DNA from: Citrus sinensis
Lineage: Eukaryota; Streptophyta; Magnoliopsida; Sapindales; Rutaceae
Direction: 5' to 3'
DNA length: 64,000 nucleotides
NCBI RefSeq assembly: GCF_022201045.2
Contig: NC_068561.1
Coordinates: 19,470,501 to 19,534,500, forward strand
The notes below the pieces were generated by a model. The model did not search any database and was not told the DNA's origin. It saw nothing but the letters and a program-made list of their open reading frames with translations. The position numbers and the translations under genes are program-made. Numbering within the stretch: position 1 is the first letter of the stretch; the number at the start of each line of letters is the position of its first letter. Of this stretch, positions 1 through 64,000 are shown piece by piece.

Positions 1-48
1 AGAAAATTGTGGCACACGTCTGATACCAGCTATGCCCATAGAGAAAGT

Positions 49-98
49 CTCAAGTGGTCTTAACACTCTTGATCTCAAGTGGTCTTAACACTCTTGAT
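49..98. repeat. Perfect 25-bp tandem duplication
   Basis: Two adjacent identical 25-bp units beginning CTCAAGTGGTCTTAACAC, at 49-73 and 74-98. Identity without divergence suggests a recent slippage or duplication event. No open frame runs through it. Confidence 0.9.
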
Positions 99-359
99 CA
101 ACACACCACTAACATATTATATGCCACCACATATGCACAAAGCATAAAATAAATAAATAAATAAAATTATCACTGAGTTTTAGATCATCACAAGTGCATT
201 GTGCAAGTATGTTTGTATATATGGATGAGATGACATGATAGTACTCGATACCACTCAGAAACTCTCTTGTAGGTATAACAAAATTATATCATTTATGAGA
301 CAACTTAGCTCTAAAATTGGTGCAGCAACACGTATAACAATATTATTGCGTAATATACA

Positions 360-362
360 TAC

Positions 363-397
<35 letters not shown>

Positions 398-420
398 CGT
401 GTGTGCGCGCGCGCGTGTGT
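360..420. repeat. Compound microsatellite (TA)n(TG)n with a GC/GT tail
   Basis: Alternating TA, then TG/CG dinucleotides. Short open frames on both strands here only translate the repeat (YIYI and HTHT runs) and are not genes. The alternating purine-pyrimidine tract could adopt Z-DNA; that is inference. Confidence 0.85.
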
Positions 421-2719
421 GCATGAAATTGTTTTGGTTTTAACTTCATTGACAAAATAAGGTTTTATTTGGTATTGAGTTGCTATAGGCATCACTAAAA
501 AATTCTTCTAATTTTCCTCCTCAAATACTTATTTGTTTACTTATATGGTAGATAGAAATATGAAAAAGTAATTCTCCTACCAAAAGACTTTTCAAATAAA
601 AATAAGTTTATATTATTTTAATTAATTTTTTTTCCACCAAAATATTTCTCTCCTTGAAAAATAATAAAATAAAAAATAATATAATACTAAATTAAAGGTT
701 TCAAAAGGCTCTTCAAATGAGAGGTAAAATCTCATTTGAAAAGTCTTTTGGTAATGGTCTTATTAGCTACAACTATTTTAAAAATATTTTATATATATTG
801 TAACTATAGAATAAAAGTTATTAGTGTGTAGTAAATATAACTTTTAAATATTAATTTTGACAAAAATAATAAAGATACTATAAGTTACAACTACCCAACT
901 TCAATACCAAAGACAGCTTAAAACATGTTATGTGATACAAATTACATAGAGCTAAGGTTCAAGTCTGCCCATGATTGAGATAGAGAAAAGTCAACGAAAC
1001 TCAGCTAAACAAATATGTCTTATACCCAATCGAAACCAGTCGTTAAGATGTACGGCTTTGATTTAGGTAGGTTTATTACTTTATTTTGTTGAATTTAAAC
1101 TCAAAATTGACTATTAGTATTACTTAAAGCCCAAAAGTGAAAAGGATACATTCACTCATGTTCACATTTTTCAAAGGAAAATAGTTAAAAAGATGGGTTA
1201 GGTAATGGAATCAATGTTTTCTTTATTTTTATTTATATTTAAAAAGGTACTTGATTTTGGGTTCGGGCTAATATATGTTGGTATTAGTGAATCTGATCTA
1301 AAATTAGATGTCAAAGAAGATCATTTTTTTAATGAAAAAATAATGCGAAACATTTCAAAATTTCATCTTATATAACATAGTTTCTATTAAACAGATGGTA
1401 AAATAATATGATTCATTAACTTAAACATCTGATGAATGATAATTTAATTAGATTAGCATATCAAAACTGTCCCACCCAAGATTTGTTGGACCGATCATTT
1501 ATTCCATTCCTTATTTGAAGCGATTATATTTATTCAGTCTCAGATGTATTAACTGTATACGCACTGCTTTAAAAGAGCGCAATAGATACTATATTTGAAT
1601 GGAGACATTCAATAGGACAGCTTTTGAGGCTTAGGCTCCACCTTAGCCAAAAGTTATCATTCTTCAAATGATTGTGGTTTTATCTTAATTGTATGTGCTG
1701 TGCAGCACCCTGGCTGTTCTAATCTCACCGTCCCTGAACTGGCCACGTTGCATATATTAATTTTAATTAACCAACATGGTTAATGAGCTAAATTAGCAGT
1801 CTCTAACTGCCAGTAAAATTGATTAAACTGAGCAGAATTGACAAAAATTATGAATTTATAAAAGCATTTGATTTTGATGTGGTCGGAATATGTGAGAATT
1901 GTCTAACATTGAGTTTTTAAGATCAATATCCAGATATGCTAACAATTCTTTAATTAATTAAGTTGGTGGATTGAACATGTTTTTTTTTTTTTTCTTTGAG
2001 ATTTTCTCGTTGATGTAGGAGTAATTATTTATTATTTAATTTCAAATTTTTAAGGTGGACTTTAATTTTGATGGTGTTAATCATAGACCACATATATACT
2101 GAAGATATGGTCTCATTTTTAACTCATGGTTATCATATATAGATTAGATCCAAATTATTCAATATTTCTCAGTAAGTGAATGTATAATGGTATATCATAA
2201 TATTTTTTGGCATACCTGGCCTATTGGCCATCCCAATCCTCTCTCTTCTCTTCTCTTCTCTTCTCTTTTAAAATTAATCTCCATATATCCTTAGCTAGAT
2301 TTAGACCAAATTTTCTCTCTTTTCTTTTAAAATTAATCCCCGTATATTATTAGATTTAAGCCCAATTTTTCAATGCCTGATGTGAGCTTTAGTTAACGCA
2401 TAATCTTTTATATCATGTATTACTAATCAGGTTCTCAAGAAAAGCCTCTCACTTGCATTATTCTTAGCGTAAAATTTTCCATGTCAACATGTACCAATTG
2501 AAATTGTTAATAGTTCAATTCCTTCAATCCATCGCCTTTTTTCTTTCTAGCTTTGTGTGTGAGGTTTCAAGGCAACTAGTTTAAGGAATGAGCATCTAAT
2601 GTTTGTGGAAATGGGTTAGGCTACGGTCACCATCCTCGAGTCTCCATCCATCGTCACATTTAATGGCTATGGGCACAAAAACACCAATGTTGATGTCATC
2701 TCAACCACAGAAATATATG

Positions 2720-2754
<35 letters not shown>

Positions 2755-5000
2755 GGACACACACACACGCTCTCTTATACTTCATATTCTGGTAAAGATT
2801 TTATATTTCTTTAATAATATTAACCTAAAGAACCCGATAATAAAGTGAAAGGCATTCAAGTTTATATTAAAGTATCCATAAGTTAGTGGGTCCGGAGATT
2901 TTAGTAACTTAATATATAAAAAAAGGTTCTTTTACCATACATGCATGCCAGTTTTCTCACTATATATTTGGAAGTAATAAGCAAATTAACTTCATTTCAA
3001 CTACAAATCTGACTTGGAGGCACTGATACGTTGAACTAAAACTCCATCTCAAATTTCATTACAATTCTGTGCTTTCTTTCCTGAAGACTTATAGTGAGGT
3101 GTCCGGACACTGATTTTGGAATTGTATTCTTTTAACCGGCAACCCGAGTTCAAATCTCAAATGGATAAGATCAAAATATTAATTTGAGTTTTATTCAATT
3201 CTTTATTTTTTTTAATAATAAAAAATATTAATAAGAAACTGTAGATCAGATTTATGGTGGGTTTCATCTATCTTGTCTGTATAAATTATAAAGCCCAAAT
3301 TTTATTTAGGTCAAATATTTAAAAAAAATATTTTTTTTTCAATTTTTTTATTATATTACAAATATATATGTATGTATCTTATACCATTTTGATATATCTT
3401 TTTGATTTAATCAATTACTACCCATAATGAAGACCAATCAAATACTTTGATTCGAATTACTTTTTCAATATTTAACCGTAGCTCTTACTCCATATGATCA
3501 TGATAGGATAATATCATTTCTGTCATTGAACATTAATCTGCAACTATTTACCGACCCTGATGAAACGTAATTATTAACCATAAAAATTTGAAGCAATCTT
3601 AGGCATAATTGTTTCTAAAAAATGGGGTGATAACACATACTTTGCTTGGTCATGACAAGCAGGCGTGTATATGTCTTCCTCACAATATGCAAACCTGGCT
3701 CGTGGAGTCCTGTCAGTCGTGCATTGCTGTTCGTGATTTTGGAATTACTTTCATCTCTGCTTGTTCGTCACCTGCATCTGTTCAAATAATACATGAAAAT
3801 TCAAATACGCCCTCTAAGATTAAGATACGTGCAAATGCATCTAAATAATGGACTCTTTCATAAATGCATACGTTCCCATTTTATAAATTATAAATTCGGT
3901 CCTATAAAGTGCTCTATAAAAAGAATGTATAGAAAATTGTGTAAAGGATGCGATCATTCGCACTTGAGAATGATTATAATATTATGTGATTCAATATAAA
4001 ATACATTTTTTATGCCATGAAATGTTTAAAAGCTGAAAATTTCTTAAAATCTTTTGCTGCAAAGATTGATTTATGTACTACGATACCCAACCTCTTACCT
4101 CCTGCTAAAGCCCTAGTAAGCACACAAGCCTTGGTTCTCAAATATAAACACATATTAAAGTGCTCTCCTAATTTCAACATTCGCAATTTAACTTTCATGA
4201 GTAAATTAACAACAAGTTCTCAATATGATATAATATAATCCCTTGTTGTTGACTGATACCATATAATAGCCGCCGCTCAGCAAAGGTATGAAATTGGTCA
4301 GTGGTGTACAAATTATTTACTTAAAACAGATCCCATTGTCCAACCATGGTAATGGATTTTAGCAAGAAATTAGTGGCTATTTCTCATTTCATTGGCATTT
4401 TCTTGATAATTACTGACTTCAGTACTATATATACGTGGAAACTTTCAGCTATAACTTCAAAAACCCTGTGTAAATCAACGACTAATAGGTTAATCTAGAG
4501 AATTGTTTCAATCGATGGAGACACATCATTAATATCTCAACAAAGCCGTGACTAAATTTGAGAGTAATTACAATAATGACAGGGTTTATTTCTCTTTTTT
4601 TAGTAATATTAATTACTAATTATCCGATTTTCCTTCATTAAGAGTTTCGTGTCCTTTCATTTGGTCAAAAGAGATACAGTAAGGGCCTCCCCAATGTTAT
4701 TTCCCCCCATATTATAATATTTAATTTGTGGTTAAAATTATAAACAAATTTTGGCCTGATAATGAAGCATCAAATTAAAATGAAAAAACAAAAGTCACAT
4801 ACACTTGTTTAATATTAAACCCATTCAGTCATATGATAACAAAATCAAAGCACTGAAACGCTTTCCCAAAGCAAAAATCCCTTCTTTAATAACAAGAAAT
4901 CTCAAAAACAAGATCATTATGAAGTTGAAAAAACAGATGCACAAAATGCTTCACAATTAACATGAAATAACGCATGGTTTAGTTGCATGCCCTAGGCATG

Positions 5001-6753
5001 TTATATATTATCAGCAGCAATAATGTCATTATTATCCTTTTGACCCAACAAGCTACTTATCGATCGAGCTTTGACCATCCCAAGCTTCACTCTCTTCTTT
5101 GCACTCATCATCAACGGCTTCTCATCATCATCTGAAACAAGTTCTTGCTTCATTTTGCTTTCCTGCAACGTCGTCGTGGATGGAGAGCTCGATATTGCAA
5201 GCTTATTAGTAGCGGCAGCAGTAGTAGCAGTACTCTTGTTGCTCGATGCAGAACTGCCCAAATTAGACGAGCGGCTACGAACGCTGTTCATGCTCCTCAA
5301 TCTTCCCTTGCCCAAATGATGCTCACAAAGAGAGTAACCCACAAGGGTTTGTTGGCAACATCTCCATCCTCGACCATTCACACGACTGCACCTCGAGCCC
5401 TCCATTATTGCACCGCCTTTAGTACCTCTTTTATTCTTTGAACTAGTACTATTATTATCAACACTCTCTTTTGTTACTTCTCTTTCTTCTTCTTCTTCTT
5501 CTTCTTCTTCTTCTTCTTCTTCTTCTTGTTCTCCTTGTTCTTGCTGATCATTACCAGCAAATTTCTTGTTATTCAATTTCGTCTTCATTTTCTTAAAATT
5601 ATCTTCATCATTCTCTCTTCTTGACGATCTCTTCTTCAATGGGAACGCTTTCTCTCCCTCACGCCATCTCCCAACAACTACATGCATTATTGCAAAAGTG
5701 CAATTATTCAAAAACAACAAAATGCATGAAATGAAAACCCAATATTTCATGTTCCTGGAATTATCATTTTCCATCTTTTAATAATAGAATTACCATGATG
5801 CGAAGAACTCAATTGAGAAAGAACTCCAGCGGCAGCTATTTCTGCACCCAAGATGCTATTCTTCCTAATAACAAATCAAAATCAAACCCAGAAAGAAAAA
5901 AGATGCATCGACAACCACATACACAAAAAATAATAATAATTATAATAGCCAAAAAGAAAAGGAAATGGAAATATATAGAGTAGGAGCCAAGATTTATATT
6001 GTAAGATGGGGACCATAAGTCACATGCTAACGTGCACCGCATGAAGCAAATATATTAGTTAGCCAAATATAGAAGAAAAAGAAAGAAAAAAAAAATGACT
6101 ACAAGATTAGATTAGATGGGAAGGTAAGGTATGGTGGCTAGCCTGCCTAGCCAAAGCTGATATAAAAATTAAACACCCCTAACACAGTATTTCCACTTAC
6201 AGTATTTTTATTTTTTAATTCTTTATTAGGTGGGTAAAATAGAAAAAGACTAAATTCAATTTATGGGTCTCCTTTCTTTTTAACCTTTTTACTACAAGAT
6301 TGATTTTTCATGAAAGATGTATTTAACTTTCTTACCTGCTATCATCACTCTTCTCTCCATTCTCATCTTCCAAAACCTGTGAAAAATAAAATAAAAAATA
6401 AAAAATAAAAATTCTAACCCAAAAAAGCCTTAGCCTTTGTTGGTGCAAATCCAAGATAGCATTTTTTTATATATATATATTTTATCTTTATGTTACACCA
6501 CATTAAACAGAAGTGCACTCACCAAACAATCTTTATCCATTTGATCGAGGGTGTTTCCGCTTCCGATCGGTTGATTTGAATGATCAGACGGCTGAGAACA
6601 AACTGCATCAGCTTGCTGGGGGAGATTCTGATGTGGGTCGTGGCCAGGGTGAAGTTGCACCACCGGAGAGCCGTTATAGTGGGGATCTGAAGAGATGGGA
6701 ATAGGAGATAAAGAAGAGAGTGGTAAGGGTACCTGTCTTTTCCTGATCCTCAT
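5001..6753 (-). CDS. WRC-domain protein, copy 1 (three-exon model)
   Basis: Exons on the minus strand: 6753-6523 (77 codons, donor GTGAGT), about 5860-5794, and 5677-5001, giving about 324 aa. The ATG at 6753 (MRIRKRQ) is chosen because the second WRC gene also starts MRIR and the frame further upstream opens on TTG. Exon 3 has a GRWREGEKAFPLKKR block, an acidic run of about 15 Glu (183-185 to 164-166 kind of region, encoded by a GAA/GAG tract at 5482-5526), then the WRC zinc-binding motif C-x9-C-x10-C-x2-H at residues about 196-220, a Ser/Thr/Ala-rich stretch, and a C-terminal KARSISSLL. WRC is the nuclear-targeting and DNA-binding module of growth-regulating factors; no QLQ domain is visible, so this is not a standard GRF. 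The exon 2 borders are the weak point: acceptors at 5866/5865 and 5862/5861 compete, and only the second keeps frame with exon 1. Confidence 0.7.
5482..5526. repeat. (TTC)n trinucleotide tract inside the WRC gene
   Basis: TTC/TTG triplets on the plus strand encode the poly-Glu run of WRC copy 1 on the minus strand. A length change here would alter the acidic tract without a frameshift. Confidence 0.85.
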
Positions 6754-6759
6754 CGGCGG

Positions 6760-8160
6760 TGATGGTGTGCTCAAGAGAGTAAAAGGATTTTCAATCTTGA
6801 TTCTGATGACAAATCAAACACACAACAAAAGGAAGGAGGAGAAGGAGGAGGAGGAGGAGTGCAAGGCTCGAAATAATTACACACTATGCATACAACAACA
6901 ACACCAAGACCAAGAAAATTTTTATGTTTATTTTTGTTTTTTCTTCTCTCTCTTAACTTTTATTTGTTGCACCACAGAAAGAAAGGAATAGTGAGGAGGA
7001 ACACACGTGTAGGACGGGAGAGTGGCACGTGCGGACGGTGACCGGTTAAGGGGAGTAGCCGGTGAAGGAGAGGAGGGATTGTAAGCGGAGGCGACTGGGT
7101 ACGGACGAGGCGGGAGTGCCAGGGTGGAATCTGTGTGGAGTGAGAGAATACAAAATGATGGGAGTGGGTAGTTTTATCGTTTATACTTTTTAGAACCCGG
7201 GCGTGGGTCCCACGTTAACAACGACCGAGATGCTCTCTCTTTTCTTTTCCCTTTTTTTTTATTATTTATTTTCCTTTCTGTGAGTCCGCTGCTCCTCTCT
7301 CATTTTTGACTCCTTAATTTATTGTTATTATATTTAGTTGAAGTCTTTGTTAATGACTGCGCGGCTGCTGCCAAGGTACTGTAAACTAGGCTGGCCGGCC
7401 CACCAACATGTTGGGCCAGCCAGCTGCTGCGATGCAGAGTATCTTGTTGCTCGTGGTGTATACGAAAAGTTGTTTGGTGATCATGGAATATAATATTGTT
7501 ATTTATCCATATATTATTCACTACATATGTATATCAATATATATGTTATCAGAATTAGTTGAATCATACACATAATAATGAGTGAGTGAATGGAAAATAA
7601 ACATAGTTCAGGAACACTCAAGAATTTTAAGGCGTATACTCTTTTATTTATTAAATTTTATATTCATGTGGTTCTATATAATTGAATAAAAGAAAATTAA
7701 TTTTTCAGATTTCCACATCTCTCGACATTCAAACCCAAATGACTTACTAATGAAAATTACTTAAAAGCTACTCATTGAAATTCAATTGATATGTGTGTGT
7801 CTATATCTATCTATCTATCTACACACACACACACGTTAATTCAACAAAGAGAAGCTACATATATTTATGTTATGTGTTTTAATTTTAATTTTAATTTTTT
7901 TGGAAGTCAACAAAACACTTTCTAAGTAGGTCTTAACATTTACTATATCAAATGAGGTAGCACTCTACACTCATGTATAGAATGGCAAAAATTGCAAGGG
8001 AAAAGTACGTAATTTTCTAAATTTTAAAATTTATCATTCAATGAATGAGTGTTATATTAGAATTTGAAATGAAAATTAGTGTAATATTGTTATATCTCTA
8101 TTTTTTTAAAAAAAGTTTGAAGTGAATGTACATGTGATGTGATTTTAGTAGATGGTAGTA
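6760..8160. other. Promoter side of WRC copy 1 and intergenic space
   Basis: 6800-7160 is purine-rich on the plus strand (a CT-rich leader for the minus-strand gene) and contains ACGTG cores near 7005 and 7029. A GCCCA/TGGGC-rich patch with the palindrome CAACATGTTG lies near 7395-7420. A short TCTA microsatellite lies near 7803-7820. No gene seen. Confidence 0.5.
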
Positions 8161-8335
8161 GGAACGAAACCAATTTTAAAATAGGATAACATGCTTGATA
8201 AGGCAAGGGGTACAAGTATCATTATCTTCGTAAGAACGTCCACGAATCTGATCAATTACCCTTCGGGCTTTGTGAGCAGACATACATATATGTTGACCTA
8301 AAGCAGATACTTCTTCTTTATTATTTACCATCTTT
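8160..8335 (-). pseudogene. rpl22: Degraded fragment of plastid rpl22 (plastid DNA in the nucleus)
   Basis: The minus strand from 8331 reads [15 protein letters not shown], then [18 protein letters not shown], the conserved core of chloroplast ribosomal protein L22. After that the frame is lost. In a shifted frame a stretch matching the plastid region for MPYRACYPIFKLV follows (nucleotides CATGTTATCCTATTTTAAAA near 8195-8176), so one or more small deletions separate the two. Only part of the gene is present, with no transit peptide and no intact frame, so it is not a functional nuclear copy. Plastid genes reach the nucleus as DNA insertions and decay there; some rosids have moved rpl22 to the nucleus for good, but this piece looks like a dead insertion. 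Confidence 0.8.
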
Positions 8336-8412
8336 GCGGTCAAAGATAATTTATGGGAATAGATTTCTGGACTAATACTTGGTAGATCTCTTAAATTATA
8401 CTAAAATTGTAT

Positions 8413-8535
8413 GGATCCCTCTAAGTTACATGCATGTACCTTACAATCCTCTCACATGAATAGTGAGTGGACCCACATCATTCACTATTCATGTGAGAGG
8501 AGTGTAAGGTACATGCATGTAACTTAGCATTAGCC
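8413..8535. mobile_element. 123-bp foldback MITE with 9-bp target-site duplication
   Basis: The arms at 8421-8466 and 8482-8527 are 46-bp inverted repeats with one mismatch, separated by 15 nt. The outer ends are GGATCCCT and, inverted, GGCTAATG. The direct repeat AAATTGTAT lies immediately outside on both sides (8404-8412 and 8536-8544). A 9-bp duplication and a GG terminus fit a Mutator-type MITE. A transcript would form a near-perfect hairpin. Confidence 0.85.
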
Positions 8536-8544
8536 AAATTGTAT

Positions 8545-11500
8545 ATATATATTGAATACATATTGAATTTTAGTGAATGTCAGATTGCAGGTATCTTTGA
8601 ATTGTAACCATTTAAGAAAAGAAAATCAATTGCTCTCAAAATTTTAGGAACATGGTGATCCACTGATTCGTCAGTGAAATTTATTCCAAATCAAAATCAC
8701 AATGGGCTAGGAAATACAGAATATGTTGGCCCAAAATGAGAAGGCCAGGCTAGGATATTCTGAACAATTGGACTAGATACTCTCTGAGTGGCTGATATAT
8801 TCTCATAACTTTACTCTTTGCAATGCATGCGCAATCAATTTAATTCCCTATTTGTTTCATCTCATTTCTATTTGTTGTCAAAATGGTAATAGAGTGACCA
8901 TACGATTTGACACAAACGATTAACAAAAACTTATAACTAGAAATTGTCAACTTGAAGCAATTGTGGCAATCTGTTTTGTCCACTCGGGAAGAGGTACCTT
9001 TGAGTGGAATGATCGAGCCACAAGATTCCAGGAAATAAAGAGCACACCGCACATCTTGTATTTATAATTAAGCAAGAATCATATCATTAGTTGCCAAATT
9101 CGACCAAACAAACGTAAAGTACCTGGCAATTGTGCATTTTGCACTTTTCAATCTTATTGGGCGGCAGTGCGACCACTTTAAATTTTCCAAAGGTGAATAG
9201 CATCATGCATATCGATTAGATCGATTGCACTAAATTAATTACTTTTGGTTAAATATATCCTCCTCAACGAAGAGTTTCTTGACCTAACAACAGTTTTAGT
9301 GCAAGCATCACAAGCTAGAGAGTTCTGGAAACACAAATATGAAAGCTGAAACAGTTCTGTTCCTGTGATTGCAAACGTTGACTGATGGTTCAACCAGAGT
9401 TGCTTGAATATGTAGAAAAAGAAGCAAGAAGATAAAAGAATAAAAAGAAACGATAGGAATTTTTTAATTATCCAACTTCTAGTTAGTTGCGGTGACGTGC
9501 TTTGTTAGCGCAGAGAGCCGGAGAACTAATGATAATTGTCCCATTTCTTCTGGTATAAAAACCATTACTCATTTCTACTCATTTCGGTTCACTCATTAAT
9601 TACACATGTAAGAAAAGGAAGCTGCCCGCAGGAGCTTAATTTACAAATATGCCAAACAAAAAGAAGCTTTTTTTCAGTACTCAACTACAAGAAACTACCA
9701 TCATGATAGCTTGAATCATTAGTTATGAATAAAAATAATATTTGGCTTCCATCTATCTCTGACGTCCGGTCCAGACTTGACTTTTTTTTTTTTTTTTTTT
9801 AATCTTTCTTCAATTTGTTATCATCCTCTATTTCTGTCTATTTCGCTCCATGTATCTTTTTTGAGATAAGCTACTATGATCAAACATCCATTAATATGAT
9901 CATACACGTTTGAAAGTGAGTAATCTTAACCTCCTATTGATCATCTGCAATCTACAACTAGCCTATATAAACCAAGAAGATCATGGACGACCACTTATTT
10001 TTTGCAGTAAATTAATTAAATTTTTTTTTTTGGCGACTAAAGCACTACGTTCTTACAGAGATAAAATTTATTAAAAATGTATACTAAAAGATAGTTTACC
10101 CACTGAAAATGAAAACAATTATTTACCAAGTAAATTCTCTAAATTTAACAGAAATGAAATTGAAAATCAATAAGAAAATAAAATTAAGAAATTTGTCATT
10201 CATGGTCGACATGGATGTGTGACTTATCGTAGACTTTATTTCACAAAGGATGACTTTGGCTATGTCTGTTTCACGTGGGATGACTCCTAGCACATCCTGA
10301 TCAACAACAGCTTAGCTTGTTTGACCCACTTGCCCACTCTCCGAGCCCGAACTTTCTATGCGTAAAATGCTCGATGAAATTCCTAAAACAAATATCTGTC
10401 GTTGGATTGTTCCCATTGAGTTAAAAAGCACAAGGGTGTACCAAAAACTAGAGCAAAACATTTTAATTATATCCAATTGATAGTATATTATGCAGAAGAT
10501 CAACATTTTTTCAGCAAGAGAGACTTGAAAAGACAACCAATATTTGCCATATCCCCAGGGATCTCTTCTACAAGATTCACTCCACTCTCCACAATTTTCT
10601 CATTATAAATTATATTGCATTGAGGAAAGAGTCTTTCTCGCTCCCTGATTTATTGTCGCTCCTTTTTTTTTTTATTTAGTTTAATGACAACTCAAATTCC
10701 CTCTCTGTTTATGTGAGTGGAATTTAAATTTAAATACAGACCTTTCATTTTCAACACAAAAAGTTTTATCAGTTGAACGAGTTAATATCCACTGCTTTTT
10801 TTATATTTACAAAACGGTATAAATCTTACAATATAAGGACTATTATGAATTCTCGTTTCAACATACTCCTTGTACCAAGTAAAATATAAAATTGTAATAG
10901 TTGTTGAATAAAACTGAATATTTATTTAACTTAAAACTATATTACATTACAAAATCCACACTTGAAAAGTACCTACTTTTATCGAACCAACATGGGATCT
11001 TTGAAATCACAGGAACTTTATTTCTTTTAAATTGAATATAAACTTGGGAAAAAAGGACAAAGATGGATGTAGTTTACCACTCTCGTTGTATCCATCAATC
11101 CATGCACCGCGTTGAGAGGGACATATGATTAAAATTCAACGCAAAAACATTCTCAAAAGCAAATACCCTCCCATTCTCCAAAAAAAAAGAATTTGCCATT
11201 TTGGTTCTCCTCATGATGTACTCTTTAATTTATTGAATACTAGTTTGCTTTTAAAGAAAACAGATTCATAATATAATTTTATCCATAAGATAATAAAACA
11301 AATCTAGATCAAGTGATTGGGCAATTATAGTCAAGCATGCGTATGGATTCAAAGTTTGTTGTCAAGTAACAACCACTCTAATGTCTATTCTACCGAACCC
11401 TAGACACGGGCTCTTTTTAATTGACGGCCACTCGATTATTCTAATTAAGCACTTGTTCAAGAACATGGCATTACTTTTTCGATATTATTATGGCAATCAT

Positions 11501-13390
11501 CATTTTACTTTGTCTTTGTTTTTTTTTTTCTTTTCCTTTTTTTTCTCTTTAACATTTTCTTTAACAAAATGTCGATGGTGCTACATGTACGTTTTGCAAG
11601 ATGCAATGTGATCGCAGTTAGCCGAATTGTTCTCTTCTAAATATCATTCGTAAGTAGAAATGATTAAAACATGAGTTCAAGCTGCAGGTTCAATCAAAAT
11701 TTAGTTTTTTTTTTTTATTAATACGATCTTTTAAATATATATGTTAGGCACCATCAAAATCGATTACATTTCTTCAAACAAAATGACTATCAAATTGATA
11801 GCGATCGATGATCAAGGATACACGGAATTTTATGATGTGTTATATTACTCTACATTAGTACATGAGATCAAGTCATACCATCATGCATATATAATAATGT
11901 GAATATGATTTTACAGTACATGTTACCCGATAGTTCCATTTCAATGAGAAATTTTTTTGTACACGAAACCCTGTAACTCCCTCAGTTTGCGGACAACTTA
12001 TTCATAAACAAGCGCAAAGAAAGTAAAAATACCTAATTATTTAGAAAAAAAAAAAAAACAGTACATATATGGAATAGCTTTGCCACTTCAAATCAACAAG
12101 ACCAGCAAGAAAGATGTTTCCCAACAGTAATCATAAACGTCGATGTCAAGGTGACACTAAGTTTGAGCAGACAATTAATAAAGATTCTTCGCGCAATTGG
12201 TGGATTCAGTTCAGCCGAGCTATGGGCAGCTGTAGCAAGTCTTGTTCTTTAAGTTTCCTCCTCCTCCTATTTATGAATATGATAAAGATTTGAGACAGTT
12301 TCCACCGACGCTTTTGATTTATCATATCAATTGAGACTCCAGTTATTCATACTCTGTGATTTACGCGTTCGATAGTTTTACAAGAAAACAACTGGGTTCC
12401 ATTAGCTGAAAAGTACAATTTCAGAAAACAATAATTTTGATTTGAAGAATTATCATCTAAGCCCCTAAGGTTTTTTTTTATTATTATTCATTTAAAGTAA
12501 GTCTATCATCTAACCTCAGTTTATCTAACCAAATTACCTTTACAATTCTCAATTTTTTGAAATAAAAACGGTAAAATATGTAAATTCAAGTGAGGCACAT
12601 TTCAATTGTCCCAGACTACATTTCAGAATATTGCCAATATATAAATTCAAGAAAAGTATATTCAATCATTCTAAAACTCCCTTTAGCAGCTTTACTGTCA
12701 CAATGCAGCACTTCCAAATACAAATTACAGCTGCCAACTGACACATTAAGAAATTTTCATTTTGCAGCTGCATTGTGGTAGCCAAGCTATTTGGTTACCA
12801 CAGCACAGCACTTTCAGAGTGCCCCTCAGCCGCAATTGAATAGGGACCTGTTTATCTCAAATGGACAAACTATATCCTTATTTGAAAAATCCAGAAATTG
12901 AGGATACAAATAATATAATCTAATTTTTTTAGAACTCCATTTTGATATTGTATTTAAGTATTTTATCCACTCTTAAAGATTCAACTGGGTAGAAAGCCAG
13001 ACTGTACTTTTCCGATTTGAGTTGAATTAATGCGATCAACAAATGCTTATTCAGGGGAATCAATCAAATTTTAGAATGTTCATTGAACTTTCATCCTCCC
13101 AATTCAATTAGTAACTCAATTTGATAAATTCATAGTTTATATTTACTTTCTTTATTAATCTGTTGCTTTCAATATTTTTGCAACCAACGCGCTATTCAAA
13201 AGTCTAGAATAGTAGAATACTCAAAATAATGTTTTTTTTTTTTACAACAAATGTGCTCTGTACACGAGTAATGTTTCTAAATAAAAAACATTTTTGATAC
13301 CAAAATCAGATTTCTTATTGTTGCTGACTAATTCGCTTCATTATTTTAGGCCATAAGTTACCAAACCCTAGACTTTTTGACGAGGCAGTT
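8545..13390. other. Intergenic region without recognisable genes
   Basis: AT-rich sequence with many poly-A/T runs (for example 9782-9800 and 11518-11545). A TATAAAA box near 9553 has no open frame downstream that I can support. 12690-12840 contains CAGC/GCTG-rich sequence resembling the hAT-like MITE remnants seen elsewhere in the window. Confidence 0.5.
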
Positions 13391-13478
13391 TGTCTATAAG
13401 TTGCAGCCAAATGTTCGCTACACACTCCACTAATCAAGAGAGAAAATTTCTTTGATCAACAAACAAATCGAAACAAAA

Positions 13479-14846
<1,368 letters not shown>

Positions 14847-14983
14847 GCTGCAAAATTATATTGTATGAGTCAGCTGGCATGAAGCAGTGTTAGTTTGAAG
14901 CCAACTTGAGAAATAAGAAATTTGTGTCTATTCATCGATTAGTTCATATAATTGGCCTACTTTGCTAAATCCAGTATTAATTC

Positions 14984-14989
14984 AATAAA
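14984..14989 (+). terminator. AATAAA polyadenylation signal of the peroxidase gene
   Basis: A canonical AATAAA about 138 nt after the peroxidase stop codon, in AT-rich sequence, at a usual distance for a plant 3' UTR. Confidence 0.5.
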
Positions 14990-15659
14990 ATATCTATCTC
15001 ATCCAAGTTTGAGGGTAACTGTAAAGCACATAAATTACCCAATCCTGGGAAAATATCTGATCCTGTAGAGGTTGCTTTTTAAAAATGTTATATAAAATTA
15101 TGCTTCGGTGCTTTCATTGGCAAGATCAGCTGACTAAATACAGAAGACAAAAGAGTAATTATATTATATTATATTATATTATATTATATATATATATATT
15201 CACTATAAGTCCCTTCATTCCCATTCTAAGGCCGTGACACGATAATCATTAAAAAAATTCCAATGCGGATATTTACACCAAAAAAATTATCAAGAATATT
15301 ATATTAAACAAAGAATTATGACAATTATAGCTATAATTTTTAATATTATATTATTAATATGTATTTTAAAATTAAGGTAAAGATATCAGCAATTCAACAT
15401 TAAAGACAGACCTATAATTAATAATAATAATGAAGAAATTCAAATGCAGAATAACGAGTATTTTTCATTTTAAATTAATTAGAGTAATGCTATATACACA
15501 TGAAATTAGGATATAAATGACGTAATAAATAATGTGTCATTCTATAAAATCACTCTTATCGTGTGAAAATTAACTAGTATTATATATATATATAAATGAA
15601 AAATTACTGATCGATGATGTGTAACTTGCAATACAAAAGTTTATAAATATAATTGGTAA

Positions 15660-15706
15660 GGATTCTCTAAGTTACATGTATATAAGTATATAACTTAACA
15701 TTAGCC
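15660..15706. mobile_element. Deleted copy of the 8.4-kb foldback MITE
   Basis: Begins GGATTCTCTAAGTTACATG and ends TAACTTAACATTAGCC, matching both outer ends of the element at 8413-8535 with the interior missing. The flanks AATTGGTAA and AATTACTAA agree at 7 of 9 positions, consistent with an old 9-bp duplication. Confidence 0.65.
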
Positions 15707-16240
15707 AATTACTAAACGATTTCATGCGACGAATAAAAATCTAACTCGTATCAATGAATCCTCAAATGGCAGCGGGAATGTCACAGAGCGTGTGAGCGTG
15801 ACAGCTGATAATTTCTCAACCCACCACAATCAGCATTCAGCAACCATCACATCATCACTACTCCTTCAGCTTTCTTTCTTCCTGATATTTCATTTCAACC
15901 GCCTGATTACCCTAACAACTGAACTATCACCGTCAACTATGGGCCCAAATCGCATTACAACCGCTAGATCAAAAAAACTTAAAATGCCTCGTTTAAAAAC
16001 ATAAGCATACGATTAGGCTTTTTTTTTTTTGTCTTTTCTCTCTCTTTGTATTATTCATTCACGTCGCACGCTCATCTTCTTCTTTTTTCCTATACGAGAT
16101 CGCCAATTTTGAGAGAATAAAACTCGATGGCGAGTCAACTCGTAGCCAGCTAAGTTCAGAGCAATAGATGCTGCCTTATCAACTGGGTCACAGTAGTTAG
16201 TCCGGAGTTCCATCGTCAAGATCGTTACTTTAAAACCCAG

Positions 16241-16583
16241 GTTTCTTTAATTTCAATTTCCTGTCTTTGATTCACAATTATCGATGTGTTTTTACCAAAT
16301 TTTGGAATGATAACTCTTAATTGCTGAGAATTGATTGTGGGGAAACCCTCGATGCAAAAAAAGTCGCCATCTTGTTGACATAAAATTAGGGTTTCTTTGA
16401 TTTGGGGATTTTTAAAGATTTTGTTATAAAGTTGCGATTTTTTTCTGGGTTTGAAGAATTAGTGATAAAGGAAGTGTTTTTTGATTTGGGGTTTTTGAAT
16501 TTGTCGAAAAAGAGTGGGTTTTGTGACTGGTTTTGTTCAAATTTGTGGAGGAATTAGGGTTTTTTATTTCTGGGTTTGTCCAG
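16241..16583 (+). other. Probable 5' UTR intron of the RING gene
   Basis: A CCCAG/GTTTCT donor at 16241 and a pyrimidine-rich TTTGTCCAG acceptor ending at 16583 bracket 343 nt rich in T and GGGTTT. The start codon lies 6 nt after the acceptor. A leader intron of this kind often raises expression in plants; its use here is inferred from the sequence only. Confidence 0.55.
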
Positions 16584-16589
16584 TTTGAG

Positions 16590-17858
16590 ATGGGTGAGGA
16601 GACATCCGATACAATGAATCTTGATTTGAATTTGGGTCCTGGTCCTGAGGCTCAGTCAGGATCAATTCCCACTGAGGTTGTGAATTTGGATGATTGGGTT
16701 GATGAACCTATTGATAGACTTAGGGAAGCTGTTCGGTTGAGGTCTCGACAGCGGTATAGATGGAGACAGGTTCCAATCCCTCCTGAAAGTAGGAACCTTC
16801 CAATGGAATTGGATCAATTGCTCAGCCATTCCGCTAATGGAAGTACATTACAGACAGGTGAGGGTAGTGTTGCTGCTGAGGAAAGAGCCAATGAGGTACC
16901 CAAAACATGTGAAAACAACACTGGATTTTTGGAAGATGAAGTATCGGAGAAGAAAGATGATGATGAGAAAGGTAGTGGAAATGATGGGAGTTTCTTCGAT
17001 TGCAATATCTGTTTAGATTTGTCTAGGGACCCTGTTGTGACTTGCTGTGGTCACTTGTTCTGTTGGCCTTGCCTTTACAGATGGTTACACGTGCATTCAG
17101 ATGCAAAGGAATGTCCAGTGTGCAAGGGTGAGGTCACGGTTAAAAATATCACACCTATATATGGTCGTGGGAATAGCACACGTGAACCAGAAGAGGACTC
17201 GAGTCTTAAGATCCCTCTAAGGCCCCAAGGACGGCGGATTGAGAGTTTGAGGCAAACCATTCAGAGAACTGCTTACAGTTTTCCAGTAGAGGAGATGATC
17301 CGTCGTCTTGGAAGTAGATTTGATTTGGCCCGTGATTTGACACCACTACGTGATGGCAGCAGTGCCAGGGAAACAGGAGAAAGAGCAAATTCCTTGATAA
17401 ATAGGATTCTGACATCCCGGGGTATTCGTGGAGAGCAAAACACAGTTTCAGCTCCCCCAGATGATGTAGACGTGCAGAGTGGCTCAAATGCTGAGGGGGA
17501 AGCCCGTTTTCTCCATTCTCTATTAATGCGAAGACAAGCGCAAGCACATAGGGCTCCGACCTTTTCCTCTTCATTTTCTTCTACATTAAATTCAGCTGAA
17601 AGAGTGCTTGAGTTTTATTTTCGGAACCTTCCTGAAAGAAGAAATCAAGAGCAACCTTCACCGCCAGTTGATGATAGAGATTCTTTCTCAAGCATTGCTG
17701 CTGTTATAAACTCGGAGAGTCAAATGGACACTGCGGTGGAAATTGATTCTATGGTATCCCTTTCTACTTCATCCTCCCGGAGAAGAAGTGACAGTTCTAG
17801 GGTTTCGGATGTGGACAGTGGGGATTCTCGTGCCCCAAGAAGAAGACGCTTGAACTAA
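16590..17858 (+). CDS. RING-HC E3 ubiquitin ligase, RMA/RNF5-like
   Basis: Single coding exon, 422 aa from the ATG at 16590. The frame stays open upstream only through the probable leader intron and begins there on TTG, so that extension is rejected. The N-terminus has MNLDLNLGPGPE, which contains an LxLxL pattern, and VNLDDWVDEPIDRLREAVRL. A C3HC4 RING follows at residues 138-178 (CNIC, CCGHLFCWPC, CPVC), then KGEVTVKNITPIYGRG, a tail typical of RMA-type ligases that bind an E2 and transfer ubiquitin. RMA proteins end in a membrane anchor; here the C-terminus is Ser/Arg-rich and ends RRRR, with no hydrophobic helix. This suggests a soluble or nuclear member. The substrate cannot be told. It interrupts the order I recall for the Arabidopsis block, so it may be an insertion or lost there. 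Confidence 0.9.
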   Translation: MGEETSDTMNLDLNLGPGPEAQSGSIPTEVVNLDDWVDEPIDRLREAVRLRSRQRYRWRQVPIPPESRNLPMELDQLLSHSANGSTLQTGEGSVAAEERANEVPKTCENNTGFLEDEVSEKKDDDEKGSGNDGSFFDCNICLDLSRDPVVTCCGHLFCWPCLYRWLHVHSDAKECPVCKGEVTVKNITPIYGRGNSTREPEEDSSLKIPLRPQGRRIESLRQTIQRTAYSFPVEEMIRRLGSRFDLARDLTPLRDGSSARETGERANSLINRILTSRGIRGEQNTVSAPPDDVDVQSGSNAEGEARFLHSLLMRRQAQAHRAPTFSSSFSSTLNSAERVLEFYFRNLPERRNQEQPSPPVDDRDSFSSIAAVINSESQMDTAVEIDSMVSLSTSSSRRRSDSSRVSDVDSGDSRAPRRRRLN

Positions 17859-20800
17859 TAAGAGTGTCTAATAAGATGTGAGTGCTGATGCTCCTACTTC
17901 TACGGAGAGAGAGGAATTTTACACTCAACCTCAAATTACTCACCAAATATTACATTTGAACAACTATGCAACTGCCGCTTGCATTTTACTGCTTTCGATC
18001 TACTAGATTAATCACCTTCTTGCAACAGTTATTATATCTTATAGAGGTGATCATAAATTTTTAAATCATTGTTGCTTAGTTTTGTAGTTTGGAATACTAT
18101 TATCCTTTATTCAAGGTCTGTGCTTTTATCTTTCAAGTTGTATGGGAAATCAAACCTGCCGTGGAGCAAGGAGGTCAAATACCGCTCACCATTGTACATA
18201 ACCTTGCAGGTTTTATATGTTCGAGTAAAATCTTTTTTAATTAATTATTTCCACCATGTTTTATGAATCATTTTCATTTAACTTTGGATCTTGTCAGTTT
18301 ATATTGATTACTCTGACTTGGCAGGGGATTAGTTAATAGTTTGTGTTATTTGTTGCTCTGTATTGATTACCTTGGTTCTGAGTTTGTTCTAGTGATATCA
18401 AACGTCAAGAGGTCTTGTGTTTCTCATAAAGCAAATCTCTTTCTCTATCAATTCTAAAAGAGGATAACCAATTACACCCACTTGGAGTTATGATCAGGCT
18501 ATGGAATGATAATGGTATATTTGACTATTTTCTGAGGACATTGTCATATTGTATGTTTCAAATTTGATAAAAGAGTGCTAGGCATGTATGTCTTTAGAAA
18601 ATGTGTACAATTTGATGGCCAATCAATGATGTCCATACAACAAATTAGAGCTTCAGAAAACACAACTCCACAATCTAAATCTTAAACACAGTTTGTTTTG
18701 GATAATTCCCTTGGTAATGTTCACGAGAGGAGATACAATAATCTCTTTTATCTCTCTTGAATGGTTTGTCATTGTTATGTCATAGCAAAATGAGCTTATG
18801 ACTTCCATAATATTATGTTTTGCATAACAATTCATTGATTTCATTCAATTCCTACGTTTAAAATATTTAGTAAATTTTTACACTCAGTTTGACGAAGTAA
18901 CTATTCTTTAGCAGAATAGAATCTCTCAATTATAGTACAGTCTGCTTGCAATATCCTATTGCTTGTATATATACACAGAAAATATTTTTAAATTTAAATT
19001 AATTTTTTTCAACCTTTTGTGAATTTTGTGTTACACATTCAATCTTATGCTTAGCAGCTGAACTTTTAGTTGGGATTTAACCCGAATTAAAAAATAATAA
19101 TAATAAATAAATAAGAACATGAATATGGGTGATTTTAAAGGCTAATGGATGATTAGTCTTGCCCGTAAATTTATTGCCTCCAACAAAAATGCTCCGGTTG
19201 CTCATTGAAGTATCTATTTTATAAGAAAATTTTCCAATTCAGATTTATAATCCGGAATTAAAATTCGGAATAAGTTCATAATGACGTGAATATACTTTTA
19301 CAACGTTATCAAATAATTTACAATGATATAAAAATATATTCACATTATTATCAATTCATCTTAAATTTTAATAAAGTCCAATATCCTCAGTGCAACTCGT
19401 GCAAATGTAATTTTTTAATTAAAAGTTTTTCAACTTCCCCATTTTTTTCTGTTACCGGTGTCTATGTTTGTATATTTATCTTTATCTCCCTTTGTTTGTC
19501 TAATTGAACACCACTAGTCTCTCTGACTATTTTTCTGAAATAAAATAAGTCAATTAGCTATAAAAAGATAGAAATTCTTCAATATATTTTCTAATTAAAT
19601 TTCTTTTAAATATTATGACTACTCTATTATGTAAATCATAAAAAGAAATCATCAAATTGTTAAATTAGTTGGTAGTTTATGGGTGCGTTTGTGATTGAAG
19701 TTGGGTGGCTGTGGCTTAAAAACTACAGCACTAAAGTGTTTGGTAAATACTAACTGCTGTAGTTTGAAATTTATGTTGAAATAATTTTTCACTTGTATCG
19801 TGAAAAATATATTATATCTTTAATAATTTTATTTAAATTTTATATTGCCTATAAATTATTAACTTTTATTTCATACTTACAGTTTTTTTTTTCCACAGCA
19901 GCTGTAGTTTCCACAGTACAGCTACAGCACCTCAATTCCAAACAGGACCTATGATTTGTTTAGATTTTTATTTTTTTTCCAACAAATACGAGTTTAATCA
20001 TGTATATATACTACAAATTTTCATCATCTTAAACATGTTTTTGAAAAATTCTCTCTCAGACAATTAGCACTACCGTCCACATTTTGTGTAATAACGATAT
20101 TGGTCGAACTGGCTGAACCGGACTGTTTACCCAAACGGAAAATTCAAATGTTCAATCTTCAATCTTGCCCAGCCCAAAACCCAACTGTTTGGACTAGCCC
20201 AGCCCAGGACCCAAACACAGCAGCATGAGACATGAGTTTTCGTTTAGAGTGGCGCCATGGGCACCCCACCTGTTACCCTCGGATAACCCTCTTTTAAATA
20301 CACCCACTAAAATATTAATTAAATTCTATATGCCAATAACACCCATTTTAGTTCCACAAATGTCCTTGTATCCTTCTTTCTTAGTGGCATCGGTATGAGA
20401 GAGAAAAAAAAAAAGGAACAAAAGAAATGCTTTCTCGTTTAAAAAAAAGATTGATAGATACTAATCCAATTCATTTTACATTCTGAATGTGACAATTCCA
20501 CACTCAGGAGAACAATTCGCTATAACTGTAGAAGAAATCAAGCCTTCCATAATTTTAAACTAATTCAGTAAAAAATTTAGTCCGAGAAAACCACTAATTT
20601 AAGGATAAAAACATAAATGAATAAAAATCTTTTCACCATAACAACAAATTGTTTGTTTTTTTTTTTATAAAAAAATAAAAACTCAAGTGGGGTTAGAGGA
20701 AGAGAGATGAAATGTCAATTCAATTAAAGTTTAAAATGTAAATTTAAGATATAGAGGTTTTACAATAATTTTTTTAAGGGTGCTAATAGCTCCACTCTTT

Positions 20801-22075
20801 TTTTTTTATATATATAATTTTTTTTCTAATCTTCATCATTTGACTGTTGAAACCATTAATCAGAGTGTCGTGTTTTTTTTGTTTTGCAATAAGGATTAAT
20901 GAATCTAACAATTGGTTAAAGAAACAAGTTTTTATTTGCCAGTTAAATAATTCCATACGTATAAAAAGCGTACAAACAGTTTATGATGAGGGTGTGAGTT
21001 TATAAAATTAAATAGATTAAAGCATTATATAATTACAAGATTAATCAATTATTTATTGATGTATAATCTCTTATCGCGTACGCCTAATCATGTTAATTCG
21101 AAGCGTGACAGTGCGACAGTAATTGTTTCCAAACATATTCCATTATTCTTAGTGATTCTTTTTTTTTTGTTAAGAATTTTGATGTTTTTAAGTCTAATAC
21201 GAACGATTAAAACAAAACGTTTAATTACTGTTCCAACCATTGCAGTGGCAATTAAGTGTTAATCAAATATAATGAAATGAGATTGTTGATGGAACACGAT
21301 GATGATGTTGATGTGATCATGATAAGTAAGATAATATGATGATGGACACAAGCCTTGGCCCCGGGAAAAAAAAAATGAAAAACATAATGATTGGCTGAAA
21401 CATAGGCTATGATTGTGCACACGGGAGAGTAAATTTGAAGCCATCATTTATTAATTAATCGCTTGTGTATGCCATTGATTGTTCAAATTCAATGGTCAAA
21501 AGTCCTTATTACTTCCGGTAATTGACCCGACACTTCTCTTTTCCATTTTCATCTTTTTCAACTTCTCTTAATTTTCCCTACCAAAACCAAAATTCTACAA
21601 AATTGGTTGTGATATTGAACCAGAAGCATGCAAGCCAGCAAGACTAAAATCGGGGCCTATGATCAAGCCCCCAGTATGATCAAATAGAAAATAATTATTA
21701 GCCATCGGGTCCCCTGCTGCCGTTAGGTACATTGTTGCTTATTCAAGAATAAAAAAGACTGTATAAAGAAATTCAAAGGTAGTTTATTTTTAAGTCCAAA
21801 GTCTAAACATATGACTCAACAATAATTCAAACATTTAAATCTCGTTTTACTTTGAATGATTATGCCTCAATATCTTTCTTATGGACTTGCCCTTTTGACC
21901 TCTTATAATTCTTGCATGTGCTATAAAATTTCACAAGATTTGTGCATAATCTATTGAGACCAACATGGACTAGTAAAAAATTGACGAATTGATGACTTTG
22001 ATTATTAATATAATTAAATGCTTTGGAACCTAACACGAAATTTCAGCTCCGAAGCAAATACCCAGAGGGTCATAT
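17859..22075. other. Intergenic region with a hAT-like MITE
   Basis: 3' flank of the RING gene, then AT-rich sequence. GCCCA-rich motifs cluster near 20160-20215. I see no gene. The short open frames near 18069, 19286 and 21056 have no recognisable content. Confidence 0.5.
19680..19953. mobile_element. hAT-like MITE
   Basis: Starts GGGTGCGTTTGTGATTG and ends near CAATTCCAAACAGGACCT, an inverted counterpart (AGGTCCTGTTTGG). CAGC/GCTGTAG motifs mirror each other in both halves around an AT-rich core. A related sequence lies at about 38308-38540. I could not find a clean target-site duplication, so the superfamily is a guess. Confidence 0.55.
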
Positions 22076-22079
22076 GTCC

Positions 22080-22340
22080 ATGGCGTAATAGTGAGATCAA
22101 TCAAACAAAGATGGAGATCAATCACACACATCTATCGTAAAGCGAATTCAGCTGCGGACTTCATGACTAATATGGCTCATTCAATTTCTGTTGGTTCGCA
22201 CTCGTTCCCTAACCCACATGTGGGTATTTATTTTATTATTTTGCAAGACATGTTTGGGGTTACTCAACCCCGTTTTGTTCATGTCTAGCTCTCTCTGAAG
22301 AGCCCCCTTTAATAATAATAAAAAATCAAAAAAAAAGAAA
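22080..22340 (+). mobile_element. LINE 3' relic (RNase H end plus A-rich tail)
   Basis: The open frame to 22288 ends with the typical plant LINE-associated RNase H terminus: THIYRKANSAADFMTNMAH, then a Pro/Phe-rich tail ending GVTQPRFVHV. It is followed within 50 nt by AATAATAATAAAAAATC and an A-run. Reverse transcriptase and endonuclease are absent, so this is a 5'-truncated dead copy. Confidence 0.7.
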
Positions 22341-23067
22341 GTTATCGCAACTCTACTTATATAAAGCTCTGTTATGGGACAGCTCACGAATGAGCTTAAG
22401 AATTGTGAATGTTGATTGCTTTGATTGAACGATTCAAAGAGAACTTCCCCATGAAGAAACGACTACAGCGGAAAAAAATGTCAGCATAATTATAGAATAG
22501 TCAAAACACTTGAAGATCATCAGCATAAAAACAAATTCCTAATTAGTATTATTCTAACAAATCCCAAGTTTGAAACTTTCAACCTGCTGGTCCGTTCTCA
22601 ATCTTTGAATAGTTTCGTATACATAATATAATAAGACGATAAATAAGCCGTTTGAAAAGTATCTTTTCTAATGAGGCAGCAGCCGTTTACAATTATTGAA
22701 ACCCTAGGTAGCTAGCTCATCTTTAGGATGGCCACATAGACAGTAAATATTAATGGAATTTTTATAGGGTTTCTTGTCCCTTACTTTCCCAGCAAAACGC
22801 AGCATCCCAGGATGAGAAAATGCGACAGTGCATAATGATAATGATTATGATAATGGTGATAACGGTAATGATTATGATAATGAAAGAAAGCATGGCAAAT
22901 GTTTAATGATTGTGTTTGGCAAAAGGAACAAGATCGATGCTTCTATTTTTTAAGTTGCATGCCAAATTTTCTTATCTTGGTAATCATAACAAAATCAATT
23001 ATTTGTTGAACAAATTATTGCTTTTTTACTTTTAACCTAGGTTTAGTTAGTAGTTTAGACTTTAGAG

Positions 23068-23110
23068 CGAGAGAGAGAGAGAGAGTATATATATATATAT
23101 ATATATATAT
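23068..23110. repeat. (GA)n(TA)n microsatellite
   Basis: An uninterrupted GA run followed directly by a TA run. Sequence-visible simple repeat only. Confidence 0.85.
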
Positions 23111-26100
23111 GCAATCATGTGGCTGATATGCATGAAACCGTTGCCCAATTAAACTTCCTTTAATTTTGATTATTCTTTGTGATTAAGGGCTAATAGTCTA
23201 AAGTTTCACATCCGTCGAAATTTGTTATTTTTCCCGAGTGTGTGTGTGTGTGTCATGATTTTATTTGGCGATGGAGAGAATTATAATTACGTACACAACT
23301 AGCTAGCTCATTTGTTTGGAAGTGCTTAACATGATTTTTTATTATAGCCTTGTTGTATAATTAATAACTGTATAACACTATCATTATGTTTTATGCATAT
23401 ATGTGCCACCAGCAAGCAATATAATGACTAATAATTTTTTATTTTCATTATTTTCACTCATCATTTAAAAAATTATGACTTAATTAATGGCTTTCAACCA
23501 ATAATCCGTATACAGTAATTAATTAATATCCAGCTACTCTGTGTGTTCAAAATAAAATATAATAAAAATCCAGCCATATATTTTCACTCAACAAAATCAT
23601 ATCTTTATAAATACATCTGTAGTTATGACAACCAATCATGACAAACTTAATCAAATGCAAACATTGAAAATATTATTATATGAGTGTATCACAAGCAATA
23701 CATCCAAAACCTTTTTTTGTTTCCTATGTTATTAGTATTCAAGGGTAAAGCCAGAATTAGCCCTGCCCCACTAATATTTGCTTCAAAAAAAAAAATTACT
23801 AATGACCAAAAGTATTTGTTTGCGATATCAAATTAAATCATGGGAGCCTATAATAGAATAGAGAATCCGAATTTATGAAAGCAATAAAAGGTCGATCTTA
23901 TAATCAGGAGAGTATTCTGATGTACAGAAATATTCATTCTTCATTAATTTGTATAGCGAGACTGGTAACTTTAGAGAGAAAGAGAGGGGGAAAAGAAGGG
24001 AAAATAGTAATAACATGCAATTAGTTAGTTTTCCTTTTTTTTTTTTGAATTAAGATAGATGTAATATCACATCTTAAAGTTAAGGTTGGTAGAATTCTCC
24101 AACCCCCACTTTGGATTTGGTACAAAAATTTATTCTGATTTACTATTTGGATTTAGATTTAGAACTTAATTTTGTCCTGGTTCACTATCAAGGATAAGAT
24201 TCGAGACATTTGAAAATTTTAAATTCTCTAAAATCTAATTTTTCAAAAGTGTATGATAAGTACAGATCTAACATATCGATTATAGGCGTATGACCTGTCG
24301 TTTATGATAGAATTTATAGCATATATAGCAAACTCACGTCATTCCGAACATTTGAGGATCCCAATTGAAATTTAGGACAAGATTGTCCCAATTTAATGTT
24401 TGAGATGACACTCAAGAGGGATTTTCCCCTTACTTTACTTTCAAGACGGATTGAGATTGGCAAATCACAATAAGTATGTTCTGTATGATTGCCAACCATA
24501 CTTATAACTTGAACCCAAAGAGTAAAAAAGAAAAAAAGATGTGATAATATTATTAATATTTTTTTAATTTAGAAAGTCCATAGAACTATCGCAAATATTC
24601 ACAATTTTGAATTTAAAAAATACGTGTAGAAAAAGCATCAAATTACCAAAGTCATTGTATCTTATTTCTTTCTTAAGTCGTTTTTTTTTTTAACCTTTAA
24701 TTTGAGCACCATCATATTGAATAGCACATCTAGAAACAATGAAACTCTTAATTTCTTGTAAGATAATCAACTAACTTATCTTTAGTTAGTCCAATGAAAT
24801 TTTACTTTTTTTTATTTATATAAATGAAATTCTAGCTTATATATGTAATGATTTGAAAGTACAAAATCAAACTTGAAAGGGAGGAGGAGAAAGCAAAAAA
24901 GGGTAATTATTAATTAATGCGGGAATTAATAGAAGAGCATAGAAAGGAATGGGTATAGCAAAAAATGGGAAGGAGATATATACAAGGGCACAAACCCCAC
25001 ACACATGCAGTATACAGAAGGAAATTCACACAAATGGCAGAGCTGACAAAAGGAGCCCCAGTCCCCAGAGAAAATTCATCATTACAAAAATTGACTGTCG
25101 TCCCTTCATCTCCTCCTTTTTGGCCACTGCATGCTCATTGTCCCATTTCGTCTCTGACAACTTCTCTGCTCCATCTTTTTCTTCTTTTACCCGCAGACCC
25201 AAATCTTTTGCAGGCTCTTTCTCATATCTTGTCGAGAGTGGGGATGGTAAGATGATTTATTACTGTCTAGTTTCAATTTCATTTACCAAATTTACGGGGT
25301 AGAGGGTAGTAACATTGAGGTCCCTGAGTTTTAGTAAAATCACAAGTACGGAGGCGGTTGGATTTAGTTAAGAACTCATTAATGAAATTAATAATTTAAC
25401 TATTAGTACATGTAAAAATTGTTTTTTAATATTATACTACAAATGCAATAATGTTTTAGTAGAATCACAAGCAGACAGTCGTCTTCTTTTTTTTTTTTTC
25501 ACATGAATTCAAGTTATTAGATTTAGTTGAAAAACTTAACATAACATTAATATTTTAATTTTATTCAAATTAATATGACATTATATAATTTGTTAAATGA
25601 AAATATAAAATAATAAAATCACATTATATTGGTCACCCGCTTAAATAATGTCTTTATTCAAGACTCATGTGACGCTACATCAGTTTATATAAAAGAGTTT
25701 TGCAGCTGTATTAATACTTATAATTTAACTGTCATTACTTTTTATTTTTTAATATTATATTACAAATCTACCAATATCTTAAAATTTATCTATATATATT
25801 AACAAAATGTAATAAGTAACAACTATAGGGGTTCCTCGATAACAATTTTAAAAATAAAAACTATGTCGTTTTGATTTTATCGAAATTTACAGAGCCGAAT
25901 GTTATGGCCTTCTTTTTCTTTTATGTCTGATTTTTTTTTTTTTTAAAAAAAAAAGGTACACGATGGAGTTGTAAATTGTAACGGCAGCAACAAAATGCTG
26001 TACGTATTCTATCCCGAATTATTGCAAAGCTAATAATATTTGGAGGGCAAACAAACAGAAAAAATGAGGACAAAAACCATACAAAGAAAAAGAATGAATG

Positions 26101-28388
26101 AGACTCACTGATACCATACACACAGCCATTCAATCAGCTCATAATAATTTGAGTTCGGGGCTACCTCCATGGACCCCCCCCTATCTCTCTCTCTCTAGGG
26201 TTCCAATTAATTAACCATAATTATAGTGATAATAATAATAACAATAATTACTATTCTTATTATTAAATTATTACAACAATAACAATAATAATAATAGGCC
26301 CTAATATTATTATCCCACGTACAAATGATTGCTGCTGAACAGATTGTCTCCTTAGTATAATGCACAGTGTCTCAATTTTAACCCCACCACCTTCCCTGTT
26401 TCATCATCATCATCATTGGATCTTCTTCTTCCTCCTCGCACCACCCAATCCCATCACCAATTCTTTTACATTTTTATTTTAATTTTTATTGTATAATAAT
26501 CATTATTTCATATCACGTCATTTCTCTGACTCTGTGATGAGCCCATTCTCATAAACCATCATTACTCTTCCACGCGTCTCTCACGTGACTCTAGCTCCCC
26601 TTCCCCTTCAGGCTTTAGCTCTTGTTTTGATGATATTGACTGCATTTGCAAAAACATAAATAATTAATTAATATTTGGTTTTTCAAACCTCCCTAATGAA
26701 TGCGACCGTGACCCAATTTATTCTGAAGTAACATCTATCTAATTTAAGTTAGATTTTTTTTCACCTCCCGGTAAGGGTAATATGTGGACTAAAGGGTTGG
26801 TAACGGATTCAAATCCTCTCATAAATTAATCAATATTTATTTGTTTTAAGATGGATTGATACGTGGCATTTATTAAATCGAATGTTAAGAGTTAATTTAA
26901 AATCTAATTTGGTAACTAGGATGTATAAGCCAATATGGCAAGAGAATTTTAATCACATGTTAATTGATTTAGACAAAACTAGGATTTTCTCACTTTCGCC
27001 CCCCACCCTCAAATTATGCCCTCTTTTAAGGTTAAGGGGAACCAAATTTGAAAGCCCCTCAAATCATGGAGGAAAGGGAGAAGATGCATGGTTTCTCACA
27101 CTTAGGAATTTTATTTTTAATAATTTATTTTCCACGAAATGATTGACTCCTTGACTAATTGGGATCCATCACGTTCTAATCAAATAGCTAGGAGAACTTT
27201 TATTTCAATTCGGCAATATATTGGTTGAGATTTGGATGTGGGTATCAATTTTTTTTTTAAAATGAGAGCACGACTAATTAATATAATAATTATTCTTTTA
27301 ATACGGTACGTATATACTGTATATCAAGCAACAAATATGTATAACATATTTTAAAATGTTGAACAAATAATTAATGGTATATACTAGGTATTCTAATGCC
27401 AATAGTTTACATTGTGTATAATATACATGTATAGCCATCAAGAATGATATCCAAATAGAGACAAAACACAATTTTTTTTGGCCATAAAACTATCCAATGC
27501 CCAAGGTAATTAGATATTTGTATTAATGAAAAGTAGATTAGGGTTTATGGAACTTAAGCAGTGTCGATGAAGTAGTTGGTGCGGCTATTTTAATTATTAT
27601 GGGTGACTTCATTAATTATCCCATGGTTGAAAAATGGTCCCACCCAATAATAATTCACGCAGATCTCTTTCCAACTTATCATTAAAGCCTGCATGACTTC
27701 AATTATTGCAATGATCCCAAAAGCATGACAAATCTGACCTGCTCACAACCTCTAGATGTCCTTTTTTTTTTTTTTTCTCCACTCGAAAAATAAAAGAAAA
27801 TAATAATCCATTTAATAAATTAACTCATCTCACGCGCAAGGACCACCACCACCAACACCACCAATTTATCTCAAAACCTAGGCTCCCATTCATTGGATGC
27901 CCCCTTGATCATTAGACCCATGCAATCCATGTGTGGTACGATTTTCCCCATTTTTTGTTACCAATTTTTAAGGTTTATTTTTCTTTAAATCTCAAATTGA
28001 AATAGACAATCTCGGTGAGATATGCAAATCAAGTTATTTGTACATCCACCCATCCATCTAATCTAATATAAGATTTTGTCAATTCTCACAGGATTATTTA
28101 ACCGGCACTCTTGGCTCCATAAATCTTAACATAATCTTCAACTTATTAAATACCCATTTCTAATTTTCATCGTACTTCCAAATTTTAATTATTAGGGCAC
28201 GGCTCCATCGAATGGATATGTGGTGGTTGGCATAAGTTATGACCCCCGGCAAGTTTTTTCTTTTAAGATTTCATATCTTTTATCACCAATCTCGAATTAT
28301 ATATTAATAAATTCATGTACAAGACTTAAAAAATGCGTAACAGACAAACAGACTAAAGTAAGATAACATGTCTGTAACATATATGATT

Positions 28389-28492
28389 ATGTAGCGACCG
28401 TTGAATGAAAATTCAACAGTTGTGAAAATAATATAATTTTATTATTTTAAATTTTCACAATCGTTAAATTTTCATCCAACAGCTGCTACGTA
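28389..28492. mobile_element. Short foldback element, possible MITE
   Basis: The left arm GTAGCGACCGTTGAATG through GTTGTGAAAATAATA is mirrored by a right arm ending CATCCAACAGCTGCTAC, with several mismatches around an A/T-rich centre. No clear target-site duplication was found. Confidence 0.55.
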
Positions 28493-29808
28493 ACAAAAGT
28501 CTATTTGATATTTGTTTGGTACACTCACTCGCTCTGACCACCAGCCACCACCGCTACCTCCACCACCACCAAAGGTTGACCTAGCCTTTGACTCATCGGA
28601 TACCCGTAGCTTTTCCCATACTATAAAAATTTGCTTTAACTCATGCTCAAAAAAGACACGAAAGAACATTGACTCTTTAAACTAATACAAATGCAGAGAC
28701 CTTTTCTTGGAATAGTAAAAAGATGGTCTCTTTGTCTCTCTGCCTAATTAAACATAACAAAGGATAAGAGGAGGAATTGTTGGTCAAATCTCGTTTGCTA
28801 ATAATAATCTAAGTACTGTTTCTTTCTTCCCCTTTCCAATGTTTTTCCCTGTTCACACATCACGCTTGGTGCGAATTTGACAAGTTTTTATTTATTTAAT
28901 TACTTTTACAAATACGATTTCGCGACTTTGCAAAATTATCTATTAAGACAGCACTGCACTGCACTGTTGTGTTTTGGTTGGTGAGTCAGCGTTCCGAGTT
29001 CTTTCCAAATAAGCCAGCAGAGTCATTTCTTTTCAATTGCGTCACTTGAAAATTACGACCAAATTACTCGGAAACTGCACAAAATTAATTAAATAAAATG
29101 AAAATAAAAGCACTCTGGCTCAATATGTCTTCACAGACACAGAACTTGAAGCTAATTAGTAATTGTGTTTGGTAAATCACTTTGTCAAATGATGATGATC
29201 ATTATAATAAAACAGTGTGATTAAGAAAATTCAATAACTTCATCACCTTACCCAGTTGATCTGAGTCGTCGGATGAGTTAACTCATCATTATCAATTATT
29301 TATGGTCATATTATGACAATAATGATGATTATGACGTGGCCCTGTTTGGTGAGCATAATTATTTAGTAACATTGAGAAGTAATAATCACATACTGAATAA
29401 AAAAATAACAAGTTACTTGCTACAATAACAAAATAGAAATTTGAATTATTTTGACTTATAGAGGGCAAGAAAAGCACTTCTTCTGCATAAAACACTTTAA
29501 ATCAAGAGTACTGGTACAAAAGGCAAAAGCACTTCTCTCTATCTCTCTCGTGTATGAACGAGTGTATATTTATATTCATTCACGTGCGTTTGTCAACCTA
29601 GATTTGTCGGTCAATCTTTTACTGGCACAAGGGCAGAATTAAATTAAAAATACGTGTGATGGTTATAATTATCTATCTTTGATTTTATAAATTAAAAGAT
29701 TTGCACAAGCGATAGCTTTCATTTTTAAAGCCTCAGGTTTTTTTTTTCCATCTTCATCGACAAACACCATTCGTTTTTCTTTTTCTTCTCTTCTTGTGAC
29801 CAAAAAGA

Positions 29809-31501
29809 ATGGAGCTAGCTTTGAGCTTAGGCGACACCTCAAAGCCGTTTTCGTCAAAATTATCAAGCAAAGATCTAGGGTTTTGCATGGGCTTGAACGG
29901 GAGCAGCTTTAATGGGAAATCAGAAGAGAAAAGTGCTTCCGATCATCACCCCCCTCCCATTCAGCTCGATCTTCTTCCTTTCTCTCCAGTTCCCCGAGCT
30001 CATCATCATCAGCCTTCTTCTCAGCTTCGGTTTCCATGGCTCAACGGTAGCTTTAATACCCACTTGCCGTAGTTCTGTTCTTTTGTTTTCTTTATGATCT
30101 TGTTTTGGTTGCCGAGGAAAATTGAAAGAATTCTTTTTATCATATGATCAAAACTTTGTTTAGGGTTTCCCTTTTATATGTTGGCATAACTTTGTTTCAG
30201 TGGTGAGTACTGAACCGGGTCCGATGGATGGTGCGGGAGGAGGAGGGCTGGACGTGAACCGGTTTCCGGTGGCGATGGCGCAGGAGGAGGCTGATGATGG
30301 GACGACGGCGCTGTCATCTCCGAACAGTACGGTGTCGTCTTTTCAAATGGATCACTTTTGTATAAGAAACGGAAGGAGCAAGAGAGATTTATTCGATGTT
30401 GAAATAAGTCATGACAGAGCAAGTTCAAGAGCAAGTGATGATGAAGAAAATGGCTTAACAAGAAAAAAGCTGAGGCTCTCTAAAGAACAATCTGCTTTTC
30501 TCGAAGAAAGTTTCAAAGAACACAATACCCTCAATCCCGTAAGTCAATTTATTTACAAACCCCACCCCCCCCACCCAAAAAAAAAAAAGAAAGAAAGGGG
30601 TTTAGAATAATTTATTTAAATTAAGCATTTAAAATTTGTCTATATTGAGTGTCTACAATTTTTGAAATTTGCATGCAGAAGCAAAAGCTTGCTTTGGCCA
30701 AACAATTGAATCTCCGTCCTCGACAAGTTGAAGTGTGGTTTCAAAACCGGAGAGCAAGGTAACAAAATTTTTTAGCTGTATTTTTTCTTCCTCAACCCTG
30801 CAATTGATTGTATGATAAAAGGTTTTTTTCATTACGCATCCCAAGTTTTGTTAAAGCGACTTTGGTTCCATTGGAAAACCCAACTTTTATCTATACTCTC
30901 AGGTTTTTTTTAATTATATTGTAACTAAAGATTGGGATACGCGATGGAAAATAAGGTGCTATAATTAACAACAATGGTTCTGCATACTTTTCTCCTATTG
31001 TAGTGACCTCATGGGAAGATCATTAATCAACGTTAATGTTGTTGTTGCTGTTGTCATTATCATCATCATAAGTTATGAAAGGTGAAGGCGAGTTAATTCA
31101 GGCACGTCTTGATATTGTGTTGTACAACATGTTGCAGGACAAAGTTGAAGCAGACAGAAGTGGATTGTGAGTATTTAAAGAGATGCTGTGAGACATTGAC
31201 GGAAGAGAACAGGAGGTTACAGAAAGAGCTGCAAGAATTAAGAGCTTTAAAAACCTCTCAACCTTTTTACATGCAGCTCCCTGCCACTACTCTCACTATG
31301 TGTCCTTCTTGCGAGCGCGTGGCCACCGCCACCACCTCCTCCGCCACAGCCACCACTGCAGCAGCTGCTACCACCGCCGCTAAGGGCAACAACAGCAACA
31401 ACAAGGACTCCTCCGTAACATTACAATTGGCTAACAAGCCTGCTAGATTGTTTCCATTTTCTCAGTTGCCCCAAGCCCAAGGTGCTCAATCGACTTCATG
31501 A
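29809..31501 (+). CDS. HAT14: Class II homeodomain-leucine zipper protein, HAT14 type
   Basis: Four exons: 29809-30046, 30201-30538, 30679-30758 and 31138-31501, joining in frame to 339 aa. The ATG at 29809 opens with MELALSLGD, an LxLxL (EAR-type) repression motif. The homeodomain spans about 166-222: [18 protein letters not shown] in exon 2, [17 protein letters not shown] in exon 3. The leucine zipper follows at about 224-265 ([19 protein letters not shown]). CPSCE at 274-278 is the class II signature, linked in this family to redox sensitivity. The protein should bind CAATNATTG-type sites as a dimer in the nucleus; class II members usually repress and many respond to light quality and auxin. 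The tail holds Ala/Thr and Asn runs. The start and the post-zipper block resemble Arabidopsis HAT14 (At5g06710) more than HAT1-4. The intron inside the homeodomain is at a family position. Confidence 0.95.
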
Positions 31502-34430
31502 AATGTGGAAAAGTACAGAAATTATATATGTAAGCTTTGAAGAAAAAAAAAAAAACCTGAAATATAAAGATCCTTTTGTCCGTTTTGTAAATTTTTTTGG
31601 CTTGAAGATTATCTTTATTTTTTAAATTATTAATTTTCTCTAGTTCCTAGTAGTTTTGTGTAATGGGGAGAGGGAGATATTGTAAGAGTTGATATATTTT
31701 GTTGACTGACATTAATTAATGAGATAATGGAAGAAATTTTTATTAGAAATCTGCCTTTTGGTCTTTTTTCGTTTTTTTTTTTGTTTTCAATTTCTTGGTT
31801 AAAAGTGCAATGTGTTCTTTCCTCCATGCTAGTAGGACTGAAATTAATTCTAAACCCTCTAAATTTTTATTGAATATTTCCACATGATATGAGTAAAATA
31901 ATAATATCAATATGGACAAGAAAAATTTAGTGTCACATCATTTACAATGTAAATGTTGGAAGTTGGATATTGATTTAAGAAGTTTCGTTAATTTTTTGTA
32001 ATTTTTTTGTTTTGTTTTTTTTAATATTGAAATCAAAACTAATGCACGATATTGGATAATTTTATTTACTTCTCAATTAGTACTATGTGTCGGTGTGATA
32101 AGTGGTTGGGTTTCATTAATAAAGAAATGATGATTAGTTGATTAAATCAACCTAATTATATTGCAAAAACGATTGTTCAACGACCAACTTGAATGCCATC
32201 CTATGATTTACATGTTTTATGTTAATAAACAGCCTACAAAAATGACCTGACTGAAATAATACGAAGTTAATTGCAGGCTGCAATCCTGTTAGCCGCCCCT
32301 CTTTCGTTGAAACGTCCTCTTTACAATTATTTCATGAGACTCAAGGATTTCTTTCCCTATAATTGACTCTTAAGAATTTCCGTTTAAGACTAATATAGAT
32401 GAGCGACATAGTTTTAAAATAAGATATATAATTATGGATCATGCTTGACTAAGGTTGAATTTGTTTGTTTTAATATGAATAGATTTGAATTTAATTGTAG
32501 TCTGGATAGGTTTAGATGGTAATTTCTGAATGACATGTTTTTTTTTTTTTCAATTTTCAATTATAAAAATTTAAAAACTAACAGTTTGACATAAATATCA
32601 TTTTAGTGGTGCATATATATGTTGTTCTTCACAATTTGAAAATTTAACAAGTGGATAGTTTGATAGCATTAAAAAAAAAAAAAAGGTACTATCATTGTTT
32701 CTTAATTTAGTTTTGTAATAAAAGATGTTATAATTGTAATTATAACATCAACTTTCATTATAAAGTGAACATTGCTATTTTATTTTTATTCATTACAATA
32801 GATATAATTTGATTTGTTCAATATTTTGGTTTAATTAATGTTGTAATGAGAAGAAAAATTAAATCAATTAAAAATAATTATTTCTAGGATAATACAAAAA
32901 TATTAGGTTTATACGTAATATAGGAAATATATGAATTGTTGAGACTAATTTTGAGATTTGAAATTAAAATTTTTTATTTAGATTTCTAACTTCAGATAAA
33001 AGTGGACTTTTTTCTACTTTTTCTATTTAGGTAAAATTCTTTGACAACAAGTGGTATGTTAAAGAAAATAAATAGCCCAAAATAAGTAATTTTTTTTTAA
33101 AAAAAAGCTAAATTAAGACTTCAAACTAAAAAATAAACAAGTACCTAAGATATCCCGTAAAACAGAAGAATTTTTTTTTTTTTCAGAAGTGTTCTATGCA
33201 TTTACCATGAATATAAACCTCAATGGTACAATAATAATAATAACAACAACAACAACAACTTGTATAAATTAATAGATCTTATCCCTCTAGTTAGTATTGG
33301 AATATTTTTAAAAATAAATAGTGTCTTATTGTAAAGAAATGTCTATTTAATTGTGCTTTATGGAAGAGTTATCCTTTCACTTAAAGGATACATCCTTTCA
33401 TGGTGGTCTTTCATTTGAAAATATATCATTTCATGGTGACATTTCATTTGAAATGGTGATGGTTCAATTTGGGCCATTGATTAATATTAAATCTTGATCC
33501 AATGGATATGAATGAAGGGATATCATGAAAGATGACACTCCAAATGGAAGGGCACAAGTATATTTATAAATAGAGGCCATCTTTAGGATATTTAGACATG
33601 AAAATAATTATCTCACACCACTCTTTTCTCAGCCTTTTTTTCTAAAACGAATTTAATCATAAAACACTTATTCTTGTGCATTAAATAGCCAATATATTGT
33701 TTCTTAGCATGTTTGAAACATTCAAAAATGTTATGGTTTGCTTTCATCGATTCACAACGCAAGCAAACAAACAAGTGTTTTATTATATTTGGGAGGCGTA
33801 TTTGTTTAACCCATGTGCATCACTCAATTGATGGGAGCAAATCACGTCTTAAGAAAAGCGACATTTGTAACGTACCGTGAAGTACACATTATTTTCTTCC
33901 TACATACAGAGTTGTAAACACATTACTTTACACAATAAAATTCTAACATTATTATTACAATTCTCTACATTTGCCATTCCCCACAAATATATACCACCAA
34001 CAATTAGTCCGCGGTGCATTAATTCTTCCGAACTCAAACCAAAAAATAATTTGAATTAAGACTATAACAAATAATGTTGCTTTATAGCATTAAAAATACA
34101 ACATTATCTAGTCATGGCCCCAAAAATAACATACTATTATAAATAATTAATTGAACCATTGTAGTCCTATTGAAGTACAAGGAGATAAAGATGCCTTAGA
34201 GATGCCATTGGGCTCCGTTGAAGTAGACATGACGTGTTCGAAAAGGTGCCTTAGAGATACCATGGGGTCCTATTGAAGTAGACAGAACATGTTTTTTTTT
34301 TTTTTTTTTTTTATACAGTAGACGGACACATGTTTGAACTAAACATATTAGCCCTTCTAAAATATCTTCCACCACTGGATTTGGACCTTCTAGCCGATAC
34401 AGTAACAAATTGTCTGCACAAATCCATTTT
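31502..34430. other. Intergenic region with a possible LTR remnant
   Basis: AT-rich 3' flank of the HD-Zip gene, an AAT/AAC tract near 33230-33258, then 33340-33860 with a well-formed TATAAATAGAGGCC-like promoter core near 33564 and no gene downstream. That arrangement recalls a Copia-type solo LTR, but I could not define TG...CA ends or a 5-bp duplication. Confidence 0.35.
34163..34293. repeat. Degenerate tandem repeat, period about 60-65 bp
   Basis: GTCCTATTGAAGTA, or a close variant, recurs at about 34164, 34213 and 34267, and GCCTTAGAGAT(G/A)CCAT recurs between. Two to three divergent copies, followed by a long T-run. Confidence 0.6.
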
Positions 34431-34499
34431 CTATGGCTTGAAATCTTCCAGATAATAGAAAAAGGTAATGATCTTCAAGAAAATAAATAAGGGTTTGTT

Positions 34500-34803
34500 T
34501 TCTTCACTTTATTGTCCAGGGAAAAAAGGACTATGGTTGAGTTAGTAAACAACACAAAGAGCAACAAAACAGGACTATGGTGGATAATTGAAGAGATCCA
34601 GAACCAAAAAAGTGAGTTTTGTAATGTCATTGTCAATCATATCCCTAGAACTTGTAATGTTTGTGCTCATTCCCTAGCAAAATTTGCTGTGGCAGCAAAT
34701 ACGCCTGCTGTCTGGTTAGACCATATTCCAGCAGAGGTGATGAATGTTCTGATTTAGTATTGTTTTAAATGAAAAGGTTTACTTTCTTCTCAAAAAAAAA
34801 AAG
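34500..34803 (+). mobile_element. LINE 3' relic (RNase H C-terminus)
   Basis: The frame ending at 34757 contains GLWWIIEEIQNQ, then VNHIPRTCNVCAHSLAKFA and a terminal WLDHIPAEVMNVLI, the standard RNase H end of plant LINE-type retrotransposons. An A-run follows at 34791-34802. Everything upstream is missing. Confidence 0.75.
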
Positions 34804-34804
34804 T

Positions 34805-36590
34805 TGTCCAGGGCAAAAAGGAAGCATTTTCTTGTACATCTTGTCATTCATGCATGTACTCAAACAAAATAATGCACTAGTACACGTAATTTTTTTCCTT
34901 TCAATTTTAAAGTTTGATCTGCTCTAAATTTTGTGATACAAGAAAGACACCCCTACCCTCTAGGCTTTTAAAAGGAAAAAAAAAAATTCAATTTTCAAAC
35001 CAAACAACCAAGAAGCAATGGTAATGGTATGCCAAATTTTGGATTTTGGGTCCAACAAACTCAAGAGCAATAGGCTTTGAACAAGCCGAATGTGCAAAAT
35101 GTTTTATATTTTCGGTCCAAATGGATTGTACCCAACTACCCATTAAGATTACAATAGAGAGCTATTTGGCCCCCATTTCGTATCTCAATATACCCCGTTA
35201 TATGATTATAACCCTTGTTAACAAGTTTAGTACCCCCATCAATAAATTTTTGTTGATGAGTAAAATTCCGACAAAAATTCTTATTTCTCTAATTCCTCTC
35301 CTTTATGATCTATTCTTGATCAAAGTATCAGTCCACTTTTTGGTGTATCTCATTAAAAAAATTCAGTTGAAGAAGGTGAGCAATTTTCCTTGACAAGGGG
35401 ATGCTAATTCTGAAAATAATATAGATTTATTCTTGTATTTGCTCAATATGAGAAAATTTGGGTAAAAGATAGTAGATTGCCATAAATTTGGACCCAATGT
35501 TATCATGCTAATAATGTTGATGTGTCGCCAATTATTGATCGACATACATTAAGATATAGGTTAATTTTATTATCTCATCATTAAGACCTTAATTATTAAA
35601 ATCAATAGTTAAAAAACACGTCATATTTCATATCATTTGAAATACGGTTTTTGTATCTCAATTTTGTACATATTATATTACTCCTCGATAGCATGAGATT
35701 GAATAATTCAAGCCACTAATAACAAATACTTGTTAGAAAAGTAAACAATGGAACCCAACTTTGAATAAATTGTAAGTCAAGGAATTAGAATTCTGTTTTT
35801 CCAACATCATGCTTCCAAATAAACGTGGGGGGGAAAAATCTTCAAATTTTTATAAAAGTTAATAATAAATTTTAAAAGAAGAAAAAAAAAATTGTTAAAT
35901 AAAAACAAGTAAACAACACTAATGTAATGTAAACTATTATTCTTTTGAAATTAAAGTCAAGGTTCCAGATTATTAACCCCAACCAAAAAAAAAAAAGTCA
36001 AGGTTCTAGAACCAGTCTCCAACACGAGATCCACATCTATTTTAATTACTATATGACCACCTTTTTTTTTTACTATTAATTTTTGTTTTTAATTGCATTA
36101 GAAAATAGAAGGTTTTTTATTTATTTATTTTGTTGACGACATTTTTCTCTTAAGAGCGGCGCTATTCAGCCTCCACGAGTCATATGACCAGATCCCTTTT
36201 CTAAGTATACTACAAAAAAATGTTTATGTGTCTTTATACACCCCATTTGAAACCAAATTACCGTTGGATTGGAGCTGTTAGCGGGGCCCCCTTATATATA
36301 CTTTGTTATGAAACCCACAAATTTATTTTCACCGTTCTAGCCTCAGTCTTATTCGTTACAGTTTGTTACCAGATATCATGAACTCTTTAGAATACGTAAG
36401 AGATAATATAATTAATTAATGTGTGTATAAAACGTATGGTTAAATTTTATATAACAGCCGCTTACATGTTAATTTTTCAAAATAAATACACACATTTCAT
36501 AATATTATTTGTTTGTTGTATTACGAACATAGTGCCTTAGGGTACCTCTAACTTATATGTAATTTACTTTTTTACTTTTTTTTTTTTAAA
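34805..36590. other. Intergenic region
   Basis: AT-rich, with no open frame I recognise. The frame near 35046-35393 has no family features. Two related A-rich stretches (AAAAAAAAAAAGTCAAGGTTC near 35987 and GTCAAGGTTCCAG near 35957) suggest a small local duplication. Confidence 0.45.
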
Positions 36591-36594
36591 AAAA

Positions 36595-37640
36595 AGAGAT
36601 TTCTATTAATTCAAAGAGGATAAAAGATACATCACTTGTGGAGGAGGGTATGAACCCTTCCATACAACAGTTTCACATTTCTCTAAAGCTAACTTAGCCA
36701 AAGAGTGGACAATGATATTACAAGATCTATGCATATACTTAATACTAACATGCTCGAAGTTTTCCATTAACTTTTGAATTTCCGACAACACCCAAAAGAT
36801 CTCGGATCTGTTGCCCTGCCCGTTGTTTACTAAGCAGACCACTCCTTGAGAATCTGATTCCACAATTAAAGCTTTTACATGAGTTTCTCTCGCAATCTGC
36901 ATGCCCCACTCCATAGCTTCTGCCTCAGCATAAGAGACATCTCCATGGAATTTAGAAATCTTGATTGCAGCTGCTGTAACTTGCCCCGTTTCATCTCTGA
37001 TGACAGCCCCCAGACCAGCAAGGTTCTTTTATGAGCTGGCAGCTGCATCGATGTTGACCTTTACAAATCCTTTTTTAGGGGGGGGGGGGATACCAAGCCT
37101 GTTGAGACATCCTCTGCTGATTTTCATTGCTTACATCAGTTGAAGATTGCACCCTCTTATAAGCCTCCATTACAGCTTCAGCTTTAGCCACCATAATCTG
37201 GGGATTCTCTCGTTTTTCTTTGAACAGCAATTGGTTTCTTGCATTCCACTTCACCCAAAGAATCGATACAAACAACTCTATGTCAGCTTTGCTTCTCATT
37301 CTTTTCATGCTATGCAACATACTCAAAATATCCTGCCCAGGAGCTGCATGGATATCATTATCAAAATGAGTAAGTCTCCATACCTTCTTAGCAGCTTTAC
37401 ACTCCACTAAAGCATGAACTACATTTTACACACCTGGCAGGTAGGCTCCTGAATATTTTCCTCTTCCACAAATTCTCAGCTGAAAGAAGTAGGTTTTTGG
37501 CTGCCCTCCATGCAAAAATTCTTATCTTTTTTGGCAGAGCAAGAGACCATATGATATTCCACTCATTTTTCGAAGTCTCTGAGCTTGAAGGCATGGCTGG
37601 AAACAAGAGAAAAGTTGGAATCAATTGATTTTCTTGCTAA
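36595..37640 (-). pseudogene. LINE remnant: RT zinc-binding plus RNase H domains, broken
   Basis: Read on the minus strand, in order: WNIIWSLALPKKIRIFAWRA and an ENLWKRK segment (zf-RVT), a lost frame at the Cys pair CQVC near 37430, ECKAAKKVWRL, ILWVKWNARNQLLFKEK, then VNIDAAAS, a stop (TAA, near 37030), AEAEAMEWG, IVESDSQGVV and YMHRSCNIIVHSLAKLALE (RNase H, with its acidic residues). It ends in an A-rich stretch near 36577-36595. At least one frameshift and one nonsense codon make it dead. The reverse transcriptase core is absent, so it is 5'-truncated. Confidence 0.85.
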
Positions 37641-37644
37641 AGTT

Positions 37645-39900
37645 TCTGTCTGAAAATTAATGGAAGAATATCAAAAACCTGAAGCACATTAAAGCTCCTG
37701 CTAATTCTTCTTTTCTTTGGCTCCTGCAAGTTCTTCTTTTCTTTCTGATTTTTATATTCATCTCTTTCAAATCACATTTCTATTCGGGGTTTTAAAATGC
37801 GAGTAATAAAAATTCTGTCGCTGGTTTTAATGAAGAATGAGGTGAATTAAGTTTACTTTTGGAAAAAAAAGTGGTATTTTAAAGGGGTTTCGTTCAGAAG
37901 GAAGGGTTTTAAGAAGAGTTCAGAGGGGTGCTAATAGCATCAATTTACCGTTATTATTGCTTCTCATAGACTTCAAATACCTTATTATTGTTAATCACAA
38001 TTGTTTAATTTATATTAGAAACGAAAAGGCATTACAATAATTAAACATTTCTTTTTTTCATTTAGTCAATAAATCCTTCTATATATTCCGGTCAATTGTA
38101 TGAATGGATGAACGATTAGATTAATTTTCATTTATTCAGATCCCGTGCATGATAAACAACAATACATTTTAATTTGGTAATAAAAAATAGAATACTTGAT
38201 TCTTTGAAAAAAAATTTTCTTGGGGTTCCCTTAAAGCAATTGCATTCATAATTATAATATAATTAAAAAAAAAACAAAATAAGTGGGGTCTAATAAGATA
38301 TAAGGTGCGTTTGTATTTAAGGTTAGACAATACTAAAATATTTGGTAAACAATAGCTGCTGTAGCTTAAAAGTTATGTTGACCTGATTTTTCACTTGTAC
38401 GATGAAAAATTTATTATATCTTTAATAATTTTGTCAAAATTATTATTTAAAATTTATATTATTAACTTTTATTTTATAGTTACATTTTTTTTCCACAACA
38501 ACTATAACTTAAAAAGCATAGCATACCTTAATTCTTATAACAAATAAAATATCAAAAAGTAGGTGCTAAGTAGCTCCTCTATTCTTATATTTTCTTGGTT
38601 CATTAGAACCTTGATAAAATGATACTCAATAAATTAATAACATCAATTAAATAATATTTTTCACCAATCCCAACCTGGGACTAACATAATATATTTTTTT
38701 TCTATAGGATAGTAATTTTTTTTAAAAAAATTCATATTTTTTCTATAACACCCAATTATTACATAAATTAATAATTATTTATATTGAAACTAAATCTAAA
38801 TGGTATGTCTTAAGTGACTTTTGTAAAGTTTGTTCTCAACATTGCTGGCTTCTTGTTTTAAATTGATTTGTTTTCTTGGTCTGGCAATTTTTTTTTAATT
38901 ATTATTTTACAACGATGTACAATTTTGATTCTAATTTAAATCTAGATTTTACAACATCCACACAGTCCACATGTCATGTGATTTCGACATGGCAATCACT
39001 AAGCCTAAAAAAAAAAAGAATAATAATAATAATAATAATAATATTGAGATTACCGACAAATCAAACAAAGCTTTATCATATTTTTTGAAGTGGTGATTTG
39101 CTGTCAAAGGCATCTCATGTGACCCAAGCGAGAAAAGGAGTAAAGTGTGCAACCAAAATAATTTTATACACACACACATATATATATATATAACTTATTA
39201 AAAGCAGCAATCAGCGGAATCATTTTCCTCAAACAAAATTGACAAATGTTTCAACTAAAGGAAAATGACATCAACAAAAAAGCTCCAACAATCCTTCATT
39301 ATTTACCACTAGTCAAGTTTGAAACTTTGAAACTTCACCGTCACAACTTTGACAAACAAACAAATTTATAAATTGAACATCAACCATTGGGCCAAAAAAA
39401 AGTAATTAAACGGTAAAATTATTTTAAAATAAAATTTTTTTGCACAAGTTTTCATCAGCCAACTCCAGCTTAAAGAAGATGGCTTAATAGACACTAAACA
39501 CTAGTAGTGACTACCTGAACAAATGCTAAATTTTATGATTGAAAATTAATCAAACAGCCCGGCACCATCACTCACTACATCATTACTCACTTAAGTTAAT
39601 GCCTTCCACAAGAAATTGCCATGTGGCACAAGAGCTCCAGAGGGACTGGCTTGCATATAAACAAATACGATTATTACAAAGTACTGATCAATCTCTCTGA
39701 CGTATATTTTCATTTTTTATGTCATCCCACATTTTTGCTCATAACTTATCGGGAAGAGAAAAATATTAATTACTTGTATGGAGCTTCTCCACGGTGATTT
39801 GCTTCTACAATTCCAAGAAAATAGACAAAAAGAACTATACGGCATGTGTGATTTCTACAAAGCACCCGTTAAATATGATTGGCCTCTGTAAAAAGCTTGG
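37645..39900. other. Intergenic region with a MITE relative
   Basis: Contains a hAT-like MITE relative at 38308-38540 and an AAT tract at about 39017-39043. No gene seen. 39780-39910 is the 3' flank of the minus-strand TBR gene. Confidence 0.5.
38308..38540. mobile_element. Diverged copy of the hAT-like MITE at 19.7 kb
   Basis: Shares, in order, GGTGCGTTTGT, TTTGGTAAA, AGCTGCTGTAG, TTTTTCACTTGTA, GATGAAAAA, ATTATATCTTTAATAATTTT and TTAACTTTTATTT with 19680-19953. Its right end is eroded. Confidence 0.6.
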
Positions 39901-39913
39901 TGGTCAAAAAAAT

Positions 39914-42372
39914 TTACCTATATCTCTTTGAATTCTGATGTTTCAGCATCTTGTTCTCCTTTATGATAAGCTCAGCATAGAAAAGCTCGTTCCATGCATC
40001 GGGTACACCAGGAAGGCACCAGTGGCTGCAGTCCTGGTACCTCAATGGCGACCTCCTTTCCGCATCTGATATGTGTTGCTTTCTATAGATTGACGGATGA
40101 CCATCCTTCCGGTAGTCAGTCAATCGGGTAATGTTGAGGTAAGTGACATGGGTTTTCATCCCTTTGAGCACTGACTCTAATACTTTCATCTTAGGTGGAT
40201 ACGCTGTGAGATATGTCTTGTTCTTGATCGGTTCAGTCTCGTGATCACATGCCCCTCCGGAATTCCACTGCCCTCCGCTGAATTAAAAACAAAAACAACA
40301 TTTAGAGAAACATTAGTAAAGTATTATTGTTGAGTCCAAGGTTCAAGATGCTGAGCTCCCAAAGCAGTTACAGTGGGAAACAAATGCAATATCCATATGG
40401 CACCATCTAAGGTCTTTCACTAAAACTTTACATCGGAATTAGTAACGCAAGAATAGGCAAGACCAACACAATTAAAAAAATTGAATTAAATATATTCATT
40501 ACCTGAAATGGGAAGCAGAGTAACCCCTGAAGAAAACCATAGACTTCATTGGATTTACATTGGCATCAACCCACCTAGCCCACGTTGTTAAAGCTCTTCG
40601 GAAAGCCTCAAGAACATTCAGCTCACCATATACATGGCTACCCTCTTGGTAATAATCTTTCCTGCAAATATCAACCGTTGTTTTAGTTTCTGCTAATCAA
40701 TATTTAATTACCATAAAAAAAATTTGTTAATAAGAACAACAAATGCCATACCCTTCAGCAGTTTTGTCATGAGTCCACCAATGACCGGTGTTGAAAATAA
40801 TGATATCGGCACCTTTGTATTGATCAGAAGACCTTCCTACTAAATCCAGCCGAAGCGTTTCCTTCTTCGTTCCGTCTTTTTCTGGCATTTCCCATTCTTG
40901 GACTAAGAAAGGCGATACAAAGAACTCCACAGAACAGTTGTAATCCTATCGAACGAAAATTATAAAATAAACACGAGAATATAGAACAAACATGAATGGT
41001 AAATGATTAATAGATCAATAACATACTTTGAATATAAATGAGTACGATGCTTCTCCACGAAAATGGGATCTCCCATTGGCTTCATAAACATTCTTTGGAT
41101 CTTTTGCTAAGTTTTTCAGAATGCAAACAAGAGATTCCCACATATTCCTATTCAATGAATCGCCGACAAACACAAGTCGCTTGCCTCTTAACAATTCCAA
41201 CATATGAGCTCCATTCAACCTATATGCAATTCAAATTCATCTAAACCAGTTTAACATAATTGACGATTAATTCCAGTGGTATAAGCAAAGACATAAATTG
41301 ATCAATAAGTATAAATCAAACGAATAAACTGAAACTCTGATCCATACCTTGGCAATTTACACCCTTTAGGCTTCCATTTCATTTTCAGAAAATCTCTGTC
41401 AGGCCTTCCATTACGAAGGCAGCCAAATTGCTCATCAATAAAAGAACAAGTTTCTGCTTTATAAAGCGGATATGAATCATCATGAACCCATTCTCCATCA
41501 AACAAATCACAGTTCATCAAATCCTCCATCCACTGCTTCACCACAACCCCTGCATCATTTCCATTCCTCCGTTTCTTCCCATCATCACTCTGTTTCTTCG
41601 CCAAAGATGCCGTGTAATTCGATGTCACTCCATCCTTCACCAATGAGCTTGAATTAGTGCTCTTACTAGCAGGTGCAGCACTCTGATTTGCCTTCAAATT
41701 TTGATCTTTAACAGAAATTTCCGAACTTTGAGTTTGGTTCTTCACACTGGATGGGGCCTTATTGACAACTGAGGTTTGGTTTGCGCGCAAATCTGCATCT
41801 CTTTTTGTACTCTGAGTCTTATTGTGCACACTGGATGGTGACTTATTCACAACTGAGCTTGGCTTCGCCTTCAAAATTTGATCTTTATGAGAAATTTCTG
41901 AACTTCGAGCCTGGTTTTGCACACTGGATGGTGGCTTCTTGACAATTGAGGTCTGATTTGCATGTAAAATTGCAACTTTACCAGCATTCTCGGTACGGTT
42001 TTTTGTACTGGGTGGTTCTGAAAAAGTGATGTTGTTACCATTAGATCTAGTACCATTAAATTGGGAAGCCGAAGAAGAGGCTGAAGAAGAAGAGGAGGAG
42101 GAGTTATGGGGCTGCTGTAAATTGGGGAAGAAGTGAGAGAAAACAGAAGAGGACTTAGATCTTGCGGCAGTAATGGAAGTGGTGAAGATGTTGGAGAAAG
42201 AGAGAGAAGAAGAGGTGTTCGAGGAAGGATTGAAAGCAATGAAAACAGTGAAAGCAACAAAAACAAACATACACCCATATGCGAAAGCAACACTTCTTCT
42301 TGTTTTGAAGAGACTGAAGGTGCTTTTGAACTCTGTCACCAGCTTACTCAACTGCTTTGTTGCTTCCGCCAT
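39914..42372 (-). CDS. TBR: TRICHOME BIREFRINGENCE family polysaccharide O-acetyltransferase
   Basis: Five exons on the minus strand: 42372-41348, 41219-41027, 40945-40752, 40661-40503 and 40277-39914, giving 644 aa with every junction in frame. A short basic N-terminus is followed by one membrane helix (residues about 27-47), so this is a type II Golgi protein. A long Ser/Asn-rich stem carries an imperfect repeat of about 30 aa. The PMR5N domain starts at Cys288 ([12 protein letters not shown]) and runs to GCKLPR. The PC-esterase domain has the GDS motif at 361-363 ([16 protein letters not shown]) and DCSHWCLPG near the C-terminus (D606, H609), the Ser and Asp-His of the catalytic triad. Family members acetylate cell-wall xylan, mannan or pectin; TBR itself affects cellulose and pectin in trichomes and stems. 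The closest recollection is Arabidopsis TBR (At5g06700) or TBL1/2. The 5' leader is CT-rich. Confidence 0.93.
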
Positions 42373-42762
42373 AGCCCTTCTTCTTTTTGTTCCTCCTTTT
42401 CAGAGAACAAAAAACTCCTTCACATATAATTATTATTTTTTTGGAGAAAAAAAAAACACAACTGAGCTGAATGTTGGTGAGAGAGAGAGAGAGAGAAAGG
42501 TTGTTTTGAAGTTAATGGGGATTGCTGAAAGAGAGAGATGTCTGTGCAAGGAGGGGACTTGCGTGTAGGGGAGAGAGAAGGAGATAAGAGTTCAGTAAGG
42601 AAACACAAGCGGCGTCGTTTTTTGGGATGGTTATTTTGGGAAGAGAAGATCTCGTTAAACAACTTAAACTGTTCTTCAAATATGTCTTTAGTTTTTGCAT
42701 ATAATAACAGAAATGCCACTGATGCAGTGAAATGTGTGTGCTATTGGAGGAATTTTTGTAAA

Positions 42763-42964
42763 GAGTAATGATACAACCATAAACTCTTGTACAAATTTAT
42801 TTTGTACAAACTGATGTGGCATGATAAGATTGGTTGAATTAAATATCACTTGACCCACATAATTTGTTTTTATTAATTTATATTTTCATTCAACCAATCT
42901 TATCGTGCCACGTCAGTTTGTACAAAATAAATTTGTACAAGAATTTGTGACTATATCATTACTC
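42763..42964. mobile_element. 202-bp MITE with long terminal inverted repeats, copy 1
   Basis: The ends are GAGTAATGATA and TATCATTACTC. Arms of about 75 bp are nearly identical when inverted, both containing CTTGTACAAATTTATTTTG and GATAAGATTGGTTGAAT. The flanking direct repeat TTTTGTAAA is perfect (42754-42762 and 42965-42973). It lies in the upstream region of the minus-strand TBR gene, about 400 bp from its start codon. Confidence 0.9.
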
Positions 42965-42974
42965 TTTTGTAAAA

Positions 42975-43273
42975 GTCTAAAAAGAGTTGCGTCGATATAC
43001 AATTGTTTTTAATTATTTATGGCCAGTTTAGAATTGTTGGTAAGAGGTTTGGAAAGGATTTTGAAAAATTAAAATTTAATTTTATTGTTCAATAAATTAT
43101 TTATAATAAAATCGCTTCATCTTATAGTAGGTTTTGATAAGTATGAAAGTGGTAACTTTTCAAATTTAATTTTAAGAATTAATTTTATACATATTTTTAT
43201 ATTTTAATTATTTATATTTTTATAACAATTTAATAATAAAATTTATCAAATACATAGGATTCCTTAATTATAT

Positions 43274-43309
<36 letters not shown>

Positions 43310-46300
43310 ACTTTTCAACCAAAAAGTCTCCTTCAAACTAAAAAAACACAAAAAAAAAAGTATTAAAATATGTTTATACACTAAAGCAGTGAGAGTTGTT
43401 ATCATATAAAGGGTCCGTTTGGGGCAGCTAGGCTACCATAGCGCAGCTGCTCCCCATACTTTGTTCCAAGGGATATTCCCCTAAATTAAAGCATGGGGAG
43501 CACAGCGCAGCTATCCCAAACACTCTCAATATTGTCGGATTAATCTGCAGTTATATAATCATTTATAATATATTATATAATCGCATTTCATATTTTTATC
43601 ATCATTTACAAGACACTACAGAATTACTTCACGTTTACAATTGTTCATCAAAATATTTTTATCTTACATATTTATTTATTTAAAATATACGTAAAAAGTT
43701 ATTCAATTGTTTGAAGATACTAATGTCATGGCAAATGTTGTTGATTGGCAATGCGGGAGACGTGAGTTCAATTTTCTTCGCCTGCTAAACAAAAATACCA
43801 AAAGAATAGGAGCTTATTCAAGTCACCGCCCCATTTTCCTGTACGGTCCTGGGTGGCAACCGGCGGATATGGGAACTGGATTTTTTATTAACAATAAAAT
43901 TTTGTTTTGGTTTTGTTTTTTTTTTTTAATCACAGAGTTGATATAACCAATTAAAAAAAGACTTGTACATACATTATTATAAGATTTCGTTTAGTATTGA
44001 ACACTATAAATTTTAAAAACGTTAAAAAATTAATAGTAAAATGTATAATTTTTTTAACCTTCTTAATGGGATAGCTCTTGATAACTTGAAAATCGCGATT
44101 CTATCATTCAAAAGAGCAACCAACTGGCTAACTTACAGATTTTATTTTATTTTATTTTTTGAATGAATACTAGTAAATCATCTTTAGTTATATTATTAAA
44201 TTTTTATTCCTAAAAGTGCAAAATAAGATTTATTTTAAAGACATTAATAACTAACTTTTGGGATAAAAACAAACTGTTTAGTGATAACCTATTTTTATTT
44301 TTCCACTTAAAGCAGAGATCTGCATTTGCAAAATAACAATAATGGAATTTTGGAATATATCCATTAAATCCCTGGTTCATAATTTCAAAGTGGGTTAGGT
44401 TTCCATAATGTCCCAGAGACCGACATTGAACAAAAAGTACCCACTAGTACATCATAAAGACCTTGACTCTCATGCTCCAACTAACAATACCTCAAACCAT
44501 AAAATAAAAAAAAAATTAAAAAAAAAATTGAAAACGCAATTAAAATGTTGACAACACTACAACAAAACAAGACCAACTTGTACGTTTTCACATTGATCAT
44601 TTATCAACTTGAAATATTTTTAATTACATTTCTTGAGATTTGAAAGTGATTCAATTGATATTTATCTAGATTAAGCTTGATTATTATTTATTTTTTATTT
44701 TTGGAAAAATACAGTGAGATTTCACTAATTAAAAAAAAAAGTTTTACAATTATTCCAAAAATTTATTTTTAATAAATGCAATGGTCGAAGAAAAAGACGA
44801 TGGCAAAGTTGTAAAATGAAGCATATTTTTTTCGTAATTTTAAATGCCCCTGAGATTCCACTTTCCATTCATACGATTTCCCGCTGACCGGTTTCCGTTT
44901 AGCATGTCCAGCATACTAGCACTTTCCGTGTGGGACCAACAGTACCGTTTTACAGTACGACATGTGCCACGTGTCAGAACTCATAGCTTCGGGATCCAAT
45001 ATCTGATGAAACTTGACGGCCCAGATCTAATGAGGATGCCCTTTAACCATCGAGTATGTAAGTCACCGGGAGGTGACGGGAAACTGTCTCAATTTCAATA
45101 ATGAGTGGCTTGTGACGCATTCGCATTGGAGGGCCCCATCACAGACAACAGAAGAGTTGTGAATCCAGGCAATGGCGTGATTTTGTTTGGAATCACCGGC
45201 ACATGTTGCCGCAGGCCCGCAGCAGCAGCAGCACATCAATTTTTAATTTTAATTTTAATTTTTTTGTCGCCAGCTCATTTTGCATTTCTGAGAAATTGCG
45301 AATTCTGCCCTCTCAGAATTACCATGATTGAAATATTATTAACCGTTTAGGAATAGTTAGGGTAAAAAAAATAAAATTAATAATATAAAATATTTATTTT
45401 AGTTATGAGTTATAAAATATACTCAATAAAAATATTATATATATATATGTTTACAAATATGTAAATAAATTTTATTAAATATTATATTTAATTTGATTAT
45501 TTATATTCCCAATAATAAAATTTATTAAAAACATATGATTGCATTTAAAATTTACAATAATTTTAAAAATAAATTTTATTAAAATTTAACTGATTTTCTT
45601 CACTACTTACTATTTCAATTGCACACAATTAACATTAATTATTTTGAAAAACTACTATGCCTTATTGTTGTTCTTATTGAAAAAAAAAAAAGTTAATTAT
45701 TATAATAACTTTTGTATCCTTTAGTCTTTTCATTCGTGAGCCTCCATTATTTGTTTCCATTGCTTAGTTGCTTCATTTAATTTGTTCACTTCAAATCAAA
45801 AGGTACAACATTCATGATATTTCTAACTGTAATTTAGTTGAGAAGTTCGTTCGGCAGGGAATTATCTTCTAGTTTTCAATCAAAACCTTTTTTTTTTTCA
45901 CTCTCTCAAAAAAATTAAAAATAAAAACTTTTTTTCACGTGTTTTGCTGCTGATGTTGCTAAATAGTTAATTAGTAAAATTTCTCTGCGATATGTGATCG
46001 TTACCACATTAACACTTATAAATAATAATAATAATGACGTTTTTTTTATGTAAATTATTTTTTTCTTGTTTCTTTTGATCATTTTACTAGGAAACACTGT
46101 TAAATAGAATTACATGCGTCAAATATTGTTTCAAAAGTAATACTATAGTTTAATCAATTTAATGAAAAGGAAAACAAAAGTAAAGTTATACGGTTATAAA
46201 TTTCTTATGCAAAATTTGTTCCCCAAATAATATTAATTGAATAATAACAACTCGCAAACAGCTAATATCCATTGATCACTGAATTTATCAAATATTATCC

Positions 46301-46760
46301 TGATTAATAAAATAAATCATTCATCACTGCCTTCCGTAACACATGTTTTATTACAATAAACAGTCTTTTTTTGAAAAAAAGTAAATTCCCGTCAAAGATC
46401 TAAAAATAAAATAAAATAGATTTTTAAAAATCCGTACATGTAAGCGTGGACTTCGATGGACTTGTGTACGAGTTTTGAGTATCTGACATTTTAACAATAC
46501 GCGTCAACTCCAAATACCATGCTACTGTTCTGTCGGTGCTCCGTCGGTTCTCTCTCCTTTTATTTTTTATTTTTAAATCATAAAATAATAAACAATTATT
46601 AAATAATGTTTGGGACATGACCGTCTAACCCGCAGAGTTACGAAACTTCTGTCATACTGCGGTCGTACATCGACACGTTGAACTCTTAATTTCGTACATG
46701 TGAACTGGATTTATCCTCTGTTTGAGATACCATTAAAAAAAAAAAACATGATTAAACTAT
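42975..46760. other. Intergenic region without recognisable genes
   Basis: Contains a TA tract at about 43280-43307, a short palindromic element at 43410-43525, AT-rich filler and a C/G-rich patch at 44850-45230 with a CACGTG G-box near 44969. The open frame at 44844-45101 resembles nothing I know. Confidence 0.5.
43410..43525. mobile_element. Short palindromic MITE-like element
   Basis: GGGTCCGTTTGGGGCAGCT at the left is answered by AGCTATCCCAAACACTC at the right. AGCGCAGCTGCTCCCCAT is mirrored by ATGGGGAGCACAGCGCAGCT. It looks like a small hAT-type MITE; the target-site duplication was not resolved. Confidence 0.55.
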
Positions 46761-46770
46761 AAATGAGTTT

Positions 46771-46965
46771 AAGTAATGATGTAACTCTTGTATAAATTTA
46801 TTTTGTACAAACTGATGTGCCGTTAATTCATTAGTTGAATGAAATATTTTTTGGTTCACATGATTTATTTTTATTATTTTATATTTTTATTCAACTAATT
46901 AATTAATATCACATCAATTTATACAATATAAGTTTATATAAGAATTTATAGATGTATCATCACTC
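46771..46965. mobile_element. 195-bp MITE, copy 2 of the 42.8-kb family
   Basis: Shares ACTCTTGTA(C/T)AAATTTATT, TTTGTACAAACTGATGTG and the inverted right half with copy 1, but is more diverged. The perfect 9-bp direct repeat AATGAGTTT flanks it (46762-46770 and 46966-46974). Confidence 0.88.
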
Positions 46966-46974
46966 AATGAGTTT

Positions 46975-49960
46975 TTAGGCAAGCATAAAAGTTGTGTGCG
47001 TATTGTATAGTTAGTAGAACGTTTTATTTATCGTTATTTAAAAAATTTATATAAAATTTTTTAAAAATTATCCAAATATTGATTTACTTAGTCATTTCAT
47101 AATTTAAGATTATTATATCCCCTTTTTTTCTTTTTTAATAAAATCCGCATTATTCATTGAAAAAAAAACTGTAAATGAGTTTTTATAAACATTCCATAGG
47201 CTCATGGATACAGACACACACACACACACACTTCATTTAAGTGATTCTAAGAAGATTTTTTTTTTTTTTTAATTGAGAAAATCATATCAAAATTTAGATC
47301 AAGAATAAGTTAATTCAATAAAATTCTATATGATATTTATAATCGGATTCACCCACGCGCGGTCACACATCATCTTTCAATCATGTGATAAAAAAGACCG
47401 GCCGAATATGTCCAAAGCAGAAGGAATCAATTTGTTTACCAACAAAAAAATAAATAAAAAAGTAAATTTCAGCGATTAATTATCGAACATTGATCCAACT
47501 GGAAGCTTCTGGTTCTGGCCTTTAAAGAACATAAACAAGCTTCTACTTCAACAACCAAAAGACTGTTTCTTCTTTTGCAATAATGTTTAAAGAACCAAAT
47601 ACGATCTGATTCAGGCAGGGATGGAGTGATGTCGAGTCACATTATTATGAATGATCAAAGGCTGCTGCGTAATTGATTGGCAGAAATCGGAAAATAACAA
47701 TATTATCGTTCGAATATTAGATGAGAAAATTAAGGCACAATCAATAATAGAGAGAAATTCAAAATCTAAGACAAAGCGAACCTTAAATTTAATAATTAAA
47801 GAAGATGGTGGAGCTTTTGTAACTTCAAAGACATTTTCTTTATTTTTAAAGGAGTGAATAAATTTATTTGGTTAATTAATAATCGGTTTAATAAATCAAT
47901 TATATAATTTATATAACAATTGTGATATTTATTACTATTGTTATATATAAAAAAATCATATATTCTTTTTTTTTTAATGAAAAAATTTCATATATTCAAT
48001 TTAATAGAATTTCGGACTAAATATCAATTTTTTTTTTATGAAATTTATAAATCACTTGACTAAACCCTAAAAAAAAAAAAAAAATTGAAAAAGATGAACG
48101 ATGATTCCTTTTGAAAGGTTGATAGAGGGGCACTTAGCTTTCTGCTTTTAAAGAAAATTTCATAAATTACTTTTTCACTTTGTGCTTTCGATTTTTGCAA
48201 GTTGGGTATACAGCCTACATATGTTTCGTACGATACTTTTATTCATGTAGAAATTTAAAATAACATCATACCCTAAATCTATAGAACTAGCAACACCAAT
48301 GATGCATCTAATTTCTTTATTGAAAAAAAAATTATTTTATTTATTTATTTTTAAACGCAAAATTATAAAAGAAAACCCATATATTTAAGGAGGCCTGAAA
48401 TTTTCTTCCAACCATTATTAATAACATTTATATCATTTTCATCAAAACGCAGCAGCCCTTTTTTAAATTATCAGATTCAATGGCATTATTGAAAAGCAAT
48501 TGAAAAGATCTGGCTTGTTATAAATGTGAACCCGCCACCCAAATTGAAAAGAAAACGCAACCCAACCCAACCCATATGAAGAAAATGACAATGAAGAAAG
48601 GGTCCCGAGACATTTAAAAATCCACAAAATCTTTCAACTAATTTTGTCCACCGACTCAATAACTTAAATCAGATTTGTTAAAACTTCACAAAACAAGAAG
48701 ACAAGTGCACAATCGTCATTCAATATATTGGTATTAAAACAATCAAAGCTAATGTTGTAATTCACATGATTTCTTCACATTTTGTGCCCCCTTTCGCATG
48801 ATTTGAGGACTTTACTTTAATGGCGATACTCGCATGACTTGCCACACGTCGATTCGTTAAGCACAATGTATCAACTATTAGAGGAAATTGATTTAAATAA
48901 ATAAGATTTTAATTGTTTAGTGTTACCACAAATTGAGACATAATTAAGGCAATCATATCCCTCGAAGCTGGTTTAAAAGGCTAAGCTGATCGTACTTTAA
49001 AATAATGGTAGGGTTACGGGTTCTATGAAATTTCATTGTACGTGAAGGTTTCTTGACCCAATAAAACTTTGACGTTATATTAAATGAAGTATTTCAAAAC
49101 CCAAGTAGTATGTGTTTTCATGGGAATTACCAAAATGTATTGGCCAATTGAAGATGATCTTGACCCTAAGCTCTGGGAAGTTTTTATTGAACCCTTGCTA
49201 ATAAACTCATGTTTGAAAATTTGTCTCCAACGTTATTTATGAGAAGAGTAATTAGAAATATACATAATGGTATAAACTAATATGACATGAAAAAAATTAA
49301 TTGAATGAAAAAACACAAAATTTAAGATAATTAATGTTCAATGACATTTTATTGCGTATCTATTTATTATAAAACAAACCAATCATAATCGCAATTAAAA
49401 TAAAAGAGAGAAAAAAGTATTTAAGGTACATATCATATTAATATTGAAGGTTCAAATATTTGGCAAGGAAGTGGGTCTACCCTCAACAAGTTGATGGATA
49501 CTAAATATTTTGATAGTGAGACGGATGCATTAATTGAGTGGTTACAGAGTCTACTACAAATGAATTTACATGATAAGGACAACATTGTTGAACGTTTTTC
49601 AAATTTAGAAATTCAATGCAAACATAAATTCTTACTTCTTCACCATGTGCATGGACCACTGAAAAATGCTGAGAAAATTGGCAAACGACATCTGGGTACG
49701 AGTCATATGTATTTGATCAGTCCAAGTTTTAATAATGTTAGAAATATTTGTATTTCTTTCTTGCAATATTATCATGATTCTTGATTCATGTTCCAAAACT
49801 CTAAAACCATGACGTGTGCATGTGCATTTGCAATCGAAAACAAGATGTGAAGCAAAGTATGTTACGAATAGGAGTGAATTGTAAGAATGAATGTGGGTTT
49901 GAAGGAATCTCGAAACATAGCAACCCAAATTCAAAAAACTTTAAAAGATTATATATATAA
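46975..49960. other. Intergenic region without recognisable genes
   Basis: Contains an AC tract near 47214-47231, poly-T/A runs and AT-rich filler. The frames at 47651-47857 and 49491-49784 are open but have no motif I recognise. Confidence 0.45.
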
Positions 49961-50575
49961 ATTTGGAAATGTTAAGGACAACATCTTATATAGAATGAAA
50001 ATGGACATTGGGTTAAATATATAAGTTTTGGACAATCCTCAATTTAAAAATTAACTTTTGAGTAGGAGTTAGATCAATGGGTTTTTATATAATATCAGAG
50101 TTAGATTCATGCACAAGTGACCGACCCATACTAAATTATCACATGACAAAGACCAAATAAAAATATCAACTTGCCATGATAAGAATGTTAAAAATAATTT
50201 TAAAGATTATATATATATATATATATATAATTTGGAACTGTTAAGGACAATGTCCCATGTCAATTTTGAATGGACTTTGGGTTAAATACATAAGTTTTAG
50301 GTAACTCTCAACTCTACAGTTGGATTTTAAGTATGAGTTAGATACATGAGGTTTTATATGGTATTAGAGCCAGATTTATGCACAGGTGATCGGCTCATAC
50401 TACCTTATCACTTGATAAGGACTGAGCAAAACGACTAACTTCCACATGACATGAATGTTAAAGACAATGTCCTACATATATTGAGAATGAATCTCGGGTT
50501 AAATATATAAGCTTAGGTAACATTCAATTCTAGACCTTATCTTTTAATTTGAGTTAGGCTAGTGGATTTCTAAAA
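49925..50575. repeat. Three tandem diverged copies of a 217-269 bp unit
   Basis: GTTAA(G/A)GACAA followed by GGGTTAAATA(T/C)ATAAG and GAGTTAG begins at 49971, 50240 and 50457. Copies 1 and 2 also share GGTTTTTATAT-type sequence, the TATCAGAG/TATTAGAG word, and ATGCACA(A/G)GTGA(C/T)CG. An AT microsatellite (about 50206-50228) expands copy 2. Copy 3 is truncated. It resembles a dispersed plant repeat arranged here in tandem. Confidence 0.75.
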
Positions 50576-50579
50576 GAAT

Positions 50580-52660
50580 CTCCCAATTTCTAAAATTCAA
50601 ATTTATCAAGTGCAATTTTAATTATTGCTCTGTGTTAGTTACTATTAAAAATTATAAGTTCGTTTTTAAAAATATACATTTATACATCTGCACACCAGAG
50701 ATGAACTTTCGCAAAACTACAAAATGAGAGAGATACTAGATCGATGTTTACCTAACAAATCTCCTCACTTGTAACGTATAAATTCCATACACTAGTATCA
50801 GAAAGGTTTTGAGACTTCCATTTACATGAATATGTCTAGAAGTTTAGTGGAGGATTTAAAGTAAAGAAGCAACAAATTAGCTAGGTTGAAGAAAAGATAC
50901 ACGGGTGATCACATGATGATCATGGGTCATCCGTTAAAAGGGATACGCAAGATTATCTCGACCGACCACATTTGACTTTATTAGTTAAATTTATAATATA
51001 CAAATGCATGCCAATCAATCATATTCATACACAAACATCAGACAAATGTTAATCATTCTGTTTCATATATAGCTAACAGCTTTTCAAATCAAACCCTAGT
51101 GAAAGTGAAGGTCGAGCAATTTCCTAGTGCCGCTAGTAATTATTAAGTACTTAGTCAAAGCTAAAGTTCTTTGGGACATGCATTTTGCTTTACAGAGAAT
51201 TTGGAATGGGGCAACAAATTAGCTACAAGTTATCTGCGATGAATAAGCGTCTAGTGGTAGAATCTTTCTATGGACGAGCTTTTCTTTTTTCGGATTCAAT
51301 TGCCTAGGCCGAAGATGTTCATCAATATGACATTATGTTAGGGCTTTACTACTTTGATTCCCACCATTACTTTCGCTAAAGAGAGATCTCATTTTATTGA
51401 GAACATCAATCTATTGTCTCTATGCCAACTAATAAATAATCATAAAAGATACAGTATAAAGAACAATTGATTACGTACTTATAATTATGTGAGCAAATCA
51501 CCAAACCAATTGTAATAAAAGTGACTACTGAAACATTAAACATGTTTCCTTGTGCAAGCAGTTTGGGCAATTTTTTTTTTTTTTTTTTTTGGTTGGTGGA
51601 GCCAAAGAAGAAGAAACTTAGCCCCACTTTGTGATGAAGCTTCTTTTAATCCCAATCATTTCTCAGAACAGTAAACTGATAAACATTAGTGATTCTCAAA
51701 GACGAGATTAAAGCAAGACTATTTATTCTGTAGAAGGTAATTATATTACTTTGAAAGTCAGAATTTGGCTTGGAGTAGAAGCAGTTAGTTGCAACGATCA
51801 ACTTTGCCTCAAATGATGATAAAAAAAATGAATAAGAAATAAAAAATAAAGGACAAATGTTGCATTTATAGACACAGAATGTGCAGATCAAGCAATTTCG
51901 ACTAGAATCAATCATCCTTGTTATTAAAAAACGGGGCCTAACTTCAGAAATAAAAAACAAGATGGCCCTGGATCTGGATAGTTAAGGACCCATAAATTGA
52001 AAATGGGCCTGATTCTTTTTCTTCCGCTGGGTCTGAAGAAGAGTGAAGCTATTGCCTATTAGCACCCGTTATTTTACCTTATAAAGCCCCACTTCAAATA
52101 AAATTACAAACAATGACAGATGAGAATTTTTTTTTTATTTATTTTACATGTGTCATTCCCATCTAACCAAAATAAATTACATAAATTTAGAATTATTTTA
52201 TTTTATTTTTCCTGTTTCTTAGTGGCTAAATATTTTTCTGTTTAAGATTGTCTTCAAATTATAATTTAAAACATGTGTGATTTAAGTCAATAATTGAAAT
52301 TTAAAAATTGATCACTGAAAAGACTTTTTAATTTATGTGTATGGTAACAACAAGATTACAAAAGAAAATAAAAATAACAAACCACTATTTTGAGTCTTAA
52401 TAGTTTAAAAAAAAGCGCTTAGGCTTTGGTTCAATAATAAATTATTACTCTCAAAGATAAACATGATTATGAAGATAGTGATTTGAATTTTTATAAACTC
52501 AACCTCCTTTAATTAAATAAAAAATTATGCGTAATTAATTTATAAATTTTTCTCCTTTACCGGATGAAACATTTGCCACGTTGATAGAAAATGGAGCAAA
52601 TAAGTGATTATTAGCACAGTCAGACAACTTCAGCACTAAGTTTTTGCGCTTCGTTTCTTA
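50580..52660. other. Intergenic region without recognisable genes
   Basis: AT-rich sequence with a 22-nt T-run near 51569 and no convincing coding region. Short frames near 51406-51960 on the minus strand show no family features. Confidence 0.5.
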
Positions 52661-52919
52661 ATAAAATATTAGGAAAATGAGATTCTCACCACAGTGAGAA
52701 CCACACTGAGCACAGAACGGTGCGTTTTGTGCTCAGTATAAATTCTAACTGTAGCGGAAATATCGCAACACAAACGCGCCATTCCAAACCCACGCGCGTT
52801 CTCCCTCACGCCAACAAATCTCACCACGCTTCCTCCTCACTGTAAGCGCCCCCCCTCCCCGGGGGCGGTCGGCTGCGTCACGCTCCCTCACGGCGCCTCA
52901 CTCTCTCGGCTCTCTTAGA

Positions 52920-53995
52920 AAATTGAATTGCGGCTTCCGCCGTGGGGTTCTCTCCTCAACTGCCGTTGTCTCGTCTCTGACAGCTGCCTTAATCAAATTC
53001 TGAAGGTAGTTTGCTTCAATTCATTACATTAATTTCAAATTTGGTTTGTGTGGGATTATGAGTTTGTGAAGATTTAGTTCTGTTTCATGGTAAACTATTT
53101 TTTGCTCAGTGTGTTGAGAATATCAGCACGGTTTAAAATTCTTTTTAGATTCTGTCGTAAAGTTTTCTTTGTATTGGGCAAGTCAGTTACTTTAGTTTTG
53201 TGTCTGAAAACAAAAACACTTAGCTTAGTGAGTTTTAAGAGATTTTGCTATTTTGTTCAACGAAGCTTAAAAAGGGGAAGCTTTTATGGCGTCTGTGAGC
53301 CGAGGCAATTTGGATCGGGTGCTTTTTCAGTTCATTTGTTTGTTTCTTATTTGGGTTCTTTATTGTTAGATGTTCTTTTGAGATTCTGGCATCTGGCATC
53401 TGGCTACTTGCTTTTGTGGAGTTTTTTTATTATTTGAATTCTGTGAATTCTTTGTTTTCTTTCCCAAATGATTCCACTCTATAAAATATATATTGTGCTT
53501 GGCTAGAATTTTCTTTTAGATAATTGCATCCTGTACATTGGCTTAACCTGTCAAGAATGAGAATGATGGAAGATGCCTATCTTGGAAAGAATATATTGAG
53601 TTACATAGTACCGGTTCCAAATGAATAAATTGGAACTTGCCTAAAACAGGCACCAATCCACCATGACACCAAGCCTTTTTAAAATTTTTTTTTTTTTAAG
53701 TTTAAAGAAACTTATGTTGCTTCTTTAGATCTGTTTTAGCTTATGATGAATTTTGCTAATGGTAAAATCCCTCTCCTTCAAAGTTGGGGGAGGGGAAGCA
53801 TCTATAGGCATATGTGTACATTATGGAGCTCGAACTACATGTCGCAGTAATACATTATTCTCTTTGCTTTGCAGGTTTTGATCAACATGAGTGATTGGGA
53901 TGTAGGTCTGTGCTTGAGAGGCCGGAGTGATGACCAGAATTCTGTCAACCAGACCAAAGACAATCAACTGATGAAGTGTTGTTGTTCTTTATATT
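52920..53995 (+). pseudogene. Captured 5' end of an unrecognised gene
   Basis: A CT-rich leader ends CTGAAG before GTAGTTTG (donor near 53007). An AT-rich intron-like stretch follows to the acceptor CTTTGCAG (53874), then ATG at 53888 with MSDWDVGLCLRGRSDD and about 20 more codons before frame and similarity fade (stop near 53997). This is the shape of a plant 5' UTR exon, leader intron and first coding exon. I do not recognise the protein. The long open frame at 53087-53437 lies in the intron-like part and is ignored. Confidence 0.45.
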
Positions 53996-54074
53996 GATTG
54001 TTGGAAATTATGTGTTATTTCCAGATTTTTAGAAAATTATGATTGCTGGAAATAATTATATATGTACAATCATT

Positions 54075-54165
54075 ATGTCCTCCAGCACAAGTGAATTTCC
54101 AAACCCACAACTGAAAGCTTGCGAAAAATTTGTAGAAAATTTGTACATCAAATCCACAAGCTAAG
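54075..54165 (+). pseudogene. Decayed start of a GRF-type zinc-finger gene (element A)
   Basis: MSSSTSEFPNPQLKACEKF from the ATG at 54075 matches MSSSMSGVPNPHIKTCEKC in the second element codon for codon. Then the zinc-binding cysteine is lost (Phe in place of Cys) and a stop follows after about 30 codons. The rest of the finger is missing. It is most informative as evidence that the two elements share a history. Confidence 0.7.
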
Positions 54166-55169
54166 TGTTGTATCAGAATATGAATGACAATAAAACAAAA
54201 ATCTGTGTTCTTCATTCTTAAAATACTAATACAATACAAGTACATTCTTATTCTGAGAAATAACTACCTATTAACTCCATATTCATTATCTTGTTGAAAG
54301 AGTAGCTGCTGAAAATGTCCATGTCGCTGAGCTTGTATGTGCTATTAAAAAAAAATTAAACATCTTGTTGTCATCCGAAAAAATAAAGAAGGCAAGATGA
54401 ACAAATAAAAAACTTATCACTACTTTCGGTGCAAGAATTTTATGTAGATATTGAATAAACATTATCCTCAATTATTTGTCACAATAATTTATATTCAATT
54501 CATGGTGTGTTGCAGCAAGCTTCCCTTGTTTAACTAAATGACAGCTGAATCTTTACAACTAATTATCTTTACAATCAAATTTGGAATTAATTAGCAAATT
54601 ACCGCTAGAAATCGATGAGTGAAGCTAAGAGAGTGAGGCTGCAAGTCGAATTTTTGAGACAGCCGAGAGAGTGAGGCGCTGTGAGAGATGCAATGGACGG
54701 GCGAGAGAGAGACGAAGCCGATGGTGATTGCTGGATTGGTAGGATTGAGGGAGAGAGCGAAAGAGCCAGAGCGTGCGTGCTTGTTCTGCCAGAGAGCGCG
54801 TATGTTTTTTCTCAATGCGCGTGTGTTGTAATTATCCATCTACAGTGACCATTTTATAGTTACCTTGAAACGCACCGTTCGGTGCTATATGTGGGGCTGA
54901 ATGTTGTGAGCATATCGGTGCTGAAAATATTATTCAGCATGACCTAATCACCTAAACGGTTATAAGGTATGAACCAAAGTGGTTGGTCCGTGGTGTCCAC
55001 GCGCATGTTAAAAGCGTGGCAACTTTTTGTCCAAAATCCCCAATCCGTACACGCGCATTTCGTGTTTCTCAGTGCGTGCGGGTGCGGCCCTCGGCTACTC
55101 GTACAAATACGAACAAAAAATAATTCTAACCGAAACCATAGAAAGAACAAGAGCAGAAGAGAAACGAGT

Positions 55170-55230
55170 CCTCTTCGTCTTCATCTTCATCTTCATCTTC
55201 ATCTTCATCTTCATCTTTATCTTCATCTTC
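55170..55230. repeat. Hexanucleotide (CTTCAT)n microsatellite in a leader
   Basis: About ten units of TCTTCA/TCTTTA lie roughly 80-140 bp upstream of the second WRC start codon, probably in its 5' UTR. The open frame that reads through it (FIFIFI) is not a gene. Confidence 0.85.
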
Positions 55231-55306
55231 TAGAGTTTTCACTTTTGATGGCTTGTTTTCTGTAAATCAAGCTTCGACAATCTGAACCGTTGATAAAAAA
55301 AAAAAA

Positions 55307-56296
55307 ATGAGGATCAGAAACACTCACGACATTCCTCCTTCTTCCTCTTCCCTTTCACCAACCGGACGCCACTTCGATGATCATACATTTGCTCGGACGT
55401 CGTCGGCATCGTCGGAATCGCCACGCGTGATGATAAGCAGAATCAACGGTCGCATTAACAACATCGATTCGACGAGTCGCAGCACTTTCAATCAGGTGCT
55501 CATGATCTGTCGAAACTTTGTTCATCATCATGATGATCACTCTTTAATTTGCATATAGTATTAAATGCAGCGAAACTTTAGCTGACACGGCGCCGTTTTC
55601 TTCTCGTTGTTGTCGTTGCAGGAGCAGGACAAAGAAATCCGCCACGAAGAAGAAGAAATGTACGTCACTCCAGCTGAACAAAGGTGATTAACCAAATAAT
55701 AATTCATTGATTCATTTGACAGTCTTGGTTCTAATTTTTCTCTTGTTTTTTAAAAAAAATATATGAAGCAGTGTCGGTTTTTTGTTTTACTTAGTTTGAT
55801 AGGGGGGTGGCGCGAGGAGGAGAAAGCCATGCCGTTGAAGAAAAGGAGATTTATAAGCTTTGAGGTTGATCAGGAGGGGAGCGATGATATTGATGCCGGG
55901 GATAAAATGGTAAAAGTGGAAGGGAAGGAGGAGGATACGAGCACGAGGTGTGGGAGGACAGATGGGAAGAGATGGAGGTGCAGAGGGAGGAGAGTTGAAG
56001 GTCACTCAATGTGTGAGCATCACTTGTTGATTCGACGTGTGAGATATCCCGGAGATAATTTGATGAAAAGAGAAATTGGTGAAGATAATGGTGAAGGTGA
56101 TGGCGATGACCTTGATAATAATAAGAAGAAGAAGAAGAAGAAGAAGAAGAGGGAAAGGACGAAAGCGGAGGAGGGTTGTTTTGGGAATAATGATGATAAT
56201 AATAATAATAACAACAGCAAGAAGAAGGTGAAGAAGGCTAGATCCATTACTAGTTTGCTTAGAGATACTGTTCCATTTATGCATCTGAATCTGTAA
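55307..56296 (+). CDS. WRC-domain protein, copy 2
   Basis: Three exons: 55307-55495, 55622-55683 and 55795-56296, joining in frame to 250 aa. The ATG at 55307 starts MRIRNTHDIPPSSSS. Exon 3 opens SLIGGWREEEKAMPLKKRR, matching GRWREGEKAFPLKKR of copy 1. The WRC motif C-x9-C-x10-C-x2-H is at residues 136-160 (CGRTDGKRWRC, CEHH). A basic Lys run and an Asn run, encoded by AAG and AAT triplet repeats, precede KARSITSLL at 231-239. There is no QLQ domain, so it is a WRC-only nuclear protein and the role is unknown. For exon 3 the acceptor TTAG at 55794 is chosen because CAG at 55771 leads to a stop and TAG at 55802 breaks the frame. It starts about 370 bp beyond element A. Confidence 0.85.
56119..56220. 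repeat. AAG and AAT triplet tracts in WRC copy 2
   Basis: AAG repeats near 56124-56152 and AAT repeats near 56190-56215 encode the Lys and Asn runs. They are likely sites of length variation. Confidence 0.8.
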
Positions 56297-56589
56297 TTGG
56301 TGCTAGTGATGAATAGTGATGGTGATGAAGGCGATGAAATCTAGTGAAAATGAAACTCTGCTTTAGCAATTAATTAATGTTGGAATTAGTGTATGGTAAT
56401 CTTTCTTGATGAATCGGATTGAAGTTCTTAATTTCATCTTGCTCCTTCCAAAATTTTTTGTGTTGGTGAGGTTGGTAAATATGTTTTTTTTTTTCAATTA
56501 GTTGATAAAAATTAAAAATTAAGACCAGTATATTCAAGCAGTGAATAATACAACAAGGAGATGCAAGAAAACCTTATTATGAAATATAT

Positions 56590-56824
56590 TGAGTAATAAG
56601 TATTAATGTGACGGGAGAAAATTTTATTATAAAACCTGTCATGTAGTAAGTACCGATACGACACGGGAAAATTCATTATCAAACCTATCTTACAGTAAGT
56701 ATGGATGCGACGCGGGAAAATTTTATTATAGAACATGTCTTGGATGCGACGCGGGAAAATTTTATTATAGAACATGTCTTGCAGTAAGTACAGACGCGAC
56801 GCGGGAAAATCTTATTATGAATCC
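56590..56824. repeat. Tandem repeat of about 41-55 bp, five copies
   Basis: Each unit carries GTAAGTA..GATGCGACGCGGGAAAA, then TTATTATAGAACATGTCTT or a variant. Copies begin at about 56590, 56646, 56695, 56742 and 56784. The third and fourth share an identical stretch of about 40 bp, so that duplication is recent; the outer ones are diverged. The open frame on the minus strand (FYNKIFPRRI twice) only translates the repeat. Confidence 0.85.
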
Positions 56825-56829
56825 TCCTA

Positions 56830-58590
56830 ATAAATTATGACACGTGGATTAATTTATTGTCTCTCTTATTTCAATCGCTTGATTTTAGTGTAGATGTGCA
56901 TGTAGTAAGACTTCATTAGGCAGCATGAATTTTGTGATGACATTTGAAATACTCAAAATTTCAAAATAACCGTTACAAATTACAGAATTAATAAAAGCTT
57001 CATTTATATATAGGAGATTTGCGAATTTCGCTTTAAACATCGCCTCTCTTTAAAAATGAATACCATGCATGGTATTTTTGCTTTAATTTGAACGTATAGA
57101 GAATAGAGAAAATGCAGCTGCAGATGATTAAGAAGAGAGTGTTTAGTGTTTAGTGCTGAGTGTAGACAGCCGGTCATCCCCATATATACTCGCTCCTTGT
57201 CGTCGTCACTCGTGATCAGGCATGATATTTTTAATTGAATTTTTGTTAAATACTATATATGTTGAAATATACTTAATTTCCATAATTTGATTTATTAGCT
57301 ATGTACGTACACGCAGGAAAAAGAAGAGTAAAAATGTGGGTGCATCAGAAAAAAAAAAAAAGGAGAGGGAGTATAAATGAGTACGACGAAATAGGGCAAC
57401 AAGGGGTGGCAGCCGCCCTTGAAACTCAGCCTGAGCCTGACGACAGAAAGTTTAACTTTATATAGAGGACTACTCCTCGAAGTCTACAAGAGAATCTTGC
57501 GAAGTTCCTCTGCTTCCTCCTGTTTTATTTATTTATTTATTTTATTACACTTAAGTTTATTTAGATATAAAAGGCACTTTTCAAGTGTTAATTAGTGAAT
57601 GTGGTAAATTAATACTCATTAAATTGATAATTTAAGGTAAATAAACTTGAGATCTATATGGCAAATTAATAATTTAATAAATTTATTAAATGATAAAATT
57701 TTAAAAAGATCTTATTTTTCTATAGAATCCAACTAATTTGAGACTATATATATATATATATATATATGAATGATATGTTTAAGATTTTCTTTGTTGTATT
57801 TGCATAATGCTTTACACATTTTATCAATCATTATTATTTTTTTATACCTTTTAAATACGAAGCCATTATCGTATCCTATGTGCTATGTTAAGAGAAATGA
57901 GAAAAATATCTACGTAATCTATTACCTCAAATCCTTATAAATTAATTTATTGATATATTAATATTTGCTAAATTAATAAAAATTTTATGGTCCCAAAGTT
58001 ATTAATTTATTGAGATTCTACTATATATATTATAATCTGTAGTTATTACATAAAAAATTATATATAATTAAATCATAACGGTTATATATACAATTGTAGA
58101 AAATTACAAAAAAAAAATCCGGCTGATGGCTAAATTCAAACTCAATAATAAGACCCTTTAGTAGGGGGTAATTTTGAAATACAAAAGCATAGAGTAGTCT
58201 TAGTTAATTTATTAAATATTAGAAAAATAAGTCATAAAAAATTAGACCGAGTGCTTTGGGGGAAAAAAAATCAATTAGTTTTACCAAAAACCTTAGCTGG
58301 GCCTGGGCTACGCACTGCTTACTAGACACGGTGCCTCAGTCTTAAATTCCCAAATCCAAAGCAATAATAAATCCCCGAATGACAAAAAAAAAAATATATA
58401 TATATATATATACACCCTATATTCAATATTGTGGGCCCCACTTTCTATTCATCCTCCCCACAACGAGCTCACATTTCGGATATGCTTCTGGAGGACCCAT
58501 TAGTCTAAATATCTCTCGCATAACCTCAGATATTTTTCTTCCATCGAGTAAAAGAAAAGAAAAGAAAAGAAAAGAAAAGAAAAGAAAAAG
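56830..58590. other. Intergenic region
   Basis: No gene seen. Contains TA tracts near 57745-57768 and 58394-58411, and an (AAAAG)n tract at about 58554-58590 directly in front of the thioredoxin-like start codon. Confidence 0.5.
58554..58590. repeat. (AAAAG)n pentanucleotide tract in the thioredoxin-like leader
   Basis: About seven AAAAG units end four bases before the ATG at 58594, so it is probably transcribed as 5' UTR. Confidence 0.85.
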
Positions 58591-58593
58591 AGA

Positions 58594-59712
<1,119 letters not shown>

Positions 59713-60070
59713 TAAAAAGAAAGAAAGAAAAAAATCCCTCTCATTCTCTCTTATCTTACACATTATTGTATATGTAAATTTTGATTTCCTACTCTTTCTT
59801 CTATAGGAAAAATATTTTTTCATTCGATGATCGTGTTAGGATTTTGTTTGGCAACTAAAAAATTTTCTCAGTTTTCTCTTGAATGCCCTCGCGGCAAATG
59901 AGGTTATTTGGATGTAAAATAAAATGGAACAATTTGATTTCATGCGAGCTTCATAAAATCTTGCCAAGCTGATCTAAAGTTTTGAATTGGCCTCGAGCGC
60001 ATTGGATTTTGTTTTTAACTTCTTGTGCATTTTGTCAACTATATACAAAGTGAACGCTATGGACAACGCA
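59713..60070. other. Short intergenic stretch
   Basis: The 3' flank of the thioredoxin-like gene and the upstream flank of the tRNA gene. Nothing else seen. Confidence 0.5.
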
Positions 60071-60152
60071 GTCGCTTTGGCCGAGTGGTTAAGGCGTGTG
60101 CCTGCTAAGTACATGGGGTTTCCCCGCGAGAGTTCGAATCTCTCAGGCGACG
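60071..60152 (+). tRNA. tRNA-Ser, anticodon GCU
   Basis: Acceptor GTCGCTT pairs with AGGCGAC. The D-arm region (GGCCGAGTGGTTAAGGC), the anticodon loop CTGCTAA, a long class II variable arm (GGGGTTTCCCC, typical of Ser/Leu) and the T-arm GAGAG-TTCGAAT-CTCTC are all present. Discriminator G is followed by genomic sequence, and CCA is not encoded. It reads AGC and AGU codons. There is no intron. The A box and B box (GTTCGAATC) are internal. Confidence 0.95.
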
Positions 60153-60156
60153 GAGC

Positions 60157-60161
60157 TTTTT
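60157..60161 (+). terminator. Pol III terminator of tRNA-Ser
   Basis: A run of five T, 5 nt after the mature 3' end. Confidence 0.75.
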
Positions 60162-60164
60162 GAA

Positions 60165-60760
60165 ATTCTGTTCGCTCCAAGGCGCGTGGAAATATTTTAT
60201 CAGATCTCAAAGTTGCATAATTTTTAGTATAGTTTTGTGAAATAGTAAGCTATTTGTACTTTCAAGAACTTTTGGACCCTCATTTTATTCATAACTCGTT
60301 AATATCACTTGGTATTATTATTATTTTTTTCTAAAAAAAAAGATTTTACTCTTCTTAGAAATACCGAAACAAACCTTAATTTGTTCATCTCTTCGTCATA
60401 ATTCTCAACACAATGACATTGATCGCTGTTTAGTTCCTCCAAATGAACGGACAATGATAAGAGGTAAAATAACATAAATGCTTGATAATAGTATGCCTCA
60501 AGCTGCTGTAGAAAAAGAAGCTACAAAATTCGTTAGTCTACCCCACTGAACTGATTACTAAGAACTAACTACTAGTAAATGTGATAACTTGGAACCTTGA
60601 GGTATTACAAGCATGATTTTTTTATGGTGGCAAAGTTAGAGGTAAAAGCTAATTCAACATATATTGCTTGGTCATAACATTATTAAATTTGATAATTTTG
60701 GGAAGCGAAGAAGCCCGTGTACAAAAATAGCTGACATACAAATATCAAAACCAAACTCCT
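60165..60760. other. Intergenic region before element B
   Basis: AT-rich, nothing recognised. Confidence 0.5.
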
Positions 60761-60809
60761 CATTCTAAAATGGAAAATGATGTTCTCACACATTCGCGCA
60801 CAAACGTTT

Positions 60810-60832
60810 GCACAAAACGGTGCGTTTTGTGC
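60810..60832. repeat. Subterminal palindrome, left end of element B
   Basis: GCACAAAACG, a 3-nt spacer GTG, then the exact inverse CGTTTTGTGC. The same 23 nt recur at 63394-63416 at the other end in the same orientation, so the spacer is not inverted with the rest of the terminal repeat. Confidence 0.9.
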
Positions 60833-61427
60833 ACCTTTAAAAGGCTCTTCGTACGTGCACAACAACACACACGCTCTTCCCAGCTCCTCCCACTCACGTA
60901 TGCCTCCTTTCACTGCAACAAAAACCCAGCAGCTTCCTCATTCTCTAGACACCATTCTCCCTCGCTCTCGGCTCTGTACTTCCTCATTCTCGCTGGATCT
61001 GTTTTGCCACACTCTCTCGGCTCCGATCACCCTCATTCTCGGTGGCTCCATTTCCCTCACTGTCTCGGTTCCGATCTGCCTCAATCTCTCCCTCAATCTC
61101 TCGATCTCAATTTCATCACTCTCTCTACCCCAACACAACCGAATTAACGGAGCTTGTTAAGGTTAGTGTTCAATTTATTGCTTTAATTTGTAATTAATTG
61201 AAAATTAATTATTTTGCCCCATTTTGGCCACTTGGATTTTGAATGGTTATTGTTGAGGGTATAGTGATTTTGGGTTGTATTGATATTAGCTTTGAATTTT
61301 GAACGAATTGATTTATTTTTCCTGTTTCGGTCATCTAGGAAAATCAAAACACATTGCATGTATTATATAAATGCATCAAGATTTGTAAAGAAAAAGAATT
61401 TAAATAAATTATCGTTGTTACTTTCAG

Positions 61428-61655
61428 ATCTGGTCGTATATACGTAGTTGACACACAAAAAAATCCAAGGGCTCCCTCTTTGCATAAAGTTGTTGAGCCT
61501 GCAGATATTGTACAGAAGACAAGATTATCTTATCCTCACACGGCTCATTGCCTTGCTTCTGGTGATATCCTGGTGTCATGCCTTGGAGATAAGGATGGAA
61601 ATGCTGAGGGAAATGGATTTCTTCTCCTTGACTCAGAATTCAATGTGAAAGGAAG
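61428..61655 (+). pseudogene. Captured exon of selenium-binding protein (methanethiol oxidase)
   Basis: A 228-nt open exon between TTTCAG and GTAAAA reads SGRIYVVDTQKNPRAPSLHK, then VVEPADIV, YPHTAHCLASGDILVSCLGD and NGFLLLDSEFNVKGR. That is one internal exon of the plant SBP1/SELENBP1 family, whose full proteins are near 490 aa. Both splice sites and the reading frame survive, but no other exon of the gene is present. It sits between the inverted repeats of element B, so it was carried there as a genomic fragment with flanking intron, not as a cDNA. Confidence 0.9.
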
Positions 61656-62060
61656 GTAAAACAATAGATTTGTGTAAACTTGAGCTACTATCTTACTTTT
61701 TTTCATGTTATTCACTATTCTAAATAATGTAAACTTGAGCTTAAAAAACAGACTCATGCAAGTGATGTTGCAAATTATTTAAACAATGTGAGGCGGTGAT
61801 ATTCTTTGTCATTAGTTCAGCAAATAAAAAATATTTAGATGTGATTGACAAACATTATTAGATAGATATTAAGTTTGCAGGAGATAGTTGGCAAAAACCT
61901 TGAGAGCAACATTGTTGTGGCTGTTTTTTTCTTTTGGAATTGATTAGTAGCTGGTGTGTCCTATATTGTTTCCCTGTCCAGTTGCTTAATGCTCACTAAC
62001 TATTACGACTTTTTTTTTCTCCTTGTCAGTTGCTTAAATTGGTTGGATATTTCTATCACA

Positions 62061-62377
62061 ATGTCCTCTAGCATGAGTGGAGTTCCAAATCCACATATAA
62101 AAACTTGTGAAAAGTGCTGCAATGATAAGATCTTACGAACTTCGTGCACAAGAGAGAATCCGAATCGTAAGTTTTGGAAGTGCAAAGGATGTGGCCATGT
62201 GGGACATTTGAATGGGACGACGATCGGAAGAACAATGAATATATTGTGTGTCGAGGGGTGGAAGATCGAAATATGAGCGAGATTAAAATTGATCTTTTAC
62301 TAGGAGAAGTGCGCAAGCTGGGGCATCAAATGAAATGCTTGTCTCTTAAATTTGAATTGCTTGAAAGAGAACTTTAA
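62061..62377 (+). pseudogene. GRF-type zinc-finger gene with frameshift (element B)
   Basis: From the ATG at 62061: MSSSMSGVPNPHIKTCEKCC, then RTSCTRENPNRKFWKC. This matches the GRF zinc finger (C-x-C, T-S-x-T-x2-N-P-x-R-x-F-W-x-C). Near 62190 the frame shifts by one base into CGTFEWDDD, which completes the finger, and then into a Leu-rich helical tail ending ELLEREL with a stop at 62375-62377. GRF fingers bind nucleic acid and are common on plant transposable elements. The element A copy is far more decayed. Confidence 0.8.
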
Positions 62378-62599
62378 CAAAGTTAGCAACCAAGTATTAT
62401 TGTAAAATATTTCCCACAAATAATTATATGTATTTTAATATGTATTGTATTTAAATTGTATATTCAACTAATGTATTAACTTCTCTTATTTGCAATGAAA
62501 ATTACGTTTATGGTTGAAATATTATTTTCTGTTATTTGCAACTTTGCATTAAATCGTGTATAACTTTCGGTTCACAAGGAAAAGTTTGAACTAATTTCA

Positions 62600-62716
62600 A
62601 TGGACAGGGAATCTCACGCTGTAGTGATACCATTCCCAGCACAAGGTATTGCTGAACATGGAATCAAGGTCACATTTGTTAGCACCGAGCATATGCACGC
62701 CAAAATCACGGCTTGA
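62600..62716 (+). pseudogene. Captured UDP-glycosyltransferase N-terminus, internally deleted
   Basis: ATG at 62600 gives MDRESHAVVIPFPAQG, then IAEHGIKVTFVSTEHMHAKI and a stop at 62714. Family 1 UGTs (UGT83A type) begin this way, but with roughly 11 more residues (usually starting HVAPLM) between the QG and the IAEHG helix. Their loss in frame, and the absence of the remaining 400 or so residues including the PSPG box, make this a dead fragment. Confidence 0.8.
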
Positions 62717-62719
62717 ATG

Positions 62720-62870
62720 CCACATAAAGCTGAACATTTCCCCCTTCCCAATCAAACCATTTTCAGCTGCAAAACCATGTTGCAAATGCACTGCATAATC
62801 ACTCACAAATCTCTAAGCCACATGAACAAACCAAGCAACTGGGTTTTCTCATATTTCATTCAACTTGACA
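62720..62870 (-). pseudogene. Possible further captured fragment, unrecognised
   Basis: The minus strand reads FVSDYAVHLQHGFAAENGLI, then GKGEMFSFMWHSSRDFGVHM, open over about 60 codons with a protein-like composition and stops further upstream. I do not recognise a family. It may be a piece of a host gene in antisense inside element B, or chance. Confidence 0.3.
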
Positions 62871-63393
62871 AAAATCGCATAGACTAACAATACTCTTGCA
62901 ATGGTTGCAAAAACAACCTACTTTTGTAATAAATTGAACAACACAATCAACATTAATCGGCAATTGCAATATATGCTTTGTAAAATTTAAATAGAATAAA
63001 TTAAGAACTAAACAGAACCTAATTGCTCAAAGGCTCACAAAATTCGGCAAATATGACAAAAATTAAGGTTCCACGTTAGGCTAGGTGAAGTACTCGAAAT
63101 GGGGCAAAATACTACTGCTGAGATCGAGAGATTGAGGGAGAGAGTGAGGGAGAATGAAGCCACCAAGAATGAGAGAAAACCGAGCTAAGAGAGTGAGGAC
63201 AATCGAGAACGAAATTGTTGCTGTGTCGAGAATGAAGCTGCTGGGTTTTTGTTGCAATGAAAAGAGCCTTTTAGAATGAAAACCGAGTTGTTGCACAGTT
63301 GCATTGAAAACCGAGCTGTTGCAGTGAAGGGGGAACAAAACGTAACGTGCGTGTGTTTTGTTTGGTGCACGTACGAGGAGCCTTTTAAAGGTT

Positions 63394-63416
63394 GCACAAA
63401 ACGGTGCGTTTTGTGC
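63394..63416. repeat. Subterminal palindrome, right end of element B
   Basis: Identical to 60810-60832 and in the same plus-strand orientation (arms GCACAAAACG and CGTTTTGTGC around GTG). Confidence 0.9.
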
Positions 63417-63469
63417 AAATCTTTGTGCGCATATTTGTGAGAATATCACTACTGTTCTAAAATGTATTC

Positions 63470-64000
63470 AAATGGTATAATAATTTGAAATTGATTATAA
63501 TGTGAACTTCAAGAACCATATGAAAAGAAAAATAAAAATATATAAATTAAGATTTTTTTTGATATGGTGAAAGGGTTAAGAAAAATATATTTTATTTAAT
63601 CACACAAGATCATCCTTAAACATAAGTTAGACTATAATTATTCTCATAGTATAAAATTTATAATTTGTCCAAAATAATTTTTAGAGTGCAAATAATCCTA
63701 TCTCCTGCAAAATCAAATCAGACAATCATATTTATTTATTTATTTTTTAAATAAAACCAAACAGAATATCACTTATAAATCAAATACATATACATATATA
63801 TAGCCGAAAGTTTCTGATAGAAAAACAGATAAGCTGTCTTATACTGAGAAGTCACCTGATGTAACAAAAATTCTATCATTTTTGCGGAACCCAGTGACCG
63901 ATTCAAGAAAAGCAGATAATCCCATTATAGCTAAAGCATTATCAGTCAAAAACTCTATTGCGGTTGTCGAACGTAAGTCACCCATAGCTACATAAGAGCA
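63470..64000. other. Right edge of the window
   Basis: AT-rich to about 63790. 63830-64000 has a more balanced composition (CACCTGATGTAACAAAAATT and onward) and might belong to a gene that continues beyond the window, but no frame can be supported here. Confidence 0.4.

Follow-up and report, generated by a model that had tools for sequence, protein, structure and literature searches.

The gene for a small GRF-type zinc-finger protein, remnants of which lie in two Mutator-like elements (MULEs) of Citrus sinensis, is very probably the resident second gene of their full-length relatives, in which it faces a FAR1-type transposase gene. We put this two-gene anatomy at a probability of about 0.85; the anatomy, the marks of mobility, the genome-wide linkage and the selection between families are direct readings of the genome, while a role of the finger protein as a transposition helper lies outside that figure. 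The two elements, E1 and E2, were found in a stretch of 64,000 nucleotides of contig NC_068561.1 (the window), and all linkage, copy and selection counts given below come from one genome.

Two non-autonomous MULEs inserted independently

Two non-autonomous, Pack-MULE-type elements related to FAR1/Jittery-type MULEs of Citrus, E1 and E2, inserted independently of each other. E1 displays the following features.

52663–52671, no strand: left target-site duplication (TSD) AAAATATTA, a perfect 9 bp, right copy at 54924–54932
52672–54923, plus strand: E1, non-autonomous MULE of 2252 bp, with terminal inverted repeats (TIRs), TSD and the copies L031 and L032
53132–53977, plus strand: acquired block of three overlapping pieces, from sequence matches to other loci
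54075–54164, plus strand: finger-gene stub starting MSSSTSEFPNPQLKACEK, 29 codons and a stop, without the finger

The left terminus of E1 is GGAAAATGAGATTCTCAC (at 52672) and the right one, inverted, is CAGCACCGATATGCTCAC (at 54923), with degenerate TIRs at 52679–52742 and 54853–54916 that agree at 73% over 64 nt. Its nearest copies, L031 (99.4%) and L032 (96.1%), each have their own TSD. The acquired block is assigned by its matching loci; the pieces resemble L045 (53132–53443, 85%), L044 (53405–53622, 98%) and L043 (53442–53977, 83%). Judged by eye, the stub resembles the finger protein over the first ~18 residues, and 54060–54129 is 81% identical to the two-gene element CitMule_1 (L035). 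The features of E2 are as follows.

60763–60771, no strand: left TSD TTCTAAAAT, a perfect 9 bp, right copy at 63455–63463
60772–63454, plus strand: E2, non-autonomous MULE of 2683 bp, an L029-type derivative without the transposase block
60812–60831, plus strand: subterminal near-palindrome ACAAAACGGTGCGTTTTGTG, second copy at 63396–63415
61331–61848, plus strand: captured selenium-binding-protein gene fragment, intron-exon-intron, coding part 61429–61656 (PF05694)
62061–62476, plus strand: GRF-finger gene copy, frameshifted within the finger (61913–62616 is 94.5% identical to L029)
62553–62736, plus strand: UDP-glucosyltransferase (UGT) gene fragment with an internal deletion, matching the C3 locus L042

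E2 begins with GGAAAATGATGTTCTCAC (at 60772) and ends with CAGTAGTGATATTCTCAC (at 63454); its TIRs agree at 82% over 65 nt and its nearest copies are L015 (95.2%) and L011 (94.5%). The near-palindrome has 41 exact copies in the genome, as compared to 0 for the backward control, and a motif resembling it is present at both ends in most of the 17 elements inspected, which makes it a candidate transposase-binding site. Enrichment of another motif in element ends, CACGCGC, which we take to be the FHY3/FAR1 site, was dropped because the motif is absent from most E2-type ends (counts of 8, 0 and 3 for element ends, interiors and flanks, which total 8.5, 37.8 and 40.2 kb, respectively). The uptake of host exons proposed in an earlier, sequence-only reading of the window is borne out by E2, whose selenium-binding-protein fragment (97.6 bits for PF05694, cut-off 34) is identical to the C9 locus L041 at 506 of 518 positions, intron borders included, and whose UGT fragment aligns with L042 at 79.7% in 217 columns that include a single gap. 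The open reading frame (ORF) of L042 matches solved UGTs (best E 2e-19), with a PF00201 score under its cut-off. The finger region of E2 is 76% identical to that of CitMule_1, and no Pfam family was matched by the 71-aa frame of the finger copy.

The marks of mobility are those of MULEs, since both elements have TIRs, though degenerate, and a 9-bp TSD, within the 8–11 bp of such elements. That reading had correctly described perfect duplications that differ between E1 and E2, and their difference indeed separates the two insertions. For 23 of the 29 elements the two flanks belonging to one element are identical over 9 bases (for 21 of 27 when L036 and L038, whose ends were placed solely via the repeat, are omitted). 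Of 812 pairs made up of flanks from different elements 1 agrees, and random 9-mer pairs from the window do so at a rate of 3.5e-5 (70 of 2,000,000). A search for the termini across the genome gave at least 42 matches to the E1 terminus (40 of 62 candidates scored) and at least 44 to the E2 terminus (40 of 72 candidates scored). The two elements had been taken to share the same termini; their ends are related and recur genome-wide, but by sequence comparison E1 and E2 are assigned to different subfamilies with related ends. Likewise, both do carry a frame that starts MSSS-x-S, although what had been called a gene is a stub in E1 and a frameshifted copy in E2. As anticipated, tblastn with a threshold of E 1e-3 found no transposase match in either element.

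Full-length relatives carry a finger gene and a FAR1-type transposase

The sequence-only reading had proposed to look for a full-length relative in which an intact GRF gene accompanies a MULE transposase, and this check was positive. The two-gene elements flanked by a perfect 9-bp TSD are L029, L030, L035, L036, L038, L040 and L022, with a broken transposase frame in L030 and both genes degraded in L022; the Citrus two-gene elements with TSD measure 5.8–6.9 kb. A finger gene accompanies a FAR1-type MULE transposase in L029, L030 and L040, which share E1/E2-type ends, and in L035, L036 and L038, the ends of which are only related. The transposase of L040 passes the PF10551 cut-off, that of L029 is a long frame and the broken frame of L030 is above the cut-off, while a Pfam scan of five transposases placed FAR1 and MULE above cut-off in all five and SWIM in four. 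In the full-length elements the two genes read inward from opposite ends and meet tail to tail.

When E2 is aligned with L029, the ends and the finger region align while element positions ~1990–4956 do not. E2 thus looks like an L029-type element that has lost ~3 kb including the transposase and retained the finger-gene half, and it looks to have taken up pieces of host sequence, of which one lies 5' of the finger-gene start codon. The end with GGAAAAT is on the finger side in six of the seven two-gene elements with ends (L022, L029, L030, L035, L036 and L040), and we do not claim a fixed end polarity as a rule because L038 has this end on the transposase side. An acceptor-like CAG stands just 5' of the finger-gene ATG in 8 of 10 copies (by eye), which raises the idea of an intron before the finger gene. 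A splice-donor motif at both ends was dropped, as among five elements searched it was found only in E2 and L022, at a single and opposite end in each.

Finger gene and transposase are linked across the genome

Of 107 finger loci, at least 49 lie within 6 kb of a PF10551 match, and all of these within 4 kb as well, with 150 of 899 PF10551 candidates scored; the permuted mean is 0.65 and the maximum 5 (2000 permutations). The linked pairs are convergent in 49 of 49 cases. The other 58 finger loci, without a scored transposase within 6 kb, include the known derivatives E2, L011 and L015, and some may be independent host genes. Nine finger loci score like CitMule_1. Conversely, 14 of the 62 best transposase matches have neither a finger nor an HBD gene (described below) within 6 kb. 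Among finger-less transposases, C1:1269005 has at the expected site a 349-aa open frame that looks retrotransposon gag-like by eye, and no candidate ORF was seen in the 2 kb inspected at C3:39803686.

The finger gene is under purifying selection between families

In the finger protein (121–136 aa) a probable GRF-type zinc ribbon and a helical-looking stretch are joined to a hydrophobic tail at the C-terminus, with KD17 values of 2.16–2.72 for the tail in 8 of 8 proteins. The PF06839 gathering cut-off is exceeded in three of the eight and missed in five, and no solved structure gave a significant match (best E 0.64). Purifying selection acts on the gene between families, where dN/dS is 0.15–0.33 in the 17 of 28 pairs that are unsaturated; seven pairs are saturated and four close pairs give 0.16–0.73, with few changes behind the values. 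For the transposase dN/dS is 0.16–0.28 in 21 of 21 pairs. Synonymous distances of L037 to L036, L038 and L039 differ between the finger gene and the transposase (0.83–1.02 vs 1.34–1.41), and therefore finger gene and transposase may at times have moved separately.

A second class carries an RNase H1 N-terminal domain

The finger-less transposase at C5:154777 revealed a second class, in which the transposase faces a convergent small gene for an RNase H1 N-terminal (HBD) domain followed by a hydrophobic tail. At least 15 of 41 HBD loci are linked to a transposase, convergently in 15 of 15, and 26 are without a linked scored transposase; no transposase is common to the HBD-linked and finger-linked sets. 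The three copies scanned, of six, score 59.1, 64.8 and 54.5 bits for PF01693 (cut-off 21), and the tail has KD17 values of 2.84–3.27 in 6 of 6. The copies are too close for constraint to be evident, with dN/dS of 0.39–1.49 over 15 pairs. Such a head with a hydrophobic tail at the same place fits a nucleic-acid-binding, tail-anchored helper.

Origin and possible role of the second gene

The sequence-only reading had the non-autonomous family take up the zinc-finger gene as its own cargo while collecting host exons. E1, E2, L011 and L015 do lack transposase matches, and host fragments are present in the last three; yet in several families larger elements have an intact finger gene beside the transposase, the linkage runs across the genome in a single orientation and the finger region of E2 is 94.5% identical to that of a transposase-bearing element. 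Since two of the two-gene elements, L029 and L040, have the same ends, we reject cargo peculiar to the non-autonomous elements, and such an origin retains hardly any probability. A single ancient capture by a MULE ancestor, carried unused ever since, would accord with gene acquisition being common in MULEs and with extra ORFs often being presumed host-derived, in the available part of PMC6446971. It is nonetheless improbable, as the finger dN/dS between families is similar to transposase values, frames, tail and convergent layout are maintained across families, and other MULEs have at that place a different convergent gene with a nucleic-acid-binding domain.

With a resident second gene, the finger protein could act as a transposition helper that would bind exposed single strands or element ends and be tethered by its tail to a membrane, for instance the nuclear envelope; we offer this tentatively, at somewhat less than an even chance. 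Full-length relatives may mobilise E1 and E2 in trans. It is also possible, if on the unlikely side, that the second gene opposes host silencing, like VANC of VANDAL MULEs, rather than aiding the transposition reaction: several MULEs have extra ORFs, one of them anti-silencing (PMC6446971, in the part available), and a small nucleic-acid-binding protein is compatible with that, likewise an RNA:DNA-hybrid-binding head, but the membrane-like tail finds no obvious place in it. Extending the helper role, both finger and HBD genes may serve transposition in a layout like that of mudrA/mudrB. In its widest and rather doubtful form, Citrus FAR1-type MULEs would encode a transposase and a small convergent helper whose exchangeable nucleic-acid-binding head, GRF in most and HBD in others, sits on a C-terminal membrane anchor and would keep transposition intermediates or element transcripts at a membrane, and derivatives like E2 would keep the helper half. 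If true, many of the GRF-finger genes that stand alone in plant genomes would serve transposons as helpers or descend from such helpers by domestication, which offers a testable account of small plant GRF-finger genes of unknown function. A convergent second gene under selection between families, with a membrane-like tail and either of two unrelated nucleic-acid-binding heads, would imply that an overlooked partner protein is required for, or favours, transposition in this clade.

Comparison with known systems

Plant light-signalling transcription factors derive from FAR1/FHY3-type MULEs. In MuDR, mudrA and mudrB are convergent, and the MuDR and VANDAL transposases belong to another clade than those of the Citrus elements; the likeness lies in layout and extra genes. 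In the part of PMC6446971 available, MuDR (mudrA/mudrB) and VANDAL (vanB, vanC) likewise have extra genes, with a role unknown or anti-silencing. E2 resembles Pack-MULEs in having TIRs, a TSD and gene fragments with matching loci elsewhere and in being devoid of a transposase, and differs from them by retaining the finger-gene half of the parent element. The Zf-GRF of APE2, described as binding single-stranded DNA in the accessible text of PMC6122073, is a GRF-type zinc ribbon such as the Citrus finger protein probably has, whereas the latter is free-standing, 121–136 aa long and ends in a hydrophobic tail, its DNA binding being putative. Our search of the open-access literature found no paper joining Mutator-like, GRF-type finger and transposase, and none combining any two of Mutator-like element, viroplasmin, GRF zinc and hybrid binding domain; a GRF zinc finger and a transposase co-occur in one paper, on a wheat QTL.

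Maize Jittery (3.9 kb, one cDNA, without a mudrB homologue, according to the available part of PMC9569675) is smaller than the Citrus two-gene elements, and CitMule is called clearly Jittery-related by Terol et al. (2015, PMC4334395). As far as the accessible portions go, the accounts of Jittery and CitMule cover the transposase transcript only (PMC9569675, PMC4334395). L035 is CitMule_1, with an identical TSD (TTGTTGAAA), a length of 6927 vs 6926 bp and a position near 6.79 Mb on C3, the clementine element being listed at 6785326 on chromosome 3 with TTGTTGAAA (Table 1 of PMC4334395). It shares with the published description, in the parts available, a FAR1/MULE/SWIM transposase, degenerate TIRs, 9-bp TSDs and AT-rich targets; in contrast, that description has one 5-exon transcript and leaves GRF unmentioned in the available main text. 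E1 and E2 are relatives of CitMule_1 and not near-identical copies, the E1 end being 79% identical over 71 bp and the E2 ends sharing just a 20-bp motif. CitMule is implicated in a deletion in a clementine sport and its activation is reported (PMC4334395, in the part available), and the two-gene anatomy bears on an element family tied to somatic mutation in clementine.

Termini and surroundings of E1 and E2

E1 and E2, two Mutator-like elements (MULEs) without transposase, lie in the window (C6:19470501-19534500) among the following features, in window positions.

52672-54923: E1, with the ends first noted and a perfect 9-bp repeat
55763-56296: WRC-domain gene between E1 and E2 (PF08879, 43.5 bits)
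58594-59713: thioredoxin-like gene split into pieces, with a WCRKC motif (PF00085 matched weakly, under its cut-off; exons placed by eye)
60071-60152: tRNA-Ser (GCT) gene; the E2 insertion follows some 600 bp downstream
60772-63454: E2, with the ends first noted and a perfect 9-bp repeat

The sequence-only reading had given both elements these ends and perfect, differing 9-bp duplications, and all were confirmed. An end of E1 lies about 380 bp before the ATG (55307) of the frame directly upstream of the WRC-domain gene. In a search of the genome (300 Mb, 11 contigs) the termini recur, with at least 42 matches for E1 and at least 44 for E2 (scoring covered 40 of 62 E1 and 40 of 72 E2 candidates). 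A perfect 9-bp repeat was observed in 23 of the 29 elements with placed ends (21/27 when L036 and L038, with ends located through the repeat alone, are left aside), compared to 1 of 812 flank pairs from different elements. Besides, some 40 bases inward of the ends lies a 20-base near-palindrome with 41 exact copies in the genome and 0 for its backward control. Copies of E1 are found at 99.4% and 96.1% identity and copies of E2 at 95.2% and 94.5%; judged by sequence, the two elements have no close kinship to each other.

Gene content of E1 and E2

Both elements had been thought to carry a finger gene, a small gene that begins MSSS-x-S and probably encodes a GRF-type zinc ribbon. This holds for E2, as a frameshifted copy, but not for E1, which has a 29-codon start only; the 71-aa finger frame of E2 matched no Pfam family. 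Pick-up of host gene sequence is borne out in E2 by two fragments. Upstream of the finger ATG lies a selenium-binding-protein gene fragment (PF05694) identical to C9 locus L041 at 506 of 518 columns, and since intron sequence is included, genomic DNA was the source of the capture. Its exon region has nine genome matches: besides E2 and L041 there are seven that all lie within fetched element copies. The other fragment is a UDP-glucosyltransferase (UGT) gene piece matching locus L042 (whose ORF matches solved UGTs at E 2e-19; PF00201 score below cut-off). Pieces of E1 match three other loci.

Larger relatives carry two convergent genes

Four large elements with a MULE transposase and a whole or partial finger gene were identified among 20 fetched loci with the E2 end: L029; L030, with an intact finger frame and a transposase split into several frames; L022, in which both genes are degraded; and L028, with the last part of the finger gene only and no flanking repeat. 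Additional two-gene cases are L040 (350-6434), L036 (249-7030), L038 (911-7058) and L035. The latter, a 6927-bp element on C3 flanked by TTGTTGAAA repeats, is the CitMule_1 that Terol et al. 2015 placed at position 6785326 of chromosome 3, with a length of 6926 bp and the duplication TTGTTGAAA (excerpts of PMC4334395); its presence identifies the host as a Citrus. Long open frames for both genes are present in L029 and L035 to L040 (stop-to-stop length 667-742 codons for the transposase, and 121-136 aa for the finger protein); convincing element ends were sought at L037 and L039 and not found. The two genes are convergent in all these relatives. Over-cut-off FAR1 and MULE domains were detected in five of five transposases scanned, and SWIM in four. 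Both ends of E2 and its finger region (94.5%, 705 columns) align with those of L029, while element positions ~1990-4956 of L029, transposase included, have no counterpart in E2.

In six of the seven two-gene elements with ends, the finger gene is the one next to the GGAAAAT end; in L038 it is the transposase, an exception that speaks against a fixed polarity of the ends. Relative to the genes, the ends of L038 are swapped when compared to the related L036. L038 and L039 have long CA/TG simple repeats directly upstream of the finger gene. Between the genes of L030 (2815-3216) and L040 (4035-4604) lies a tandem repeat coding MHAKITAAKLNISPFPTKP..., which apparently grew from the UGT fragment.

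PF06839 is matched by all eight finger proteins at E up to 0.1 and exceeds the cut-off in three; a PDB profile search with the finger protein gave no significant match. C16, C19, C41, C44, F47 and W49 are invariant in the eight, and after them come a charged stretch and a C-terminal hydrophobic segment (hydrophobicity score KD17 2.16-2.72, 8/8). Nei-Gojobori dN/dS is 0.16-0.28 in 21/21 transposase pairs and 0.15-0.33 in the 17 of 28 finger pairs that are between-family and unsaturated; seven further pairs are saturated and four are close copies (0.16-0.73). Synonymous distances of L037 to L036, L038 and L039 are 0.83-1.02 for the finger gene and 1.34-1.41 for the transposase; as the finger gene is the closer of the two, gene exchange between families is possible.

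Linkage across the genome and a second partner gene

With the L030 finger protein as query, 101 genome matches merged into 91 loci, 47 of which have a scored PF10551 (MULE transposase) hit within 6 kb, taken from the best 150 of 899 candidates. All 47 pairs are convergent, and they include finger proteins as distant as 26-33% identity to the query. When 16 picked loci were added, 49 of 107 were linked, again all convergent, against a permutation mean of 0.65 and maximum of 5 (n=2000). At 50 kb, where chance neighbours enter, 53 of 55 linked loci are convergent. The remaining 58 of 107 have no transposase from the best 150 of 899 within 6 kb; among them, E2, L011 and L015 are derivatives. Four finger loci (C1:21234734, C5:26652596, C5:34598124, C5:35279739) share CitMule_1's match score, but their transposase frame has 398 codons and their genes lie closer together; they are probably a young deletion subfamily. 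At C5:30064006-30076983, a transposase hit lying within a 1555-codon open frame is convergent with a finger gene 11 kb away, probably within a single element holding a nested insertion.

No finger hit occurs within 6 kb of 25 of the 62 best transposase hits. At C5:154777 (region C5:154777-157953) we found a convergent frame, with one stop, that combines an RNase H1 N-terminal (hybrid-binding, HBD) domain with a hydrophobic tail. A 99-aa part of it gave 48 matches (41 merged loci), of which 15 have a scored transposase within 6 kb, convergent in 15/15 (permutation mean 0.26, maximum 3, n=1000). HBD-linked and finger-linked transposases do not overlap, and a convergent partner of either class accompanies 48 of the 62 best hits, leaving 14 with none. 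The open frames of six more HBD copies span 124-144 aa, and PF01693 was passed by all three copies scanned. HBD dN/dS, 0.39-1.49 in 15 pairs, cannot reveal selection because the copies are too similar.

A possible role for the second gene

We propose that E1 and E2 would be derivatives moved in trans, and that the second gene may be a helper of transposition, its protein tail suggesting anchoring. RNase H1 N-terminal domains bind RNA:DNA hybrids. The GRF ribbon of APE2 binds single-stranded DNA (excerpts of PMC6122073). Additional ORFs of MULEs are reviewed in PMC6446971. A second gene of the GRF or HBD kind was found described for MULEs neither in excerpts of PMC4334395, PMC2528002, PMC6446971, PMC8599713 and PMC9569675 nor among the matches listed in searches of open-access literature; the word GRF has 0 occurrences in each of the first four. 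A serious rival to the helper role is that the second gene acts against silencing. Whether as a putative helper or otherwise, it sits in a layout that recalls mudrA and mudrB, which form a convergent pair.
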